In this document: positions 1 to 64,000 of the stretch, piece by piece
How positions within the stretch are numbered: position 1 is the first letter of the stretch
How the letters are laid out: every line of letters begins with the position of its first letter
Assembly (NCBI GenBank): GCA_031296915.1
Contig: JAVDPC010000004.1
Span: 208,929 to 272,928, forward strand
DNA length: 64,000 nt
Direction: 5' to 3'
From: Cerasicoccus frondis
Lineage (GTDB): Bacteria > Verrucomicrobiota > Verrucomicrobiia > Opitutales > Cerasicoccaceae
Program-made: the position numbers and the translations under genes
Notes under the pieces: generated by a model
Seen by the model: the letters and a program-made list of their open reading frames with translations, nothing else
Database searches by the model: none
Told to the model about the DNA's origin: nothing

Positions 1-143
1 TCCACGTTGGTAACCTCAATATCGTTGCTCGTAATCCAACGGTTTGCCTGAGCGACGCATTCGTCGAGGGACTCGAAGGTCGCCTGCTTAAAAAATCCGC
101 CGGATGCAGTCTTCGCCGGCACAAAGTCCTGATAGTCGAGCAT
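1..143 (-). CDS. partial hypothetical protein (N-terminus only)
   Basis: An open reading frame starts at an ATG read from 143 down to 141 and runs without a stop off the left edge of the window (47 codons). It begins MLDYQDFVPAKTASGGFF and continues with a stretch rich in Glu, Asp and Ala. No family is recognised. The start has only a weak purine stretch upstream. It is divergent from the receiver-like gene at 310, so 144-309 should hold both promoters. Judged coding because it is open and has normal codon use, but it is short. Confidence 0.4.
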   Translation of the reverse strand, partial: MLDYQDFVPAKTASGGFFKQATFESLDECVAQANRWITSNDIEVTNV

Positions 144-309
144 GTTGTATGTATGGTTGTGCTCTGGGAACTTGTTAGGTTTTCAGGACGCAGTCAATCA
201 TCCGAGTCTGTAAACACGTTCAGAAGTTCTTAAATGAAAAGATTTAGCTAAAATATTCAGTCTGCATTCATGGAATATTAATAATCGAGCTGCTATTTTA
301 CAGCACGTC

Positions 310-651
310 ATGCAAAGAATCCTCGTTATCGAACCGGATAAATCCTACCGACACACACTGCAAAATTTAATTTCCTTCATGGGCTATGATGAAGTCGCAA
401 CTGCGAGCTGTCAGAAAGCGCTGGAGATAGCCGCCGAGCTCCACGTCGACATGATCCTGGTTAATTCCTCGATCCCAGCTGTCGAGTGCCAGAATATGCG
501 CGATCTGCTGTTTGCAGCAGGTATAGAAGTTCGCATTGTCGCTTATGCAGGCGCTGCTGGCACGCCGGCCATTTCTCAATATGTCGACGACTTTCTGGAA
601 TCGCCATTCATTGCCAGTGCGCTGAACCAGAAAATCCGCATGGCGGTGTAA
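310..651 (+). CDS. degenerate response-regulator receiver domain protein
   Basis: A 113-aa protein that is only a CheY-like receiver fold. It opens with the typical first strand and acidic pocket (ILVIEPD, residues 4-10). The phospho-acceptor strand reads MILVNSSIP near residues 48-56, so the Asp expected there is Asn or Ser. The conserved Lys of the KPF motif is Ser (ESPF, near residue 99). It is probably a pseudo-receiver that signals by protein contact rather than Asp phosphorylation. No kinase or output domain adjoins it. A strong hairpin follows at 675-702. The receiver fold is fairly sure, the function is not. Confidence 0.75.
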   Translation: MQRILVIEPDKSYRHTLQNLISFMGYDEVATASCQKALEIAAELHVDMILVNSSIPAVECQNMRDLLFAAGIEVRIVAYAGAAGTPAISQYVDDFLESPFIASALNQKIRMAV

Positions 652-674
652 CAACTGCTTTCATCGGCAACGAA

Positions 675-702
675 CCCGTGGCGCGGCTGACTGCGCCACG
701 GG
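675..702 (+). terminator. hairpin terminator after receiver-like gene
   Basis: A perfect 10-bp GC-rich stem (CCCGTGGCGC pairing with GCGCCACGGG) with an 8-nt loop lies 23 bp after the stop of the receiver-like gene. It is followed by only a short T-containing tract (CTTAATC), so it is a weak intrinsic terminator or an mRNA 3' end stabiliser. Confidence 0.55.
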
Positions 703-933
703 CTTAATCAGCACCAACTCAGGATCGGATTGCCTAGCAGCGCCCGCTGGAAGCGGATATACGCTTGCTTGGCGCAATCTCCGCAATTTGGCGCAACAGC
801 ACGTTACCGGCATGTAACATGCTAGTTATAAGCTCTTCTACGAGGCGCCCAGCGCTTTTTCTGTATCCTACTATCTGCAAACAGTGAGCTGACCAGCTCC
901 TGTTTTTTCGTTCCTAAACACCAGTCAGCCACC

Positions 934-1974
934 ATGAAAAAATCTTCACGCAAAGGCGCCGCCAAGAAAACCAGTCAACCTAAGTCTGCTCCCAAGAAGC
1001 AACCAGCCAAAGGTTCCAAGAAGACGGCCAAGAAGAACACCGAGTCCGTACTCCAAGACGCCTTTCCCATGGCCTCAGCCATCGATGATGTCGTCGCCAA
1101 GAGCGTGCCCACGGAAATCGTGAACAAGGTAAAAAGCGCTCCCAGCAAAAAGTCGATCATCAGCCCGACCTACCCTTACGAAAAGACGATTAAGGGGGAT
1201 GTTTACGAAGACCAAATCCATCTGCTCCACATTGAGCTGGTGAAAATGCAAGCCTGGTGTCAACAGACCGGCGAGCGAATCGTGGCCATCTTCGAAGGAC
1301 GCGATGCTGCCGGTAAAGGCGGCTCGATTAAGCGCTTCACCGAATATTTAAATCCTCGCGGCGCTCGCGTCGTCGCGCTGGCCAAACCGTCTGACGCCGA
1401 GAAAGGGCAATGGTATTTTCAGCGTTACGTCGAGCACATGCCGACCTCCGGCGAAATTGTGCTCTTCGACCGCTCCTGGTATAATCGAGCTGGTGTGGAG
1501 AAGGTGATGGGCTTCTGCTCGCCGAAAGAATACCTGGAGTTCATGCGCCAATGCCCGGAATTCGAACGCATGCTGGTGCGCAGCGGAGTGCGGCTGTTTA
1601 AGTTCTGGTTTTCCGTCAGCCGTGAAGAGCAGTTACGCCGCTTCATGGGCCGCGCCAAAGACCCACTCAAACAATGGAAGCTCAGCCCGATGGACGTCGA
1701 GTCGTTGGGCCGGTGGGACGAATACACCAAAGCCAAGGAGTCCATGCTGTTTTACACCGACACCGCCGACGCCCCTTGGACCATCGTTCGTTCAGACGAT
1801 AAAAAACGCGCGCGCCTGAACTCCATCCGCTACCTGCTCAGCAAGGTGCCCTACGCGGGCAGAGACGTAAAATTACTCAAAGAGCTCAATCCCCTTATTG
1901 TCGGCAGCGCCAAGGATATCTATGAGTCCGATGAACGCTCGCCCAAGCCAATCGATCCCAGCGCAGCAGCGTAG
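934..1974 (+). CDS. ppk2: polyphosphate kinase 2 family protein
   Basis: PPK2 transfers phosphate between polyphosphate and nucleoside mono- or diphosphates in the cytosol. The 346-aa protein has a Walker A loop EGRDAAGKGG near residue 121 and the Walker B/lid region FDRSWYNRAGVEKVMGF near residues 178-194, both typical of single-domain PPK2. The first ~35 residues are a Lys/Ala/Ser-rich tail (KKSSRKGAAKKTSQPK), unusual for the family and possibly a polyphosphate- or nucleic-acid-binding extension. It stands alone on the plus strand and ends with TAG, which shows TAG is used as an ordinary stop here. The preferred nucleotide cannot be read from the sequence. Confidence 0.93.
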   Translation: MKKSSRKGAAKKTSQPKSAPKKQPAKGSKKTAKKNTESVLQDAFPMASAIDDVVAKSVPTEIVNKVKSAPSKKSIISPTYPYEKTIKGDVYEDQIHLLHIELVKMQAWCQQTGERIVAIFEGRDAAGKGGSIKRFTEYLNPRGARVVALAKPSDAEKGQWYFQRYVEHMPTSGEIVLFDRSWYNRAGVEKVMGFCSPKEYLEFMRQCPEFERMLVRSGVRLFKFWFSVSREEQLRRFMGRAKDPLKQWKLSPMDVESLGRWDEYTKAKESMLFYTDTADAPWTIVRSDDKKRARLNSIRYLLSKVPYAGRDVKLLKELNPLIVGSAKDIYESDERSPKPIDPSAAA

Positions 1975-1981
1975 ACGCGGC

Positions 1982-2611
1982 TTACATTCCTTCGATTAGT
2001 TTTTCAGACAAGGTATTGATTTTGTCTTCCTCTTGGATCAACACCGTGATCATGGCATCGTAGCGGCGCTCGAGTTTGTCATTACTGAAGCTTAGCTCAT
2101 CATTGCGAAAACTCCACTCTTCCGGATTCTCATGCAGCATGGTGATAATCTGCTGCATGATATCCGCGTAGCGAATGTGGGTCGCCAGAAGCGGCTTCAA
2201 AATGGTAGACTGCTGTTTGTATTTAAGCTGGGCGCCCTCCATCGCCTTCTTGACCAATTCACTATCTCCCAGTGGCTCCAGGTATTGTTTCATCATCCCC
2301 ATGAAATCCATGTCCTGATAGTTTTTAGTCTCCGTGCGGTATTCGTCCAACAAGGCAATCTGGCGACTATAGCCCGCATCACTTTTCATGGTTGCAAAGT
2401 TAAACACCTCGTCAGACTGGACCGCTGAAAAGGCCACATTCCAATCGTGAATCGGTTTCTTGGTGGCTTCAATGAAGAGATTCATTTGCTGGAAGAAGAT
2501 TTTTTCCTCTCCCTGGCTATTTTGAGCCGCCTGACTCAGTGATGCTTGCGCCCCGTCGACATATTCCTGGTAGCTCTGGTCATATTCATCAGGTTCCCTG
2601 CTCTCTGACAC
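1982..2611 (-). CDS. hypothetical helical protein (possibly 3' part of a TAG-interrupted gene)
   Basis: A 209-aa, Gln/Glu-rich, mostly helical soluble protein of unknown family, with a GTG start at 2611. It lies in exactly the same frame as the membrane-protein ORF upstream (2639-2959): after that ORF's TAG at 2639-2641 the frame stays open through nine codons to this GTG. There is no convincing ribosome binding site before the GTG. The simplest reading is one 326-codon gene (three membrane spans plus a cytoplasmic helical domain) split by a single nonsense codon. Two translationally coupled genes remain possible. Confidence 0.6.
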   Translation of the reverse strand: MSESREPDEYDQSYQEYVDGAQASLSQAAQNSQGEEKIFFQQMNLFIEATKKPIHDWNVAFSAVQSDEVFNFATMKSDAGYSRQIALLDEYRTETKNYQDMDFMGMMKQYLEPLGDSELVKKAMEGAQLKYKQQSTILKPLLATHIRYADIMQQIITMLHENPEEWSFRNDELSFSNDKLERRYDAMITVLIQEEDKINTLSEKLIEGM

Positions 2612-2638
2612 CGCCTGCTTGAAATTGTCTTTTGCCTG

Positions 2639-2959
2639 CTACATGTCCGCCACGAACACCTCATCTCGCTGGCGATCACGCATCTCGCGAAAGGAGTTCA
2701 CCACTTGCCCCATGAAGAACAGGAACATGATCACCACGAAAACCATGCTGCCCGCATTTTGCTTACGGCCACTGATGCGCCAAACCACCCAACCGATACA
2801 ATATGGAATCAATATCACCGCAACCAACGAGCCGATGATCGCTCCTACCATGTAAGAAGGATTGCCGCTGTCGAGACGCAGGTAACCGAATACTGGCGTC
2901 AGTATAAAAACGAAAATAGCAAAGATCCGGGCAAAGACTGAAAGTTCAAATTTATTCAT
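2639..2959 (-). CDS. small membrane protein (possibly 5' part of a TAG-interrupted gene)
   Basis: A 106-aa protein with three predicted membrane segments: roughly residues 9-27, 35-60 and 70-86. The last is followed by an Arg/Asp/Glu-rich helix (FREMRDRQRDEVFVADM) that stops abruptly at TAG (2639-2641). The next in-frame codons continue in helix-forming residues into the 209-aa ORF at 1982-2611, so both may be one broken gene. No family is recognised. Confidence 0.55.
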   Translation of the reverse strand: MNKFELSVFARIFAIFVFILTPVFGYLRLDSGNPSYMVGAIIGSLVAVILIPYCIGWVVWRISGRKQNAGSMVFVVIMFLFFMGQVVNSFREMRDRQRDEVFVADM

Positions 2960-3111
2960 ACTGGCGATTAATTAACCATAGTCATGCTGCCATACACCGT
3001 AGCAAGCAACCTATAAACCTCCCATTGGCAAGCAACAGTACGATCGTCACAGATTTGGAAAAACATTCCACTGGATTGACTGAACATGCTTGCGCTATAT
3101 TCTAATGAACC

Positions 3112-3927
3112 ATGACTACGCTGAAACATTCTCTTTCCATCACTGCCTGCCTAATCACGATCATTGCCCTACTATCCGGCTGCCAAACCGTAGATGAAAC
3201 CGGGCGCAGCCAACTGAGCCTCGTGGGCGACACCGAGGTCTCCAGCATGGCCGTCCAGCAGTTCGAACAAATGAAGTCGGAGATGCCCGTCTCCAACGAC
3301 GCCGCGAAAAACGCCCAGCTTCAGCGTGTCGGCAAAAAGATCGTGGATTCCGCCCGCGCCAATGGCGCCGACCTCCTCCCCTCCGACCAATGGGAATTCG
3401 TCCTCTTTGAAAGCGATCAAGTCAACGCCTTCGCCATGCCAGGCGGCAAAGTCGGATTCTACACGGGCATTTACCCACTTTTTGACAGCGATGATGACAT
3501 GGCTGTCGTCATGGGGCATGAAATCGCCCACGTCTCCGCTCATCACGGAGCGGAAAAAGTTTCTCACCAAATGGCCAATCAAATGGCTGGCGCAGCGCTC
3601 TCGATTGGCTTGGGCGTCGGCGGCGTCGACCACGATTTGAGCCAGGTGGTCATGGCCAGCTACGGCGCGGGTTCAACGTATGGGTTCATCCTCCCCTACA
3701 GCCGCACAATGGAATCCGAAGCCGACCACATCGGGCTGATCTACTCCGCGAGCGCCGGGTATGACCCCCGCGTCGCCGTCCCCTTCTGGCAGAAAATGGC
3801 CGCACAGGGTGGCGACCGCCCCCCCGAACTATTGTCTACCCACCCTGCCGAAAGCACACGCATCAAGAATCTTCAAAAGATGATGCCCGAAGTGCTGCCC
3901 TTGTATTATAAAGCCACCGGGCAATAA
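3112..3927 (+). CDS. M48-family metalloprotease, lipoprotein
   Basis: A periplasmic zinc metallopeptidase of the M48 (LoiP/BepA-like) family, likely in outer-membrane protein quality control. It has a lipoprotein signal with lipobox LLSGC (Cys24), the zinc motif HEIAH at residues 136-140, and the third zinc ligand in ESEADHIGL at 201-209. The 271-aa length fits single-domain members without TPR repeats. Monocistronic by spacing. Family assignment is strong; substrates are unknown. Confidence 0.9.
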   Translation: MTTLKHSLSITACLITIIALLSGCQTVDETGRSQLSLVGDTEVSSMAVQQFEQMKSEMPVSNDAAKNAQLQRVGKKIVDSARANGADLLPSDQWEFVLFESDQVNAFAMPGGKVGFYTGIYPLFDSDDDMAVVMGHEIAHVSAHHGAEKVSHQMANQMAGAALSIGLGVGGVDHDLSQVVMASYGAGSTYGFILPYSRTMESEADHIGLIYSASAGYDPRVAVPFWQKMAAQGGDRPPELLSTHPAESTRIKNLQKMMPEVLPLYYKATGQ

Positions 3928-3973
3928 GCGCTGATTCGCTTTTACGCTTCTCTTTGGTGTAGTTTCCGCTTCT

Positions 3974-4675
3974 GTGTCGAAAATGCATCAGCTATCACAT
4001 CGTCAGGTTATCATCGGGGGTTGCGCGCTGGCCTTTGCCGCGTCGTTCCTGAATGCTGGTTTTCTGATTTACAATGGCGCTTCCGTGAGTCACCTGACTG
4101 GAGACATTTCACGGATCGCATCCGGTCTTTTCATTCTGCAAGAGGATACAATGAGCGACCTGTGGATGGTGCTCGTCGCCACGCTTGGTTTCATTTTGGG
4201 CGCGATGACCTCGGGCTACTTCATCCATCATCCGACGCTGGAAATTCACATGCCCTATGGCCGAATCTTGACTAGCCTGGGCGTTCTACTCTTTGTCGCC
4301 CACACCCTTTACGCAAAACACGCCATTATGGCGATCGCCTTGGGCAGCTTCGCCTGTGGAACGCAAAACGCGCTCGCCAGCCGCTATCGTGGCGTCGTCC
4401 TCAGAACTACGCATCTCACCGGTCTTTTCACCGACCTCGGCATCCACTTGGGCATGAAGCTAAAAGGCCATGACATCGAAAACTGGAAAATCGCCATTCC
4501 GCTGGTCTTAGCACTCTCATTTTTCCTCGGCGCCATAACCAGCTCCGCACTGATCGTGTTTGCCCAGGCCAACTGGATTCTTTACGCAGCGGTCGGCTAT
4601 TTCGCGGGGGGACTTAGCTGGAGCCTATACAAGCGCTCTTCACGATCACTAAATGACTTTTCGCAAGATTCGTAG
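3974..4675 (+). CDS. DUF1275 (YoaK-like) membrane protein
   Basis: A 233-aa polytopic membrane protein with about six spans. The N-terminus carries the features of the DUF1275/YoaK family (AFAASFLNAG, then GASVSHLTGDISRIASGL), and a second conserved stretch, ASRYRGVVLRTTHLTGLFTDLG, lies near residues 136-157. The family is widespread and of unknown function; a transport role is often suspected. The reading frame starts with GTG at 3974. An ATG three codons on (3983) is equally plausible because neither has a clear ribosome binding site. Confidence 0.82.
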   Translation: MSKMHQLSHRQVIIGGCALAFAASFLNAGFLIYNGASVSHLTGDISRIASGLFILQEDTMSDLWMVLVATLGFILGAMTSGYFIHHPTLEIHMPYGRILTSLGVLLFVAHTLYAKHAIMAIALGSFACGTQNALASRYRGVVLRTTHLTGLFTDLGIHLGMKLKGHDIENWKIAIPLVLALSFFLGAITSSALIVFAQANWILYAAVGYFAGGLSWSLYKRSSRSLNDFSQDS

Positions 4676-4711
4676 TTTTCAACCTTCGCACTTTCTGTAA
4701 AGAATCCAGCC

Positions 4712-6088
4712 ATGGCATTTGACCCGCTTCAACTGATCTCCGAATTCGTCAGCCACCCAAGCGTATCGACCGATCCGCAATACGCCAACGGTATGACCAG
4801 CGCCCGCGAAAGCATCGCCGCCAAACTTGAGGCGCTCGGCTTTACGGTGGAGACCGTGGCCACGCCGTTACACCCGATTATTCTCGCCGAGCGCGGCGCC
4901 GACCATGATGACTGGCCACACATCCTCGTCTATGGCCACTACGACGTGCAGCCTGCCGACCCCTTTAATCTGTGGACCACGCCGCCCTTCGAAACCGAAA
5001 TTCGCGGCGAACGCATCTACGGTCGCGGCGCCGCTGACAACAAGGGCCCTATCGCTGTCCAGTTGACCGCGCTATCTCGCGTGCTGGAGCGCAACCCCGA
5101 CCTCCCCCTCCGCATTACCTGGATGATCGAAGGCGAAGAAGAAATCGGCAGCCCGAGCTTTGCCGGATTCCTGGAAAATTACAAAGAGCGCCTCAGCCAG
5201 GCGGATATGGTCATTTTGTCCGACACCGGTTGCCCGAGCCCGGACACCATGGCGATCACCCTCGCGCTGCGCGGCCTCGCCCCACTGCAAATCAACGTCA
5301 CCGGCCCGAAGCAAGACCTGCACTCCGGCATCCACGGCGGCTGCATATTGAATCCGCTTCAGGCGCTGATGGAGATTTGCGCGTCACTGCACAACCCCGA
5401 TGGCACGGTGAACGTCCCGGGCTTTTACGACGACGTCGTCATGCCGCAGGACTGGGAACGTGACGAACTCGCGAAGCTCCCCACTTCCGAGGAAGACTAT
5501 CGCAAATTCCTTGGCGTGGATGACTTCCATTGCCCGCCCGACCTCAACTGCTTCGAGGCCACGCGCTTTGCGCCGACACTCGAGTTCAATGGCATCGGCG
5601 GCGGCTACCAAGGCGAAGGTGAAAAGACCGTCATTCCGTCCAAGGCATTTGCCAAAATCACTTGCCGCCTCGTCGCCAATCAAGACGCCGAGAAGACACA
5701 AAAACTGCTCGCAGAGACCATCATGGAGCGTGCGCCCAAGGGCGTGAAGGTCGATTTGACGATCCACTCTGGCGGCCCGGCTTATCAAGTCATCCCTCCC
5801 GGCAAGGGCGGCACGGCCAAAGATGATTCCACGAAAAGCCGCGCATTTGACATCGCCGAAAATGCGATCCCCGAGATCTGGGGCCAAGCGCCGGTCTACC
5901 TGCGCGAAGGCGGCAGCGTACCGATCATAGGCGACATCAAAGACACCCTCGGTTTGGACTCACTCATGCTCGGCCTCTTTACCAAGGAAGACAACCTCCA
6001 CGCCCCCGACGAATCGATGCACTGCAAGATCATCGAACGTGGCGCCGCCCTCTACGAGCGCTTGTTCGAAGGCCTGGCAAAGCAGTAG
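4712..6088 (+). CDS. M20 family dipeptidase/deacylase
   Basis: A 458-aa cytosolic metallopeptidase of the ArgE/DapE/carnosinase (M20) family. It has the metal-binding stretch VYGHYDVQPAD near residue 72, the bridging region GRGAADNKGP near 106, the catalytic EGEEEIGS near 138, a dimerisation-domain motif DLHSGIHGG near 202 and the C-terminal DNLHAPDE motif. The full-length pattern resembles the dipeptidase subgroup that hydrolyses short peptides rather than biosynthetic DapE. It starts at ATG 4712, 36 bp after the DUF1275 gene. Confidence 0.9.
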   Translation: MAFDPLQLISEFVSHPSVSTDPQYANGMTSARESIAAKLEALGFTVETVATPLHPIILAERGADHDDWPHILVYGHYDVQPADPFNLWTTPPFETEIRGERIYGRGAADNKGPIAVQLTALSRVLERNPDLPLRITWMIEGEEEIGSPSFAGFLENYKERLSQADMVILSDTGCPSPDTMAITLALRGLAPLQINVTGPKQDLHSGIHGGCILNPLQALMEICASLHNPDGTVNVPGFYDDVVMPQDWERDELAKLPTSEEDYRKFLGVDDFHCPPDLNCFEATRFAPTLEFNGIGGGYQGEGEKTVIPSKAFAKITCRLVANQDAEKTQKLLAETIMERAPKGVKVDLTIHSGGPAYQVIPPGKGGTAKDDSTKSRAFDIAENAIPEIWGQAPVYLREGGSVPIIGDIKDTLGLDSLMLGLFTKEDNLHAPDESMHCKIIERGAALYERLFEGLAKQ

Positions 6089-6096
6089 CGCCAGCG

Positions 6097-7731
6097 CTAC
6101 TTGTCGTTTTTCCAGATGCCGATGATCGTCGTGGTCCCCAAAAAGACTGCGGCAATCATCAGTAGCATCGCCAAACCTGGGTAGCCAAAAATTTGGAAAT
6201 CCGTTTCCGTGCGCATCATGAGTGAGGCGCCGACAATCAGCGCCGCCGTGATCACCCCCACAGTGATGCGGTTGGCGATTTTCTGAAAGCCCTGGATCAA
6301 TGCGGTCTCATCGATCACGTCGGCATCAATGCGGAATTTATTATCCGCCAAATTATCCAGCAAATTGTTCAATCGATGCGGAGCCCGCTGAACCAAGTCC
6401 TTAAACTGCAACGCGGCTTCAAAGAGATCACTCGGTTTGAGCGAGTCCAGCGTGCGCCGTGTAGCAATCGCCTTCAGGTGCTTACGCGCCGCGCTGGAGG
6501 GGTTGAAGTCCGGCGCCAGGATCACGGCGATGCGATCGAGGTTCAGCAGTGATTTGGCCACGAGCAGAAATTCGCGCGGGATGATGATCTTGTGCTTGGC
6601 GCAGATTTGAAAGATGCCCATGACCACCGCTCCAAACTGTAGCTCGGACACCGAAACATCGTGCTGACGCGAAATCAACGAGGCAATGTCCGAAAGCAAT
6701 GCGCTCCGGGGCACATCATAATTTTCCTGCAACCCGACATTGATCAGCACGTTGACGACACGCTCGCTGTTGTTCTCAGCGATGCCGGAAAAAATTTGAA
6801 AAAGCGAGTCACGCATGGACTCACTGAGACGCCCGACCATGCCCAAATCGATAAATGCCACGACGCCATCTTGAGTCAGCAGGATGTTTCCCGGATGCGG
6901 ATCAGCGTGAAAGAAACCGTCTACTATATATTGATGCAGGAAGGCCGCAATCAGGTCGTCCACCAACTCCTCGCCCTTAACATCGAGCAGACTGACGCCG
7001 GACAGGTCCGTGACTTTACTGCCATGGATATACTCCATTGTCAGCACGCGCTCCGAGCAAAGCGAAGGATGCAACTAGGGCGTAATCAGGCGTGGAAACT
7101 GGCTGAGGTTGCGCGCCATCGCATTGAGATTGCTCGCTTCATTGCGGTAATCCAACTCACCCAAAATACTGAGGCGGAAATGCTCCACGATCGAACTGAC
7201 GCCGTAGCGGCGCGCCGACTCCGAATGCTCGCAGGCAAACGCCGCCACCGACTCGAGCACATCCAAATCCTGAATCACGCGCTGCCGCACACCGGGCCGC
7301 TGCACCTTCACAATGACTTCCTGCCCTTCACGCGTCACCGCAAGATGTGTCTGCCCCAGCGAAGCCGCCGCGACCGGTTTTGCATCGATTTCCGCAAACG
7401 CCTTCTTCATCGAAACGCCGAGGTCTTCTTCAAAGATTTGCTGAATCTCCACGTATGGAACCGGCTGAACATCGTCCTGCAAACGCTGCAAGGCTTGCAC
7501 ATAGGGTTTGGCTAACAGGTCGGAGCGGGTGGACAGCAGTTGTCCGAACTTGATAAAAGTCGACCCCATCTTTTCCAGTTTCGATGCAAACTTTTCAGCA
7601 TCGGTTTCTACTTCATCCGAAGCCACACTCGGGGCGCCCTCCTGGCTATGGCGCACCATCGGGCCGAAGTGAAAAGCAAAGAACTCTGCGAGCTCGACGT
7701 AAGTTTTAAGACGTTCTGGGATGTTATTCAT
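6097..7731 (-). pseudogene. UbiB/ABC1-family atypical kinase, interrupted by in-frame TAG
   Basis: The reading frame starts at ATG 7731 (MNNIPERLKTYVELAEFF) and carries the ABC1/UbiB core. This includes the KxGQ-like motif (FIKFGQLLSTR), the Ala-rich loop AAASLGQTH and the catalytic Lys in VIVKVQRPGV. A single TAG at 7075-7077 follows RLITP. The same frame then continues immediately as LHPSLCSERVLTMEYIHG, with the DxHPGN catalytic motif (FHADPHPGNILLTQDGVVAFIDLGMVG) and two C-terminal membrane spans. Read through, the product is about 544 residues, the usual family length. The interruption falls inside the conserved kinase fold, so this is one gene with one nonsense codon. UbiB proteins support ubiquinone/menaquinone metabolism. 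Truncation, sequencing error or suppression cannot be separated here. Confidence 0.85.
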
Positions 7732-7854
7732 GGACGTTTGAGAAATAGCTAACGCTACATATTAAATGTCTCAAAATCGCCGAATTGCAAAAAGCTGGAG
7801 TATTTTCCGATTTAGGACTTGGGAAATCTCCATCAGGTAAACTTGCTATAATCC

Positions 7855-8595
7855 TCACCGGCGATGAGTCCAATTACCGGCCCATTGACTTTTCTTCGCC
7901 GGTTGCGGTGAGAGGAATTTGCCGGTATCGAGAAAAGCGATCATCTGCTCCATGACTTCGCCGTTAAAGACCAGCATCGGGTGCGATTCGTGAATGACGA
8001 CAAAGTCAGCCATGCCATCGAGCTTTGTGCTCTCGACCGAAATTACGCCATCGTCTGGTCCCGGAATCATGGACGAAATCACGGGATCAATGCCAAGGCT
8101 GCCAGCGATCACGCCGACTTCAAAAGGCGCTGGTCCCAACGCCTTCCAACGCTCTGCATTCACTGCGGACATCTGGCTCCCCGCCGGACCAAAAGCGAGT
8201 TTCGCCAAAAATGGCGCCGCCACAATGTCCAAAGCCTCGCTCCCGTGATTAGGCGGCGCAATCATCACCACACGACGAATATTGGGCAGCGGATCCTCAT
8301 GCTGGATCGTGCGCAGCAAGATGCCGCCCATCGAATGGGTCACCACATCAATCGGCTCATCAACCCTAGCCTGACTGGATATCTGCTTGCGGACATGCTG
8401 CGCGAGCATGCCCAGCGTCTTACTCATCGATGGGTAGTCGATGTTGATCACGCGGTAGCCATCGGCCTCCAGCGTGTCTTCTACGTGCCACATCACTCCT
8501 GAACTCGCCGCCAAACCATGGATGACTACTACAGTCTTCTGCTCAGCGATTAGAGTCAGCGGCAAAATAAAAAACATCAACAACAGCTCGCGCAT
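7855..8595 (-). CDS. secreted alpha/beta hydrolase (lipase-like)
   Basis: A 246-aa protein with an N-terminal signal peptide (MRELLLMFFILPLTLIA), then an alpha/beta-hydrolase fold. The oxyanion stretch is VVVIHGLAASS and the nucleophile elbow is THSMGG (Ser near residue 89). An acid candidate lies in the DDGVISVES region, and the His in HESHPML is the likely third residue of the triad. It resembles PGAP1/EstA-like acylglycerol or carboxyl esterases exported to the periplasm. The substrate is unknown. Confidence 0.8.
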   Translation of the reverse strand: MRELLLMFFILPLTLIAEQKTVVVIHGLAASSGVMWHVEDTLEADGYRVINIDYPSMSKTLGMLAQHVRKQISSQARVDEPIDVVTHSMGGILLRTIQHEDPLPNIRRVVMIAPPNHGSEALDIVAAPFLAKLAFGPAGSQMSAVNAERWKALGPAPFEVGVIAGSLGIDPVISSMIPGPDDGVISVESTKLDGMADFVVIHESHPMLVFNGEVMEQMIAFLDTGKFLSPQPAKKSQWAGNWTHRR

Positions 8596-8684
8596 GGCAT
8601 CAACTTAACGCGCATTGCTGACGTGTCGACTCCTGGCCACACTTTTACTCGCGGCGCCTAAGCCCCGATCCAACCAGCAGCGAG

Positions 8685-10367
8685 CTAACGCCCTTCGAGA
8701 ATTAATTTACGCTTGAGCGGACGCACATGGAGAATTTTCAACAGCGCGACAAATATAATGCCAAACAAAGTCGAGGCATAGGCTGCCACCAAGCTTGCCT
8801 GCACAATGCCCATCGCCAACATAAGCAAGGAGATCACTGTGCCGGACAACCCAACGTAGAGTCCGAGGTCAAAGAGCGGCTCTTCGTTCTCGAGCAACGT
8901 GATGCGCGTCTCCGCTGGCACGGGAGCGCGCTTGAGCGTCGAGAGCTTCATTAAGCACACGATGTAAATCACCAGCTGCACCATGAAAAAGATGAGCAGG
9001 ACCAGGACGGTTTGTTGATCGATGGACGCGTTGGGCATGGATTCGCCTTCTACTGTGCCAAGTGTGGCGGGTAATTCAAATTCTAAAAACAGAGCGCCGG
9101 GCTCAGTTACGGGTTGGGCAAATAACTGTGGCTCCTGCCAACTAATCACAATCAGCAGCAAAATAACGCCGACGACTGCGTTTTGCATCCAAGCCATCCC
9201 AGGGCCTGTAGCCGTTGCCTCCGCCCGGTTCGCCAGGACCAGTTTCAGCCCGGCTGCGGCGAGCATGCCCGCCACTAACAACAGCAACACTTTTAAAACA
9301 ACCGCCATCGTGCGGAAATTCGCACAAAACAGCATCAGCGCTTGCAGCGAGCTGTGCGCTGGGATCTCGTCCTCCGCCGACCAAAGGACTGGCCCGTCAT
9401 AGATGGGGAGTTGGTGTTCGAGCAAATACTCCAGCGATTCGCCCCCCCAAGGGAACACGCGCTCCAAGTCTGCCCAGCAGGCGTCGCCAAACGTTTCATA
9501 GTAATCCGCCAGCCAATCAGGACGCTGGCTCAGCATCACAACGCCAAACACCAGCGATTCACGCTCCCCGCTTTGCCGCAACAGTGTGGTGACGCGCATG
9601 AAGGAAACCGGATCGCGCGCCATCCGCGCCCAAGCGCCCAATGACGCCCAGTCAAGACGCTGCCCCGCACCCAGCATCGACATGTAAAACGCCTCCATTC
9701 GCGCCACAGCGGCCCCTTCCCCACTCAGGGACAGCTGCGCCATGGTTGCGATTTCGCGCGCAAACTCGGGCCCAATGAAGCCCGCCTGCACCAATAGCCC
9801 AGTGGTCAGGATAGCCGAATCCAACGGCGCGCCGGCCGCCGAAGCCACCGGCATAAAATGGCGGACGCCAGTCATCCCCTGAGTCTGCAAGATTTGTTGC
9901 ACGTTCAAGTTTCGCGATTCATTCAAAAAGGCGCGTAGTGCATCACGATTCGCCTTTTGTGTGAGCAACTGCTGAAAAGGCATCGGGCCCGCATCGGGCG
10001 CCAGCTCGGGTTTGCGAGGAGCCATGCCCAGAACTTGAAGACCATAAACTTCCGCGCTGCCGGTAAAACGGTCCTCAGGATGCTCCGCGATAAAGCTTTC
10101 GATCTGGCCGTTGAGCATGCCTTCGTTTGAGACAACTTCAGTATTGGAGCCAGGCAACGCCTGCAGCGCTTGGTTAATGCGCCAGGCGGGTCCAAGCTGG
10201 CCTTCGACCAACAGGCGATCAGCCGCCAATGCCGCTGGCTTGCCTTCAGCGCCCACCACACGTAGGACAACTGGCGCCACGGCATCCAAATAAGCCGGCA
10301 GGAACCACGCGCCCGCCCCCAACGAGACGGCCACGAGTATCAGCAGGATGCCAAGGCCTTTTTGCAT
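8685..10367 (-). CDS. large membrane protein of unknown function
   Basis: A protein of about 560 aa from the ATG at 10367 (the frame opens 26 codons earlier with a GTG, but the ATG places the first membrane span MQKGLGILLILVAVSLGAG at the N-terminus). A soluble region of roughly 330 residues follows, then several membrane spans in the C-terminal third. The last span cluster (YVGLSGTVISLLMLAMGIV) is faintly like the Gly-rich third span of ExbB/TolQ/MotA proteins, but nothing else matches. No family is named. It is divergent from the VanZ-like gene at 10406/10472. Confidence 0.65.
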   Translation of the reverse strand: MQKGLGILLILVAVSLGAGAWFLPAYLDAVAPVVLRVVGAEGKPAALAADRLLVEGQLGPAWRINQALQALPGSNTEVVSNEGMLNGQIESFIAEHPEDRFTGSAEVYGLQVLGMAPRKPELAPDAGPMPFQQLLTQKANRDALRAFLNESRNLNVQQILQTQGMTGVRHFMPVASAAGAPLDSAILTTGLLVQAGFIGPEFAREIATMAQLSLSGEGAAVARMEAFYMSMLGAGQRLDWASLGAWARMARDPVSFMRVTTLLRQSGERESLVFGVVMLSQRPDWLADYYETFGDACWADLERVFPWGGESLEYLLEHQLPIYDGPVLWSAEDEIPAHSSLQALMLFCANFRTMAVVLKVLLLLVAGMLAAAGLKLVLANRAEATATGPGMAWMQNAVVGVILLLIVISWQEPQLFAQPVTEPGALFLEFELPATLGTVEGESMPNASIDQQTVLVLLIFFMVQLVIYIVCLMKLSTLKRAPVPAETRITLLENEEPLFDLGLYVGLSGTVISLLMLAMGIVQASLVAAYASTLFGIIFVALLKILHVRPLKRKLILEGR

Positions 10368-10405
10368 AACTGGCGAAAACGTAAGCCGCAACCACCCATC
10401 TAGCA

Positions 10406-10912
10406 ATGGAAACCTCACGCCATTTGCGACTGGACGCAACCACACTGCTCAGTGTTATTGGAACCTTCATCATGAGCACCAACGCCGCCAGTCAACGCCG
10501 TATCAATCTATGGAAAAGCCGCATCCGCTGGTGGCAGCCAGTGGGGCTTATGGCGACGATCACCATTGTATCTGGCGGCAATCCGGCCCCACTGCCCATC
10601 ACCTTTTTTTCCTACGATAAAATCATCCATCTGCTCGTGTTTGGTTTGCTGGCGACCTCAATTTACCGACTCATTAAGCCGAGTTGGCCTCAAGGGCTTG
10701 CCGCAGTCCTCGCCATCGGCGTCACCTCGGTATTTGGCCTGCTCGATGAATTGCACCAGAGTCAGACGCCCGGTCGCTTCATGGATCTGGCCGACTGGAC
10801 CGCAGATATCTTTGGCGCAGTGCTCGCGGTCTATGTTTATCGCGGCTGGGCAGGCTACCGGCGCTTTTTGGAATTTGCGATTTTGCCACGCAAGGCCAAA
10901 CTGAAACCATGA
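10406..10912 (+). CDS. VanZ-like membrane protein
   Basis: Up to 168 aa with four predicted spans. The VanZ-family signatures are visible: FFSYDKIIHLLVFGLLA (conserved Lys-xx-His) and GLLDELHQSQTPGRFMDLADWTADIFGA (the DExHQ...R...D..D...N/D motif). The function in most bacteria is unknown; VanZ itself lowers teicoplanin sensitivity. An internal ATG at 10472 (MSTNAASQRR) is a better start than 10406, because it avoids overlap with the promoter of the divergent gene. The stop overlaps the tatD-like start (ATGA), so the two are translationally coupled. Confidence 0.8.
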   Translation: METSRHLRLDATTLLSVIGTFIMSTNAASQRRINLWKSRIRWWQPVGLMATITIVSGGNPAPLPITFFSYDKIIHLLVFGLLATSIYRLIKPSWPQGLAAVLAIGVTSVFGLLDELHQSQTPGRFMDLADWTADIFGAVLAVYVYRGWAGYRRFLEFAILPRKAKLKP

Positions 10913-11739
10913 GCGAGCTGCCGCTATACGATGCGCACTGCCACTGGCACGACGCCAGACTGCAAACGGATTGGGACGAGATCAGTCAGACACTCGACGC
11001 ACTTCCCATTGCCCGTGTAGTCGTCAACGGCACACACGCGGGCGATTGGCCAGCGGTGGCGAATCTCGCCGAGCGCGATCCCCGCGTCATCCCCGCCTTT
11101 GGCCTGCATCCCTGGAGAGTCAATGACGCTCCCGTAGATTGGCTGCAGCAGTTGAAGCATTTCCTCAACCGATTTCCACATGCTGCCGTGGGTGAGATCG
11201 GACTGGATCGCTGGATCAAGGATCACGATCTACCACGTCAACAAGAGGTTTTCCAGTTGCAGCTTGCGATCGCCATGCAAGAAAACCGCGCTGTCTCCAT
11301 CCACTGTCTGCAAGCCTGGGGCATGCTGCTGGACATATTACAACATAGCGTGCTAACCCAACGTGGTTTCCATTTACATGGCTATGGCGGATCGCCGGAA
11401 ATGATTCACGATCTCGCCAAGCTTGGCGGCTACTTCAGCTTTTCGGCTTACGTCATGCATGAGAGGAAGGCCAAGCTCCGTGCAGCGATGCTCGCGACAC
11501 CCGCTGATCGGCTTTTGCTGGAGACCGATGCCCCCGACATGCTCCCACCTGAGGAGTGGCGTGATTACCAATTGAGCGGCGAAGTCGCATTCCTACATGC
11601 GCCTCAAGGTGAACCGCGCCAGCACCCCGCCAACATTTCCGCCAGCTATCGCGCAGCCGCAATTGTGCGTGGACTTCCAGAGCAAACGATCCGCCAAGAG
11701 GTCGCGGATAACTTCGAGCGTTTTTTTGGTGCAAGATAA
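10909..11739 (+). CDS. TatD-family metal-dependent hydrolase
   Basis: A 276-aa TIM-barrel hydrolase of the TatD/YcfH family (DNase or tRNA/RNA processing). It has the first metal motif YDAHCHWH at residues 6-13, GEIGLDRW with the Glu ligand, SIHCLQAWG with a His ligand, HGYGGSPE, and LLLETDAPDM with the catalytic Asp. It overlaps the VanZ-like gene by 4 bp. A hairpin follows at 11740. Confidence 0.9.
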   Translation: MSELPLYDAHCHWHDARLQTDWDEISQTLDALPIARVVVNGTHAGDWPAVANLAERDPRVIPAFGLHPWRVNDAPVDWLQQLKHFLNRFPHAAVGEIGLDRWIKDHDLPRQQEVFQLQLAIAMQENRAVSIHCLQAWGMLLDILQHSVLTQRGFHLHGYGGSPEMIHDLAKLGGYFSFSAYVMHERKAKLRAAMLATPADRLLLETDAPDMLPPEEWRDYQLSGEVAFLHAPQGEPRQHPANISASYRAAAIVRGLPEQTIRQEVADNFERFFGAR

Positions 11740-11766
11740 GTGAGCATCACGCCGTGATAAGCTCAC
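11740..11766 (+). terminator. hairpin after tatD-like gene
   Basis: Directly after the stop, GTGAGC-ATCAC pairs with GTGAT-(AA)-GCTCAC around a 3-nt loop. There is no T-run immediately after, so it is a moderate candidate for termination or mRNA 3' protection. Confidence 0.5.
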
Positions 11767-12119
11767 CTACTGCCTGTTTGTAAAAAAATCTACAAATAAG
11801 CACTCGCCGATTCGTAGGGCACAAATACCCTTATCAATAGTGCCAATTAACAATTTTATTTAGATGGTAAAAATTTGAAATCGTCCATTCTTGGATTGAT
11901 TTTGAACAATCTTCAAGAGCGCATAAATACTACATTAATTTTACACAAACCACTATTCCACATATATTTAAGTAATAAAGTAGGCTCTTAAAACGAATCA
12001 AATACAGTCCACGCCGTCCACAGAGCCCAGTTGAAAAAGATTACTTGTTAAGCGATTAATTTTACACCTATAAACAAAAATCCTTGATCATTGCGTAATC
12101 CTAGCATACTAAATACCCC
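11767..12119 (+). other. AT-rich intergenic region, left edge of accessory island
   Basis: About 350 bp without a gene. The sequence turns markedly AT-rich (runs such as AATTAACAATTTTATTTAG and ATATTTAAGTAATAAAG), unlike the GC-richer DNA on its left. It probably contains the promoter of the gene at 12120 and marks the start of an accessory region that runs to about 20.2 kb. No RNA gene or clear repeat was seen. Confidence 0.4.
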
Positions 12120-12791
12120 ATGCGCTTCAACTACATAGGTCACACACTCCTGATCCTAGGTGGAATTAATCAATGCATTGCGCAGTATTCATTGGAAGTT
12201 GAGTCAATTGACTTTGGCGGAGGCCAGGCTTCGAGCACCAACTATTCAATTAACGCCGAGGTCGCCCCCACCGGCATCGGAATTAGCGGAAGCGATTCCT
12301 ATGTGTTGGGACACGGCTACTGGACACCCAACCCCGATGAAATCATATTAAATTCCACTTATTTCAACTGGGTTATCGACAATGGTTTAACTTTGGGCGT
12401 TTCGGATAGCCCTGATCAAAATACCGATGGCGATAGCCTTACCCAAATACTTGAATTCGCCTTTGGTGGCGATCCACTCTCAACGACTGAACAGTTAGCC
12501 TTCGATGAGCTTGGCCTGCTCAGTCGTGGCAAGCCTATCATTTACTACGGCGTCGAATCTTCCAACGTGGATTTTCGGGCCTACTTTTTACGCCGGGCCG
12601 ATTTTGAAAGCCTTGGCCTAAGCTACACTGCAGAATTCAGTAATGATCTGCAGACATGGCACGCCAGCACCGATGCCGTAACGGTAATCGATAGCGACGG
12701 CGAATACGAGCTGGTTATGCTGAACTACCCGCTCTTCCTCTCTGATAACTCCTTGCCGGGATTTTTCCGGCTTCAAATAGATAACGAATAA
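12120..12791 (+). CDS. secreted protein with verrucomicrobial repeat-like domain
   Basis: A 223-aa protein with a likely signal peptide (MRFNYIGHTLLILGGINQCIAQ). The middle contains the pattern NTDGDSLTQILEFAFGGDP, a Ca-loop-like motif common in exported verrucomicrobial proteins. The last ~90 residues (YFLRRADFESLGLSYTAEFS, then NDLQTWH) match the domain that often closes large secreted proteins in this phylum. The function is unknown. It precedes two giant surface proteins and may be expressed with them. Confidence 0.65.
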   Translation: MRFNYIGHTLLILGGINQCIAQYSLEVESIDFGGGQASSTNYSINAEVAPTGIGISGSDSYVLGHGYWTPNPDEIILNSTYFNWVIDNGLTLGVSDSPDQNTDGDSLTQILEFAFGGDPLSTTEQLAFDELGLLSRGKPIIYYGVESSNVDFRAYFLRRADFESLGLSYTAEFSNDLQTWHASTDAVTVIDSDGEYELVMLNYPLFLSDNSLPGFFRLQIDNE

Positions 12792-13042
12792 ATGCTCTAC
12801 CGAAATAGACCGACCGCCGACACTGCGAGGTAAAGCACTTGCCTGTTCAGTCAACACGGTCGCCATTTCTCATAGCAATAGGACGAACCTGCTATCGTCC
12901 AGTAACTGGTCCAAATGTCAGCACGGCGCCCGCGCTAGCGCCAATCAAAATCGGACACCTACTACTTACCCGAGTCCCTCCTATACCTGACAGTCCCCTC
13001 TGTCAGTCAATGTCCTGTGTAAAAGCCCCATCTTTTACTGCT

Positions 13043-16000
13043 ATGAAACAAAAAGCGATTCAATATACGCTGCGACTCGTTGTCGCCGCGCTGCTGCTCG
13101 TCATCAGCCCTCTGCAAGCAGACCCACCTGAGGTCTTGAACTACCAAGGTCTCATCAGCGTCGATGGTGCCCCCCACTCAGGCCCCGGCCTTTTCCGCTT
13201 CGCCCTAGTCGACAGCACCGGAGCAACCACCTATTGGTCCAATGACGGCGCCAGTAGCGCTGGCTCAATGCCCACCAACCCAATCACCCTCTCCGTCAGC
13301 GAAGGCCGCTTCTTCGTGCGGTTGGGCGACACCAGTTACACCAACATGACGGAGTCCATCCCGGCGACGGTCTTCGCCAGCGCGTCGGAAGTCTACCTGC
13401 GTGTTTGGTTCGACGACGGTACGAATGGCGCGCAGCTCCTTTCACCGGATCAAGCACTCGGCTCAGCCGGCTTCGCCCTCTTCGCCAAGACCGCTACGAC
13501 TGCTACGACCGCCAGTCTCGCCACGACCGCAAGCACGGCCAATGTCGCTACGATCGCCACATCCGTCTCGACTGGATCAATATCGAGTGTATCACTGGCA
13601 GACAACGCCGTCACCACGGCCAAGATCGTCGACGACGCCGTCACCAAAGACAAGCTCGCCGACGATGTCGACGCCGATGACGACAACGAGATCATCACCG
13701 ACTTCTCCCTCACCGATGCCGTCCTCAGCGTGACCGAAGCCGGCGCCACGCACTCCGTCGATCTGGACGGGCTCACTCTGAGCGCCCTCAACCTGTCTGA
13801 GATTAACTTCGGCGAATCAGGCTTGATAATCAACGGAGCCAGTACCAGTACCGAGGAAATCCTGGATCAGGACTTTCTGGATGATAATGATGATGACGTA
13901 ACTTGGATCTTCGGTGGTTTGTGGCAAAGTTTCACCGCAGGCTACACGGGGAAACTCAGCAGGATTAAAGCATCTGTAACTGATGAAGCCGCTATGGGAG
14001 GTACATCCTCGCCTTCGGGGACTTTTAAGGTCAGAGTTTATGAGGGGGAGGGGCTAAATTCTCCGCTTAGTGATAACATCAGCGAGACAATATACGGTAC
14101 CGGTAGGGATCAAATTGTATCCATCGGTTTGCCAGACATAGATATAATCGAGGGCAATACCTATACTATTCGGTTTTCTTGGTCATCTTCAGATGACTTC
14201 GAATTATTGTTAAAAATATCTACGTCTGACTTATATGCTGGTGGTAGAGCTTCTACTTCGCCCACTGAAGATATTGCGATGCAGACCTACGTGATACCAG
14301 CGTATACGGAGCTGCTTACCTTAGATACCGACGGGGCGCTGAGTGTTAATTCGTTGCAAGCCGATGGCTCAGGGCTGACGAATCTCAACGGCGCCGCCTT
14401 CGCCACGGGCTCCATCTCCACCGCCGCCTTGGCCGATGCCTCTGTGACCACCACCCAACTCGCCGACGGCTCCGTAACCATCGCCAAGCTGGATAGCGGC
14501 ATCGACACCAGCGACACCAATGAGCTGGTGACCAGCTTTGCACTCAGTGGCGATTCCCTGCAATTAACCGACGCCGGCGGGACCAAGAGCGTCGACCTAT
14601 CCGGCTACAATATTCTCTCCGGTGGCGGCGTCACCGGAGAAGATTTATATATCGAATCTCAAAGCGGGAACCTGGCGCAGGGAGCGCTGAGCCTGAATGG
14701 CTCAACCGTGACCCTGGCATTCGCCTATGACGAATCATTCTCGGGTGAGCCGACACTCTCGCAAACGCCTGGCGGCTGGACGCTGACGCCGGACGCCGAC
14801 CCCAAAACTGGGTTTACTGCCACGACCAATTTCGCAATTTATACCCCGGAGGGAGACACGGCAAGCGGCGTCACAAGCTCACTGGCGCTGGTCGGAGGAG
14901 TCGCCGCAGTGAGTTACTACGATCCCGGCGAGGACAGCCTCAAATTTGCGTTCAATACCAACGCCGATGCCTCAGGCACGTGGGAATTCGCGCAAGTTGA
15001 TAATCCCGTCGGCGAGAACACTGGCTACTACACATCGCTAGTCGATATCGACGGCGCGGCGATGATCAGCTACTATGATATAACGAGCGGCGACCTGAAA
15101 ATTGCCTACAATGACGGAAGCGACTTCACCAGCGGTTGGAATATCAAGACCGTTGATAGCACCGATGATGTTGGTCAGTCTACTTCCCTCGCGTTGATCG
15201 GCGGTAATCCGGCCATCGCCTACCATGATAATACTGCGAATTCGCTGAAGTTTGCCCTCAGCACCGATCCAACGGGACAGTCCAACTGGACCATCAGCAC
15301 CGTCGATGATTTAACCGACACAGGCGAACGTCCCTCCATTCTGGAGGTCAACGGCTTGCCCGCAATTAGCTACTACGACAAAGGGAGTACAGCGCTAAAA
15401 TACGCCATCAACGCCAATGCCGACGGATCAGGCGAATGGTCGTTCGCAACCGTCGATACTTCGAGCGGCGCAGGTGCATACAATTCCATGCAAATCGTCA
15501 ACGGGTATCCGGCCATTTGTTACTACGTTGATGGGAGTGACTCTCTAAAGTTCGCGATCAACGATCAAGCCGATGGACTAGGCAACTGGCAGACCTTTAT
15601 CGTGGATGAGGGGAACGACGTGGGGCGCTTTTGCTCCATGACGGTAATCGATGGTTATCCAGCGATTAGCTATCTGGATGATACCGCTGATGATCTTAAA
15701 CTAGCGATCTGCGACTCGACTGATGGTCTCGGCAACTGGAGCACGATCATCGCAGACTCGTCCTCAAGGGCCTTCGATACCTCGATCACCGACCTCGGCG
15801 ATGTCTTGGGCATTAGCTATCGCCACAATGCCAATAGTAAGTTCTACATTCGAACCTTGCCCAAGTTGAACTGGACGGCCTCGGGCTCCATTGTCTTGGC
15901 CAATAGCATGGTGGTCGAGGGCGTCATCTCCGGCGATGGCTCCGGGCTGACCAATATCGACTCCAGTGACTCCAATGAGCTGGTGACCGGTTTTGCCAAG

Positions 16001-16975
16001 AGCAGCGGCTCACTGCAGTTAACGGACGCGGGCGGGACCAAGAGCGTGGCGCTTTCATCATTGTTCGAAGAAGATGACCTAGGCGTCGGCGTCGACAGCC
16101 CGTCCAATCCGCTTCACGTAAAGGCGAACCTGGCAGCGGCCTATGGTGCAACGCCCACCACAGCAAACCATGTCGCACTGATTCAGAACTCGCACCCCTT
16201 CGGGGGGTCCAGTTCAGAAAGTCATGTGTTAGCCCTCAAAAGTGAAAATTTTTATGGGAACTACCTGAGCTTTTTCAATCTTTCGAACGCTTATGTCGGC
16301 GGCGTAACATACAGTCCCACTGGCATCACCTACAGCAGCAGTGCAGCCGACTACGCCGAACACCTGCCCAAGCGGGACGCCTCCGAGACGATTCAGCCCG
16401 CCGATGTCATGGGGGTCTTTGGCGGCAAAGTCAGCAAGCAAACCAAGGGCGCCGATTGGGTCATGGTCGCCTCGACCAGTCCCATAGTCGTGGGCAACAT
16501 CCCGCAGGAAGGCGAGTCCGCCGACGCCTCCGTCATCACGGCCTTCCTCGGGCAGGTGGATGTCCGCGTCATTGGCGAGGTCGCCGTGGGCGATTGCCTG
16601 ATCCCCTCCGGCCAGGAAGACGGCACCGCCATCGCCATGACGCCAGAGCACCTGAAGGCGGCAGACCTGTCCCGCGTCATCGGCTGCGCCTGGGAAGCCC
16701 ACGACGGCCAGGGCGAAGGCAAGATCAATACGATCATCGGCCTCCCCAACGCGCACTGGAAAAATCAGCAAACCTTACTCACTTCACTTCAAAACGACAA
16801 CGCCAGCCTCCGCTCAGCGAACGTCGAAATGCAAGGCCAACTCAATCAACTGAGGGCGGAGCATCAACAATCAACCGAGAGCCTACAGCAGCAATTAAAC
16901 CAGCTGAAAGCGCTTATCGACTCTCAAAGCAAGGCTCCCACAAACCAGCCTGACACGGTGGTTTCCAAGCTTTGA
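13043..16975 (+). CDS. giant secreted fibre-like surface protein A
   Basis: About 1,310 aa from ATG 13043 (MKQKAIQYTLRLVVAALLL, signal peptide ending near ADPPE). The frame is open 68 codons further upstream, but that part is not protein-like. Domain order: a VLNYQG-type N-terminal domain (residues ~30-145); Ala/Thr/Asp-rich stalk repeats (LADNAVTTAKI; DDNEIITDFSLTDA); a jelly-roll-like insert (~270-430); a second stalk; about seven beta-propeller-type repeats with the motif AISYYD (~610-935). The C-terminal chaperone/autoproteolysis-like domain starts at AADYAEHLPKRD (~1100) and is followed by a coiled coil (~1240-1300). It is a paralogue of the next gene. A cell-surface or adhesin role is inferred. 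Confidence 0.75.
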   Translation: MKQKAIQYTLRLVVAALLLVISPLQADPPEVLNYQGLISVDGAPHSGPGLFRFALVDSTGATTYWSNDGASSAGSMPTNPITLSVSEGRFFVRLGDTSYTNMTESIPATVFASASEVYLRVWFDDGTNGAQLLSPDQALGSAGFALFAKTATTATTASLATTASTANVATIATSVSTGSISSVSLADNAVTTAKIVDDAVTKDKLADDVDADDDNEIITDFSLTDAVLSVTEAGATHSVDLDGLTLSALNLSEINFGESGLIINGASTSTEEILDQDFLDDNDDDVTWIFGGLWQSFTAGYTGKLSRIKASVTDEAAMGGTSSPSGTFKVRVYEGEGLNSPLSDNISETIYGTGRDQIVSIGLPDIDIIEGNTYTIRFSWSSSDDFELLLKISTSDLYAGGRASTSPTEDIAMQTYVIPAYTELLTLDTDGALSVNSLQADGSGLTNLNGAAFATGSISTAALADASVTTTQLADGSVTIAKLDSGIDTSDTNELVTSFALSGDSLQLTDAGGTKSVDLSGYNILSGGGVTGEDLYIESQSGNLAQGALSLNGSTVTLAFAYDESFSGEPTLSQTPGGWTLTPDADPKTGFTATTNFAIYTPEGDTASGVTSSLALVGGVAAVSYYDPGEDSLKFAFNTNADASGTWEFAQVDNPVGENTGYYTSLVDIDGAAMISYYDITSGDLKIAYNDGSDFTSGWNIKTVDSTDDVGQSTSLALIGGNPAIAYHDNTANSLKFALSTDPTGQSNWTISTVDDLTDTGERPSILEVNGLPAISYYDKGSTALKYAINANADGSGEWSFATVDTSSGAGAYNSMQIVNGYPAICYYVDGSDSLKFAINDQADGLGNWQTFIVDEGNDVGRFCSMTVIDGYPAISYLDDTADDLKLAICDSTDGLGNWSTIIADSSSRAFDTSITDLGDVLGISYRHNANSKFYIRTLPKLNWTASGSIVLANSMVVEGVISGDGSGLTNIDSSDSNELVTGFAKSSGSLQLTDAGGTKSVALSSLFEEDDLGVGVDSPSNPLHVKANLAAAYGATPTTANHVALIQNSHPFGGSSSESHVLALKSENFYGNYLSFFNLSNAYVGGVTYSPTGITYSSSAADYAEHLPKRDASETIQPADVMGVFGGKVSKQTKGADWVMVASTSPIVVGNIPQEGESADASVITAFLGQVDVRVIGEVAVGDCLIPSGQEDGTAIAMTPEHLKAADLSRVIGCAWEAHDGQGEGKINTIIGLPNAHWKNQQTLLTSLQNDNASLRSANVEMQGQLNQLRAEHQQSTESLQQQLNQLKALIDSQSKAPTNQPDTVVSKL

Positions 16976-17039
16976 ATCACATACGATAAAATGAACATCC
17001 ACATGACTCATTATCATTCAATCTCGAACTTGCCTACCC

Positions 17040-20000
17040 ATGAATATCCTGAAATGCGCCGCCACACTCCTCTGCGTGTGTGTCGTGCCCCTTACCACGC
17101 TCCATGCAGCGTCACCGGAGGTCCTGAACTATCAAGGATTCATCAGTGTAAATAACGCCCCACACTCTGGCGACGGATTTTTCCGCTTCGCCCTTGTCGA
17201 TCATAACGGAGCCACCACATATTGGTCACACGATGGCTCCAGCAGCGCCGGCTCAATGCCGGCCTCCGCCATAACGCTCGCCGTCAGCGAAGGCCGTTTC
17301 TTTATCCGGCTCGGCGACACCAGTCACGCCAACATGACGCAGTCGATTCCGGCAACGGTTTTTGCCAACGCTTCAGACGTCTACCTGCGTATTTGGTTCG
17401 ACGACGGCGCCAATGGCGCGCAACTCCTCTCGCCGGATCAGCCACTCGGCTCAGCTGGCTTTGCCCTCGCCGCCACGACAGCCGATACCGCTGCAGTCGC
17501 CACATCCGTCGCGGCTGGATCAGTATCGAGCGCAGCCCTCGGCACTAGTGCAGTCACCACCGATAAACTCGCTGACGGCTCAGTAACCGCCGCCAAGCTC
17601 GCTAGCGATATCGACGCCAGCGACGCCAACGAGCTCATCACCGAATTCTCACTCGCGAATGGAACCCTCAGTCTGACTGAAGCCGGGACAACGCGCACGG
17701 TGGATCTGAACGGTTCGGAAATCGAATCCATTCTCGTTCCCGATTCGGGCTTTGCCTTTCGCGTTGAGGGAATTTCAAGCGAGGAAGAAATTGATCAGCA
17801 GGTGACAGACTCTTCAAACCTACCAATACAAGTCAGTAATACCTGGCAAAGCTTTACCGTGGGAACTGAAGGAAATCTCGTGGCCATAGAAGCCTACTTG
17901 GTTAACGGACCAAGTCCTGCCTCGATTGATGCCAAGTTGTATCAAGGCGAAGGTGACACTGGAACCCAGCTTGCTTCAAAGTCCGTCAATGTCGACTTCG
18001 GGGAATCCGGCTATGTTCGCATAGCTTTCAATAGCCAGTCGGTCGAAGCAGGCGATGTGCTGACCCTCGCGCTCGATGCCCCATTCATCAACCAAATTAC
18101 CTGGCGATCCAGCAACAATAATCCATACAGCCAAGGACGCAGCAATCTGGGAACAAACTCCGACCTCTATTTGCGCACCTACGTAAAGCCCAAATACGAT
18201 TATGACGCCCTCACGATTGATGATGAGGGCAACATCGCCGCAGATGGCTCTGGACTCACCAATCTGGACGGCGCCGCCCTGGCCGATAGCTCGGTGAGCA
18301 CTGCGAAAATCGCCAATAGCGCCGTAACAACAGCGAAGATAGCGGACAATTCAGTGAGCACGAACAAGCTCGAAAATGAATCGGTGACTGCCGCCAAGCT
18401 CGCCAGCGACATCGACGCCAGCGACACCAACGAGTTGGTTACCGACTTTTCGCTGACAGATGCAATCTTGAGCCTTACCGAAGCAGGCTCCACAAGCACC
18501 GTGGATCTGAGTGCATTAGGTTCGACATTACTTGGTGAGGACTCCGTAACCTCTACGGCAATTGCCGACAATGCCGTGACCTCAACTGAGTTGGCGTCAA
18601 ATGCTGTAACCACCGCCAAGATAGCCGATAATGCTGTGACTGCCGCTAAGCTTGGCAGTGATGTCGACGTCAGCGAAACCAACGAGCTGATCTCAAGCAT
18701 TTATCTTTCTCCGGCTTTATACGATCTTAGGCAAAGCCTCAGCCTGATTGAGGGAGGCGACAATATCGTTAACATCGACCTGGGCGACATGCAGTATGAT
18801 AGCCTTTACTATGAGCGAAGCGGTAACACCAATCCCGATGTCGCGCTGTTTCTGAAAGAATTCACCGAAAGCAGCCAGTCCTATGGAGGCGTGCAAATTG
18901 GCGGAACCAGTGATCCCGAAGAGCGGCTGCATGTATCGGGCCGCATCCTAGTAAAAGACGGAGATTCGAATTTCGAGCCCGCGCTCATCCTGGATCCGAC
19001 TCAAGCTAGCGATTCTTCTTCCAGAGTGAAGATGGTTCTACAGTCGGCCGAAGACCCTGGCGTCGGAGGAGAATATCATCTCTCCCGCAACGCCTTTTAT
19101 GATATCGCGAGTAATAGCTACACTCCAAACGTTGCAAGTAGAAGTGATGGGATTCTCTTTAACGAGGGGAAGATTTCCTTTTATTCCAATGGCGCTTCGA
19201 GTGACTTCACGCCCTTCGAATACGTCGTCTTAGATGGGGAGAATAAGCGCCTCGGCGTGGGCGTCTCCAGCCCAAGCCACAGTTTCCATGTGGAAAAGTC
19301 ATTGAGTTCAAGCTTCAATGACATAACTCCCGATCTGGATAACCACATCGCATTGATTCGCAATACGAACAGTACTGGTAGTTTCTCTGACGCCCATGTC
19401 CTGGCTTTGCAGTCGGAGAATCAACATAACAGCGCCAATTTCCTGAGCTGTTATACGAGAAATGATTCTTATGTTGGTGGAATCATGATGAACCTCAGCC
19501 CAAGTCTACAATTCCGAAGCGGCGCGGCTGACTACGCGGAATACCTACCGAAACAGGATATCTCCGAAGAAATCCAACCCGCCGATGTGCTGGGAGTGTT
19601 CGGTGGCAAAGTGACCCATAAAACCAAGGGCGCCGACTGGATTATGGTCGCATCGTCCAACCCCATCGTCGTCGGCAACATGCCCAAGGGGGGCGAATCG
19701 AATGGCGACTCCGTCATCACGGCCTTTTTGGGTCAAGTGGATGTGCGCGTCATCGGCAAGGTCGACATCGGGGATTACCTAATCCCCTCCGGGCAGGAGG
19801 ACGGCACAGCCATCGCCGTAACGCCCGACAGCCTCCAACTGACTGATATGACCAACGTCATCGGATGCGCCTGGGAAGCCCACGATGGACAAGGCGAAGG
19901 TAAAGTAAATGCCATCATCGGTCTGCCAGGCGCGCATATCAAAAACCAACAATCTTTGCTGGCCTCGCTTGGCAACGACAACGCTAGTCTTCGCGCGGCA

Positions 20001-20213
20001 AATACCCAAATTCAAAAGAAGCTCAATCAGCTCGAAGCGAATTACCAATCACTGGAAGAAACGCTCAACCAACGCCTTGGGCTCCAAGATGCCGAAACAG
20101 AGGCCCTGAAAAAACAACTCATTCAACTAAGCGCCGAGTCAGGTAAGCAGTCCCACATGTCGTCACACGAACCCAGTAACTTGTTACTTTTCACCTTCTC
20201 GCAGGAACAGTAA
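17040..20213 (+). CDS. giant secreted fibre-like surface protein B
   Basis: A 1,057-aa protein with a signal peptide (MNILKCAATLLCVCVVPL). It is a tandem paralogue of protein A: the N-terminal ~130 residues and the last ~200 (from AADYAEYLPKQD) are close matches, while the middle differs. It has a jelly-roll-like insert (WQSFTVGTEGNL onward, ~residues 270-390), two Ala/Thr-rich stalks and a region ending with LGVGVSSPSHSFHV before the C-terminal domain, but no beta-propeller. The C-terminal coiled coil (~975-1040) suggests trimerisation. The C-terminal domain resembles intramolecular chaperone/G2-type domains by its ADYAE motif (inference). Confidence 0.75.
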   Translation: MNILKCAATLLCVCVVPLTTLHAASPEVLNYQGFISVNNAPHSGDGFFRFALVDHNGATTYWSHDGSSSAGSMPASAITLAVSEGRFFIRLGDTSHANMTQSIPATVFANASDVYLRIWFDDGANGAQLLSPDQPLGSAGFALAATTADTAAVATSVAAGSVSSAALGTSAVTTDKLADGSVTAAKLASDIDASDANELITEFSLANGTLSLTEAGTTRTVDLNGSEIESILVPDSGFAFRVEGISSEEEIDQQVTDSSNLPIQVSNTWQSFTVGTEGNLVAIEAYLVNGPSPASIDAKLYQGEGDTGTQLASKSVNVDFGESGYVRIAFNSQSVEAGDVLTLALDAPFINQITWRSSNNNPYSQGRSNLGTNSDLYLRTYVKPKYDYDALTIDDEGNIAADGSGLTNLDGAALADSSVSTAKIANSAVTTAKIADNSVSTNKLENESVTAAKLASDIDASDTNELVTDFSLTDAILSLTEAGSTSTVDLSALGSTLLGEDSVTSTAIADNAVTSTELASNAVTTAKIADNAVTAAKLGSDVDVSETNELISSIYLSPALYDLRQSLSLIEGGDNIVNIDLGDMQYDSLYYERSGNTNPDVALFLKEFTESSQSYGGVQIGGTSDPEERLHVSGRILVKDGDSNFEPALILDPTQASDSSSRVKMVLQSAEDPGVGGEYHLSRNAFYDIASNSYTPNVASRSDGILFNEGKISFYSNGASSDFTPFEYVVLDGENKRLGVGVSSPSHSFHVEKSLSSSFNDITPDLDNHIALIRNTNSTGSFSDAHVLALQSENQHNSANFLSCYTRNDSYVGGIMMNLSPSLQFRSGAADYAEYLPKQDISEEIQPADVLGVFGGKVTHKTKGADWIMVASSNPIVVGNMPKGGESNGDSVITAFLGQVDVRVIGKVDIGDYLIPSGQEDGTAIAVTPDSLQLTDMTNVIGCAWEAHDGQGEGKVNAIIGLPGAHIKNQQSLLASLGNDNASLRAANTQIQKKLNQLEANYQSLEETLNQRLGLQDAETEALKKQLIQLSAESGKQSHMSSHEPSNLLLFTFSQEQ

Positions 20214-20303
20214 TCGGACCATTCGGGCAGTCACTAGTCAGGTTTGCAATTTGGACAACGCGAAACCTGTCAGTGCTGCTTAAAATGACAACACAAGCTA
20301 GAG

Positions 20304-20380
20304 ACTGTTCGAACAGGTGGTGCCCGGTGTCCCTACCGGGCTCCACCTTTTGAAATAGCTTTTTTGCATTTTCGAACAGA
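20304..20380. repeat. REP-like hairpin inside a CTGTTCGAA inverted repeat
   Basis: The core GCCCGGT-GTCCCT-ACCGGGC sits inside GGTGG...CCACC, giving a hairpin of about 12 bp. Nine-base arms flank it (CTGTTCGAA at the left, TTCGAACAG at the right). The same core occurs twice more at 21960-22056. It lies between the convergent ends of surface protein B and the gene at 20383, so it may also terminate transcription. Confidence 0.6.
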
Positions 20381-20382
20381 CA

Positions 20383-20964
20383 CTAGGCCTCGTTCTTCAC
20401 CTTCAGGAAAACAGTCCGGCTATCTGAGTCGCGGAAGAGCAGGTATTCTCCATCGGGATCGTGCCCGACAAAAACCAAGCCAATTTCCGGCGCAACAACA
20501 TCGCCAACGTGGTAAATGGAACCGTTGATGATTGCGCGCGTGCGCTTACCACCGAACCTTACGCCATTCACTTTAGCGCGATCTAAAAACTCTTCCGAAG
20601 TGCCAGCGAAATCAATATCGGTAACGCGTGGATCCTCGGACTCAGGAGCCTCCACCATCATCAATGTTGGTTGCTGGCTGGTCGCGACCGGAGTCTTGGC
20701 GCCGGTCATTACATCCCAACTTGCCTCAGCCGTTTTGTTGAGAAAAAAGCCAGCTATCGATATCACAACCACGAGGACAGCGGCAACGGTAATCCCTTTC
20801 GCTACCATTCGCTTGCGCATTTCACGACGCTCCTGCCGCATCATTTCCTGCACGGCTGGAGCCGCCCGGCTGATGTTCCCGCGATCCGCATACACCATAC
20901 CCTTCGAACCGCGACGAAGCATTTCGCGCTGTGCCTTGGGGGACTGTGGTTGGATAATCGGCAT
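20383..20964 (-). CDS. single-span envelope protein, unknown function
   Basis: A 193-aa protein with a basic cytosolic N-terminus (~60 aa), one membrane span (GITVAAVLVVVISIAGFFL, ~residues 57-75) and a periplasmic C-terminal domain. The end (VNGVRFGGKRTRAIINGSIY then HVGDVV) is weakly similar in pattern to the small beta domain of GspB/GspC-type secretion proteins (INGxxY..GD). This is a suggestion only. It is separately transcribed from tcdA by spacing (about 140 bp). Confidence 0.6.
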   Translation of the reverse strand: MPIIQPQSPKAQREMLRRGSKGMVYADRGNISRAAPAVQEMMRQERREMRKRMVAKGITVAAVLVVVISIAGFFLNKTAEASWDVMTGAKTPVATSQQPTLMMVEAPESEDPRVTDIDFAGTSEEFLDRAKVNGVRFGGKRTRAIINGSIYHVGDVVAPEIGLVFVGHDPDGEYLLFRDSDSRTVFLKVKNEA

Positions 20965-21103
20965 GACTCAGGGGCAATTAGATAATATGAAAGTAAAACC
21001 TACTGTCCGCCACAACTCAAGACTCATATCTTAACCAGCCATTAATTAAATAAAAAACCTAGCGAAAATAGGCAATTCACCCCAGCAATGTTCCCATTTG
21101 AAC

Positions 21104-21883
21104 CTATTTCTCGCTGGCCACAACTAAATCTATCGCCACTGAGGCCGCGATGAAGCCCATCGTGCCTGTCACAAAACTCGCCGTGCCGAAGCCTTGATCG
21201 CAGTTGAGCCGCAGGGACGCGCCCTCCTCCTTCGTCGCGCAGACCGTGCCATCGCCCCAGGGGAAGACCGGCGGCTCGTCGGAATACACACACGGCACCT
21301 TGAACTTCCACCGGCGCTCGCGCGGGAAATCATGATCGCGGCGCAGTTGCTTGCGCACCTTGGCCAGCAGGGGGTCGCCAATCGTGCGCGACAAGTCCTC
21401 CACCTTGACGAGTGCGGGATTCTTGCGCCCACCGGCCCCGCCAACGGTGACCAGCGGGATGCCGCGCTGGCGGCACTCGGCGATCAGGCGGCACTTGTTG
21501 GCCACGGCGTCTATGGCGTCCACCACCACATCGTAGCCCTGGCTGAGCAACTTGTCACAAGTGCCGTCGGTGAAAAAAGTCGCCTCGCAATTGATCTGGC
21601 ACTCCGGGTTGATGCGGCGCGCGCGGTCAGCGAGCACGTCGATCTTCAGCTTGCCGACCTCGCCATCCATCGCGGGCAGTTGGCGGTTGACGTTGCTCAG
21701 GCAAACGTCGTCCAGGTCGATGAGCGTGATTTGCCCAATGCCGGTGCGCGCCAGGGCTTCCACGGTCCACGAGCCCACGCCGCCCACGCCCACGACACAG
21801 GTGTGCAGCGTGCGCAGCTTCTCCAGATTTGCGGCGCCGTAAAGTCGGCCTATGCCGCCAAAGCGGGTGTAATAATCACTCAT
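21104..21883 (-). CDS. tcdA: tRNA threonylcarbamoyladenosine dehydratase (TcdA/CsdL)
   Basis: TcdA cyclises t6A37 to ct6A in tRNAs decoding ANN codons, using ATP. The 259-aa protein is an E1-like (ThiF/MoeB) enzyme: RFGGIGRLYG at the N-terminus, nucleotide-binding VVGVGGVGSWTVEALARTGIG, the acidic ATP site LIDLDDVCLSNVNRQ, and VVDAIDAVANKC. Length and motifs match TcdA rather than ThiF or MoeB. It stands alone, next to the repeat-dense region. Confidence 0.92.
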   Translation of the reverse strand: MSDYYTRFGGIGRLYGAANLEKLRTLHTCVVGVGGVGSWTVEALARTGIGQITLIDLDDVCLSNVNRQLPAMDGEVGKLKIDVLADRARRINPECQINCEATFFTDGTCDKLLSQGYDVVVDAIDAVANKCRLIAECRQRGIPLVTVGGAGGRKNPALVKVEDLSRTIGDPLLAKVRKQLRRDHDFPRERRWKFKVPCVYSDEPPVFPWGDGTVCATKEEGASLRLNCDQGFGTASFVTGTMGFIAASVAIDLVVASEK

Positions 21884-21959
21884 CGATGCCAGTTCTCTTA
21901 AGCAAACGGCCTACAGTGCAAGCCTAGGGAGCGTCCGGGAATTAAAAATGTTATCCGGC

Positions 21960-22056
21960 AAAGGTGGAGCCCGGTGTCCCTACCGGGCTTGTTCCATCCT
22001 AAAGGTTTTCCCGAGAGGCAATAGCAAGCCCGGTAGGGACACCGGGCTCCACCTTT
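21960..22056. repeat. inverted pair of REP-like units
   Basis: Two 32-base arms (21960-21991 and 22025-22056) are near-perfect reverse complements. Each contains the core GCCCGGTGTCCCTACCGGG and the outer GGTGGA/TCCACC. Each arm can form its own hairpin or the whole can form one long cruciform with a 33-nt loop. A third unit is at 20304-20380. Confidence 0.75.
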
Positions 22057-22058
22057 TC

Positions 22059-22296
22059 AACAAACCCACCAGTGTTTTCTGTCAAAACCCACTGGGGCAA
22101 ACTGCCAGAATCCACAGGGGCAAACTGACAAAACCCACTGGTGTTTTCTGCTGAAATGCCCCAGTGTTTTGCGACACAACCAACCAGTGTTTTCCAACAC
22201 AAAACACCTAAGGGTTCCGACACAACCAACCAGTGGGTTGCGACAGAAAACACCAGTGGATTTTCACGAAAAACACAGGTGGCTTTTCGCTGATCG
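22059..22296. repeat. degenerate 23-bp tandem repeat array (about 10 units)
   Basis: About ten consecutive units, most of exactly 23 bp, each starting near CA(C/G/A)AA and carrying an imperfect dyad around CCAGTG or CACTGG. Examples are ACAACCAACCAGTG then TTTTCCAAC, ACAACCAACCAGTG then GGTTGCGAC, and AAAACCCACTGG then TGTTTTCTG. There is no conserved unit/variable spacer alternation, so it is not CRISPR. The period is not a multiple of three, which argues against coding. It ends at the 272-bp inverted-repeat element. Confidence 0.75.
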
Positions 22297-22307
22297 CTGA
22301 GGGTTGT

Positions 22308-22579
22308 TAGAGCACTTTTCATCTAGATTGGCCGATCAGGCCGCAGTGATTTTTCGTGTTCAGCAAGGCGGCTTGAGCGTCGCAGGCTGGAAGCCTGTGA
22401 GCGAAAAGCCAACAACGCTGGCGCGGAAAAGCACTCGGTTTTGGGCTTGGGGACAGATTGGAAGTTCGCGGCGTTGGCATTTCAATCACGGGCTTACAGC
22501 CCGCTCAATCAAAGCCGCCTTGCGCTGCATCCAATCTATACCCCACCTGAATCGGCCAATCTAGATGAAAAGTGCTCTA
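22308..22579. mobile_element. 272-bp MITE-like element with 29-bp perfect terminal inverted repeats
   Basis: The left end TAGAGCACTTTTCATCTAGA(TTGGCCGAT) at 22308-22336 is the exact reverse complement of 22551-22579. There is no ORF inside. The interior holds two inverted copies of a ~60-nt hairpin module (GCAAGGCGGCTTGA ... AAAGCCAAC), whose apical stems are CAGGC-TGGAA-GCCTG and CGGGC-TGTAA-GCCCG. It lies 24 bp beyond the stop of the last BMC operon gene. The left 72 bases recur at 63929-64000 with one mismatch, again at the 3' end of a sugar-catabolism gene. It could be a non-autonomous transposon or a structured 3'-end element. Confidence 0.8.
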
Positions 22580-22603
22580 GATGTAATCCAACCCCATACT
22601 CGC

Positions 22604-23545
22604 TTACGCCTCACTGGCCAATGTGCGTAAATCCCTCTGCACGCGGCGGGCGGCTTGGCGTAGCGCGGCTTCTTCCTTCGGCCAGAGTTTTACATCGATC
22701 ACCGCGCCAGCTCCTCGCCGACCCACTTTCGTCGGCAGCGCCAGGCAAGTCTTGCGCAGGCCATAGCGCGGCGTGCGGAAATCGTGGCACAGACTCACCG
22801 GCAAAACTTGTTGCGTGTCGTGGACAATCGCCGTGGCGACTTCGGCCACCGCAGCGGCGTTGGCCCGGTAGGCGCCCCCCTTGCCCATCGCGATCGCGGT
22901 GTCAGCCGTGCGCGCGCGTTGTTCCACGGCGTGCTGCCAATTGTGCTCCCAGGGCTTGAGTGCGCTGATCGATTCACCTGCAACTTTTGCGCCGGACCAC
23001 AAGGGAACCATCCCCTCGCCTCGCACGCCAATCGCGTTAATCGAGACCTGCTCCAAACTCACTGACAACGCCTGCGATAAACCAACGCGTAAACGCCGCG
23101 CATCGACGACCGTGCCCATACCAATGACGCGCTCTGGCGGCAGCCCTAGATAACTGACCGCCATCGCGGTTAAGAGCTCCGCCGGCTCGGCCGCAATCAG
23201 GATTACGGCGTCCTGCTTCACCCCTGCCTGCTTGAGCTGCCCCAGTTGCCAGCAGAAATGGCGCAGGTAGCGGCGCGCAAGATCGATGCGCGGCTCCTTA
23301 CTTTGCGATGCAAAGCCTCCTGCGAAAACAATCAAATCACTTTGCGATGCAAAGTTAATTTGCGTTGCTGAGTGAATAACAACGTTTCCTTCCAAGAACG
23401 ACTCCCGCAAGTCTTGTATCTCCGCTTCGGCCAGCTGGCCTTGTGCATCGAGCAACGTGAGTTCGCGAAAGAGACCGCGCTCTAAAAAGGCCGCGACCAC
23501 GGCGCTTCCGAGTAACCCGGCTCCACCGATGACCGCGGCTTTCAT
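22604..23545 (-). CDS. lactate/malate dehydrogenase-family protein of the BMC operon
   Basis: A 313-aa Rossmann-fold protein, last gene of the BMC operon. It has the NAD loop VIGGAGLLGSAV (5-16), the active-loop Arg in KEPRIDL and the GMGTVVDARRLR helix (Asp and Arg retained), all at the usual LDH/MDH places. The catalytic-His motif normally written G(E/G)HGD reads GVRGEGMVPL (173-182), so the proton-relay His is Arg175. In PVM-type BMCs such a protein is assumed to recycle NAD with lactate or pyruvate. Loss of the His makes a standard LDH reaction doubtful. No encapsulation-peptide helix is obvious. Confidence 0.82.
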   Translation of the reverse strand: MKAAVIGGAGLLGSAVVAAFLERGLFRELTLLDAQGQLAEAEIQDLRESFLEGNVVIHSATQINFASQSDLIVFAGGFASQSKEPRIDLARRYLRHFCWQLGQLKQAGVKQDAVILIAAEPAELLTAMAVSYLGLPPERVIGMGTVVDARRLRVGLSQALSVSLEQVSINAIGVRGEGMVPLWSGAKVAGESISALKPWEHNWQHAVEQRARTADTAIAMGKGGAYRANAAAVAEVATAIVHDTQQVLPVSLCHDFRTPRYGLRKTCLALPTKVGRRGAGAVIDVKLWPKEEAALRQAARRVQRDLRTLASEA

Positions 23546-23563
23546 CTGAAGGAAGTGATTAAA

Positions 23564-23585
23564 GGAAAAGGAAAAGTCCTTTTCC
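23564..23585. repeat. short hairpin in the aldolase/LDH-like spacer
   Basis: GGAAAAGGA-AAAG-TCCTTTTCC: a perfect 9-bp stem with a 4-nt loop in the 45-bp spacer. It is the first of a series of spacer-specific simple repeats in this operon. Confidence 0.65.
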
Positions 23586-23590
23586 CCGAT

Positions 23591-24664
23591 CTAGCCGTTC
23601 AGTTGTTGTAAAATCATGTCGGTCACCTTTTGCACCAGCGCTTCGGCGTCGTCACCGGAGGGCTTGGCGGCAGGGGCCGACGGCATCGAGCAGACCACAC
23701 CGGGGCGGAACTCGGAGTTGTCGCAAAGCTCGCACTCCTTCATGTCCTCGCGGCGGTCCGGCATACCCAACTGGCGACGAATCGCGATCAGCTCCTTCAG
23801 CTTGTTGCCGCCGTAGGTGTTGAGCCCGTGACCGAGCTGCGAAGCGATGTAAATGGTGTTACAGTAGGCCTCAGTGTTTTCCATCTTCCAGTAGGCGTCT
23901 TCGACGTCCTTGCCCCAGGTGATAACACCGTGGTTTTGCATGATGATGGACTGGTGCTGCGGGGCCAGCTCGCCAACGGCCTTGGCGTTCTCGGGCGTGC
24001 CCGGCGTCTCGTAGCGGGCCAGCGCGATCTCGCCCAAGAACACTTCGGGCTCAGGGATGAGGCAGGTGGGAGGCGCGACGCCGGCAATCGCAAACGCGGT
24101 TGCGTGAATCGGGTGCGCGTGCACGCAGCTCTTGGCATCGGACGTAGCCTTCATGATCGCCAGGTGCGTGTTAACCTCCGACGTGCGCTTGCGCGAACCG
24201 GCGACCTGGTTGCCATCAAGGTCGACCATGCAAATGTCTTCCACGTCGACAAAGCCCTTGGAGATCAAAGTCGGCGTGCAGAGCACGAGGTTGTCCCCCA
24301 CGCGGACGGTGATGTTGCCGCCGTTGCCATCGCAGTAATTCTTCGCCCAGATGCGGCGGCCCATGTCGCAGATGCGCTCTTTGATCACGCGCAGTTCCGG
24401 CGAGTTGAAGTAAGCTTGGATCGCCTCGTAGCCCACGGGATCGGCGCCGGGCTTCCACTTAAATTCGTAGTCCGGCACGACGGGCTCGACCTTCGACGCG
24501 GGTGCTGCGCTCGGTGCGCGCCCCTTGGCCTTGCCGCTCTTTTTGGCTTCGCGGATGGCGTCCTTGGCGGAGGGGGTCAGGACGGCGTTGTCGGGGATGG
24601 CGCACAGGCCTTTGCCGCTGGCCAGCAGCGCTTCAACGTCTTTACCGGTGAATACTTTTTTCAT
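23591..24664 (-). CDS. class II aldolase (fuculose/rhamnulose-1-phosphate aldolase), BMC-targeted
   Basis: Splits L-fuculose- or L-rhamnulose-1-phosphate into DHAP and L-lactaldehyde. The 357-aa protein is longer than FucA (~215). A ~95-residue N-terminal extension contains a helix (KDVEALLASG). The zinc class II aldolase core follows, with GNGGNITVR (~114), SEVNTHLAIM (catalytic Glu), VHAHPIHAT (zinc His pair) and MQNHGVITWG (third His). A linker with CELC and a further Cys leads to a C-terminal amphipathic helix (DDAEALVQKVTDMILQQL), which looks like an encapsulation peptide. It starts 3 bp after the preceding BMC-P gene. Confidence 0.9.
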   Translation of the reverse strand: MKKVFTGKDVEALLASGKGLCAIPDNAVLTPSAKDAIREAKKSGKAKGRAPSAAPASKVEPVVPDYEFKWKPGADPVGYEAIQAYFNSPELRVIKERICDMGRRIWAKNYCDGNGGNITVRVGDNLVLCTPTLISKGFVDVEDICMVDLDGNQVAGSRKRTSEVNTHLAIMKATSDAKSCVHAHPIHATAFAIAGVAPPTCLIPEPEVFLGEIALARYETPGTPENAKAVGELAPQHQSIIMQNHGVITWGKDVEDAYWKMENTEAYCNTIYIASQLGHGLNTYGGNKLKELIAIRRQLGMPDRREDMKECELCDNSEFRPGVVCSMPSAPAAKPSGDDAEALVQKVTDMILQQLNG

Positions 24665-24667
24665 GAT

Positions 24668-24973
24668 TTAAAGAGTGTGGGTCGAGCCCTGGTAAGTGAT
24701 TTCATCGATCAACGCGCAGTTAAACGCATCGACCGGTGTCGGTTGGTCAAAGGTTGCGGAAGCCTCCCCCCCTTCGACAAAGCCAATGACGTCGCCGAGA
24801 CCGCCGCCCATGTTGTCATAGACAACCACGTCGGGCTGGCCGGAAACCGGCGGCAGCTCATCGCCGCGAATGCGCGCCTTGTCCATCGGGCTGACCAACA
24901 GGAAGCGGCCGGCCTTGTAGGACGGATCGCTGTCACTGAGGGTTACTTTGCCGATAACTTTGCCGAAGCGCAT
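24668..24973 (-). CDS. BMC-P pentameric shell vertex protein (EutN/CcmL family), copy 1
   Basis: A 101-aa single-domain EutN/CcmL protein that caps the 12 vertices of the icosahedral shell. The strand MRFGKVIGKVTLS, the core KAGRFLLVSPMD and the glycine turn GGGLGDVIGFVEGG are diagnostic. It is one of three divergent BMC-P paralogues in the operon, as expected for PVM-type compartments. It is tightly coupled to the aldolase gene (3-bp gap). Confidence 0.92.
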   Translation of the reverse strand: MRFGKVIGKVTLSDSDPSYKAGRFLLVSPMDKARIRGDELPPVSGQPDVVVYDNMGGGLGDVIGFVEGGEASATFDQPTPVDAFNCALIDEITYQGSTHTL

Positions 24974-24979
24974 TTGGGT

Positions 24980-25035
24980 GAAAGTTCGAAGGTTTGAAAG
25001 TTTGGAGGTTGGGAGGTTGGGAGGTTCGAAAAGTT
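24980..25035. repeat. tandem 8-mers in BMC-P/BMC-P spacer
   Basis: Six exact 8-base steps (GAAAGTTC, GAAGGTTT, GAAAGTTT, GGAGGTTG, GGAGGTTG, GGAGGTTC) followed by GAAAAGTTT fill nearly the whole 62-bp spacer. The consensus is GRARGTTN on the plus strand, NAACYTYC in the mRNA. Similar octamers occur in the spacers at 26893 and 27700. Confidence 0.75.
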
Positions 25036-25293
25036 TTAATCGTCTTCGATGGCGAGGATCATGTTGCGAATCGGCGTCTTATCGATGCCGAGGAATTCGC
25101 GCACGCCCTTGCCGTCGGTGGTGATGACAATCTTCGAGCCAACGCCCGCGCCTTGCGGATCGATCGCCATCACGGGCTGGCCGACTTCGTTATCCGCCTC
25201 GTCGATCGGCTGGCAAATGAGCAAACGCCAACCGCGCATGGTCTCATGACACATGGTGCTGACGACGTTGCCATCTACTCGGGCGCGGATCAT
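25036..25293 (-). CDS. BMC-P pentameric shell vertex protein, copy 2
   Basis: An 85-aa EutN/CcmL-family protein, the shortest of the three. MIRARVDGNVVSTMCHETMR is the first strand pair, GWRLLICQPID the core, and GAGVGSKIVITTDG the conserved Gly turn and strand. It ends in the acidic tail ILAIEDD. It forms a pentamer at shell vertices. Confidence 0.9.
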   Translation of the reverse strand: MIRARVDGNVVSTMCHETMRGWRLLICQPIDEADNEVGQPVMAIDPQGAGVGSKIVITTDGKGVREFLGIDKTPIRNMILAIEDD

Positions 25294-25303
25294 TGGGAGG
25301 AAA

Positions 25304-25403
25304 GGTGTGGAAGTTTTGAAGTGTTGATGTGTGGAGGTTATATCGTGGCTTTGAGTTTGGCAGGAACTTCAACACGTCCCCACTTCAACACCTCTACACT
25401 TTG
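25304..25403. repeat. long imperfect hairpin in ALDH/BMC-P spacer
   Basis: The left arm (GTGTGGAAGTTTTGAAGTG onward) and right arm (AACTTCAACACGTCCCCACT onward) pair over about 35 positions, with around 27 identities and most mismatches G/A or C/T (wobble-compatible). Each arm is itself built from GTGTTGAAG-like repeats. It fills most of the 114-bp spacer. Confidence 0.6.
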
Positions 25404-25407
25404 AAAT

Positions 25408-26880
25408 TTAATACATCTGGAGAGAGTCCACCAAGACGCAGCGGCGGCGGCGGGTAAAGGTGTCGGGCGTCGTGATGCCTTCGCCGGTTGTCGTGGCGAT
25501 GGAGAAGCTGGAGTAGCCCTCGCCGCCGATCCCGAGGCCCGCTGTGCAGGCGCCGTTTTTCACAAACAATGTGGTGTCGAGCGCGCGGGCCATCTTGCCC
25601 ATACTGGTCACGTCGGTGGAGTGGATCATCGCCGAGTGCTTATAGCCGTGCTCGGACTCGACGGCCATTTCGATCGCGTGGTCGATGTCGCGGGCACGGA
25701 TGACAGGCACCATCGGCATCATCTGCTCCTCAACGACAAAGAGGTGATCGGCGTCGGTTTCTGCAAAAAGCATTTCCGTGCCAGCGGGCGCGGACGTGCC
25801 GGCGATTTGCGCAAGCTTGGTCGCATCGGCGCCAACGAGGTCGCGGTTCACGACAGGGTGCGAGCAGCCGCCGCCATCACCCTTGAAGGTGAAGGCAACC
25901 TTGGTCAGGCGATCCAGCTGCGCGGTGTCGAGCTGGAAGGCGCCAGCCTTCTTCAGCGCAGCAATGAACTGGCCGTAAACTTTCTCGACGACGAAGATTT
26001 GCTTCTCGCCGATGCAGAGCAGGTTGTTGTCGAAGGCGGCGCCAAAAATGATATCGCTCGCGGCCTTGTCGAGGTCGGCGGATTCGTCGATAACGACAGG
26101 CGGATTGCCCGGGCCCGCGCAGATCGCGCGCTTACCGCTCTTCATCGCGGCGTTGACCACACCAGGGCCACCGGTCACGCAAAGCAGGTTTACATCGGGC
26201 GATGCACAAAGCTCGTTAAAGCTGTCGAGCGTTGGCTTCTCGATAATGGTCGCAATGTTCTCAATGCCGATCTCGGCTTTGATGCGCTTATTGAATTCGC
26301 GGACTGCCACCGCCGCGCACTTCGCGCCGCCGGGGTGCGCATTGAAGACAACCGTGTTCCCCGCAGCCACCATGCTAACGATGTTGCAAGACAAAGTCGG
26401 GATGGAGTGCGTGACAGGCGTGATCGCGCCGATGACGCCGAAGGGCGTATTCTCTTCCATCGTGATGCCATGGTCACCGCTCATGCCGCGCGGCGCGAGC
26501 CACTCAACGCCGGGCAAATTCGGGATGCCTTCGAGCTTGGCAATCTTGTGCTCCAGGCGGCCAATCTTGGTTTCGGCAAACTCCAGCTCTCCCCACTCGA
26601 CGGCCTTCTCGGCGCACGTGTCCTTAATGATCTTAACGACCTTCGCGCGGCCTTCGATGCCGAGCTTGCGCAGCTTCTTCTGGGCTTCGCGGGCAGCGGC
26701 GGCGGCGTCACTAGCCGTGGTAAAAACGCCGAGGTCACCATTGGCGCAAGCGCCGTTGCAAGAGCAACCACAGTCATCCTTTTTCGATTCAGTCGGCGCA
26801 GCGGCGCCTTGCTCCTGTAGCTTGCGCAGCACATCGGCCACGACGCTCTTCAGGGCGGATTCATCGATTTGCAAACTCAT
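25408..26880 (-). CDS. CoA-acylating aldehyde dehydrogenase of the BMC (EutE/PduP-like)
   Basis: Oxidises lactaldehyde (or propionaldehyde) to the acyl-CoA with NAD. 490 aa. An N-terminal amphipathic helix (DESALKSVVADVLRKLQEQG, ~6-25) is a typical encapsulation peptide. A linker with four Cys (C37, C39, C41, C45: DCGCSCNGAC) follows, then the ALDH fold with the catalytic Cys in NNLLCIGEKQ (~residue 289) and the nucleotide-binding region before it. The C-terminus FTRRRRCVLVDSLQMY is typical of PduP/EutE. It lies centrally in the operon, flanked by BMC-P genes. The Cys-rich linker is not a usual feature that I know of. Confidence 0.93.
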   Translation of the reverse strand: MSLQIDESALKSVVADVLRKLQEQGAAAPTESKKDDCGCSCNGACANGDLGVFTTASDAAAAAREAQKKLRKLGIEGRAKVVKIIKDTCAEKAVEWGELEFAETKIGRLEHKIAKLEGIPNLPGVEWLAPRGMSGDHGITMEENTPFGVIGAITPVTHSIPTLSCNIVSMVAAGNTVVFNAHPGGAKCAAVAVREFNKRIKAEIGIENIATIIEKPTLDSFNELCASPDVNLLCVTGGPGVVNAAMKSGKRAICAGPGNPPVVIDESADLDKAASDIIFGAAFDNNLLCIGEKQIFVVEKVYGQFIAALKKAGAFQLDTAQLDRLTKVAFTFKGDGGGCSHPVVNRDLVGADATKLAQIAGTSAPAGTEMLFAETDADHLFVVEEQMMPMVPVIRARDIDHAIEMAVESEHGYKHSAMIHSTDVTSMGKMARALDTTLFVKNGACTAGLGIGGEGYSSFSIATTTGEGITTPDTFTRRRRCVLVDSLQMY

Positions 26881-26892
26881 GGGGATTTATAA

Positions 26893-26932
26893 AAGGTTCG
26901 AAAAGTGCGAAGGTTGGGAAGTTCGAAAAGTT
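26893..26932. repeat. octamer-type repeats in BMC-P/ALDH spacer
   Basis: Units AGGTTCGAAAAGTGCGAAGG and TTGGGAAGTTCGAAAAGTT repeat the GAARGTTCG theme of the spacers at 24980 and 27700. After them, GCAGAGTTA occurs twice 18 bp apart (26948 and 26966). No strong stem is seen here. Confidence 0.55.
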
Positions 26933-26971
26933 AAGTTGCTTTGTGTTGCAGAGTTACTTTCCGACGCAGAG

Positions 26972-27280
26972 TTATTTGGCCTTGTAGGTTTGCGTGCCGA
27001 GGACATCGACCGTGTCGACGATACCGACGACGGCGCAGTCCACCGGCAGCGGCTTCATACCCTCGGTTGCGCGGGCGGAGCTGCCCTGCACGAAGAGCAC
27101 CATCTCGCCCTTGCCCGCGCCCAGCCCATCCACGGCGACTACCGTATTGGAGCCGTCGCGGAACTTGGTCGGGTCTTCCGGATCGACCAATTGCGGACGC
27201 AGCAGGAGCAGCTTACGCCCCTTCATTTTGTCGTCCTTCTTGGTCGCCACGACGTGGCCGATGACTTTCGCGAGAAACAT
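26972..27280 (-). CDS. BMC-P pentameric shell vertex protein, copy 3
   Basis: A 102-aa EutN/CcmL-family protein: MFLAKVIGHVVATKKDDKMK, core GRKLLLLRPQLVD, Gly turn VDGLGAGKGEMVLFVQGSS, and the late strand VVGIVDTVDV. It is more basic at the N-terminal loop than the other two copies, so the paralogues may occupy different shells or vertices. Confidence 0.92.
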   Translation of the reverse strand: MFLAKVIGHVVATKKDDKMKGRKLLLLRPQLVDPEDPTKFRDGSNTVVAVDGLGAGKGEMVLFVQGSSARATEGMKPLPVDCAVVGIVDTVDVLGTQTYKAK

Positions 27281-27284
27281 AGGG

Positions 27285-27381
27285 AAATTAAAGTGAGCAA
27301 ATTAAAAATTAAAGTTGGAGGCAGTCTTCGGAGGGTGCCCGCGATTGGGAGCAACCCTCTTTAATTTGCTCACTTTAATTT
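27285..27381. repeat. 22-bp perfect inverted repeat in BMC-H/BMC-P spacer
   Basis: AAATTAAAGTGAGCAAATTA(AA) at 27285-27306 is exactly complementary to 27360-27381. A GC-richer loop of 53 nt separates the arms, and the heptamer-like ATTAAAA repeats around both arms extend the similarity. It occupies nearly the whole spacer and would form a very stable mRNA hairpin between two shell genes. Confidence 0.85.
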
Positions 27382-27393
27382 TTAATCTCCAAT

Positions 27394-27690
27394 TTACTTC
27401 TTTGCCTTGGCTGGGGCCGAAGGGAGGACCTTGGCGATTTCGTCTGCCGGGCGGGCGATGACGTGGGCGCTGACCACTTCGCCGAAGGAAGCGGCGGATT
27501 CGGCGCCAGCGTCGAGGGCTGCCTTTACGGCGGCGACGTCGCCAACGATGGTTGCGCTAACGAGGGCGCTGCCGACGCTCTTCATCGGGCCGACGAGCTC
27601 GACGTTGGCGGCCTTGAGCATGGCGTCAACGCCTTGCACGAGCGAGATAAGTCCCTTGGTTTCGAGGAGTCCGATTGCTTGAGATGCCAT
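27394..27690 (-). CDS. BMC-H hexameric shell protein, copy 1
   Basis: A 98-aa single BMC-domain protein starting at ATG 27690 (MASQAIGLLETKGL). The frame is open further upstream, but that part overlaps ackA in another frame and is not coding. The pore segment reads KSVGSALVS (Gly-Ser-Ala at the central pore), followed by the conserved VGDVAAVKAALDAGAESA helix and the VIARP turn. A Lys-rich tail of about 10 residues (APAKAKK) is distinctive. It forms hexagonal facets of the shell. Confidence 0.93.
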   Translation of the reverse strand: MASQAIGLLETKGLISLVQGVDAMLKAANVELVGPMKSVGSALVSATIVGDVAAVKAALDAGAESAASFGEVVSAHVIARPADEIAKVLPSAPAKAKK

Positions 27691-27699
27691 TATATTTAT

Positions 27700-27760
27700 T
27701 GGTTTGAAGGTTGGAAATGTTCGAAGGTTCGAAAGTTGATTGTTCGAAGGTGGAAAGTTA
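27700..27760. repeat. octamer repeats in ackA/BMC-H spacer
   Basis: A run of GAAGGTTG, GAAATGTTC, GAAGGTTC, GAAAGTTG, then TTGTTCGAAGGTGGAAAGTT in the 82-bp spacer. It is the same GAARGTTC theme as the spacers at 24980 and 26893, suggesting one repeat family has expanded in several spacers. Confidence 0.65.
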
Positions 27761-27772
27761 GGTGGTGTTTTT

Positions 27773-28957
27773 TTAAACGGGTTGCGCGGCGAGGAAGCGG
27801 GAAACTTCGCGCGCGATGACCAACTCTTCGTTGGCCGGGATGACGTAGGCTTTGACGCGGGAATTGGCTGCGCTGATTTCGCCTTCGTCGCGGGTGGCGG
27901 CGTTGGCCGCGGGGTCGAGGGTGAGTCCGAATTCTTCGAGGCCGGCGCAGACTGCGGCGCGGAGAGCGGCATTGTTTTCGCCAATGCCGCCGGTAAAGCA
28001 AATCGCATCAAAGCCGCCCATCTTAAAGACGAAGGAGCCGGCCCAGTGGCGAATGCTATCAACGAGGTGGTCGATGGCGAGTTGCGCGCGTTCGTTGCCG
28101 CCTTCGGCTGCTTCGAGCACATCGCGCAGGTCGTTGCTGACTCCGGAAATGCCGAGCAGGCCGCCTTCCTTGGTGAGCTGTCGTTCGCACTCCTCAACGC
28201 TCAGGCCCTGCGTCTTCATCATGTAGGGCACGGCCATGGAATCGAGGTCGCCGACGCGATTGTTTTGCGGCAAGCCGCTCTGCGGAGAGAAGCCCATCGA
28301 TGCGCCAATCGCCACGCCGTTCTTGATGCCCGTTACGGAGCTGCTGCCGCCGAGGTGGCAGGAGATCACGCGCAGCGGTTTGCCGTCGATGGCGGTGTCG
28401 CCCTTTTGGTAAAGCGCTTGCACCTTTGCAGCCACGTCTTCACGGCCGATGAGTTGCGCGGAGCGCTCGGCAATGAACTTATGGCTGGCGCCGTGGAAGC
28501 CATAACGGCGAACCCCGGCATCATGCCAACTTTGCGGCACAGAGTAAATCGACGACGGCTTCGGCACCCACTGATAAAACGCGGTTTCGAAGAGCGCCAC
28601 CCGGATAACGGACGGCATCACCTGCGCAAACATGCGAATGCCGTTGGCGTAAGCCGGGTTGTGCGCAGGAGCAACTTCCTTGAAGCCTTCCAGCGCAGCG
28701 AGCACCTGGTCGTCCGCTTCCACACAACCGCTGAGATCCTTGCCGAGCACGGTCTTAAAACCGACAGCGTCGAGATCGCCTTCGCCGGTTAAGTGGCCGT
28801 CCTTTTCGAGCGTCGCCAGGCAATCTTCGATCACTGGCGCAAAGTCTTCGACACGCTCATAACCGCCCTTGGCCAGCAAGCGTTCAGCGCCGCCCTCTAA
28901 TTGATAGAGGCGGTATTTGAACGACGTGGAGCCGAGGTTGGCGACGAGGATTTTCAT
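27773..28957 (-). CDS. ackA: acetate/propionate-kinase family enzyme of the BMC operon
   Basis: Acyl-phosphate + ADP to acid + ATP, the last step of lactaldehyde (or acetaldehyde/propionaldehyde) oxidation. 394 aa with the ASKHA signatures: MKILVANLGSTSFKYRL (the family consensus has Asn-x-Gly-Ser-S/T-S-x-K), the second signature YGFHGASHK (~151), the phosphate motif CHLGGSSS, and GGIGENN near the C-terminus. Its position between shell genes argues for a role linked to the BMC, probably outside the shell. It has no encapsulation peptide. Confidence 0.92.
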   Translation of the reverse strand: MKILVANLGSTSFKYRLYQLEGGAERLLAKGGYERVEDFAPVIEDCLATLEKDGHLTGEGDLDAVGFKTVLGKDLSGCVEADDQVLAALEGFKEVAPAHNPAYANGIRMFAQVMPSVIRVALFETAFYQWVPKPSSIYSVPQSWHDAGVRRYGFHGASHKFIAERSAQLIGREDVAAKVQALYQKGDTAIDGKPLRVISCHLGGSSSVTGIKNGVAIGASMGFSPQSGLPQNNRVGDLDSMAVPYMMKTQGLSVEECERQLTKEGGLLGISGVSNDLRDVLEAAEGGNERAQLAIDHLVDSIRHWAGSFVFKMGGFDAICFTGGIGENNAALRAAVCAGLEEFGLTLDPAANAATRDEGEISAANSRVKAYVIPANEELVIAREVSRFLAAQPV

Positions 28958-28963
28958 TTTAAG

Positions 28964-29073
28964 AAATGATGAATTCAGAATTATGAATTATGAAATTAGC
29001 ATGCTGACGTGTAGCGGATAACTCTCACGTCTATCCCCTTTCATAATTCAGCATTCATCATTCATCATTCAAA
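28964..29073. repeat. imperfect inverted repeat in BMC-H/ackA spacer
   Basis: The left arm AATGATGAATTCAGAATTAT plus GAATTATGAAA pairs with the right arm (TTTCATAATTCAGCATTCAT plus CATTCATCATT) at about 26 of 31 positions. Both arms consist of GAATTAT/GAATGAT heptamers. It fills the 116-bp spacer. Confidence 0.75.
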
Positions 29074-29352
29074 TTAGCCCATCCAGTTGCCGAGCTTGGC
29101 GAGGTCTTCGTGCGGACGTGGGATGACCTGCACACCGAGCACGTCGCCCACTTGGGAAGCGGCTTCAGCGCCAGCGTCAACGGCAGCCTTAACGGCAGCG
29201 ACGTCGCCCACGAAGAACGCGGTTACGATGCCGGAACCAATTTTGTCCCAGCCGCTCATGGTTACATCCGCCGACTTGAGGGCGGCGTCACAGGCTTCGA
29301 GAAGAGTAATGAAGCCCTTGGTTTCGATCATGCCTACAGCTTGCTTAGCCAT
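29074..29352 (-). CDS. BMC-H hexameric shell protein, copy 2
   Basis: A 92-aa BMC-domain protein (MAKQAVGMIETKGFITLLEA). The pore loop is DKIGSGIVT (canonical Gly-Ser-Gly), followed by FFVGDVAAVKAAVDAGAEAA and VIPRPHEDLAKL with the conserved edge Arg/His/Lys. It is closest to PduA/CcmK-type facets. Only 29 bp separate it from the upstream BMC-H gene, one of the few spacers here without a repeat. Confidence 0.94.
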   Translation of the reverse strand: MAKQAVGMIETKGFITLLEACDAALKSADVTMSGWDKIGSGIVTAFFVGDVAAVKAAVDAGAEAASQVGDVLGVQVIPRPHEDLAKLGNWMG

Positions 29353-29381
29353 TTTGATGTCTTTCTTAAGGTGTTAAAAAT

Positions 29382-29651
29382 TTAGAGTGTGAACTGCTTG
29401 AGCAGGTCGCTGTGCGGGCGGGCCATAACGTTGGAGGAGACGAGCTCGCCAACCTTGTCTGCGGCTTCAGCGCCAGCTTCGACGGCTGCCTTTACGCTGC
29501 CGACGTCGCCCTTGCAGAGGACCGTTAAGAAGCCGCCGCCGATGGATACCTGGCGCACGAGCTCGACGTTCGCGGCCTTAACCATCGCGTCGCTGGCTTC
29601 GACGCTGCCCACGTAACCGCGGGTTTCTACCATTCCGAGTGATTCGCTCAT
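29382..29651 (-). CDS. BMC-H hexameric shell protein, copy 3
   Basis: An 89-aa BMC-domain protein (MSESLGMVETRGYVGSVEAS). Its pore segment is VSIGGGFLTVLCKGDV (Gly-Gly-Gly with a nearby Cys), clearly different from copies 1 and 2, so the facets may have different permeability or a metal or redox site. The conserved SVKAAVEAGAEAAD helix and ARPHSDLLKQ edge are present. Confidence 0.94.
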   Translation of the reverse strand: MSESLGMVETRGYVGSVEASDAMVKAANVELVRQVSIGGGFLTVLCKGDVGSVKAAVEAGAEAADKVGELVSSNVMARPHSDLLKQFTL

Positions 29652-29662
29652 GATTTATTTAT

Positions 29663-29762
29663 GGGTTTGTAAGGTGTGTAGGGTGTGTAAGGTTTGTAGG
29701 GTGAGTAAAGTGGCCTTGGTTTTCGCATTATGCACATTTCCAACATTACTCACGTTACTCAC
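29663..29762. repeat. tandem 9-mers with partly complementary arm in pduL/BMC-H spacer
   Basis: Five exact 9-base steps (GGGTTTGTA, AGGTGTGTA, GGGTGTGTA, AGGTTTGTA, GGGTGAGTA) at 29663-29707. TACTCACGT and TACTCACTA at 29747-29764 form the complementary arm (7 of 9 positions with the last step). It fills the 110-bp spacer. Confidence 0.7.
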
Positions 29763-30430
29763 TATTTGATCAGTTCGACGTGGCTTTCGGGGGTGAGGCC
29801 GCAGGCGTTGCCTTCGTCGGTGTCGATGTGGACCTCGAGTTTAAAGTCGGGCTTCACGCGGACAAAGATTCGGTCAAAGGTCACGCCAAGTTCGCCGCCC
29901 ACGCGCATCTTCATGTAGTCGCCCTGCTTGACGCCGTAATGTGCGGCGTCGTCCGGGTGCATGTGCACGTGGGGCGCGGCGCGGATGACGCCTTCGTCCA
30001 GTTCGAGAAAGCCAGCGGGGCCCATCAGCATACAGCCGGGTGTGCCCTTGATGTCGCCGGATTGGCGAACAGGAATCTTGTAGCCCATCGCAATCGAGTC
30101 CGTGTAAGCGAGCTCGACTTGGTTCAAGTCGCGGCACGGGCCGAGGATGCGGAGGTTCGAAATAACGCGGCTGCGCGGGCCGACCATGGTCACGGATTCT
30201 TCCGCAGCGTATTGGCCCTCTTGGTAAAGCCACTTCATGGGCTTCAGCTCGTGGCCCTTGCCGAAAAGAATCTCCACCGCTTCCGGCGTCAGGTGGCAGT
30301 GACGGGCGCTGACGTTAACCACCAGCGGATTCGGGCCCGAAGACGGCGCAGCCATGCCGAGTTGCGAATAGACACTCTCGCGGACCAGTTTTTCGATTTG
30401 GGAACGGGAAATAGCGGGATTGGCGCTCAC
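29762..30430 (-). CDS. pduL: phosphate acyltransferase PduL
   Basis: Converts acyl-CoA + Pi to acyl-phosphate + CoA, recycling CoA inside the BMC. 222 aa. The N-terminal helix SRSQIEKLVRESVYSQLG (~9-26) is a typical encapsulation peptide. Two PduL beta-barrel domains follow, with zinc-ligand motifs NVSARHCHLTPE (His-x-His) and APHVHMHPDDAAHYGV. It is the first gene of the BMC operon, downstream of a terminator at 30534-30557, so the operon promoter should be in 30431-30530. Confidence 0.94.
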   Translation of the reverse strand: MSANPAISRSQIEKLVRESVYSQLGMAAPSSGPNPLVVNVSARHCHLTPEAVEILFGKGHELKPMKWLYQEGQYAAEESVTMVGPRSRVISNLRILGPCRDLNQVELAYTDSIAMGYKIPVRQSGDIKGTPGCMLMGPAGFLELDEGVIRAAPHVHMHPDDAAHYGVKQGDYMKMRVGGELGVTFDRIFVRVKPDFKLEVHIDTDEGNACGLTPESHVELIK

Positions 30431-30530
30431 TTAATTCGGGGTTTAAATTGGAGGTTTTGAAAAAGTATGACCAAAATCTTCCAAAATCTTCCAAATCGTC
30501 AAGCAAAAAGTTTCATCCGTTCGTCTCAGC
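30431..30530 (-). promoter_or_regulatory. probable BMC operon promoter region with 10-bp direct repeats
   Basis: This 100-bp gap lies between a terminator for the upstream gene and pduL. On the plus strand CCAAAATCTT occurs twice in tandem (30471-30490), followed by CCAAATC. The 10-bp period equals one helix turn, as in protein-binding arrays. On the minus strand a TTGACG (-35-like) precedes these repeats, but the hexamer 17 bp downstream is a poor -10. TTGGAAGA, the core of the repeat read on the other strand, also occurs upstream of the DeoR gene (61646-61653). Operator function is an inference. Confidence 0.35.
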
Positions 30531-30533
30531 AAC

Positions 30534-30557
30534 AAAAAAAGCGCCGCAAAACGACGC
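30534..30557 (-). terminator. intrinsic terminator of the gene at 30583
   Basis: On the minus strand GCGTCG-TTTT-GCGGCGC forms a short GC stem (one T-G pair) followed by seven T residues. It separates the gene at 30583-31089 from the BMC operon. Confidence 0.6.
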
Positions 30558-30582
30558 CAATCGCTCATTCGCTAGAGCAGCT

Positions 30583-31089
30583 TTAAAACACCAATGCGTT
30601 CAGCTCTTCCTGAATGCGCACGAGCGCCATCGGATCGGGATCGCTGGATTGCACGGCGTATTCCTGCTTGGAGCGGACATGCAGGTAGGTTTGCACGCCA
30701 TTCTCCGGACGGCCCTTGGAGCGCAGGATGCGCTTACGCTCCAGAAGCAAGGCCAGCACTTGCTTAAACAGCTCGCGGTCCTCCGCAACCTCTGCGCCAT
30801 CGGCCTCAAACATCGACAGAAACAGCTCTTCGCTCGTGGCCAAGGCATGGGCGCGGGCTTCCTTTTCTTCTTCGCCGCGCGGCTTCACCTCCCGGCCCCA
30901 TCGACCGAGCACGGCCTCTGGACGCGGGAAGTCATCTACTTTGGCGGCAGCGACATCGGCGCGCTGGAGTTGGCCCTCTTCGTCGCGGTAGAGAAAGCAG
31001 ACGACTTCATCGCCGATCTCAAAAGCTTCTCCGGATACGGCGCATTCGCGCGCGAGAGGTTTAATCTGCCAATCCATGACGCTGAGCAT
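30583..31089 (-). CDS. conserved hypothetical protein (starts with MDWQIKP-type domain)
   Basis: 168 aa from ATG 31089 (an AGAAGGGG ribosome-binding-site-like stretch lies 13 bp upstream); a second ATG four codons on is also possible. The opening WQIKPLARECAVSGEAFEIG then GDEVVC suggests a small beta domain with two Cys/Gly turns, followed by a charged helical C-terminal half (EEEKEARAHALATSEELFLS). I recall similar short proteins in Verrucomicrobia and Planctomycetes but cannot assign a function. It sits just upstream of the BMC operon with its own terminator. Confidence 0.6.
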   Translation of the reverse strand: MLSVMDWQIKPLARECAVSGEAFEIGDEVVCFLYRDEEGQLQRADVAAAKVDDFPRPEAVLGRWGREVKPRGEEEKEARAHALATSEELFLSMFEADGAEVAEDRELFKQVLALLLERKRILRSKGRPENGVQTYLHVRSKQEYAVQSSDPDPMALVRIQEELNALVF

Positions 31090-31159
31090 TTTTTCGATTA
31101 AGCCCCTTCTCTCGCAAGGTAAATGTGCGGCTTCCAGCATTTTATAGTCGAGCCAAGCG

Positions 31160-31626
31160 ACTGGTCGCCCATAAATATTTTTCCAAGCGCTCTCTATTAT
31201 TCACCTGACCAGTTACGCATACCCGAACCAGGAGCAGCGTATTCGCAAAGTGAAAACCGCCATGGCCGTCCTAAGTCGCCATCTGGAACCACCCCAAGCC
31301 AAAACGTTGAAAACCAGCATCGGCAGCGGCCACATGAGCGCCTACTTCGGTGAGCAATTTGCCTCTCTGGACAGCTAGGATGCGATCGATAAACGGCAAG
31401 AGTCCGAGGACTACCCAATCGATTCCACCAATTGAAGGCGCTGCTACAGCAGCACACGACTGAGATTTTGGATACGCGCCATCTATTGTGAAGCATCCCA
31501 GCTGATTATCAATATTCGGACAAGCCCGGGCCGTTGAAGCTGGTTAACTGGTTGCCCATGCCAATTCTCAAAAAGCTCACGCATATGATGCCTTCATTCT
31601 TCGTCATGGCTCGTAAACCAGCCTAG
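31160..31626 (+). pseudogene. decayed gene remnants
   Basis: No intact gene lies between 31090 and 31730. Two protein-like but broken stretches are visible. One (31190-31378) reads SIIHLTSYAYPNQEQRIRKV and continues to GEQFASLDS before TAG, with no start codon in frame that looks real. Another (about 31390-31626, other frame) reads RGLPNRFHQLKALLQQ, is cut by TGA after DTRHLL, then continues SDKPGPLKLVNWLPMPILKK to FFVMARKPA and TAG. The latter looks like the C-terminal tail of an enzyme, perhaps a methyltransferase (weak guess). These are probably relics. Confidence 0.35.
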
Positions 31627-31730
31627 ATGAAGCGTATTCGGAGTGCATTATGTGAGTAGCTTTGACTTGCGAAACCAACGTTGTGTGAAAAGGCTATTTG
31701 GATTTGGTGCTTTTCTGCTAAACTCAAACA

Positions 31731-32426
31731 TTGGTGACACATCCCGGGAAAATTTACGCGATTGGCGACGTCCATGGCTGCAGTGACGAACTGCAAGACT
31801 TGCTCGATCTCCTGGAATTAGGTCAGCACGACATGGTTGTTTTTGTGGGCGATCTGATTAACCGCGGCCCCAACTCCAGAGAAGTGCTCCGCATTGCCCG
31901 TGAGCTATCAGGCAGTTATTGCCTACTGGGGAATCACGAACTGCGACTATTGCGCTACCACGAGTCAGAAGACCGATCCATCCTCAAAGACTACGACTGG
32001 GAAACCATCCCCAAACTGACCGACGAAGATTGGCGCTTCATGCGCGAATTTCACCTGAACTTGCATTTCCCTGGGCTGAACACCGTTATCGTCCATGGCG
32101 GCTTCCTGCCCAATGTCCCTTGGGATGAGCAACCAGCAGACGTCGTCACCCAGATTCAGGTCTATAACAAAAAGACAGGCGCCTGGGGCAAGAGAGCAGA
32201 TGTCTCAGGCGGCGAAACCTGGATGAAATACTGGCAGGGACCACCCTTTGTTGTCACCGGCCATACGCCACGATCAAAAGTCATCCGCACCAAATCAGCA
32301 ATCTGTATTGATACTGGTTGCGCATATGGCGGGAAGCTCACCGCCTATGAAATCACCGGCGATAGAATCATCCAAGTAGACGCCCGTAAGACCTACGTGG
32401 AAAAAACGCTCTCCGCTTCAATTTGA
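31731..32426 (+). CDS. metallophosphoesterase (PrpA/ApaH-like phosphatase)
   Basis: A 231-aa calcineurin-like phosphoesterase. The metal-site motifs are in order: GDVHG (13-17), GDLINRGPNS (~40), GNHE (~68), the late His in VHGGFLP (~117) and GHTP (~187). The size and GDLINRGP pattern fit the PrpA/ApaH group (protein Ser/Thr phosphatase or diadenosine tetraphosphatase). The start is TTG 31731 or GTG 31734. Confidence 0.88.
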   Translation: MVTHPGKIYAIGDVHGCSDELQDLLDLLELGQHDMVVFVGDLINRGPNSREVLRIARELSGSYCLLGNHELRLLRYHESEDRSILKDYDWETIPKLTDEDWRFMREFHLNLHFPGLNTVIVHGGFLPNVPWDEQPADVVTQIQVYNKKTGAWGKRADVSGGETWMKYWQGPPFVVTGHTPRSKVIRTKSAICIDTGCAYGGKLTAYEITGDRIIQVDARKTYVEKTLSASI

Positions 32427-32439
32427 TGCAGCGAGCATC

Positions 32440-32976
32440 TCAGGGCGCAAGGATGAGCACATAGGCCTCCCCATCTTTTTGGAATCGGCCCATACTCAAA
32501 TTTCCATCGTCGATAATCGCATCCACTTGTTGGGCTTGATCATCGTCCAGAAACGATTCGACGATGGCGACGCCAGCCTGATAGGTCCCATTCTGAAAGT
32601 TCCAATCGTAACGGCCACCGACAACGGTGCGGGCCGAAAAGGATGATCCTGTAATGTAGCCGCCCATTCCTTCGGGCAACTCGCCAGCATTTGCCTCCGG
32701 GGGCCACTTCCCCGCATCAAGTGAATATTGCTCGAAGCCCGCGCTAAAAGTCTGCAAATCCCTGGCCAATCGGGAATTCTGGGCGCCAATCCGCGCCTTC
32801 TGAAAAGCTGGCATCGCCATGATCGCCAGTAATCCGATGATCACCACTAAAGTCATGATTTCCACCAAGGTGAAACCTGCTGCCCTCTCCATCCAAGCCA
32901 AACGACGTCGCTTCGCATTTTGGCGATAAACAAAGGTAAGCTCCTGACCTCTTATAGCGTGACGAAGAAAATGCAT
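32440..32976 (-). CDS. type II secretion/type IV pilin-like pseudopilin, copy 1
   Basis: 178 aa. The class III signal AAG-FTLVEIMTLVVIIGLLAI, followed by MPAFQKAR, is typical of prepilins cleaved before Phe. ATG 32976 gives a 33-residue leader; an internal ATG (32892) gives a 6-residue leader, which is more usual. The C-terminal domain (residues ~60-178) has the pattern DLQTFSAGFEQYSLDAGKWP, common in stand-alone verrucomicrobial pseudopilins. It is a paralogue of the gene at 33411. No secretion apparatus genes are nearby. Confidence 0.85.
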   Translation of the reverse strand: MHFLRHAIRGQELTFVYRQNAKRRRLAWMERAAGFTLVEIMTLVVIIGLLAIMAMPAFQKARIGAQNSRLARDLQTFSAGFEQYSLDAGKWPPEANAGELPEGMGGYITGSSFSARTVVGGRYDWNFQNGTYQAGVAIVESFLDDDQAQQVDAIIDDGNLSMGRFQKDGEAYVLILAP

Positions 32977-33091
32977 AGTGATGCCGATTCTCAGAAAGCC
33001 TATACGTAAAGCCTACCCCTCATCCCCACAAGCAGTTAATTAAAATAGAGACAAAACCATGCGTGCTTTCCACGGCCCAATGACTAAAAAA

Positions 33092-33382
33092 AACGCGGGC
33101 GCCCTTGGGAGTGTTTTCAAATAAAAACTGTTGATGGAACGAGTAAAAATGAATGCAGCGCAAGGCGGCTTGAACGAAGCGCACTGCGAGTGCGTGAGTG
33201 AAAAGCCAACGCTGCGACCTTTCATTTTGACCGTTCAGGCCCGGATGGCTTTTTCCCATCAGCTTCGTTACCTTTCGGCCGAAAGGCTTCCAGCCTATTC
33301 AACCTCAGGTGCCTCGCTGATGGGAAAAATCCATGCCGCCATCAAAAGCTTTAATTTGAAAACACTCCCTAACGCCCGCGTT
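33092..33382. mobile_element. second inverted-repeat (MITE-like) element
   Basis: About 290 bp bounded by imperfect inverted arms: AACGCGGGCGCCCTTGGGAG plus TGTTTTCAAAT on the left (33092), ATTTGAAAACACTCCCTAAC plus GCCCGCGTT on the right (ending 33382). The ends differ from those of the 22308 element, but the interior shares its hairpin module (GCAGCGCAAGGCGGCTTGA, apical stem CGCAC-TGCGA-GTGCG, AAAGCCAACGCTGC). A second internal stem (GGCTTTTTCCCATCAGC with GCTGATGGGAAAAATCC) and another TGGAA loop hairpin occur at 33251-33332. No ORF inside. It separates two pseudopilin paralogues. Confidence 0.7.
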
Positions 33383-33410
33383 GCGGAAAGTAAGTGATCT
33401 CAGGCTACGT

Positions 33411-33962
33411 TTACTGCTCAAGGATTAAAGCATACGAATCGCCAGTTGCTTGAAAACGACCTGTTCCCAAATCACCATCGTCGAGAATTTCATCGATCAT
33501 GACCGCTTGCTCGTCATCGAGATTAGATCCACGGATACTGACAGCCACGCCTCCAGAAAAACCGCCACCCGGCCCTTCCCAGTCGTAATTGCCACCGTAG
33601 ATCGTCGGCAGATTAAACTTATCAGCAGCAATGTATCCATCCATGCCAGCAGGCAGAACGCCTTCGGTTTCGTCGTCCGGCCAAGCGCCGTGTTCCAGAC
33701 TGTAGGTTTCGAAGGCGCCGGAGAACTGACGCAGATCATTGGCGAAACGCGTGCTTTGAGTACGCATGCGGGCGCGTTGAAAGGCTGGCATGGCAATCGT
33801 TGCCAACAGCCCGATGATGACGACCACGATCATGACTTCCAGGAGCGTAAACCCCCGACTAGGGCTTGCTTTCAAGCCAACAGATTGGTCATCCAGGGGC
33901 GCAGGTTCAGTAATTTGGGATGAGGCGCTGCGCCGGGCGCGGTCCCGTTGGTTGATACACAT
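33411..33962 (-). CDS. type II secretion/type IV pilin-like pseudopilin, copy 2
   Basis: 183 aa from ATG 33962 (the frame opens 15 codons earlier with a TTG that lies against an inverted-repeat element). The prepilin signal is SRG-FTLLEVMIVVVIIGLLAT with the mature N-terminal helix. The C-terminal domain matches copy 1 position by position (DLRQFSGAFETYSLEHGAWP; ending DGDLGTGRFQATGDSYALIL). The unusually long leader (~35 residues before the cleavage site) is odd for prepilins. Confidence 0.83.
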   Translation of the reverse strand: MCINQRDRARRSASSQITEPAPLDDQSVGLKASPSRGFTLLEVMIVVVIIGLLATIAMPAFQRARMRTQSTRFANDLRQFSGAFETYSLEHGAWPDDETEGVLPAGMDGYIAADKFNLPTIYGGNYDWEGPGGGFSGGVAVSIRGSNLDDEQAVMIDEILDDGDLGTGRFQATGDSYALILEQ

Positions 33963-34007
33963 TGGATGTTCTGAGTTATGATGTTTATGATATGCATAAT
34001 GGCCCAA

Positions 34008-34114
34008 TAGGGCTGGTATAATATAGGGCTCCTAACTTACTCATTTTCAGAAAACCCCACAAGCGGCATCCAAGGCACTGCCTGAGGAGGAGCCCTAAGT
34101 AGGGCCTAGCCCTA
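34008..34114. repeat. short inverted-repeat element upstream of pseudopilin copy 2
   Basis: The left arm TAGGGCT (34008) plus AGGGCTCCT (34025) is mirrored by AGGAGCCCT (34088) and AGCCCTA (34108), with 10- and 11-nt internal gaps, giving a two-step stem around a 54-nt centre. The remainder to 34325 holds no recognisable gene and must contain the lysA-like promoter. Confidence 0.5.
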
Positions 34115-34325
34115 CCGCAATACACTCTATTCCAATGATTTCCACACTTCGAAAAAACTGGTAAAAATCATTACAGCATCCTATTCGAGGATCAATAGAA
34201 CCCCATTTTTCGGATTCCATGCGCCGAGAGCCCACTACAGACACTCCCCAGTCAAAAGCCCTCGTAAATCCAAAACAGGCTGGAAAAATCAGCGAAACTA
34301 GTCCTTGCTGGTCCTCTTTTTCATC

Positions 34326-35585
34326 ATGGAAACCTTGCGCAACACCTCCGCCGCACAAGCCCTCGCTGCCCGCGAGGCTTACGGAACGCCGCTGTACCTC
34401 TATTCAGCAGAAGCTCTGGAAACGCAGGCCAAACGCGCTCTTGCCTTTCCTCATGCCTTCGGGTTGACCGTTCGCTACGCGATGAAGGCCGCGCCGAACG
34501 CCGCCATCCTCAAGCGCTTTACCGCCCTCGGCCTGCACATCGACGCCTCATCCGGCTGGGAAGTCCGCCGTGCGCTCAAGGCAGGCGTGCCCGCAAGCAA
34601 TATCTCGCTGAGCACACAGCAAATGCCCAGCGATTTTGACGCGCTCCATGCGGAAGGCATCAAGTTCAACGCCTGCTCACTCGCCCAGCTCGAACGCTTT
34701 GGCGAGCTGTTCCCAGGGCAAGCCTGCGGCGTGCGCTTTAATCCAGGCCTGGGCTCTGGCGGCACCGGCAAGACCAATGTTGGCGGCCCCCACTCCAGCT
34801 TTGGCATTTGGCACGAATGGGCGGACCAGGTGGAAGCAATCGCCGCCAAGTTCAGCCTAACGATCGAACGCATCCACACCCACATTGGCTCCGGCAGCGA
34901 CCCAGCAGTGTGGGAACGCGTCAGCCACCTCAGCCTGGCGCTGGTTCGCCGTTTTCAGGACGTGACGACCCTCGACCTCGGCGGCGGCTTTAAGGTCGGG
35001 CGCATGGCCCACGAGCAGTCTACCGACCTCCAAGTCATTGGCCAACCGGTCAAGGAAGCGTTCGAGAAGCTGGCTGCTGAAACCGGGCGTAAGATTCACC
35101 TTGAGATCGAGCCCGGCACGTTCCTGCTCGCCAACACCTGTTCGCTCCTCATGACGGTGCAGGACATCGTGTCCACCGGCGGCCCTGATGGCCGTGAGTT
35201 CCTCAAGCTTGACGGCGGCATGACGGAAATTCTGCGCCCCTCGCTCTACGCAGCGCAGCACCCGATCGTCATTGTGCCGGAGCATGAAACTGCTGATACC
35301 GCAGAGTATCTGGTGGTTGGCCACTGCTGTGAATCGGGCGACGTGCTCACCGTCGGCGCAGATGATCCCGAGTCACTGCAACCGCGCGAGTTAACCAAGG
35401 CGGCCGTGGGCGACCTCTGCGTCATCGAAGGCGCTGGCGCCTACTGCTCCGCCATGAGCGCAAAGAATTACAACAGCTTTCCCGAGGCCGCTGAAGCAAT
35501 GCTCGAAGCCAATGGAAGCCTACGCCTGATCCGTCGCCGCCAGACTTTGGAACAGATCCTGCAAAACGAGGTCGATGGCGAATAA
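34326..35585 (+). CDS. lysA: PLP-dependent decarboxylase, diaminopimelate decarboxylase family
   Basis: A fold-III (alanine-racemase-like) decarboxylase, 419 aa from ATG 34326. The PLP Lys is in RYAMKAAPN (the YAxKAN motif), with the His in THIGSGSDP, the glycine-rich phosphate site [19 protein letters not shown], and the active-site Cys in HCCESGD. This matches LysA, which makes lysine from meso-DAP, but arginine/ornithine or carboxynorspermidine decarboxylases share the fold. Its stop overlaps the next start by 1 bp (TAATG). Confidence 0.8.
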
Positions 35586-36430
35586 TGGGTAAACTATCGA
35601 CCAAGTTGCGCCGCGATCCGGCAACCGCCACCCGGCACCGCATCAATGCCGGGCGTGTGGCCGTACAGCAGCAGGTTGATTTCTTTCGCCGTCAATTTGG
35701 CTGTGTCGCCAGTGACTGGAAGGCCGACGACACTCGCGTAACCTTTGCTGACTTCGCCATTTCGGAAAAGCTATTCGCCGAGCTGCGCGGCTCATTTCCA
35801 CAGGATGACTTTTGCAGCGAGGAATCCAGCCCCGAGGACGAACTACTCGCGTTGGAGGCGGAGTTCTGCTGGGTGCTCGATCCCATCGACGGCACGAACA
35901 ACTATTACTTCGGGCTGCCGATGTGCGCCATTTCACTCGCGCTACTCAGGAGAGGCGAGCCGATCTACGGCTTTGTTTACGACCTTGCCCGCGACAAACT
36001 AATCGAGGGAGGGCCTGAGTTCGGGGTGTTGGATGGTGCAACTAAGGCAAACGCCAAGACCACGGACCTTACTCGCCATAGCATCATTGGCCTGCATTTT
36101 CCGCTCAGCCCCAATGAAACCGAGCCGCTGCGCGAGTGGCTGGAAACTTACCGCGTGCGCTCATTTGGCAGTAGCACCCTCGTGCTGACTTACGCGGCGC
36201 TGGGAAAGATCGACGGCTGTCTGGACACTCGGGTAAAAGTATGGGATATCGCGGCGGCCTATGCATTGGTGAAAGGCGCCGGTGGCGAATTCCACTGGTT
36301 TGACGAGCCAGCCTTCCCCATGAAAGACTTTAAGGTCGATCAACCCAAACTACGTTTCGCGGCAGGCTCAAAAGCATTTGTCCAAGCGGCAGCGAAGCTG
36401 CAGCTTGGGAGGAAAAAGGAAAAAGATTAA
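35585..36430 (+). CDS. inositol-monophosphatase-family phosphatase
   Basis: A 281-aa Mg-dependent phosphatase of the IMPase/FBPase/CysQ superfamily. EESSPE supplies the first Glu, DPIDGTNNYYFGLP the main metal motif, and VWDIAAAYAL the C-terminal Asp. The substrate is uncertain (inositol-1-phosphate, histidinol phosphate or PAP). It is translationally coupled to the decarboxylase. A histidinol-phosphatase-like or polyamine/lysine-linked role cannot be shown from the sequence. Confidence 0.85.
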   Translation: MGKLSTKLRRDPATATRHRINAGRVAVQQQVDFFRRQFGCVASDWKADDTRVTFADFAISEKLFAELRGSFPQDDFCSEESSPEDELLALEAEFCWVLDPIDGTNNYYFGLPMCAISLALLRRGEPIYGFVYDLARDKLIEGGPEFGVLDGATKANAKTTDLTRHSIIGLHFPLSPNETEPLREWLETYRVRSFGSSTLVLTYAALGKIDGCLDTRVKVWDIAAAYALVKGAGGEFHWFDEPAFPMKDFKVDQPKLRFAAGSKAFVQAAAKLQLGRKKEKD

Positions 36431-36453
36431 AGGAAAAAGTTTCCACCCAAAGA

Positions 36454-36489
36454 AACGAATGAGGCGCATTCTAAAAGTGCGCCTTCGTT
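36454..36489. terminator. bidirectional terminator between convergent genes
   Basis: AACGAA-TGA-GGCGCA pairs with TGCGCC-TTCGTT around a 9-nt loop. It sits between the plus-strand IMPase-like gene and the minus-strand gene at 36519, and is flanked by complementary GGAAAAAG and CTTTTTCC tracts (36431 and 36500). Confidence 0.75.
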
Positions 36490-36518
36490 ATCGAGTTAAC
36501 TTTTTCCTCACTCCTCCC

Positions 36519-37142
36519 CTACTTAAACACGAGCGTCTGGCTGATCAATTCAAAGCCGGGCAGCGCATTAGGCAGGTCGTCGGACATGTAAAACTCGGTA
36601 ACGAGCAAGCCCTTGTTCTTGCCGGGTATCACCGTGGCGAAGACGCGTAGACCGCCAGGAAAGAGATTCATCACTTTGCCCTTCAAGTGCTTCCCCTGGC
36701 CGGTGTACTTGCCCCAAGTGTCAAATTTCGCCTCCGAGTAGGTATTCACCGCAGTTCCATCGAGCGCAATCAACACATTGCGCATGGTGTTTTCGAGGTC
36801 CATTTCGGAATTGGCGTCGAAGATCTCGATCATGATGTGCGAAGCGCCGCCCGTCTCGATCGTGAAGAGCTTGTCGGGATCGTAGTCGGCCTGATGGCTC
36901 GCAATAGTCCACTCCTTGGGATAGCTCAAACTGAAGGCCGGACGATTGATGGTCGCCAGGTCAGACTGCGACCACGAGCCAGCCTCTTCGAGCACCTCCT
37001 GTCGATCATCTTCCGGATCGTCAAAAAAGAAAGCCAGTGGCAAGTGATAGGCGCTCGCAGACGTCAACGCAAAGGCGCCAAATACCAACGGAAAGAAAAA
37101 CTTGGACCGTAAAAGGCTGCTAACTGACTTACCCATCACCAA
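36519..37142 (-). CDS. exported hypothetical protein
   Basis: 207 aa with an N-terminal hydrophobic signal (SKFFFPLVFGAFALTSASAY). The mature part contains FSLSYPKEWTIASH and a closing FELISQTLVF. This layout (a Tyr-Pro-x-x-Trp strand, then a beta sandwich) resembles PsbP-like/DUF1795 exported proteins, but no catalytic residues are seen. It ends at the bidirectional terminator. Confidence 0.65.
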   Translation of the reverse strand: MVMGKSVSSLLRSKFFFPLVFGAFALTSASAYHLPLAFFFDDPEDDRQEVLEEAGSWSQSDLATINRPAFSLSYPKEWTIASHQADYDPDKLFTIETGGASHIMIEIFDANSEMDLENTMRNVLIALDGTAVNTYSEAKFDTWGKYTGQGKHLKGKVMNLFPGGLRVFATVIPGKNKGLLVTEFYMSDDLPNALPGFELISQTLVFK

Positions 37143-37197
37143 TTAGCCCAAGATATAAAGAGTCCCCCCCGGTTCAAACCTTAATTTTAGATTAAAT

Positions 37198-38553
37198 TCA
37201 GACAGGGACTCCCTCATTCGGCTGCAAGTCGTGTATTTGCAACTTCGGATTTGCGTCCATGAGCTCGTCAAAAAACCAGGCTCTGGCGTCCGGATCGCCA
37301 TGAGTTAAAGCCACTGCGCGCGGGTCCAGCGAATGCGCGAACTGGAGTAACTCATCCCGGTCCGCGTGGCCACTGAGATCAAACTGCTCAATGTGCGCGC
37401 GGACAGGCGCTGCATGGTCGATTACTGAAAACAGAAAGCTCTCTCCTTGCGCTGTCGCCAGCAGTTCACCTCCCGGAGTTTCCGGGTCGCAGTAGCCCAC
37501 AAAGCAAATCGTATTCGCGTGGTCATCCAGCATTGCTGCCGCCGCGTGGTAGGAGGGCGTGTGCTCCACCAACATGCCGCTGGACAGCACATAAATGCCT
37601 TTTTGCCCCGGACTGTTGCCCGGCTTGAATGGTGGCGGAGGCTGAACCTTGAGCTGCTTGAGCACCGAACGTCGGAAATGCACGCCGCCGACCTTACGCG
37701 AAATCGCATCGAAGTAATCGACAATATCCATGCCCAAGCCTGCGCAAAAAATGGGGCATTCTGGCAGCTTGCCCGCCTGCCGCGCATCGTGGAGCAGTTG
37801 CATCACTTCCTGCATGCGCCCCAGGGCGAACACCGGAATCAAGGCGCAACCACCGCGGGAAATCGTGTGCGCAAGGGTATCGATCAGCCGCTCGACTTCG
37901 CTTTCGCGGGTGCGCTCGGGCACGCGCCCCTTGGCGCCGCGAGTGGTTTCCATAATCAACGTATCCGTCGCTTCGATGGGAAAATCCGCGCCATCAAGCG
38001 TGGCCTGCGCGCCAAACATGACGTCCCCCGTGAAGAAAATCCGCCGGTGTTTATAAACGAAACTCACCCCTGCCGCCCCGGCAATGTGCCCGGCGCGGTG
38101 CAACGTGAAGGTCAACTCCTCGCCATCACGCTCGATGCTGCGCGGCTGGCCATAGGTCAGGCCAACCAGCGCCCGGTCCACTTCGTCCACTTCGGCAAAG
38201 GTGTAGAGCGGCAAGTCGACGTTGCCCAATTCGTCGCGCTGGCGCTTCATCACGTTGACTGAATTGCGCAACATGCGCTGGGCCAGCATTTGCGATGCGC
38301 GGCTGGTCACGTAGAGCGCCTCCGGATGCTGGCGGCACACAATGGGGAGCGAACCCAGGTGATCCAGGTGGCAATGCGTGAGCACGACTAGGTCCAGCGG
38401 CCCATCCCCCAACAAATCGAAGTTCGGCGTGGATTCCCGACCAACGCATTTGGGATCGAGCCCGGCGTCGATCAGCACGCGAAAGGGGCCAATCTCCGCC
38501 AATAGCGAGTTCGCGCCAATACGCCGATGCCGGCCTAAGTCAGTGAGTTGCAT
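37198..38553 (-). CDS. MBL-fold/beta-CASP metallo-hydrolase
   Basis: About 451 aa from ATG 38553 (MQLTDLGRHRRIGANS). Metallo-beta-lactamase motifs: THCHLDHLGSLP (HxHxDH), HRAGHIAGAAG, FFTGDVMFG, and the beta-CASP features MESTRG-like METTRGAKG, the PVFALGRMQE helix, VLSSGMLVEHTP and the C-terminal LSGHADRDELLQF plus LTHGD. It belongs to the CPSF73/RNase J-related exonuclease/endonuclease group, so an RNA-processing role is likely. Confidence 0.88.
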   Translation of the reverse strand: MQLTDLGRHRRIGANSLLAEIGPFRVLIDAGLDPKCVGRESTPNFDLLGDGPLDLVVLTHCHLDHLGSLPIVCRQHPEALYVTSRASQMLAQRMLRNSVNVMKRQRDELGNVDLPLYTFAEVDEVDRALVGLTYGQPRSIERDGEELTFTLHRAGHIAGAAGVSFVYKHRRIFFTGDVMFGAQATLDGADFPIEATDTLIMETTRGAKGRVPERTRESEVERLIDTLAHTISRGGCALIPVFALGRMQEVMQLLHDARQAGKLPECPIFCAGLGMDIVDYFDAISRKVGGVHFRRSVLKQLKVQPPPPFKPGNSPGQKGIYVLSSGMLVEHTPSYHAAAAMLDDHANTICFVGYCDPETPGGELLATAQGESFLFSVIDHAAPVRAHIEQFDLSGHADRDELLQFAHSLDPRAVALTHGDPDARAWFFDELMDANPKLQIHDLQPNEGVPV

Positions 38554-38612
38554 GAGACCTGAGTGTGAATCATTTGCTCGCTGAGTCGATGGTGGATTGT
38601 TGGTCAAATTAC

Positions 38613-39017
38613 TCAATTGTAGTCGCTGGGGATGTTCATTTCAAAGCGCGGGATTCGGGTAAACACCGCACCGCCCAATTCGTCAAGCCCATGAAACGCG
38701 CCTTGGGCCGCCGCATTCTGATCGCTCACATGATAGCTGTTGTAGGAAAAGCTTTCGCCCGGAGCCAGCCGTGGGGTTTTCTGGACAATTTTATCGCCCT
38801 CCACCACGAGCTTGGAACCATCGGCATGCTCGATGACCCATTTGCGTCCCAACAACGTAACCGCGCGGTCGGATAAATTATTGATCGTGATGAAGTAGAT
38901 AAACGCGTGACTGCGACCGTCGTTCGGCTCATCGATTTTCTGATAAACGATACGATCCACCTCAACCCGCAGGCCGGGCAATTCCAGTGCGTTTTTCTCC
39001 GGTTGGCTCTCGGACAT
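38613..39017 (-). CDS. apaG: ApaG domain protein
   Basis: 134 aa carrying the single ApaG (fibronectin III-like) domain: FIYFITINNLSDRAVTLLGR then KWVIEHADG, IVQKTPRLAPGESFSYNSYH. E. coli ApaG is associated with Co/Mg resistance, and the domain also occurs in F-box and polymerase-interacting proteins. The molecular role is unknown. It lies 59 bp upstream of the MBL gene, probably in the same transcript. Confidence 0.85.
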   Translation of the reverse strand: MSESQPEKNALELPGLRVEVDRIVYQKIDEPNDGRSHAFIYFITINNLSDRAVTLLGRKWVIEHADGSKLVVEGDKIVQKTPRLAPGESFSYNSYHVSDQNAAAQGAFHGLDELGGAVFTRIPRFEMNIPSDYN

Positions 39018-39097
39018 AAACTATTACTGAGCAAGTTCTTCACCAGTTGCAATCCCTGCATTAACCGAGTGCTCAATCGGTGAGCTGACCTTGCCCC

Positions 39098-39781
39098 TTG
39101 AATCTGATGAGCAGACATGATTGGTTAGAAAACGTGTTTGCCGTGATCGAATATTTCTTCTTCGCCTTTGTGTCGCTATTCGTGATCATTTCGCCGATCT
39201 CGACGGTGCCGCTCTTCCTGGGCATGACGCCGGACAACACGCCCGAGGAACGAGTCGGCATGGCGCGCTTCGCCTGCATACTCGCGGGCTGCGTCTTGCT
39301 GACCTTTGCCATCCTCGGCGAACTACTATTTAACGCGCTCGGCATTACTCAGGCGGCCTTTCAAACGGCGGGTGGATTGCTGATTTTCCTCATCGCAGTC
39401 GACATGGTGCTGGGCAAAGACCCCGCCCCATCCGCAGTGATGACTCCCGAAGACAAAGCCGCCGGCTTGCGCAAAAACGACATCGCCATCACTCCACTGG
39501 CCATCCCAATGATCTCCGGCCCCGGCTCCATTTCCACTGCGGTTCTCCTGCAGAGCAAGGCCATCGGTTGGGCGCAGTATCTCGCACTCGCGCTCGCGAT
39601 TGCAGCAGTCAGCTTGGCGTCCTACACGATTTTCCGCTTCGCCGCTTTTGGCGGCCGCTGGCTGAATCCGCTGATCCTGCGCATCGCCAAGCGACTGATG
39701 GGGCTCTTGCTCGCCGCCGTCGCTGTGCAATTCGTGTTCAACGGCGTCTTAGCCTCGGGGTTGTTTCCCAAGGCCCCCTAG
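39098..39781 (+). CDS. MarC-family (UPF0056) integral membrane protein
   Basis: 227 aa with six predicted spans. MarC family signatures: FVIISPISTVPLFLGMT (~30), FQTAGGLLIFLIAVDMV, AITPLAIPMISGPGSISTA (~130-148). The family is named after the E. coli mar region, but the transported substrate is unknown. Confidence 0.88.
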   Translation: MNLMSRHDWLENVFAVIEYFFFAFVSLFVIISPISTVPLFLGMTPDNTPEERVGMARFACILAGCVLLTFAILGELLFNALGITQAAFQTAGGLLIFLIAVDMVLGKDPAPSAVMTPEDKAAGLRKNDIAITPLAIPMISGPGSISTAVLLQSKAIGWAQYLALALAIAAVSLASYTIFRFAAFGGRWLNPLILRIAKRLMGLLLAAVAVQFVFNGVLASGLFPKAP

Positions 39782-39790
39782 GAACGGTGA

Positions 39791-40264
39791 CTACTGCTTG
39801 GGTTTGAAGACGATTGGGTCCTGAGGCTCGATGCTAAGGCTAAGCCTACGGCCCTCGTCCAGCTGATATTCTTTCCGGTCGCCCAGCGGCATCTCACCGC
39901 GCAGAAGGAATTCCTGAGTCGCAAAGGCAAGACAGGCGTCTGTCGACGCAGCGTCTTTGTATTTAAGCCCGCGCACCACGAGCAAGCAGCGGTAGGCGCA
40001 TTGGCCATTGGTCTCAGTGACTTTGGCGGTAAAGATTGTCCCGTGCTGCAGATCGGCCTCCCCCTCTATCGCTTCCTGTCCCATGGTGAATGTGGCTGAC
40101 TCGCCAGACTTGGTGACGATGGTCGGGCCCGCGATGCGGCGGCTGTTCGATTCATCCAAGATGTCGTCCTGCCAGACCTCAACGTGGATTTTTAAAAGTT
40201 GGCCCATCGCGGGCAATGTCAGGCTACAGAACGCCAGAGCGAGAATGCAGGATTTCCAGTTCAT
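39791..40264 (-). CDS. exported hypothetical protein
   Basis: 157 aa with signal peptide MNWKSCILALAFCSLTLPAMG. The mature part is beta-rich (LKIHVEVWQDDILDE, VTKSGESATFTMGQ) with Cys residues in CAYRCLL and ACLAF. No family is recognised. It shares the region downstream of ftsH's terminator but reads in the same direction, so it is separately transcribed. Confidence 0.55.
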   Translation of the reverse strand: MNWKSCILALAFCSLTLPAMGQLLKIHVEVWQDDILDESNSRRIAGPTIVTKSGESATFTMGQEAIEGEADLQHGTIFTAKVTETNGQCAYRCLLVVRGLKYKDAASTDACLAFATQEFLLRGEMPLGDRKEYQLDEGRRLSLSIEPQDPIVFKPKQ

Positions 40265-40310
40265 GATAGTTTCTAATTTACCGCTGATAACTCATATTTC
40301 CAAATATAAA

Positions 40311-40338
40311 AAAGCCGCTGACTTTCATCAGCGGCTTT
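40311..40338 (-). terminator. intrinsic terminator of ftsH
   Basis: A perfect 11-bp stem AAAGCCGCTGA/TCAGCGGCTTT with a 6-nt loop, 22 bp after the ftsH stop. On the minus strand it runs into a T-rich tract (complement of AAATATAAAA). A clear rho-independent terminator. Confidence 0.85.
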
Positions 40339-40359
40339 CGGTAATAAAGTTGTCTCGGT

Positions 40360-42492
<2,133 letters not shown>

Positions 42493-42522
42493 TTAATGGG
42501 TAAAAAGAGTATCAATAATCAC

Positions 42523-44001
42523 CTAGAAAGCCCGGTAAGTCAACCATAGAGCCGTTTTGCATTCCGGTTGAATGCTGACGCTATCACTGGGGGGTAGACC
42601 GGGGACCCAAATTATATCCCCGTTGGCATCACAGACCACCGGCAGACGCTTTCGTTCCCTTTCTGGAATTTTACGGTCGGTAAAACAATCCTGCAGCTTG
42701 CGGCGCCCGGGGCTGCCCAAGGGGCGATAACGATCTCCTGGTTGCCATAAGCGAACCGTGACGCGCCCTGCGCCAATGGTCTCGGTTTTCAAAAACACCT
42801 GCTCGGACTCGGAGAACTCGCCACTGCGGATTGCGGCGTTAAGCTTGGCGTCGAGATTTGCCCAACCGCACATAAGCATACCGGCGTCCGGCAAGGCCAG
42901 ACCTGCGCCTGGAGTCAAGGTGCGCGGCGACCAGCTCGGCGCGTATTCATCGATCCGCAAGCGAATGACGCCATGATCATCGGCCACCAGGAACTTGCTC
43001 TTCCCCACACTGAAACGCAGGGGCTCTTCCTCGATCCAACTGAGTAAGAGATCATCGACGGCGCCAGCCGAAAGATTATCCAACAACTCCATCCTCGCCA
43101 GCCAGCGGATGAGGGCGCGACGCCACAAAGCCCGTGGCTTGCCGCGCAAGCCATTCGCCGCAAGGTGATCCTTGTGTTCCTTGGCCGGATAGACCGACTC
43201 CAACCAACTGTCGAGCGCATCAGCGTCTTCCTCCAACAGCTGACGCACCCGGATGGCGCCTTGCAGTGGATCGCTGGGACTGGCCTGGACCAACGCTGGC
43301 CAGACATCATTGCGAATGCGATTGCGAAAGTAGTCGCCGCTCTGATTACTGGCGTCTTCGCGCCACGGAATATCCATGGCCCGCAAACCGGCAACGATTG
43401 CCTCACGCGACCATTCCACCATCGGACGCAGGTGCACGGGGCTGTTGCGCGCGGGTTGGCTCACCGGGCGCGGCGCCGCAAAGCCATCAGCGCCAGACCC
43501 GCGGGTCAGGCGCATGAGTTGGGTTTCAGCCACGTCGTTGGCGTGCTGGCCCAAGCAAACAATGGCGCAATCGGCCTCTGAGAAAAATTGGAGCCTCGCC
43601 GCGCGTAGCTCGGCTTCCCCGACTTTGGCGCCTTGCGCAAACGCCGCCTGCCCCAAGCGAAACTCCAAGCCCAGCCCCTGGGCGACTGCTTGCACAAAGT
43701 CGGCGTCAGCGTTGGCGGCTTCACCGCGCGTCCCGTGATTAAAATGCAGGACACGCAAACGGCCACGACGCTGCGGATACCGCGCCCACAAGAGCAGGAG
43801 CAGCGCCAGGGAATCCGCCCCCCCCGAACACGCCACGCCCCAGCTGACCTTAAATTGGTCGATGACGTGCGTTGTCGCAGGATGAAGCGGCTCAGACTTC
43901 CAATAGTCCGCCAGCCGCAAGGCTTGTTGAAACCAATCCGTCACAAGGGGAAACGATGAGAGAAGCTGCGGATTTTGCGATAAAAGGCGGGCTGGCGTCA
44001 A
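42523..44001 (-). CDS. tilS: tRNA(Ile)-lysidine synthetase TilS
   Basis: Ligates lysine to C34 of tRNA-Ile(CAU), using ATP. The PP-loop VACSGGADSLALLLLL and HFNHGTRGEAANAD, LGQHANDVAETQLMRL and the C-terminal PGDRYRPLGSPGRRKLQDCF are all TilS signatures. The start is uncertain: TTG at 44001 or GTG at 43944 are the first plausible codons. The long open frame further upstream is only the shadow of the GPP34-like gene. It lies 30 bp upstream of ftsH. Confidence 0.92.
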   Translation of the reverse strand: MTPARLLSQNPQLLSSFPLVTDWFQQALRLADYWKSEPLHPATTHVIDQFKVSWGVACSGGADSLALLLLLWARYPQRRGRLRVLHFNHGTRGEAANADADFVQAVAQGLGLEFRLGQAAFAQGAKVGEAELRAARLQFFSEADCAIVCLGQHANDVAETQLMRLTRGSGADGFAAPRPVSQPARNSPVHLRPMVEWSREAIVAGLRAMDIPWREDASNQSGDYFRNRIRNDVWPALVQASPSDPLQGAIRVRQLLEEDADALDSWLESVYPAKEHKDHLAANGLRGKPRALWRRALIRWLARMELLDNLSAGAVDDLLLSWIEEEPLRFSVGKSKFLVADDHGVIRLRIDEYAPSWSPRTLTPGAGLALPDAGMLMCGWANLDAKLNAAIRSGEFSESEQVFLKTETIGAGRVTVRLWQPGDRYRPLGSPGRRKLQDCFTDRKIPERERKRLPVVCDANGDIIWVPGLPPSDSVSIQPECKTALWLTYRAF

Positions 44002-44032
44002 AGCTTTGGCGAAAGATTTACAGATGAGGCGC

Positions 44033-44683
44033 TTAACCAGCTGCCAAGTCCAGTAATTCCTTGTCGCGGGCAGCGCGGACGGCGTCCACAATCGCAATGC
44101 CCACCAAATCCATGGCGGCAAGCTGCTGGAAGCGGCTTTCAAATTCATCACGCTCTTCTTCGGAGAAAATCTTGCGCTGCAAACGGCAAGCCTCCACCAA
44201 CGCCAAGAGCGCGGCTTCCTCCGGGGAGGGAATTTCCTCCGGGTTGAGCACCAAGTCGCGCACTTGCTGGATGACATCTGCCCGCGCGCGCTCATCCGCC
44301 TGTGGATAAACGGGGGCCTTGAGTTTGCGCACGAAGAAGATCTTGTCTTTCTTTTCGAGAATCTCCTCGTCCACGAGCTTTTCCAGAGTCTTGGAAACAA
44401 GCAACGTGCCCTGCAGAGCCAGGCGGCCAATCGCTTTGCGCAACGGGATTTCCTTGTCGCCCTCACGCACCACCTGCAAGGCGGAGTTGAGTAGCGGACG
44501 CTGCGGATAGTTTTCCTCCAGCACAATGATCTTTTCCGCATCGGAGTCGATCAGGTTGCGAAAAGTCATCTCCAGCAGAAAGGCGCCGGCGAGACCGATC
44601 TCCAGCGACTTGCGCGGAAGGGCGTGAAATTTGCCGGTTTTGGGATCCAGTGCGAGAATGAGTAGCTGCTCGGCGAATGTCAT
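44033..44683 (-). CDS. GPP34 (GOLPH3)-family protein
   Basis: 216 aa from ATG 44683 (MTFAEQLLILALDPKTGKF). The GPP34 pattern is visible: a first helix followed by the LxLDPxTG turn, LAGAFLLEMTFRNLI, RPLLNSALQVV, and a long basic/acidic helical middle (LVDEEILEKKDKIFFVRKLK). In eukaryotes GOLPH3 binds PI4P and Golgi enzymes. The bacterial members have unknown function, probably membrane association. It is adjacent to and upstream of tilS. Confidence 0.75.
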   Translation of the reverse strand: MTFAEQLLILALDPKTGKFHALPRKSLEIGLAGAFLLEMTFRNLIDSDAEKIIVLEENYPQRPLLNSALQVVREGDKEIPLRKAIGRLALQGTLLVSKTLEKLVDEEILEKKDKIFFVRKLKAPVYPQADERARADVIQQVRDLVLNPEEIPSPEEAALLALVEACRLQRKIFSEEERDEFESRFQQLAAMDLVGIAIVDAVRAARDKELLDLAAG

Positions 44684-45089
44684 GTGTCGCAGTGAAGCGA
44701 TTTTCGGCCTCGGCGGAAAGCTTTTTTGTGGGGAGTTATTCAGGCAGAAAAGACTAGATCGATTGAATTCCCGCAGGAAAATGATCGTCGCTACTGGAAA
44801 TTTTTTCGCATTCACTGCCAATCCATCTATCCCCTTCTGCCTTCTACCACCTGCCTTCTGCCTGAGCGTAAATATCTTCACCAACGTGTATCATAGTTCT
44901 TACTTGCATGTGAGCGCGAAATTCTCCATAAACGCGCCTGTTTTTACTGGGTAGGGCATGCGGCCAATCAATCGCGTGCAATTCCTCGGCTAAAGACTCT
45001 GGGTGACTTTCACCCGCAGTGAGCTTGGTTCGGGGCGCCGGAATCCTGCTCGTTATCCTCCGGCGCTGAACAAGAAAAGAATTAAGACA
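44684..45089. other. divergent intergenic region with heptamer repeats
   Basis: About 400 bp between the GPP34-like gene and the RNA-binding protein. Tandem heptamers CTTCTGC, CTTCTAC, CACCTGC, CTTCTGC occur at 44834-44861. No ORF with convincing start or composition is present. The 45000-45089 part is likely the 5' leader of the RNA-binding protein mRNA. Confidence 0.4.
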
Positions 45090-45524
<435 letters not shown>

Positions 45525-45630
45525 GACAGCCTAAAGAGCTATCCAAAAATTCCAGCTCAAGACAGCTGTTTTACGAGGCTGATCGCCCGGTAAGGGCGAA
45601 GCCAACATTTTACATCCTTTCCTACGATAT

Positions 45631-45658
45631 AAACGCCGGCCTCACTAGGTCGGCGTTT
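45631..45658 (+). terminator. terminator after RRM gene
   Basis: AAACGCCGGCCT-CACT-AGGTCGGCGTTT: a 12-bp stem with one mismatch, followed by CTGCG (weak T-run). Located 107 bp after the stop. Confidence 0.6.
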
Positions 45659-45689
45659 CTGCGTTCAAGAGCAATTTCATTTTGAACAG

Positions 45690-45730
45690 TCCAGTCTGGC
45701 CGCAGTGATTTTCCGTGTCCCGCAAGACGC
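45690..45730. repeat. remnant of the 22308-type element
   Basis: TCTGGCCGCAGTGATTTTCC plus GTGTCCCGCAAG resembles bases 22337-22366 and the copy at 63958-63990 (GGCCGCAGTGATTTTTCGTG). Terminal repeats are missing, so it is a decayed fragment. The rest of 45659-45895 shows no gene. Confidence 0.5.
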
Positions 45731-45895
45731 GAGGAGCCCACGGGCATGCAACCAATGCTTTCTCCGTAGCGAGGTCCTGCATTGATGCCATGCGCTTCAT
45801 GGAATCACCCTGAGCGGCGCCACGCTCCCACTGAGCAGACCTCAACCTCCTCTATCCTACCCTAGATCTAACTTCAGCTTCCCTTTGCGCAGCGG

Positions 45896-47713
45896 TTAAT
45901 TCACTGAACGGTCCGGGCGAAATTCGAGTGGGATGCGGCGCTGGAGTTCCAGTTCCCAAGCCCGCTGCTCCTCGTGATAGCCAACTTCGCGCATCGAGTC
46001 GAAATACAGAACATAGAACATCACACCAAGCAGCAAAAACATGAAGGCGCCTTGCACGCTAGCGATGAAGTTAATCGGCAGCGGCTTGCCCGTCAGCTTG
46101 CTGATCGTGGCAAACATCATGTGGCCACCATCGAGGACAGGAATCGGTAAGAGGTTCAGCACCGCCAAATTTATGTTCAGTAGGACTCCGAACCAGAACG
46201 CCATACGCCAATCAAACTGTGCAATGCGATAAAGGTTCGTCGTGATGCCGACCGGGCCGGAAAGGTGACGTAAGCCGATGTCCGACTTCGGGCTAAGCAG
46301 GCTACCCAAGGTCCGGAATGTGCGCTCAATGTGCTCCTGAAACTGCACTAGAGGGTTCTGGTGAATCAGGATCATGTCGGACTTCGTCTGGAAGCCAGCA
46401 TGCGTGGTGCTAACGGGCCGATTGAGTGAAATCGCCGCAGAAGCTGGAAGCATGCGAGTGATTGTGGCCCCATCCAGGTTTGTCAGCTCAATTGTGAACT
46501 CTTCTCCCTGATGCGTCTGAGTGTAATCCAAAAACTGCTGCAGTGAATCCATCCCCTGCCCATTCACCGACGAGATGAACCAGTTGCCATCGCTCTTTAA
46601 AAAGCCTTCACCGGGATCCAAGCTATAAACTGCCAATTTCGAGGGCGTACTCGTCACTGCTTTGTCACCAGCTTCATCGGGAGCATACTTTGGCATCACC
46701 CAAAATGCAGTCTGGCCACCTTCAGTCAGGCTAATGTGGGCATCAGGACGGTTATAAGGAATTTCCTGCGGAGTCATCGTCAGGGTGACTTGCTCATTTC
46801 CGCGCTGCACGAGTAATTGAGTCGGCTCCCCAACATGGGCCGAAATTTGGTCCAGATATTGGCCCCCACCATAGACTTTATTTCCGGCCACTTCTAATAT
46901 CTCATCCCCTTTTTGGACGCCAGCCAAGTCCTCGGGAGAATTTTCCAGCACACGGTCGACTTTTAGTTGCTCCGCCGGGCCAATCCCCACAAAACGCATG
47001 CGGTCACCGGACTTGGCGTTCTCAAGGCGTAAAACTGGGTTCACGGTCAAATCGAAGACTTCGTCACCGCGCTTGACGCTAAAAATGGCGGTCGGGACAC
47101 CAGCATCGTCACGCCCTGTTCCTAGTGCAATGTGTTCTCTGACTTCTTTGAAATTCGCAATAGGCGAACCGTCAATGCCCACAATCTCGTCACCTGGGCG
47201 TAGGCCAGCTTTCCATGCCGGACCTTCAACCACGCTGTCAGCATCTACATTGATAGTCTCTCCCACGTAACCGATGACATTGGTTTCACCGCTGGAGTTG
47301 GAAGGATAACCGGTGTACCAACCGATGCAGGCAATGACGACTGCGAGGCAGAGATTGAAAAACGGCCCTGCGAAAGCCACATACATTTTGTCCGCATAAC
47401 CGATTGGCGGAAGTTTTTCTTTGGCCTCGCCTTCGCCTTCGAGCGCGCGCATCTCAGCAAGCTGAGGTAAAGCCACATAGGCGCCAAAAGGGATCGCGCA
47501 AATACAATACTCCACGCCGTCCTTGCCCTTCCAGCTCAAGAGCTTCGGCCCCAGGCCAAATAAGGAGAAGCGGTCAACCTTCAACCCGCGCCAACGCGCA
47601 GCGATGTAGTGGCCGTATTCGTGGACCACAATGGAGCCATTAAAAATCAGGAGCACCCAGAAGATGCCCCATGCGCTGCTGAACAGCATATCAAATATGG
47701 TGGGTTCGCCCAT
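45896..47713 (-). CDS. rseP: RseP-type site-2 intramembrane protease
   Basis: An S2P zinc protease that cleaves anti-sigma factors or signal-peptide remnants in the inner membrane. 605 aa from ATG 47713. Zinc motif HEYGH (31-35) in the first span, a membrane span after AFAGPFFNLCLAVV, then PDZ domains (GLRPGDEIVGIDGSPIANF; GVQKGDEILEVAG), and the second metal site NLLPIPVLDGG near the C-terminus. It is longer than E. coli RseP (450), with a ~150-residue insertion between the PDZ region and the last spans. Confidence 0.92.
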   Translation of the reverse strand: MGEPTIFDMLFSSAWGIFWVLLIFNGSIVVHEYGHYIAARWRGLKVDRFSLFGLGPKLLSWKGKDGVEYCICAIPFGAYVALPQLAEMRALEGEGEAKEKLPPIGYADKMYVAFAGPFFNLCLAVVIACIGWYTGYPSNSSGETNVIGYVGETINVDADSVVEGPAWKAGLRPGDEIVGIDGSPIANFKEVREHIALGTGRDDAGVPTAIFSVKRGDEVFDLTVNPVLRLENAKSGDRMRFVGIGPAEQLKVDRVLENSPEDLAGVQKGDEILEVAGNKVYGGGQYLDQISAHVGEPTQLLVQRGNEQVTLTMTPQEIPYNRPDAHISLTEGGQTAFWVMPKYAPDEAGDKAVTSTPSKLAVYSLDPGEGFLKSDGNWFISSVNGQGMDSLQQFLDYTQTHQGEEFTIELTNLDGATITRMLPASAAISLNRPVSTTHAGFQTKSDMILIHQNPLVQFQEHIERTFRTLGSLLSPKSDIGLRHLSGPVGITTNLYRIAQFDWRMAFWFGVLLNINLAVLNLLPIPVLDGGHMMFATISKLTGKPLPINFIASVQGAFMFLLLGVMFYVLYFDSMREVGYHEEQRAWELELQRRIPLEFRPDRSVN

Positions 47714-47865
47714 TCTTACAAACGTAGATGATTCGAAGTCAGACCGCAATGCCGAAGAAATGTTCAATCGCCAATTTGGCATGGCTGACGAAGGAGCCAA
47801 CTTTCAATCAATGAATAGCAGGTAATATCATATGTCACATTGACAAACAACGCCATCCGTATATC

Positions 47866-48315
47866 ATGCGTTTTGCGATGAAACTCGTTCCCCTATTGCC
47901 TTCTACTGTCTGCGGTCCCCTTGGCGTCAAACACCTGCCCCGACTGTGGCTCAAAGTTTCACTCCGTCTCCAGGAAAAGCTCCAGGACGACTACCAGAGC
48001 ATCGGTCCCGGATTTGACCGCATGACACTGGAAGCGCTTGGCATAGAGCAAGAAGCGTTTGAGAACTATATTGCACAGGATCGGCCGACCTACATCGAGC
48101 TAGAGGCTTGGATCATCGCCAACTACAGCAATAATCTGGACCCCTGCAAGATCGCCGCGCTCAACCGCATGATCGACACCTACCAGCACGCGCCCGAGAC
48201 CCGCGCCCAGATCCTCGACGAAGCGGGCATTGCCGATGATAAAAGCTTCATGACCGCCTCAATGCTCAACAACATCGACGACTGGACGGTCTTCCACAAA
48301 AGCTTCCTGCAGTAA
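47866..48315 (+). CDS. DUF5069 domain protein
   Basis: 149 aa. The opening LLPSTVCGPLGVKHLPRLWL and later DDYQSIGPGFDRMTLEALGI match the DUF5069 pattern (G...LPR...K; GFD..TL..LGI) found in Verrucomicrobia, Planctomycetes and Acidobacteria. The fold is all-helical; function unknown. Start at ATG 47866 or 47878. Confidence 0.75.
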   Translation: MRFAMKLVPLLPSTVCGPLGVKHLPRLWLKVSLRLQEKLQDDYQSIGPGFDRMTLEALGIEQEAFENYIAQDRPTYIELEAWIIANYSNNLDPCKIAALNRMIDTYQHAPETRAQILDEAGIADDKSFMTASMLNNIDDWTVFHKSFLQ

Positions 48316-49038
48316 TTACAGCGCCAACTCAGCCGGAACCTGCATCCGCCGCAGCGCAGCAGAGGCGATGATTCGCACGATCTCCTCCTCCGAGAGCATG
48401 TCGGTGTTGATGACCAAGTGGTAAAGCTCTGGGTCCTCAATATCGCGGCCAAAGTGCGTCCGGAAATAATCGCGCCGGTCGCGGTCATCCTTGAGCAGAC
48501 GATCCGCAGCCTCCTTTTCACAAAGACCGAACAGATTCTCCAAGTGCTGCAAGCGATGCTTAACCGAGCCAACCAGGCGGACATTGAGCACATTGCGCAG
48601 GCCAGCGCCCACCACGCAGGCGCCCCGACCCACGATGATCGCGTGCCCACGCCCCAGCAAACGGACAATGGTGTCGCCGACTTTTTCGTGGAGTTCCCAC
48701 ATGGAGGGATGCAGGCCGACGATTTCATTAATCGTTGACTGTAGCTCGCTGACGCGCGACTCCGTCATAAACTTCTCCAAATAACGCGGCAGTTGGTGGT
48801 CATCGAGTACGCGACGGATCAAGTTCTTGTCGAACAAGGTCCAAGGCGGATTGGTTTGCTCATCCACCTGCTCCAAATGCTGCACGAGGAGTTTTGCAAT
48901 GGTCGTGCCGCGGGCGCCAACTTGCCGCGAAAGGGTGATCGCTGGCAGTGCAACCTGCTGGTTACGGGCAAAACCATGGTCATTCGCCGAGCTAGTAACA
49001 TAAGCCCGGCATTTCTCAAACAAACGGGTATCGGACAT
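48316..49038 (-). CDS. cytidylate kinase-like family protein
   Basis: A 240-aa P-loop NTPase of the Cytidylate_kin2 group. ITLSRQVGARGTTIAKLL replaces the classic Walker A (the family often has SRxxGSGG). FDKNLI, IIVGRGACVV and the Arg-rich lid DRDRRDYFRTHFGRDIEDPE follow. Its nucleotide kinase activity is unproven. It is convergent with the DUF5069 gene (stops adjacent). Confidence 0.85.
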   Translation of the reverse strand: MSDTRLFEKCRAYVTSSANDHGFARNQQVALPAITLSRQVGARGTTIAKLLVQHLEQVDEQTNPPWTLFDKNLIRRVLDDHQLPRYLEKFMTESRVSELQSTINEIVGLHPSMWELHEKVGDTIVRLLGRGHAIIVGRGACVVGAGLRNVLNVRLVGSVKHRLQHLENLFGLCEKEAADRLLKDDRDRRDYFRTHFGRDIEDPELYHLVINTDMLSEEEIVRIIASAALRRMQVPAELAL

Positions 49039-49204
49039 GGGGTTTCCTTGGTTAACTGTAATATAATTCAGCGGGTGGGTTTGCTCAAGTGAAAAATTGC
49101 ATTCTGAAGGCGCTATTATCCGATTTCTTAGGTTAGATTAGCAGAGACTGCCCAAAGTTCCCTGTTGTCTGGACTTCTGGAGAAGATCGGTTAAGTTCTT
49201 GATT

Positions 49205-49552
49205 ATGCCCTACTTAAACATCCAAACCAATCAGTCCCTCAGCCCTGAATCCCTGGAAAAGCTGCTCGCGGGCAGCTCCAAGCTCGTTGCCGAAGGCTTA
49301 GGCAAAAGCGAGGAGTTCATGATGGTTTCCGTCAAAGACAACACGCCGATGATCTTCGGCGGCAAGCCCGGCCCCACCGCCTTCCTCGAAATAAAATCCA
49401 TCGGCATACCCGCCAATAAAACGAAGGAAATCTGCCGCTTGCTTTGCGAGCTGGTCAAATCCGTAGCGGACATCCCACCCGAACGCGTCTACGTGAAATT
49501 TAATGACGTCCAGCGATCTATGTGGGGCTGGAAAGGCGACATGTTCGGCTAG
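49205..49552 (+). CDS. MIF/phenylpyruvate tautomerase family protein
   Basis: 115 aa from ATG 49205, which puts the catalytic Pro directly after Met (MPYLNIQTNQ). The MIF fold is supported by the length and by the VYVKFNDVQRSMWGWKGDMF end. The frame also opens at ATG 49199, but that would bury the Pro. Bacterial members are keto-enol tautomerases of unknown substrate. Confidence 0.85.
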   Translation: MPYLNIQTNQSLSPESLEKLLAGSSKLVAEGLGKSEEFMMVSVKDNTPMIFGGKPGPTAFLEIKSIGIPANKTKEICRLLCELVKSVADIPPERVYVKFNDVQRSMWGWKGDMFG

Positions 49553-49619
49553 CCACCAAAAAGCGACGGCCTATACCATAGACCGCCGCTTCACTTGGGT
49601 GTAGAAGGAAACTGTGTCC

Positions 49620-50363
49620 TTAAGCGCGCTTCCGGCGACGGATTAGCACCGCGCTTAAAATCATGGCCCCAATGCCAGCCGCAGTTACTCCGGGCTCGGG
49701 CACAATGGTAATGCTGCCTGCGCTGCCAAAAGTGCCTGGGTCGGTTGGCGAAATCGGCGTAAAGCTGTCAGCGACAAAAGTCAGGATGTTCGCACCAGCG
49801 GTTAAATCGCTAATTTCATCCATAAAGTCCTGCCCCGCAAGGGTATTTGAAGTCAATACCGCCTCACCCGCGCCAATTGCCGCAGGATCAGCATTGTTGT
49901 CCACTTCCACAACGAAACGCGTCAGGTAGCCACTCGCCCATTCAACATCATCGTAATAGAAAGTTAGATTCGTCGGGGCCGTGAAGCCCGCATCATCATA
50001 ACGATAATCTTCAAATCCGGGAGTCGCTGCACCTGGAGATTGAGTCACTGAGCCAGCGCCAAAATAGAGCTCCAACGTAGTAAAGCGCCAGCTCAGCAAA
50101 GTAATGTCCAAACCGCCGCCACCGGGCGAAAAGAGATCCATGCCTTCTTGCGTAGCGCCGCTACCTCCACTGGGGCCAGATAGTGAACCATCGTAATCGG
50201 CAATGATGTCATTAAACATGGCAGTCGGCCCGACCCAAGAGGGGCCACTCGAATCTTCCACGTTGGTAATGCCGTTATTGTAGGTAATAAACGCCGCACT
50301 AGCAGAAAGCGACGTGAGACTTAGCAGGGAACTCACTAGCAGTTTCATAGTAGAGACAAGCAT
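49620..50363 (-). CDS. PEP-CTERM sorted secreted protein
   Basis: 247 aa with signal peptide (MKLLVSSLLSLTSLSASAAF) and the C-terminal PEP-CTERM triad: PEPGVTAAG, a hydrophobic span (IGAMILSAVLI), and RRRKRA. The mature part is beta-rich (jelly-roll-like; LDITLLSWRFTTLELYFGAG). It would be processed by an exosortase, encoded elsewhere. Function unknown. Confidence 0.85.
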   Translation of the reverse strand: MLVSTMKLLVSSLLSLTSLSASAAFITYNNGITNVEDSSGPSWVGPTAMFNDIIADYDGSLSGPSGGSGATQEGMDLFSPGGGGLDITLLSWRFTTLELYFGAGSVTQSPGAATPGFEDYRYDDAGFTAPTNLTFYYDDVEWASGYLTRFVVEVDNNADPAAIGAGEAVLTSNTLAGQDFMDEISDLTAGANILTFVADSFTPISPTDPGTFGSAGSITIVPEPGVTAAGIGAMILSAVLIRRRKRA

Positions 50364-50419
50364 AGGATTTTAACCCCACAAGCGCAAGCACATAACGCCC
50401 AGATTTTTTAAGTGCAATT

Positions 50420-51190
50420 TTAGCTGGCTAATGTCTTTCCTCTACTCAGGTGAACCGCCAGCAACAGAGCGCTCAACAAAATACCTGGTAACAACACGAG
50501 CCACGGCGCATTGGTCAGGTAGGCTTGGTTCTGCCGCAGCATCGCTCCAAGCTCCGGGAAATCCGGGTCGCCAATCAGCCCCAGAAACGCCAAACCACTC
50601 AGTTCGAGGGCACAAAGCGCAAAGACCAACCGGGCCAAGGCCGCGACATCGGGGGCTAGGTTGGGCCAAAGGGTGCGCCGAAACAACCCCCACCCTACGG
50701 AGCCCAAGGATTCACTGGCCTGAACATAAGCTGCCCGCAGCTGCTCGCGCCAGTTGATCCGTAATTGACGATAGCTGATCGGCGCATTGCCCAGAGCGAC
50801 GGCTAGGACCAACGTCGCCCCCCCCGGCGGCAGAAACACGAGCAAGATCAAGCTCAGGAAAATCACCGGCAGTCCCAACCAAACCGAAGCAATCAGCGGC
50901 ACCGCAACGCGGCCAATGTTGCCGGTCTTTTCTTCCAAAGTGAGCATCAGGCCCGCGATCAAGAAATTCAAAGCCAGGGCCGCCAGACTTAAGGTCGCGG
51001 TGTTCGCCAAGCCACGCCACAAGCGGCTGAGCACATCGCGCCCCAAACCATCTACTCCCAGCCAATGCGCCAGACTAAATCCGCCCAGCCGCAGTTCACG
51101 GAAGTCTTGCGCCAGCGGATCATAGGGAGTCCAACAGAGCCCCACCGCCACGATCGCAACGACGCCTGCAAGCAGCCAGTTAATGCGCAT
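50420..51190 (-). CDS. ABC transporter permease, DppC/OppC-like
   Basis: 256 aa with about six spans and the BPD_transp_1 domain. LGVDGLGRDVLSRLWRGLAN (~45-64) is the DppC signature. The EAA-like loop is YVQASESLGSVGWGLFRRTLWPN. It overlaps the upstream permease gene by 11 bp. No ATPase or binding protein gene adjoins. Confidence 0.88.
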   Translation of the reverse strand: MRINWLLAGVVAIVAVGLCWTPYDPLAQDFRELRLGGFSLAHWLGVDGLGRDVLSRLWRGLANTATLSLAALALNFLIAGLMLTLEEKTGNIGRVAVPLIASVWLGLPVIFLSLILLVFLPPGGATLVLAVALGNAPISYRQLRINWREQLRAAYVQASESLGSVGWGLFRRTLWPNLAPDVAALARLVFALCALELSGLAFLGLIGDPDFPELGAMLRQNQAYLTNAPWLVLLPGILLSALLLAVHLSRGKTLAS

Positions 51191-52202
51191 CGTCGCCCTC
51201 CCCCGGTTGCGCCAGGCGCGGATTCAGCGCGACTGCCAGTAACTCCGTTAACCACACCACGGCGAAGATCAAAAACATCACCAAGAGCAACGCATATTGA
51301 ATGATGAACACATCGCGGTCCAACACTGCGCCGACTAGGTAACGCCCCATTCCAGGCCAGGCAAACACGGTCTCCGTCAACACCGAGCCGCCCAGCAGCA
51401 GCCCAAAACTCGTTCCCAGCACGATGATCAGCGGTGCGCCCAGTAAGCGCAGTCCATGTCGTAACCAGATCGCCGTTGGCGAAAGCCCTTTGGCCCGCAG
51501 CGCCACGAGCAAGCGCTGCCAACGCGGCTCCTGAATACGCGCGCGCAACAGGCCACTCACCATCGCCGCCGGGAAAAACGACAAGCAAAGCGCGGGCAAC
51601 GCCAAATGATGCAGCGTCGAGCCAAGCGCCTCCCAATCGCCTGCGGCTAAGGAATCGATCACCAGAAATCCAGTCCCTTCGGGCCTCTCCAGAATATAGT
51701 CAAAACGCCCTGAAACCGGGAACCAATTCAACCACGCAGCCCCAACGATGATGAACAACAGGCCGAGCCAGAAAATCGGTACGGTCAGCCCCAACGCGCC
51801 AAGCGCCTCCGGCAAGCGACGCGCCCATTGCCAGGGCGCCAGCTCTGCCAGCAGGGTGGTCCCCACCCCGATCACGACGCCGAGCGCCAGCGCGGTCAGA
51901 CTCAACTCCAGGGTCGCGGGCAGGCGGTTCTTCACTTCGTCGGCGACCGAGCGTTGGTTGAGAATGCTCGCGCCCCATTCGCCCTGCAAAAAATTGCCCA
52001 GGTAGTTCACGTATTGCGCTGGCCAGGGCAGATCCAGCCCCAGCTCGGCCTCGATCTGCGCCGCGCGCTCCGGGTCTGGCGCTTTTTGCGCCAACAACAC
52101 CCCGTCGCCCAACGTCAGGCGCGACGCTGTAAACAGCAGCGCACTCGCCGTCAAAAACAGCGCCAGCAACAGCAGTGACTTGCGCAGCGCAAAAGCAACC
52201 AT
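51180..52202 (-). CDS. ABC transporter permease, DppB/OppB-like
   Basis: 340 aa from ATG 52202 (MVAFALRKSLLLLALFLTAS). The DppB layout is an N-terminal span, a periplasmic loop with LGLDLPWPAQYVNYLGNFLQ then GEWGAS, and the permease domain ending LTETVFAWPGMGRYLVGAVL. It forms a pair with the DppC-like gene. Missing ATPases and substrate-binding protein must be supplied from elsewhere or the pair is a relic. Confidence 0.88.
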   Translation of the reverse strand: MVAFALRKSLLLLALFLTASALLFTASRLTLGDGVLLAQKAPDPERAAQIEAELGLDLPWPAQYVNYLGNFLQGEWGASILNQRSVADEVKNRLPATLELSLTALALGVVIGVGTTLLAELAPWQWARRLPEALGALGLTVPIFWLGLLFIIVGAAWLNWFPVSGRFDYILERPEGTGFLVIDSLAAGDWEALGSTLHHLALPALCLSFFPAAMVSGLLRARIQEPRWQRLLVALRAKGLSPTAIWLRHGLRLLGAPLIIVLGTSFGLLLGGSVLTETVFAWPGMGRYLVGAVLDRDVFIIQYALLLVMFLIFAVVWLTELLAVALNPRLAQPGEGDDAH

Positions 52203-52340
52203 TGCCCATATGCCATCCACCCCGCCCCCCAAGTCAAGGCAGCAACGCACAACATGCTGTTGCTTCGATCGTTTTGCTTGTTGAAAAAAGGCGACGCGGC
52301 CAAGAGGTTCATTTTTCGGCGTGCGTTTGCGCGAAATAAC

Positions 52341-53309
52341 ATGATGCTCGTGGGCATGCCACATCCAGTAAAGGCAGTACTCATAACGATGTTTGAGCCG
52401 GGCAACGGGCAAGCCGGCGAACTCTCTCCCTACATCCAACCATTTGGCCTGAAGCCAATCGAGCTGCCCGGCAGCGGGTTAGACCATGTCTTTGCCAATG
52501 AAGACCGCTCGCTGCTCGCGCTGGTGGCGGGCGTCGGCACCGCCAATACAGCCGTCTCCCTGTTATCGCTCGGGCTTTGCAGCGAGTTTGATTTCACCCA
52601 AACGCACTGGTTGATCAGCGGCATTGCTGGCGTCAATCCACATGAGGGCGCACTGGGCAGCGTTTATTGGGCAGATTGGGTCGTGGACGGCGACTTATGC
52701 CACGAGGTCGACCTCCGCAGCGCGCCCAAAGACTGGCCCATTGGCATCTTTCCCCTTGGCGCCAAGGAACCTTACGGACCGAGCACGCTGGAAAGCGGGC
52801 TTTTTGGTCGTCCTTATCAACGCTTTCAAATTAACCCCGAGCTCCTTGCCTGGGCGGTTCATGAAACTGCTGGTCTGGAGCTGGCCAACCCGCCGGAACT
52901 GGTCGAAAGCCTGCAAGACTTTCAATCGTTCCCCCAAGCCATTGAAGCGCCTACCACCGCCATCGGCGGCACGCTCTCGGCCGCACGTTTTTGGCACGGC
53001 GAACACCACAATGAATGGGCGCAGCAGTGGATGCATTATTGGACGGATGGCCAGGCCCGCTTTGTGACATCAGCCATGGAAGACACGGGCACGCTACACG
53101 CCATGGGGCAACTGGAGCGCATGGGCCGCGCCCGTCAGAACCAGTTGTTGGTCATGCGCGCAGCCAGTAATTTCACGATGCCGCCTCCGGGCAAATGCGC
53201 CGTTAAAAACCTGATCGGCGACGCCGAGCCCAATTACCCGGGCATGGTCGCCGCGCTGGAAAACTCTGGTCGCGTCGGCGGACACATTCTCCGACAGTGG
53301 CTAAAGTAA
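52341..53309 (+). CDS. purine nucleoside permease (NUP) family protein
   Basis: 322 aa from ATG 52341. The pattern VLITMFEPGNGQAGELSPYI, VAGVGTANTAVSLLSLGL, WLISGIAGVNPHEGALGSVY, and SAMEDTGTLHAMGQL is that of the NUP/PF06516 family. Related in fold to nucleoside phosphorylases, it has been reported in yeast as a purine nucleoside transporter. It has no clear membrane spans, so a phosphorylase-like enzyme is also possible. Divergent from the permease pair. Confidence 0.8.
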   Translation: MMLVGMPHPVKAVLITMFEPGNGQAGELSPYIQPFGLKPIELPGSGLDHVFANEDRSLLALVAGVGTANTAVSLLSLGLCSEFDFTQTHWLISGIAGVNPHEGALGSVYWADWVVDGDLCHEVDLRSAPKDWPIGIFPLGAKEPYGPSTLESGLFGRPYQRFQINPELLAWAVHETAGLELANPPELVESLQDFQSFPQAIEAPTTAIGGTLSAARFWHGEHHNEWAQQWMHYWTDGQARFVTSAMEDTGTLHAMGQLERMGRARQNQLLVMRAASNFTMPPPGKCAVKNLIGDAEPNYPGMVAALENSGRVGGHILRQWLK

Positions 53310-53490
53310 TTCCTTGCCCTGAATATAATATGGTATTTTCGGCGCCATAAGCACGCTCAGTGGAGTCGGTATATTACGGTAGTTGATTCAATAGAGACAT
53401 CGCACGCTATCCACTGGGCAGGTGGCTTCAAACGCGTGTAAAAATATGTAAAAGCCGGTCAGGACTCTAGGTAAATCGACACCCAAGCCG

Positions 53491-53496
53491 TATAAT
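53491..53496 (+). promoter_or_regulatory. candidate -10 box for the MetOD1/kinase operon
   Basis: TATAAT 22 bp upstream of ATG 53518, in the CCAAGCCGTATAATGAGT context. No convincing -35 is seen at 17 bp. The 53310-53490 region otherwise holds nothing recognised. Confidence 0.4.
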
Positions 53497-53517
53497 GAGT
53501 GTCACCTGAACCGGACC

Positions 53518-54027
53518 ATGCCGACACTGCATAATAACCAACGTGACCGCGATCAGTTCCTGCGTGAGCTGGTCACCGAAATTGCCACCACCCTGCAGGA
53601 CGTCGTCGGCATGGAAGAAGCCGAGGGCTTTGTCAAAATGGTGGGGTTGCGGCTGGGGCAGAAGATCAACGAGGACTACACCACCGCCGAAGACATCGGA
53701 CACTGGAGCATGGAAGACCTCGCCAATGTCCTGATCGACCTCAAGGCCAAGATCAACGGCGGCTTCAGCGTGGAAAGCATCGACGAGGACAAAATCGTAC
53801 TGGTCAACTCCCGCTGCCCCTTTGGCGAGCTGGCGGTCGGGCGCCCTTCCCTCTGCCACCTGACGTCTTCCGTGTTCGGCCAAGTCGCTTCGTCGCACTT
53901 TGGCTATTCCAGCGTTGAAATCACGGAATCCATCGCCCGCGGCGACCACCGTTGCCGGGTCATCGTCGCCTTAAACCCCGATGTCGCCACCCAAGGCAGC
54001 GTCCACTTCCACCGCGGTAAAGTATGA
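53518..54027 (+). CDS. methanogen output domain 1 (MetOD1)-like sensor protein
   Basis: 169 aa. The C-terminal half reads NSRCPFGELAVGRPSLCHLT ... VFGQVAS ... SVEITESIARGDHRCRVIVA, the Cys-containing pattern of MetOD1/V4R-like small-molecule sensor domains. The N-terminal helical part (DQFLRELVTEIATTLQDVVG) may dimerise. It overlaps the downstream histidine kinase by 4 bp (ATGA), so the two work together. Confidence 0.7.
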   Translation: MPTLHNNQRDRDQFLRELVTEIATTLQDVVGMEEAEGFVKMVGLRLGQKINEDYTTAEDIGHWSMEDLANVLIDLKAKINGGFSVESIDEDKIVLVNSRCPFGELAVGRPSLCHLTSSVFGQVASSHFGYSSVEITESIARGDHRCRVIVALNPDVATQGSVHFHRGKV

Positions 54028-55124
54028 GCGCTAAAATATTTCAGGAGCAATTTTCGCTACTCGAACAAATCAGTTGCCCCATCGCTCTGGTCGATGAGCA
54101 ATTAGTCCTGCACTTTGCCAATGTAGCCTTTGCCGAGAGCCTGGGCGGCGCCCTGCCAGTCATGGGAGACCTGGAAAGCATCCTCGCCAACACCGACTCC
54201 GTCCGTCGGAGCCTCATGAGCGCAGCCGCCATTTCCAGCCCCATCCCGATCCGTCTGGAGTCTGTTTACGAAAACCAGGCGCTACACGGCCTGATAAGCC
54301 GCGTGACCTACGCCGGGCGAACCCTGTTCCTCGTCCATGGCTCTCAGCACGACACCAATCGCTTCCTCAAGCTCAATACCCAACTGGAGTCGATCAACAC
54401 CACCCTGAGTCGTGAACGCCACCTCGCGCGGCAGCACGAAAACACGCTTCACGCCATCGAGGCCTTTGTCGATGTGCTCGTGCACGACATTCGCTCGCCG
54501 CTGGCCACCGTCGTACAAGGCCTGGACCTGCTGCCCGAGGAAATCGAGGCGGACAACCTGGAATTCAGCCGACGCCTCATGGACCAGCTTAAGCAGTCCA
54601 GCACGCGTCTGGTGGAGTTCGTAGACAGCCTTTATGAGCACTCCAAGGTCCACCGTTCACAGCTGGAGGTGGAGAGCATCGACCTAGCGACCCACATGAC
54701 TTATCTTCAACAGGATTTGGCCTCGCTCCTCGAAGAATGTGGCGGCGAATTAATCCTGCAAACCGTCCTGCCGGTCATTAAAGCAGACCGGCAACTCCTC
54801 CGCCAATTGCTCCAAAACTTGCTGCAGAACGCCGTCAAGTTCCGCCACCCGGCACGCAAGTTGACGATTATGGTCGGCTGCGAGCGCCTCGATGATTCCA
54901 CCCTCGAACTCTTCGTCCGCGATAATGGGCAGGGCTTCGAGCCCAATCTCGCCAAGCAACTCTTCGACCCCTACGTGCGCAACCAAGGCAGCGCCAACAG
55001 CGGCATGGGCATTGGGCTGGCGACGTGCCGCTCCATCGCGGAAAAGCACGACTGGTCGATCCGCGCAATCGGCAAGCCCAACGAAGGCGCAGAGTTCCGC
55101 ATTCGCATCCCCTCGCACATGTAG
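54024..55124 (+). CDS. sensor histidine kinase (PAS-like, HisKA, HATPase)
   Basis: 366 aa, soluble (no membrane span). N-terminal PAS-like region (~1-105), a coiled stretch (~110-145), HisKA with His154 in [13 protein letters not shown], and HATPase_c with N-box [10 protein letters not shown]1 [11 protein letters not shown], and G2 [18 protein letters not shown]. No response regulator is nearby, so its target is elsewhere. It is translated with the MetOD1 protein, whose domain probably provides the input. Confidence 0.9.
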
Positions 55125-55183
55125 TCGTATTCCGCCAAGCGGGCAGCCTTGCATTACCCCAAGCAGTGGTTCAACTTAACCGC

Positions 55184-55822
55184 ATGGCAGACCCCGCAGA
55201 CATGCGTCGCGAATACACTCAAGCCGGGCTTTCCGAGGAAAACGCCCTCGCGGACCCTTTTGCGCAATTCCGTCTCTGGTTTGAACAAGCCTTGGCCGCC
55301 CAGCTCGTGGAGCCCAATGCGATGACCCTGTCCACCGCCGACGCGAATGGAGCGCCGGACTCACGCACCGTCCTGCTCAAGGCATACGACGAGCGCGGCT
55401 TTGTGTTTTTCACGAATTACCACAGCGCCAAGGCTGGCCAGATCGCAAATAATCCGCACGTGGCGTTGCAGTTTCCATGGTTGGGGCTGGAGCGCCAAGT
55501 CAAGGTCCGCGGCCTGGCCGAAAAAATTTCCACCACCGACTCGCTGAAATATTTCCTGAGCCGACCACGCGGCAGTCAACTGGGCGCCTGGGTGTCGCAT
55601 CAAAGCAGCGTAATCAGCTCGCGCAGCATCCTGGAAATGAAACTCATGGAAATGAAGCGTAAGTTCGGCGACGGAGAAATCCCCCTGCCTGACTTCTGGG
55701 GCGGCTATCGCGTAAAGCCGGAGTTCATCGAGTTTTGGCAAGGTCGCCCGAGTCGACTACACGACCGGCTGGCCTACACCCGACAAGGCGACGCCTGGCA
55801 AATCGAGCGCCTCGCCCCTTAA
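55184..55822 (+). CDS. pdxH: pyridoxamine 5'-phosphate oxidase
   Basis: FMN-dependent oxidation of PNP/PMP to PLP. 212 aa from ATG 55184 ([11 protein letters not shown]). [33 protein letters not shown], the FMN phosphate site with Arg/Lys, [10 protein letters not shown], and the C-terminal [25 protein letters not shown] region are all diagnostic. The frame is open upstream but overlaps the kinase gene. Confidence 0.95.
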
Positions 55823-55870
55823 GCCAACGTCCCGCTGGACTGATCGAATTGCCCATTGGCAAATGACCGA

Positions 55871-56476
55871 CTAAGCCGTTTTCGTTGATCGGCGCTTTCG
55901 CCATTTGCGGACGCCAACGCCCATGGCCAACGAAGCCAATCCGGCCAAGGCAATGGTCGTGGATGACTCAGGAATCACCGCGCCAAGTGGGGCGGTTTGA
56001 CCGGCATTGATCGAGCCGTATCGCTCATCATTATACGCAGCGGCGAGGAAAGTTGTCGTGCCCCTGTTTTTGAAACTGATACGCACCCAGCCAGTTTGTA
56101 ACCCGAGTGTGAGGAATCCGAATGTCGCGGTATAACTTGCCGTTGCAGGGATCCAGGCGGCGATTCTTTGTACGGCGTTGAGAAAAGTGATCGCCCCACC
56201 ATAGGGCACGGGGCCGCTATACCAGCCGCTCATGCCGAAAGTAGTCCCGATTGTTTTGCCCGAGTTATTATTGAAAGCGGGGAAGTGACCAACGGAATTC
56301 GAGCCGTCGTAGAGATATTGGCCATACCCATATCCTGGGGCAAAAGGCACAGTTTCAACGGCAAAAGTCAGGTTGACGATGGCGGCGGACGCTGGCGAAA
56401 CAGCTAAGACAACCGATGAAAGTGCGACGCCGTAAGCGGGAAATCGAGTATGCCGATTAATGTCAGTCTGCTTCAT
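55871..56476 (-). CDS. PEP-CTERM sorted secreted protein
   Basis: 201 aa from ATG 56476 (MKQTDINRHTRFPAYGVALS, signal ending SPASA). It ends with a PEP-like box (PESSTTIALAGLASLAMGVG) and Arg/Lys-rich tail RKWRKRR. The mature region is beta-rich and Gly/Asn/Tyr-rich (GYGYGQYLYDGSNSVGHFPAF). It is the second PEP-CTERM protein in the window. Function unknown. Confidence 0.8.
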   Translation of the reverse strand: MKQTDINRHTRFPAYGVALSSVVLAVSPASAAIVNLTFAVETVPFAPGYGYGQYLYDGSNSVGHFPAFNNNSGKTIGTTFGMSGWYSGPVPYGGAITFLNAVQRIAAWIPATASYTATFGFLTLGLQTGWVRISFKNRGTTTFLAAAYNDERYGSINAGQTAPLGAVIPESSTTIALAGLASLAMGVGVRKWRKRRSTKTA

Positions 56477-56690
56477 AAGCTTGCCTTGAGGACTCATTGT
56501 GAAGGGCCAGGGTATACTTGAGATTATCGTGCGCAGAGTAGAATCAGTCAAGCCATCTACAATTTAAATTATCATATTAAGATACTATTTAGTTTTTATT
56601 TATCTGACATTAAGTTAGCGATCACCGTTCTAAGATGGAGGTGAATAAATATCTCGATGCAGCGGCGAGTTCCCCACATGATGCCCAACC

Positions 56691-58628
56691 GTGACCGAGA
56701 GCGCTCAGGGGGAGGGATCTGCAATCACGCCCAAGGCCAAAACTGCGGCCTTGATGGTGGGCGCGCTGGGCGTGGTGTTTGGCGACATTGGCACCAGCCC
56801 GTTGTATGCATTCACCACGGCCTGCAATTACCTGGACAAAGCGGATGTCGAAACCTCGGTGCTGGGCATTACCTCGCTGTTCTTTTGGTCGCTGATGCTG
56901 GTGGTGACGGTGAAATACCTCGGCTTCGTCATGCGGGCGGACTACCACGGGGAAGGCGGCGTGTTTTCGCTGATGGCTCAACTGCGCCCCTATTTCTCAT
57001 CGAAACGCGGCACGCCAGCCGTCCTGTTGATCATGATGTTTGGCGCTGCTCTGCTGCTGGGAGACGGCGTCATCACGCCGGCAATCTCAGTGCTCAGCGC
57101 GGTCGAAGGTCTGGAATTCGTTCAACCAAAGCTGGAGCCTTACATTGTGCCGCTTTCGATGATCGTGCTAGTCGGTTTGTTCACGGCGCAACGTTTTGGC
57201 ACAGGAAAGATTGGCGTGCTGTTCGGTCCGGTCATGCTCATTTGGTTTACGGTGCTGGGCGCATTGGGCGCGTGGCAACTGATGCAGCACGGGCTGGGCG
57301 TGCTCGTCGCGGTCAACCCCTACCACGCCGTTCACTTTCTGGTGGTTCATTGGCAAACGGCGATCTGGGTGATCGGGGCCGTGGTTTTATGCGTGACGGG
57401 GGCTGAGGCGCTTTTTGCAGACATGGGCCACTTTGGGCGCAAGCCGATCACGCTGGCCTGGTATTTCGTGGCGTTGCCCGGGTTGCTCCTGAATTACTTC
57501 GGGCAAGCGGCGCTCGTGCTCTACGCGGGCGAGGCGCCGGAAAATGTCTTTTACGCGCTCGTGCCCGATGGCTGGCCAACACTGGCGCTGACCATCCTCG
57601 CGACCATTGCGACGGTGGTGGCCTCTCAAGCGCTTATCTCGGGATCCTTCGCCCTCGTCCGGCAAGCGATCCAGCTACGGCTGCTGCCTCCCCTGCAAAT
57701 CATCCATACCAATGAGGAACACGAGTCGCAGATCTTCATCCCGCTGGTGAACCAGTGCCTTGGCCTGGCCTGCATCTTCACGGTATTGCTCTTTCGCTCG
57801 GCCGAAAATCTGGCCGCCGCCTACGGCCTGGCTGACACCGGCGCCATGATCGTAACCAGCATTGCATATTTCTTCGTGCGCACCAAGCGACAGGAAAAAG
57901 GCATGGCGCTGAGTCTGGTTTTGCTGGCTGTCTTCTTCACCGTGGACTTTGCCTTCTTTGGCGCAAACCTACTCAAGCTCCTGTCTGGCGGTTATTATCC
58001 GCTGGCCATCGCCGGAGGCGTTTTCCTGATGATGATCACCTACCGCAGAGGGCGCCAGGCGCTGCATCATTATCATAATGAACGCCGCGAGCCCTTGACC
58101 ACGTTTCTGGAAAAGCTCAACCCCGATGACTATCAACGCATTCCGGGAACGGCAGTTTACCTCTCGGGCAATAACCTGATGATGCCCATCATCCTCGCCA
58201 ATCAACTGCGCTTGTTTAACAGCCTGCGCGAACGAAACCTGATCCTGACCATGGCCCCGGAATCCGTGCCCCATGTACAGGGCGGGCTGATTACCGAAAC
58301 CATTCCCCTGCCACACGGTTTTGTGCGCGTCACCGCGTCCTATGGCTATGAGGACCGGCCCGACCTGGATGCAATCATCAACGAGGCGGAGCGGCGGTTA
58401 TTCTCCGGCGCCGTCCCCCAGCCAGTGGCGTATTTCGCGTCACGCGAACGGTTGTTATCGGGCAAATGCCACACCATGCCGATGTTCATGCAGCGCCTTT
58501 TCTCGCTGCAACTGCGTAATTCACGGCCGATTTATGAATACTTCATCTGGAAGCCCGATGACTTTGTTGAGCTTATCCAAACGGTGAGGTTTGACGAAAA
58601 TCCAGTTAAGTCGAACAAGCCCAAATAG
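56691..58628 (+). CDS. kup: KUP-family potassium transporter
   Basis: 645 aa with ~12 spans then a cytosolic C-terminus. The signature GALGVVFGDIGTSPLYAFTT begins near residue 24, and GDGVITPAISVLSAVEGLE is characteristic. K+/H+ symport into the cell. The start is GTG 56691. The C-terminal ~150 residues (from GRQALHHYHNERREPLTTFL) match the usual KUP soluble domain. Confidence 0.95.
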   Translation: MTESAQGEGSAITPKAKTAALMVGALGVVFGDIGTSPLYAFTTACNYLDKADVETSVLGITSLFFWSLMLVVTVKYLGFVMRADYHGEGGVFSLMAQLRPYFSSKRGTPAVLLIMMFGAALLLGDGVITPAISVLSAVEGLEFVQPKLEPYIVPLSMIVLVGLFTAQRFGTGKIGVLFGPVMLIWFTVLGALGAWQLMQHGLGVLVAVNPYHAVHFLVVHWQTAIWVIGAVVLCVTGAEALFADMGHFGRKPITLAWYFVALPGLLLNYFGQAALVLYAGEAPENVFYALVPDGWPTLALTILATIATVVASQALISGSFALVRQAIQLRLLPPLQIIHTNEEHESQIFIPLVNQCLGLACIFTVLLFRSAENLAAAYGLADTGAMIVTSIAYFFVRTKRQEKGMALSLVLLAVFFTVDFAFFGANLLKLLSGGYYPLAIAGGVFLMMITYRRGRQALHHYHNERREPLTTFLEKLNPDDYQRIPGTAVYLSGNNLMMPIILANQLRLFNSLRERNLILTMAPESVPHVQGGLITETIPLPHGFVRVTASYGYEDRPDLDAIINEAERRLFSGAVPQPVAYFASRERLLSGKCHTMPMFMQRLFSLQLRNSRPIYEYFIWKPDDFVELIQTVRFDENPVKSNKPK

Positions 58629-58647
58629 ATTCGCCTTGCAGCGGCAG

Positions 58648-59511
58648 ATGCCTCAATTTCCCGCCATGCTCCCCCGCCCCCTATTCGCCATCATTGCCTT
58701 AGCCTGCGCCTCCCTTGCTTGTGCGGAGCCTCAGATTGAACGCCTGGCAACGGGATTCCGGTTCGTTGAAGGGCCGACTCAAAGCCCAGTCGACGGAGCC
58801 GTTTACTTCTCCGACATTCCCGACCGCAAAGTGCATCGGTGGGACCCCAAAACCAGCGAGACATCGGTTTTCCTGGAGGACTCCGGTGGCTCGAATGGCC
58901 TGTTGTTTGCGCCCGATGGAACCCTCTTCCTCTGCCAGGACAAGTCGCGACGACTCGCGATGCGGTCACCCGATGGCGAGCTGACCGTGCTCGCGGACAG
59001 CTACGAAGGCGGCAAGCTCAACAGCACCAACGACCTGTGGATCGACCCTCAGGGCGGCGTCTACTTTACCGATCCTAAATACGGCAGCAAGGCTGGCTTG
59101 GAGCAGGACGGCGAGCACGTCTATTATCTGAGTCCGGACCACCAGACCCTGACCCGTGTCGCCAACGATTTAGTCCGCCCCAACGGCATTGTGGGAACTC
59201 CCGATGGGAAAACGCTCTACATTGCCGACCACGGCGACGGGAAAACCTGGAAATACGCCATCACAGCGGACGGAACGCTCCACGATAAGACGCTCTTTGC
59301 CGATCAGCCTTCCGACGGCATGGCCTTGGACGCGGCGGGCAATGTCTATTTGACGCACGATGGCGTGGATGTCTACTCCCCCGATGGTGAACTGATCACG
59401 AGCATTATCCTGCCCGAACGTCCGGCCAATGTAACCGTAATCGGCGAAGACCCGGTCACGCTCTTTGTCACGGCGCGGAAATCCGTTTACCGCGTCACGC
59501 TGGAGCATTGA
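58648..59511 (+). CDS. SMP-30/gluconolactonase-like secreted protein
   Basis: 287 aa from ATG 58648 with signal peptide (RPLFAIIALACASLACA). The beta-propeller SMP-30/gluconolactonase pattern has FRFVEGPTQSPVDGAVYFSD, FAPDGTLFLCQDKS, NSTNDLWIDPQGGVYFTDPK and PNGIVGTPDGKTLYIADHGD. It probably hydrolyses a sugar lactone in the periplasm. It follows kup by 19 bp. Confidence 0.88.
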   Translation: MPQFPAMLPRPLFAIIALACASLACAEPQIERLATGFRFVEGPTQSPVDGAVYFSDIPDRKVHRWDPKTSETSVFLEDSGGSNGLLFAPDGTLFLCQDKSRRLAMRSPDGELTVLADSYEGGKLNSTNDLWIDPQGGVYFTDPKYGSKAGLEQDGEHVYYLSPDHQTLTRVANDLVRPNGIVGTPDGKTLYIADHGDGKTWKYAITADGTLHDKTLFADQPSDGMALDAAGNVYLTHDGVDVYSPDGELITSIILPERPANVTVIGEDPVTLFVTARKSVYRVTLEH

Positions 59512-59542
59512 CCAGGCACATGGGTTATTATTCGATTCCGAC

Positions 59543-59944
59543 ATGAGCGACGCGCCCACATTCCGACGCACCCGACAACGTGAAGCAATCTATCAGGCGA
59601 TCTCCTCCGCAGAACGTCCCCTGAGCTTTGAGGAGCTGCTGGAGCGCGCACGCGAACACTATCCGCGACTCGGGGAGCGCACCGTTTTCCGCAATGTGCG
59701 CGAAATGCTCGACGACCACACGCTAGTCCGCGTTTACCTGCCGGGCCAGCCCGCACGCTACGAACTGCCCACCGGCAACCACTGCCCGCACTTCATCTGC
59801 CGGAAGTGTAATAATGTATTCGTGCTGCCGGAGGAAACACCGGACATTCTACCGGAATATTCCTCGAAGATTCCCAGTAACTTCGTCCCCGAAGGAGAAG
59901 AAGTCATCATCTTCGGCTACTGCCGGAAATGCCCAACCGAGTAA
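59543..59944 (+). CDS. Fur-family transcriptional regulator
   Basis: 133 aa from ATG 59543. Winged helix with RRTRQREAIYQAISSAERPL and LGERTVFRNVREMLDD, then the dimerisation domain with HFICRKCNNVF and a C-terminal CRKC (structural zinc, two CxxC). His ligands are partly replaced (NHCPHFICRKC). It could be Fur, Zur or PerR-like; regulon unknown. Confidence 0.88.
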   Translation: MSDAPTFRRTRQREAIYQAISSAERPLSFEELLERAREHYPRLGERTVFRNVREMLDDHTLVRVYLPGQPARYELPTGNHCPHFICRKCNNVFVLPEETPDILPEYSSKIPSNFVPEGEEVIIFGYCRKCPTE

Positions 59945-60129
59945 TCTTCCCACCGCAGGCAGGCCGTATGAACCGCCGTGCGCTGAGGTTTGGCCAATTC
60001 GGAAAGTCATGGATTCATCTGGCACTCAAAAATAGGGGGTGTCGGTCATACGCCTAAGCAAAATACACTACAGACCGGATAGTAATTTTTTCGTGGATTC
60101 GTATCATAGTGCAACAATACCAACACGCT

Positions 60130-60531
60130 ATGGAAGACCACACCAACGACGCCAGCCAAACGTACACCAATCTCCTCGACGCCGAGATGCGCCTCATCGT
60201 CAATGCGGAGAACGAAGACTTCATCCGGACGTATTGCCACCTGATCACCGAAGTCATTACGCGTTCTTTTTGGCGGGTCCGTCGCCTGGAGCCGACTCAG
60301 TTTGTCCGCCTCTATGCTGAGCTGTGCCAGGAGTTGGCGGTCTGCGCCCACACCCTGGGCTACTATAGCGATAAGACGATTGCGGGGATATGCATCAGCC
60401 TGCGCCTGCAAAAACGACTAAACCGGGTGCTGATGCCTCATAAGCGCACTCAGCGCGAAAAGATCAAACCCAAATCCGTCGACGAACCTCCTGCCAAACC
60501 TGCTTTCACCAAAGTGAGATACGTGGCATAG
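60130..60531 (+). CDS. hypothetical helical protein
   Basis: 133 aa from ATG 60130 (MEDHTNDASQTYTNLLDAEM); a GTG at 60109 gives 140 aa. Mostly helical with Cys and Tyr residues (LCQELAVCAHTLGYYS) and a basic C-terminus (KRTQREKIKPKSVDE). No family recognised. It stands alone. Confidence 0.5.
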   Translation: MEDHTNDASQTYTNLLDAEMRLIVNAENEDFIRTYCHLITEVITRSFWRVRRLEPTQFVRLYAELCQELAVCAHTLGYYSDKTIAGICISLRLQKRLNRVLMPHKRTQREKIKPKSVDEPPAKPAFTKVRYVA

Positions 60532-60614
60532 CGCCTTCAGCGGTGGGTGACTGAACGCGCTATTTGGAGCATTTCCCATTGCCTGACGCCAAGATGTGCC
60601 GATGGTAGTGGGAA

Positions 60615-61301
60615 ATGCTTTCCGCTGCCCTTATCGATAGCGCATCAGCCGCCTTCATCGCCGGCTTGGTGACCAGCCCACACTGCGTTGGCATGTGCGG
60701 GCCGATCGGCTGCGCAACGCTTCCGCTCGGGCAGTCGGAAAGCTCGTTGGCCTGGGCAACCGCCAGCTACCACCTGTGCCGTGCGCTGGCTTACATGACC
60801 ATTTGCCTGCTCGCCGGCCTACTCGGCAGCTCCGCCCTGGACGCTTTCGGCGCAGCGCCAGCGCGCATATTGCCCTGGTTAATGGTCGCCATGCTGCTCG
60901 CGGTAGCGTTTCGACTAGACCGGTATTTTCCCAAACCCAAGGCCTGGGGGGGCTTATTTCAAAAAGCCAGCCGCAAGGTGCGCCGACTGCCACGCTGGCT
61001 GCTCGGCGCCGGACTCGGCGCACTCACCCCCCTCCTGCCCTGCGGCCCGCTCTACCTGATCTTCACTGTCGCGTTGTTTTCCGGCTCGCCAATTCGGGGG
61101 GCCGAAATCGGGCTTGGGTTCGCACTCGGGACCATTCCCCTCCTCGCGCTCGCGCAGGGCGGATACTTCCGCTACCAGGGAAAGCTTTCACCCTCCGTTT
61201 TGCGCTGGGTGCAGTGTGTGTTCGCGCTTGCCGCGGCAGGATTAATCTCCTACCGTATGATCGCCAGCGATGGCGCATTTGGCGAACAATTCTGCCACTA
61301 A
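60615..61301 (+). CDS. SafE/TauE-like membrane protein (DsbD-like gamma domain)
   Basis: 228 aa with six or more spans. HCVGMCGPIGCATL (~23-36) and LPCGPLYLIFTVALFSGSP (~136-154) are the Cys-containing signatures of the sulfite exporter TauE/SafE (COG2836) family, often found beside cbb3 oxidase genes, where it may help copper or haem handling. No fixNOP genes lie in the window. The transported substrate is unknown. Confidence 0.82.
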   Translation: MLSAALIDSASAAFIAGLVTSPHCVGMCGPIGCATLPLGQSESSLAWATASYHLCRALAYMTICLLAGLLGSSALDAFGAAPARILPWLMVAMLLAVAFRLDRYFPKPKAWGGLFQKASRKVRRLPRWLLGAGLGALTPLLPCGPLYLIFTVALFSGSPIRGAEIGLGFALGTIPLLALAQGGYFRYQGKLSPSVLRWVQCVFALAAAGLISYRMIASDGAFGEQFCH

Positions 61302-61307
61302 AATCCT

Positions 61308-61601
61308 ATGAGCACCCCGGAAAACCTGGTTTTTGAAGTCGAAGGCGTGACCCCCGCAGAAGTCACCGTAAAGCCTGGTCGCTGCGAGCTTTTACTCAAG
61401 CACGACGAGGGCGGCCTCACCGTCACGTTCCATAACTTCGTGCCGCTCAAGCGGATCATCGATTTGTTCAACGGTTTCGACAAGCTCACCGTCATCGACC
61501 AACACGCGCCGGACAACGAGGTGGAATCCGGCCGTTTCCTGGTTCGCGCGCAACGCGGCGATGAGATCATAAAGGGCTTCTGCGACAATTTCGAAGGTTA
61601 G
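61308..61601 (+). CDS. small hypothetical protein
   Basis: 97 aa, starting 6 bp after the SafE-like gene and probably in the same operon. Beta-rich with NLVFEVEGVTPAEVTVKPG and CELLLKHDEGGLTVTFHNFV; a single late Cys (GFCDNFEG). No family recognised. Confidence 0.6.
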   Translation: MSTPENLVFEVEGVTPAEVTVKPGRCELLLKHDEGGLTVTFHNFVPLKRIIDLFNGFDKLTVIDQHAPDNEVESGRFLVRAQRGDEIIKGFCDNFEG

Positions 61602-61726
61602 GCAGTTCAGTCAATCGGGGCTCAAATGCTGAGTGCAAGCGCTCATTGGAAGAACGTGAAAGCTTTTGGTTGATTTCGCGCAGTGGGGTTTTTAATCTGC
61701 GGTTTTAACTAGATTAGCGCGCGCCC

Positions 61727-62491
61727 ATGACGAATAAACAACGCCTCGACGAAATTGAAAAATTCATCCGTGAGCACAAGTATGCCGACCTGCATACGCT
61801 CGGGACGAAGTTCGACATTTCGTTGTCTACGGTGCGGCGCGCGCTGAACGAGCTGGAAACCAACGGCGTGATCCGGCGTCACCACGGCGGCGCCAGCCTC
61901 GTGGACAGCGAATTGGCCAGCAGCGACTACGATTTCATCACTCAGGACGACCGACAATCCGAAGAAAAGCACCGCATCGCGCATTCTGTCGCGGCGCGGA
62001 TTGAGTCCGGGATGACGGTTATCATCGATGGCGGCACCACGAGCTATGCCGTCGCCAAGCTCCTGACAGAGAAGCGCTTAGTGGTCATCACGAACAGCCT
62101 GCCCGTCGCGGCGCTATTCAGTGAGGTCGGTTCCTGCGAGACGATTGTCACCGGCGGCACGGTTTACGCGCGGTTGGGCATTCTTTACGGCCCAACCTGC
62201 GAGCAGGCGCTCAGCCAGGTGCATGCCGACATCGCCATTTGCGGCGGCGCAGGCCTCACGGCGCAGGGGCTCTGGAACACAAACTCGTTCATCGTCTCCT
62301 TCCAACAGCGGATGATGGAGTCCTCCGACCAGACCTACTACGTGATGGACAGCAGCAAGCACGACCGCCGCGCCCTCCACCTGAGCACCCCTTTCAAACC
62401 CAATCTCACCCTGGCGACCGACGCCCAGCCCGGAGCCGACATCTCCAAAGCCATCGAACAAAGCGGCGCTGAGCTCATTGTCGCAAAATAG
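61727..62491 (+). CDS. DeoR-family transcriptional regulator (rhamnose/fucose)
   Basis: 254 aa. N-terminal HTH_DeoR (QRLDEIEKFIREHKYADLHT ... TVRRALNELETNGVIRRHHG), then the DeoR sensor domain with VIIDGGTTSYAVAKLL, the effector-binding loop. DeoR regulators of sugar loci usually sense a phosphorylated sugar intermediate. It lies 27 bp upstream of the kinase gene, so both form an operon. PVM-type BMC loci in other genomes include such a regulator next to the shell genes; here it is 31 kb away. Confidence 0.9.
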   Translation: MTNKQRLDEIEKFIREHKYADLHTLGTKFDISLSTVRRALNELETNGVIRRHHGGASLVDSELASSDYDFITQDDRQSEEKHRIAHSVAARIESGMTVIIDGGTTSYAVAKLLTEKRLVVITNSLPVAALFSEVGSCETIVTGGTVYARLGILYGPTCEQALSQVHADIAICGGAGLTAQGLWNTNSFIVSFQQRMMESSDQTYYVMDSSKHDRRALHLSTPFKPNLTLATDAQPGADISKAIEQSGAELIVAK

Positions 62492-62518
62492 CGAATCCCG
62501 AACCTCCCCCCCACTGCG

Positions 62519-63931
62519 ATGAAGAAAACCCATTGCGCCGCCGTCGATCTCGGCGCCACCAGCGGACGCGTCATTGTTGGCGCCTACACCCAGGACTCAC
62601 TTGAGCTCACCGAGATCCATCGTTTCCCGAACGCGTTTCATCGGCTGAACCAGCACGATTACTGGGACTTGGGCGGCTTCTTCAGCCACATTCAAAAGGG
62701 CCTCATCGAGGCTAAGAAACTCTTTCCCGAACTGGTTTCCTGCGGCGTCGACACCTGGGGCGTGGACTTCGCACTGCTTGACAAAGATGGCCGCCTCGTC
62801 GCCCCAGTACACGCCTACCGCGATGAGCGCACCGAGCCAATCCGCGACCGCATCCTCGCCAGCGGCGACGATAAAAAACTCTACGACTGGACCGGCCTCC
62901 CCCCCGTCAATTACAACACGGTGATTCAGCTCCACGAGTCGCTGACCGCCTTTCCCCACCTGCGCGAGGCCGTCGACCGCTGCCTGCTGCTTCCGGATTA
63001 CTTCAATTACCTGCTTTCGGGCCAGATGGTCAACGAAGTCTCCATCGCCAGCACCGGGCAGTTACTCGACATCCAAACCGACGGCTTTTCCCAGGAGACG
63101 CTGGACTACTTTGGCATACCCGCCAAGTGGTTTGAAGGACCGGCCAAGGCAGGTCAAAAGCTCGGCCGAGTCCGCGAATTGCCGGGCTTGGAAGACGTCG
63201 AGGTTATCCTGGCGCCAGGGCATGACACCTCTTGCGCGTTTGAGGCGATTCCCCGCATTGGGAAGGATTTGTTTATCTCGGCCGGCACTTGGCTGCTGGT
63301 CGGCGGCCTCACCGCCAACGCCGCATCCGGCGACATCGCCTACAAGCTCGGCGTATCGAACGAGCGCGATGGCCAGGGAGGTTATCGTCCCAATAAAATC
63401 CTCCTCGGCCTCTGGCTATTGGAAAAAGTGATGCCATTCTTTGATGGCCGCCCGACCAACGACGCAGAGTGGTCGGCGCTCATCGAGCGCGCAGACGACA
63501 TTGGCCGGGCCGAAGTGCTGATCGACACCAGTGACCGCTCGCTCTTCAATCCAGAAAACATGAAGGAGGCAATCGACGCCAATCTCGCCAAGCAAGGCGG
63601 CAAACCGCCTGCGGATTTGCCCGGCTATGTGAGTTTGATCTGTGACTCCCTCGGCGCCAGTGTAGCCGATACGGTCAGCAAATTTGAAGCGATGACGGGT
63701 GAGTCTTTCGACAACATCATTATCGTCGGCGGCGGTTCGAAAAACCGGCTTCTGTGCCAGCGCATTGCGGATTTTGCCAACATCCCCGTGACCAGCTACA
63801 AGCTCGAAGGAACCACTGTGGGCAACATCGGCTACCAACTACTCGGCTTGGGCGTGATCGATTCGCTCGACGAGTTTCGCGCCGTCGTCGCCCGCGACAT
63901 CGCCAAGCAAAGCTACCGCCCCACCGCCTAG
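62519..63931 (+). CDS. rhaB: rhamnulokinase-type FGGY kinase
   Basis: ATP-dependent phosphorylation of L-rhamnulose (or L-fuculose) to the 1-phosphate that the BMC aldolase cleaves. 470 aa. N-terminal phosphate-1 motif AVDLGATSGRVIVG (8-21), GVDTWGVDFALLD (~76-88), the FGGY C-terminal APGHDTSCAF and VGGGSKNRLLCQ (~398-409). The TAG stop (63929-63931) is also the first three bases of the 63929 inverted-repeat element. Confidence 0.88.
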   Translation: MKKTHCAAVDLGATSGRVIVGAYTQDSLELTEIHRFPNAFHRLNQHDYWDLGGFFSHIQKGLIEAKKLFPELVSCGVDTWGVDFALLDKDGRLVAPVHAYRDERTEPIRDRILASGDDKKLYDWTGLPPVNYNTVIQLHESLTAFPHLREAVDRCLLLPDYFNYLLSGQMVNEVSIASTGQLLDIQTDGFSQETLDYFGIPAKWFEGPAKAGQKLGRVRELPGLEDVEVILAPGHDTSCAFEAIPRIGKDLFISAGTWLLVGGLTANAASGDIAYKLGVSNERDGQGGYRPNKILLGLWLLEKVMPFFDGRPTNDAEWSALIERADDIGRAEVLIDTSDRSLFNPENMKEAIDANLAKQGGKPPADLPGYVSLICDSLGASVADTVSKFEAMTGESFDNIIIVGGGSKNRLLCQRIADFANIPVTSYKLEGTTVGNIGYQLLGLGVIDSLDEFRAVVARDIAKQSYRPTA

Positions 63932-64000
63932 AGCACTTTTCATCTAGATTGGCCGATCAGGCCGCAGTGATTTTTCGTGTCCAGCAAGGCGGCTTGAGCG
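63929..64000. mobile_element. second copy of the 272-bp element (left part only)
   Basis: 72 bases match 22308-22379 with one mismatch, including the full 29-base left terminal repeat. The right part lies beyond the window. Its first bases form the rhaB-like stop codon, so it adjoins the kinase coding end directly. Confidence 0.8.

What the first reader, a model, noticed from the sequence alone, without database searches (positions are those of the whole stretch)
23546..29764. Short tandem repeats and self-complementary arms fill most BMC operon spacers, different in each one
Of ten spacers, eight (45-116 bp) hold low-complexity repeats. These are a 9-bp hairpin (23564), six 8-mers (24980), a ~35-bp wobble-type hairpin (25304), octamers (26893 and 27700), a perfect 22-bp inverted repeat (27285/27360), a ~31-bp imperfect inverted repeat of heptamers (28964) and five 9-mers with a complementary arm (29663). 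The two shortest spacers (3 and 29 bp) lack them. Units of 7-9 bases resemble the heptamer short repeats of cyanobacteria only in style. They may set mRNA decay or translation ratios between shell, vertex and enzyme genes.
Basis: seen in the sequence. Interest (0 to 1): 0.75.

Follow-up and report, generated by a model that had tools for sequence, protein, structure and literature searches.

The report
Dispersed hairpins tied to S23 genes
The odd repeats between these bacterial organelle genes are in good part local copies of hairpin-forming inserts scattered through the genome, and their ends match the sequences that bracket a few small "S23" protein genes, which hints at a self-spreading kind of element that settles between genes.

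Summary
In detail: eight of ten spacers of this Cerasicoccus (Verrucomicrobiota) microcompartment operon carry short-word repeats, and several form stems beyond chance. But they are not home-made. Three word families give 32-39 matches each in the genome, also between rpoB|rpoC, gyrB|gyrA, metK|ahcY and ribosomal genes. Relatives have empty spacers or other words at such sites. Key result: small S23 genes (PF05635, "23S rRNA intervening sequence protein") are bracketed by inverted word arms, 20 of 26 tested, and four BMC spacers each match one particular S23 gene's arms in the same genome. Of 28 word spacers chosen without reference to S23, 18 match S23 arms of their own genome and 0 those of six other genera. 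S23 genes sit at fixed loci under purifying selection while their arms can change between species. This resembles RAYT/REPIN pairs and 23S rRNA IVS. Function is inferred: intercistronic stem-loops that separate or couple neighbouring messages. In the BMC operon hairpins often follow shell genes H2 and H1 but rarely precede shell genes. Mobility and RNA processing are untested.

The parts
29652..29761 (-). Spacer PduL>BMC-H3: weak 5' arm (29741-29759) and G-free word arm (29663-29701) near the ATG; words of S23 locus W (L353)
28958..29073 (-). Spacer BMC-H2>AckA: spacer-filling hairpin, family F1 (GAATTATGAATGATGAA / TTCATAATTCATCATT type); 5' arm about 29038-29070, 3' arm 28964-28995; words of S23 locus Y (L219)
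27691..27772 (-). Spacer AckA>BMC-H1: unpaired G-poor words, family F3 (CTTTCGAACCTTCGAAC); no S23 match found in this genome; in sister genome G001 the same slot matches S23 locus W (L356), whose arms are TTCGAAC words
27281..27393 (-). Spacer BMC-H1>EutN-c: hairpin, family F2, perfect 22-bp arms (27285-27307 and 27360-27381); words of S23 locus X (L223)
26881..26971 (-). Spacer EutN-c>ALDH: F3-type words near the ATG plus a weak stem
25294..25407 (-). Spacer ALDH>EutN-b: imperfect hairpin, 5' arm 25365-25400, 3' arm 25302-25338; words of S23 locus Z (L354)
24974..25035 (-). Spacer EutN-b>EutN-a: tandem G-poor words (F3-like), no stem; only a weak S23 match (p 0.04)
23546..23590 (-). Spacer aldolase>MDH-like gene: 11-bp hairpin starting 3 nt after the stop; no S23 match
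29353..29381 (-). Spacer BMC-H3>BMC-H2: short, unstructured, no words; unstructured also in the other family genomes
23591..30430 (-). Host operon: PduL, BMC-H3, BMC-H2, AckA, BMC-H1, EutN-c, ALDH, EutN-b, EutN-a, class II aldolase (PV-type fucose/rhamnose microcompartment)
   Evidence: Pfam (BMC-H3 and ALDH by PF00936 and by homology); gene order conserved in relatives

Best explanation
Shown from sequence: at least four of these spacers hold non-coding copies of dispersed hairpin elements (5' word arm, variable loop, 3' word arm), found mainly in spacers between co-directional genes. Their word families correspond to S23 (PF05635) genes of the same genome that sit in the loop between arms of the same words at a fixed locus; a second small gene family, GxxExxY (PF13366), is bracketed in the same way. 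Inferred: the S23 locus is the source or keeper of the words and the short hairpins are its dispersed, non-autonomous copies, as REPINs are to RAYT genes. When transcribed, a stem starts about 3 nt after the stop codon and ends about 13 nt before the next start, so it should act as an intercistronic stem-loop that blocks 3'-5' decay into the upstream message and/or is cut by a double-strand RNase (as 23S rRNA IVS stems are), and that hides or couples the next start. In the BMC operon selection seems to keep such stems after BMC-H2 and BMC-H1 and to keep leaders before the shell genes open.
For: Dispersed copies: 32, 39 and 32 pattern matches for F1, F2, F3 in the genome, backwards controls 0, 0 and 3. 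Housekeeping sites: with Pfam. S23 arms: 20 of 26 S23 genes at z>4, and one of the six misses (L356) has both arms, the 3' one inside the called gene end. GxxExxY: 17 of 23 picked by motif and 6 of the 11 fetched loci that the motif had left out. Ordinary ORFs 3 of 182, or 2 of 67 within co-directional runs; the top hit of each is itself a GxxExxY gene. Pairing: in this genome 4 of 8 spacers of 40 nt or more score 25-31 with one S23 locus (runner-up 12-17, shuffles about 11-12); 7 of 8 in G001, 3 of 8 in G003, 2 of 6 in G002. Of 28 word spacers chosen without reference to S23, 18 match own-genome S23 arms and 0 foreign ones; other spacers 12 and 3 of 287. Fixed S23 loci with arms that differ between species; dN/dS 0.02-0.11 in the 4 of 9 pairs where dS is not saturated. 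Word shift: F1 word 32/19/7 matches in G000/G003/G001, the word of the G001 locus Y 5/8/24. Slot pattern: hairpins in 7 and 8 of 10 family genomes at BMC-H2>AckA and BMC-H1>EutN-c, and 1, 0 and 0 of 10 before BMC-H3, H2, H1; outside the family 19/74 and 13/80 against 2/69, 1/71 and 2/77; stop-to-stem median 3.5 nt, stem-to-start 13 nt over 86 hairpins.
Against: No movement was seen; S23 loci look static, and no excision product or target duplication was examined. F3 words (BMC-H1, ALDH) and the mdh hairpin have no S23 partner in this genome, EutN-a only a weak one. Six of 26 S23 genes gave no arms at the cut-off, among them L353, to which the BMC-H3 spacer is assigned (z 3.3, words visible on both sides); one of the 20 (L352) aligned a coding stretch rather than its visible words. 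The S23 and cyanobacterial genes tested were my choice from longer lists. The bias to co-directional spacers is mild: strict repeats in 30/472 co-directional, 6/88 convergent, 2/103 divergent spacers over five genomes. The G-rich 5' arm order is not special (14 of 16 word elements, 263 of 353 other structured spacers). Equimolar host operons speak against a simple stoichiometry role. Hairpins also occur at other BMC slots (EutN-c>ALDH 3/10 and 5/77; BMC-H1>EutN-c against EutN-c>ALDH outside the family 8:2, p 0.11).
Confidence: 0.7

Rival explanations
1. Neutral passengers: the elements are selfish repeats tolerated in transcribed spacers, with no function for the operon; the BMC pattern only shows where insertion does least harm (not in front of highly translated shell genes).
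For: Sites are filled in some species and empty in others (rpoB|rpoC and L23|L2 filled in G000 and G001, 15-24 nt in G002 and G003); words are swapped freely; the same elements sit in unrelated operons.
Against: BMC-H1>EutN-c has a fold energy of -21.9 kcal/mol or lower in 10 of 10 family genomes in spite of changing sequence (8 of 10 by the stricter test), gyrB|gyrA has a structured spacer in all 10 (not beyond shuffles in G002, z -1.2), and unrelated palindromes fill the same two BMC slots in part of the distant Verrucomicrobia.
Confidence: 0.35
2. Post-transcriptional regulators selected to set shell, vertex and enzyme ratios through differential decay, as at malEFG or puf.
For: Stems follow BMC-H genes, whose codon adaptation is at percentiles 93-98 against 85-88 for AckA, EutN-b and EutN-c (PduL and aldolase 90); protective intercistronic hairpins are known (PMC5927463, passages).
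Against: Elements of the same build between partners needed in equal amounts (gyrB|gyrA, rpoB|rpoC, ribosomal genes); no expression data.
Confidence: 0.25
3. Translational coupling: the stem spans stop to start and hides the next start region until a ribosome ending the upstream gene opens it; the genome makes little use of Shine-Dalgarno signals.
For: Geometry; SD 4-mers upstream of 9.1% of 396 ATG starts against 10.1% in a control stretch, 5-mers 3.5% against 1.5%; fits equimolar operons; proposed for cyanobacterial repeats (PMC2670836, passages).
Against: EutN-a and BMC-H1 have words but no real stem; the local fold around the start (-30..+30) is less stable than the genome median for EutN-b and EutN-c.
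Confidence: 0.25
4. Local slippage plus palindrome correction made each spacer independently, with no dispersal.
For: Words are tandem and differ between spacers.
Against: A 22-nt F2 arm has 11 exact matches in the genome, two of them here; both arms of four spacers match both arms of distant S23 loci.
Confidence: 0.04

Closest known systems
REPIN / RAYT systems (PMC3116915, passages read)
   Same: Inverted repeat pairs with a spacer between them, forming hairpins, dispersed between genes; each family tied to one distinct single-copy gene that has its own repeats beside it
   Different: The partner gene is S23 (PF05635) or GxxExxY (PF13366), not a tyrosine transposase; the gene lies inside the hairpin loop; arms are tandem 7-9-nt words that change fast
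23S rRNA intervening sequences with S23p gene (PMC4990558, passages read)
   Same: Terminal inverted repeats forming a stem, loop that can hold an S23p gene, scattered occurrence
   Different: Here in spacers of protein-coding operons, in many copies per genome, with short-word arms; RNase III cutting not tested
Cyanobacterial short tandemly repeated repeats (STRR), e.g. hupS|hupL hairpins (PMC2670836, PMC2408588, passages read)
   Same: Word repeats of about 7 nt forming hairpins inside operons, dispersed; 7 of 13 cyanobacterial S23 genes also have such arms
   Different: A link to S23 genes was not mentioned in the passages read; other phylum and other words
REP elements and protective intercistronic hairpins (PMC3733652, PMC5927463, passages read)
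   Same: Stem-loops next to stop codons in unidirectional spacers, likely to protect upstream mRNA
   Different: Words differ between species at the same site; GTAG/CGTC tags were not tested for
Avd of diversity-generating retroelements (PDB 4dwl, 8ubb, 8ube; fold search)
   Same: The predicted fold of the S23 protein of locus X matches Avd (TM 0.78-0.86, E 0.003-0.016) after S23 structures 2gsc and 2rld
   Different: 15-18% identity; no reverse transcriptase link was tested

Membership tests
REPIN/RAYT | Repeat doublets in inverted orientation forming hairpins, dispersed between genes | tested here: met
REPIN/RAYT | Repeat family matches the flanks of one partner gene of the same genome | tested here: met
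   for F1, F2, locus Z and locus W words; not met for F3 in this genome (met in G001)
REPIN/RAYT | Partner gene is a Y1 tyrosine transposase | tested here: not met
   The bracketed genes are PF05635 and PF13366; presence of a separate RAYT gene in the genome was not tested
23S rRNA IVS | Terminal inverted repeats enclosing a loop that may hold an S23p gene | tested here: met
   20 of 26 S23 genes
23S rRNA IVS | Located inside the 23S rRNA gene | tested here: not met
   BMC spacers and the four S23 loci whose context was examined lie between co-directional protein genes; whether the 23S gene of this genome also holds an IVS was not tested
23S rRNA IVS | Excised by RNase III | not testable with these tools
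   needs RNA
Cyanobacterial STRR | Tandem repeats with 7-nt units in spacers | tested here: inconclusive
   F1 units are about 7 nt, F3 8 nt, GxxExxY arms 9 nt (by eye)
Intercistronic decay-blocking hairpins (malEFG/puf type) | Stable stem between cistrons close to the upstream stop | tested here: met
   for AckA, EutN-c, mdh, weaker for EutN-b
Intercistronic decay-blocking hairpins (malEFG/puf type) | Upstream mRNA more stable than downstream mRNA | not testable with these tools
   no expression data held
Known Rfam families | Match above gathering score | tested here: not met
   22000-31500: one match far below its gathering score (E 0.99), judged chance

The most novel reading that the evidence does not exclude
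S23 four-helix-bundle proteins, so far without known function, and GxxExxY nuclease-like proteins are the partner genes of a widespread class of self-dispersing intercistronic hairpins (Verrucomicrobiota, Cyanobacteria): S23 pentamers, structural kin of the retroelement protein Avd, bind their own word arms in RNA or DNA and copy them into other transcribed spacers, possibly through an RNA intermediate, and hosts have put the stems to use, as in the microcompartment operon.
Probability: 0.35. Interest if true: 0.92.

Novelty: new variant of a known kind. Interest (0 to 1): 0.78.

Why it matters
S23 (23S rRNA intervening sequence protein) genes are multi-copy here and were described as without known function (PMC4990558, passages); GxxExxY is likewise, as far as I recall, of unknown function. 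The short tandem repeats of cyanobacterial spacers were also described as of unknown function (PMC2670836, passages). Linking them gives all a testable role: each protein should recognise its own arms, and each repeat family can be traced to a gene. It would also explain why spacers in conserved operons change sequence so fast while keeping a stem.

Tried and rejected
Considered and dropped: intrinsic terminators (by eye, no T-run after the BMC stems, which lie in mid-operon; the terminator scan was not run); independent slippage (22-nt arms shared exactly); a BMC-specific device; arm order as a special signature (also the majority in other structured spacers); Rfam match (none). A link to highly expressed genes is suggestive: codon adaptation of upstream genes 0.67 at word spacers against 0.52 (p 0.0015, 18 vs 199), but without ribosomal and BMC genes p 0.056 upstream and 0.010 downstream (11 vs 187). 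The motif left out 11 of 30 fetched GxxExxY loci; scored, 6 of the 11 have arms (one of the 11 is a broken copy with an early stop, left as it is). PDB sequence search found S23 structures 2gsc and 2rld and nothing for GxxExxY. The paper search for S23 with repeats showed no paper on the link among the 25 listed of 1,447 (titles and abstract beginnings); GxxExxY occurs in 2 papers, one looked at by passage.
Full report
What is there. The operon on the minus strand runs PduL, BMC-H3, BMC-H2, AckA, BMC-H1, EutN-c, aldehyde dehydrogenase, EutN-b, EutN-a, aldolase, then an MDH-like gene (Pfam; PF00936); this looks like the fucose/rhamnose-type microcompartment of Planctomycetes and Verrucomicrobia (PMC8857213, passages). 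All eight spacers of 45 nt or more hold repeats, and the two short ones do not. Read as mRNA there are two forms: stems that nearly fill the spacer (AckA, EutN-c, EutN-b, mdh) and unpaired words poor in G just before the ATG (EutN-a, ALDH, BMC-H1; BMC-H3 has these plus a weak stem).

Not home-made. Patterns from three word families hit 32, 39 and 32 times in the genome, often two or more times in one element, with 0, 0 and 3 hits for the patterns read backwards. Hosts include L23|L2, S3|L16, L24|L5, S14|S8, rpoB|rpoC, gyrB|gyrA and metK|ahcY. By eye, loops differ even where arms agree; the AckA spacer shares some bases beyond the arm with its S23 locus. In an unselected 853-kb sample 12 of 214 other co-directional spacers pass the strict repeat cut, against 7 of 9 in the BMC operon.

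Same site, other words, or empty. At rpoB|rpoC and L23|L2 the two relatives G002 and G003 have 15-24 nt, G000 has F1 words and G001 other words. At gyrB|gyrA all ten family genomes have a structured spacer, though not beyond shuffles in G002; by eye there are about six different word sets. In the BMC operon BMC-H1>EutN-c has fold energies of -21.9 to -62.4 kcal/mol in 10 of 10 genomes and BMC-H2>AckA of -15.9 to -49.6 in 9 of 10, with different words, while AckA>BMC-H1 and BMC-H3>BMC-H2 are open (-3.7 or weaker) in 10 of 10. Not all of these energies beat shuffles: by a stricter test (at least 10 bp, z below -2.5) the counts are 8, 7, 0 and 0 of 10. Outside the family they are 13/80, 19/74, 2/77 and 1/71, and there the stems come from quite different palindromes. 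Within the same loci, BMC-H2>AckA has a hairpin where AckA>BMC-H1 has none in 18 cases, the reverse in 1 (72 loci); BMC-H1>EutN-c against EutN-c>ALDH is 8 to 2, not significant. These outside counts are not corrected for kinship. G in the 30 nt before shell genes is low (median 0-1.5 in the family, 1.5-2 outside) against 7.5 for AckA and 6 for EutN-c outside the family and 5 for this genome; within the family AckA (1.5) and EutN-c (2.5) are low too.

The link to S23 genes. In G008 and G009 the metK|ahcY spacer holds the same kind of arms with a gene in the loop: a GxxExxY protein, PF13366. F2 arms and F1 arms in this genome also enclose genes, both PF05635, "23S rRNA intervening sequence protein" or S23. 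Tested more widely, 17 of 23 GxxExxY genes picked by motif have inverted arms in their flanks (for these, median 3 nt before the start and 6 nt after the stop), 6 of 11 more fetched loci that the motif had missed also do, and 20 of 26 S23 genes do (median 35 and 15 nt). The 26 were my choice from the list: 8 of 9 in this genome, 5 of 6 in G001, 6 of 8 in G003 and one each in seven others. One of the six misses, L356, in fact has both arms, the 3' one lying inside the called end of the gene. Ordinary genes of similar size: 3 of 182; within co-directional runs 2 of 67; in both sets the top hit is itself a GxxExxY gene (L039). S23 has a match in 24 of 49 and PF13366 in 28 of 49 genomes searched, with 9 and 6 matches in this genome.

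Pairing of words and genes. In this genome the spacer of BMC-H3 matches S23 locus W, AckA locus Y, EutN-c locus X and EutN-b locus Z (scores 25-31, runner-up 12-17, shuffles about 11-12), and both arms match both arms. BMC-H1, ALDH and mdh have no partner here and EutN-a only a weak one (p 0.04). In sister G001 AckA matches locus Y and six other spacers locus W, whose arms there are TTCGAAC words of the F3 type; mdh has none. In G003 AckA matches Y and EutN-c and EutN-b match X; in G002 these two match X. So the unpaired F3 words of this genome may be older words of locus W (inference). For the wider test, co-directional spacers up to 260 nt with strict repeats were taken from three genomes (28; two longer ones were left out): 18 match own-genome S23 arms at score 18 or more and none matches the arms of six S23 genes from six other genera; other spacers give 12 and 3 of 287. 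S23 loci X, Y, Z, V and U are shared between species with conserved outer flanks, W on one side, while arms differ at X, Y and W. The S23 protein is under purifying selection (dN/dS 0.02-0.11 in the four pairs where dS could be computed; five pairs saturated). Whole-genome counts agree: the F1 word is common where locus Y has F1 arms (32 matches in G000, 19 in G003; 7 in G001), and the word of the G001 locus Y is common in G001 (24) and rarer in G003 (8) and G000 (5).

Beyond this phylum. Thirteen cyanobacterial plasmid S23 genes were fetched (13 of the 26 records found, my choice). Seven have inverted word arms (z above 4), two of these more than 150 nt upstream; an example is TAGGGAG words around the S23 gene between two ribonucleotide reductase genes of Nostoc edaphicum. 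Cyanobacterial short tandem repeats are known to form hairpins between hupS and hupL, with stability or translation coupling proposed (PMC2670836, passages), and dispersed intergenic words are listed for the Nostoc hyp operon (PMC2408588, passages). A 1995 title on variable but structured intergenic regions in cyanobacteria was seen only in a reference list.

How it may work. Shown: architecture, dispersal, pairing with S23, position pattern. Inferred: that S23 loci supply the words; that the stems act in RNA. Stems begin a median 3.5 nt after the stop and end 13 nt before the next start (86 hairpins). Such stems are known to stop 3'-5' decay (PMC5927463, passages), and 23S rRNA stems with S23p genes are cut by RNase III (PMC4990558, passages). 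The genome shows little Shine-Dalgarno signal (4-mers 9.1% against 10.1% in the control stretch, 5-mers 3.5% against 1.5%), so a stem over the start region could also couple translation. Equimolar host operons favour coupling or neutrality over ratio setting; the BMC slots favour some selection. The predicted S23 fold (pLDDT 96.9) matches S23 structures and, more weakly, Avd of a phage retroelement, which makes nucleic-acid binding plausible and an RNA route of spread thinkable; no test of that was made.

Verdict.

Noticed in passing
L099:6023-6301, L040:4542-4876 (this genome); L089:10733-11038 (G003): Arrays of other repeats (CAACATAGCATCGGTTGTT type; AAAATCCACCAGTGTTT type) in spacers, unlike the word hairpins
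   Followed up: no
L215:9420-9816 (G000:C5:64419-64815): Two near-identical F2 hairpins about 250 nt apart, a recent local duplication
   Followed up: no
G007 gyrB|gyrA spacer (L299): Loop carries a 91-aa open frame without Pfam match, between CACAGAGGCACGGAG-type arms
   Followed up: partly
L373, L380, L383 (cyanobacterial plasmids): S23 genes lie inside CRISPR gene clusters: between cas6 and cas4 (two) and between type III-B cas10 and cmr3
   Followed up: no
BMC spacers of distant Verrucomicrobiota (L150, L152, L161, L171, L179, L210): The BMC-H2>AckA or BMC-H1>EutN-c slot holds unrelated palindromes, some of types that I recall as dispersed repeats
   Followed up: partly
whole-genome sample: Little Shine-Dalgarno enrichment upstream of 396 ATG starts; G is depleted near starts
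   Followed up: partly
L113 convergent spacer near 11105: 260-nt spacer with a long GC-rich inverted repeat next to an F2 arm
   Followed up: no
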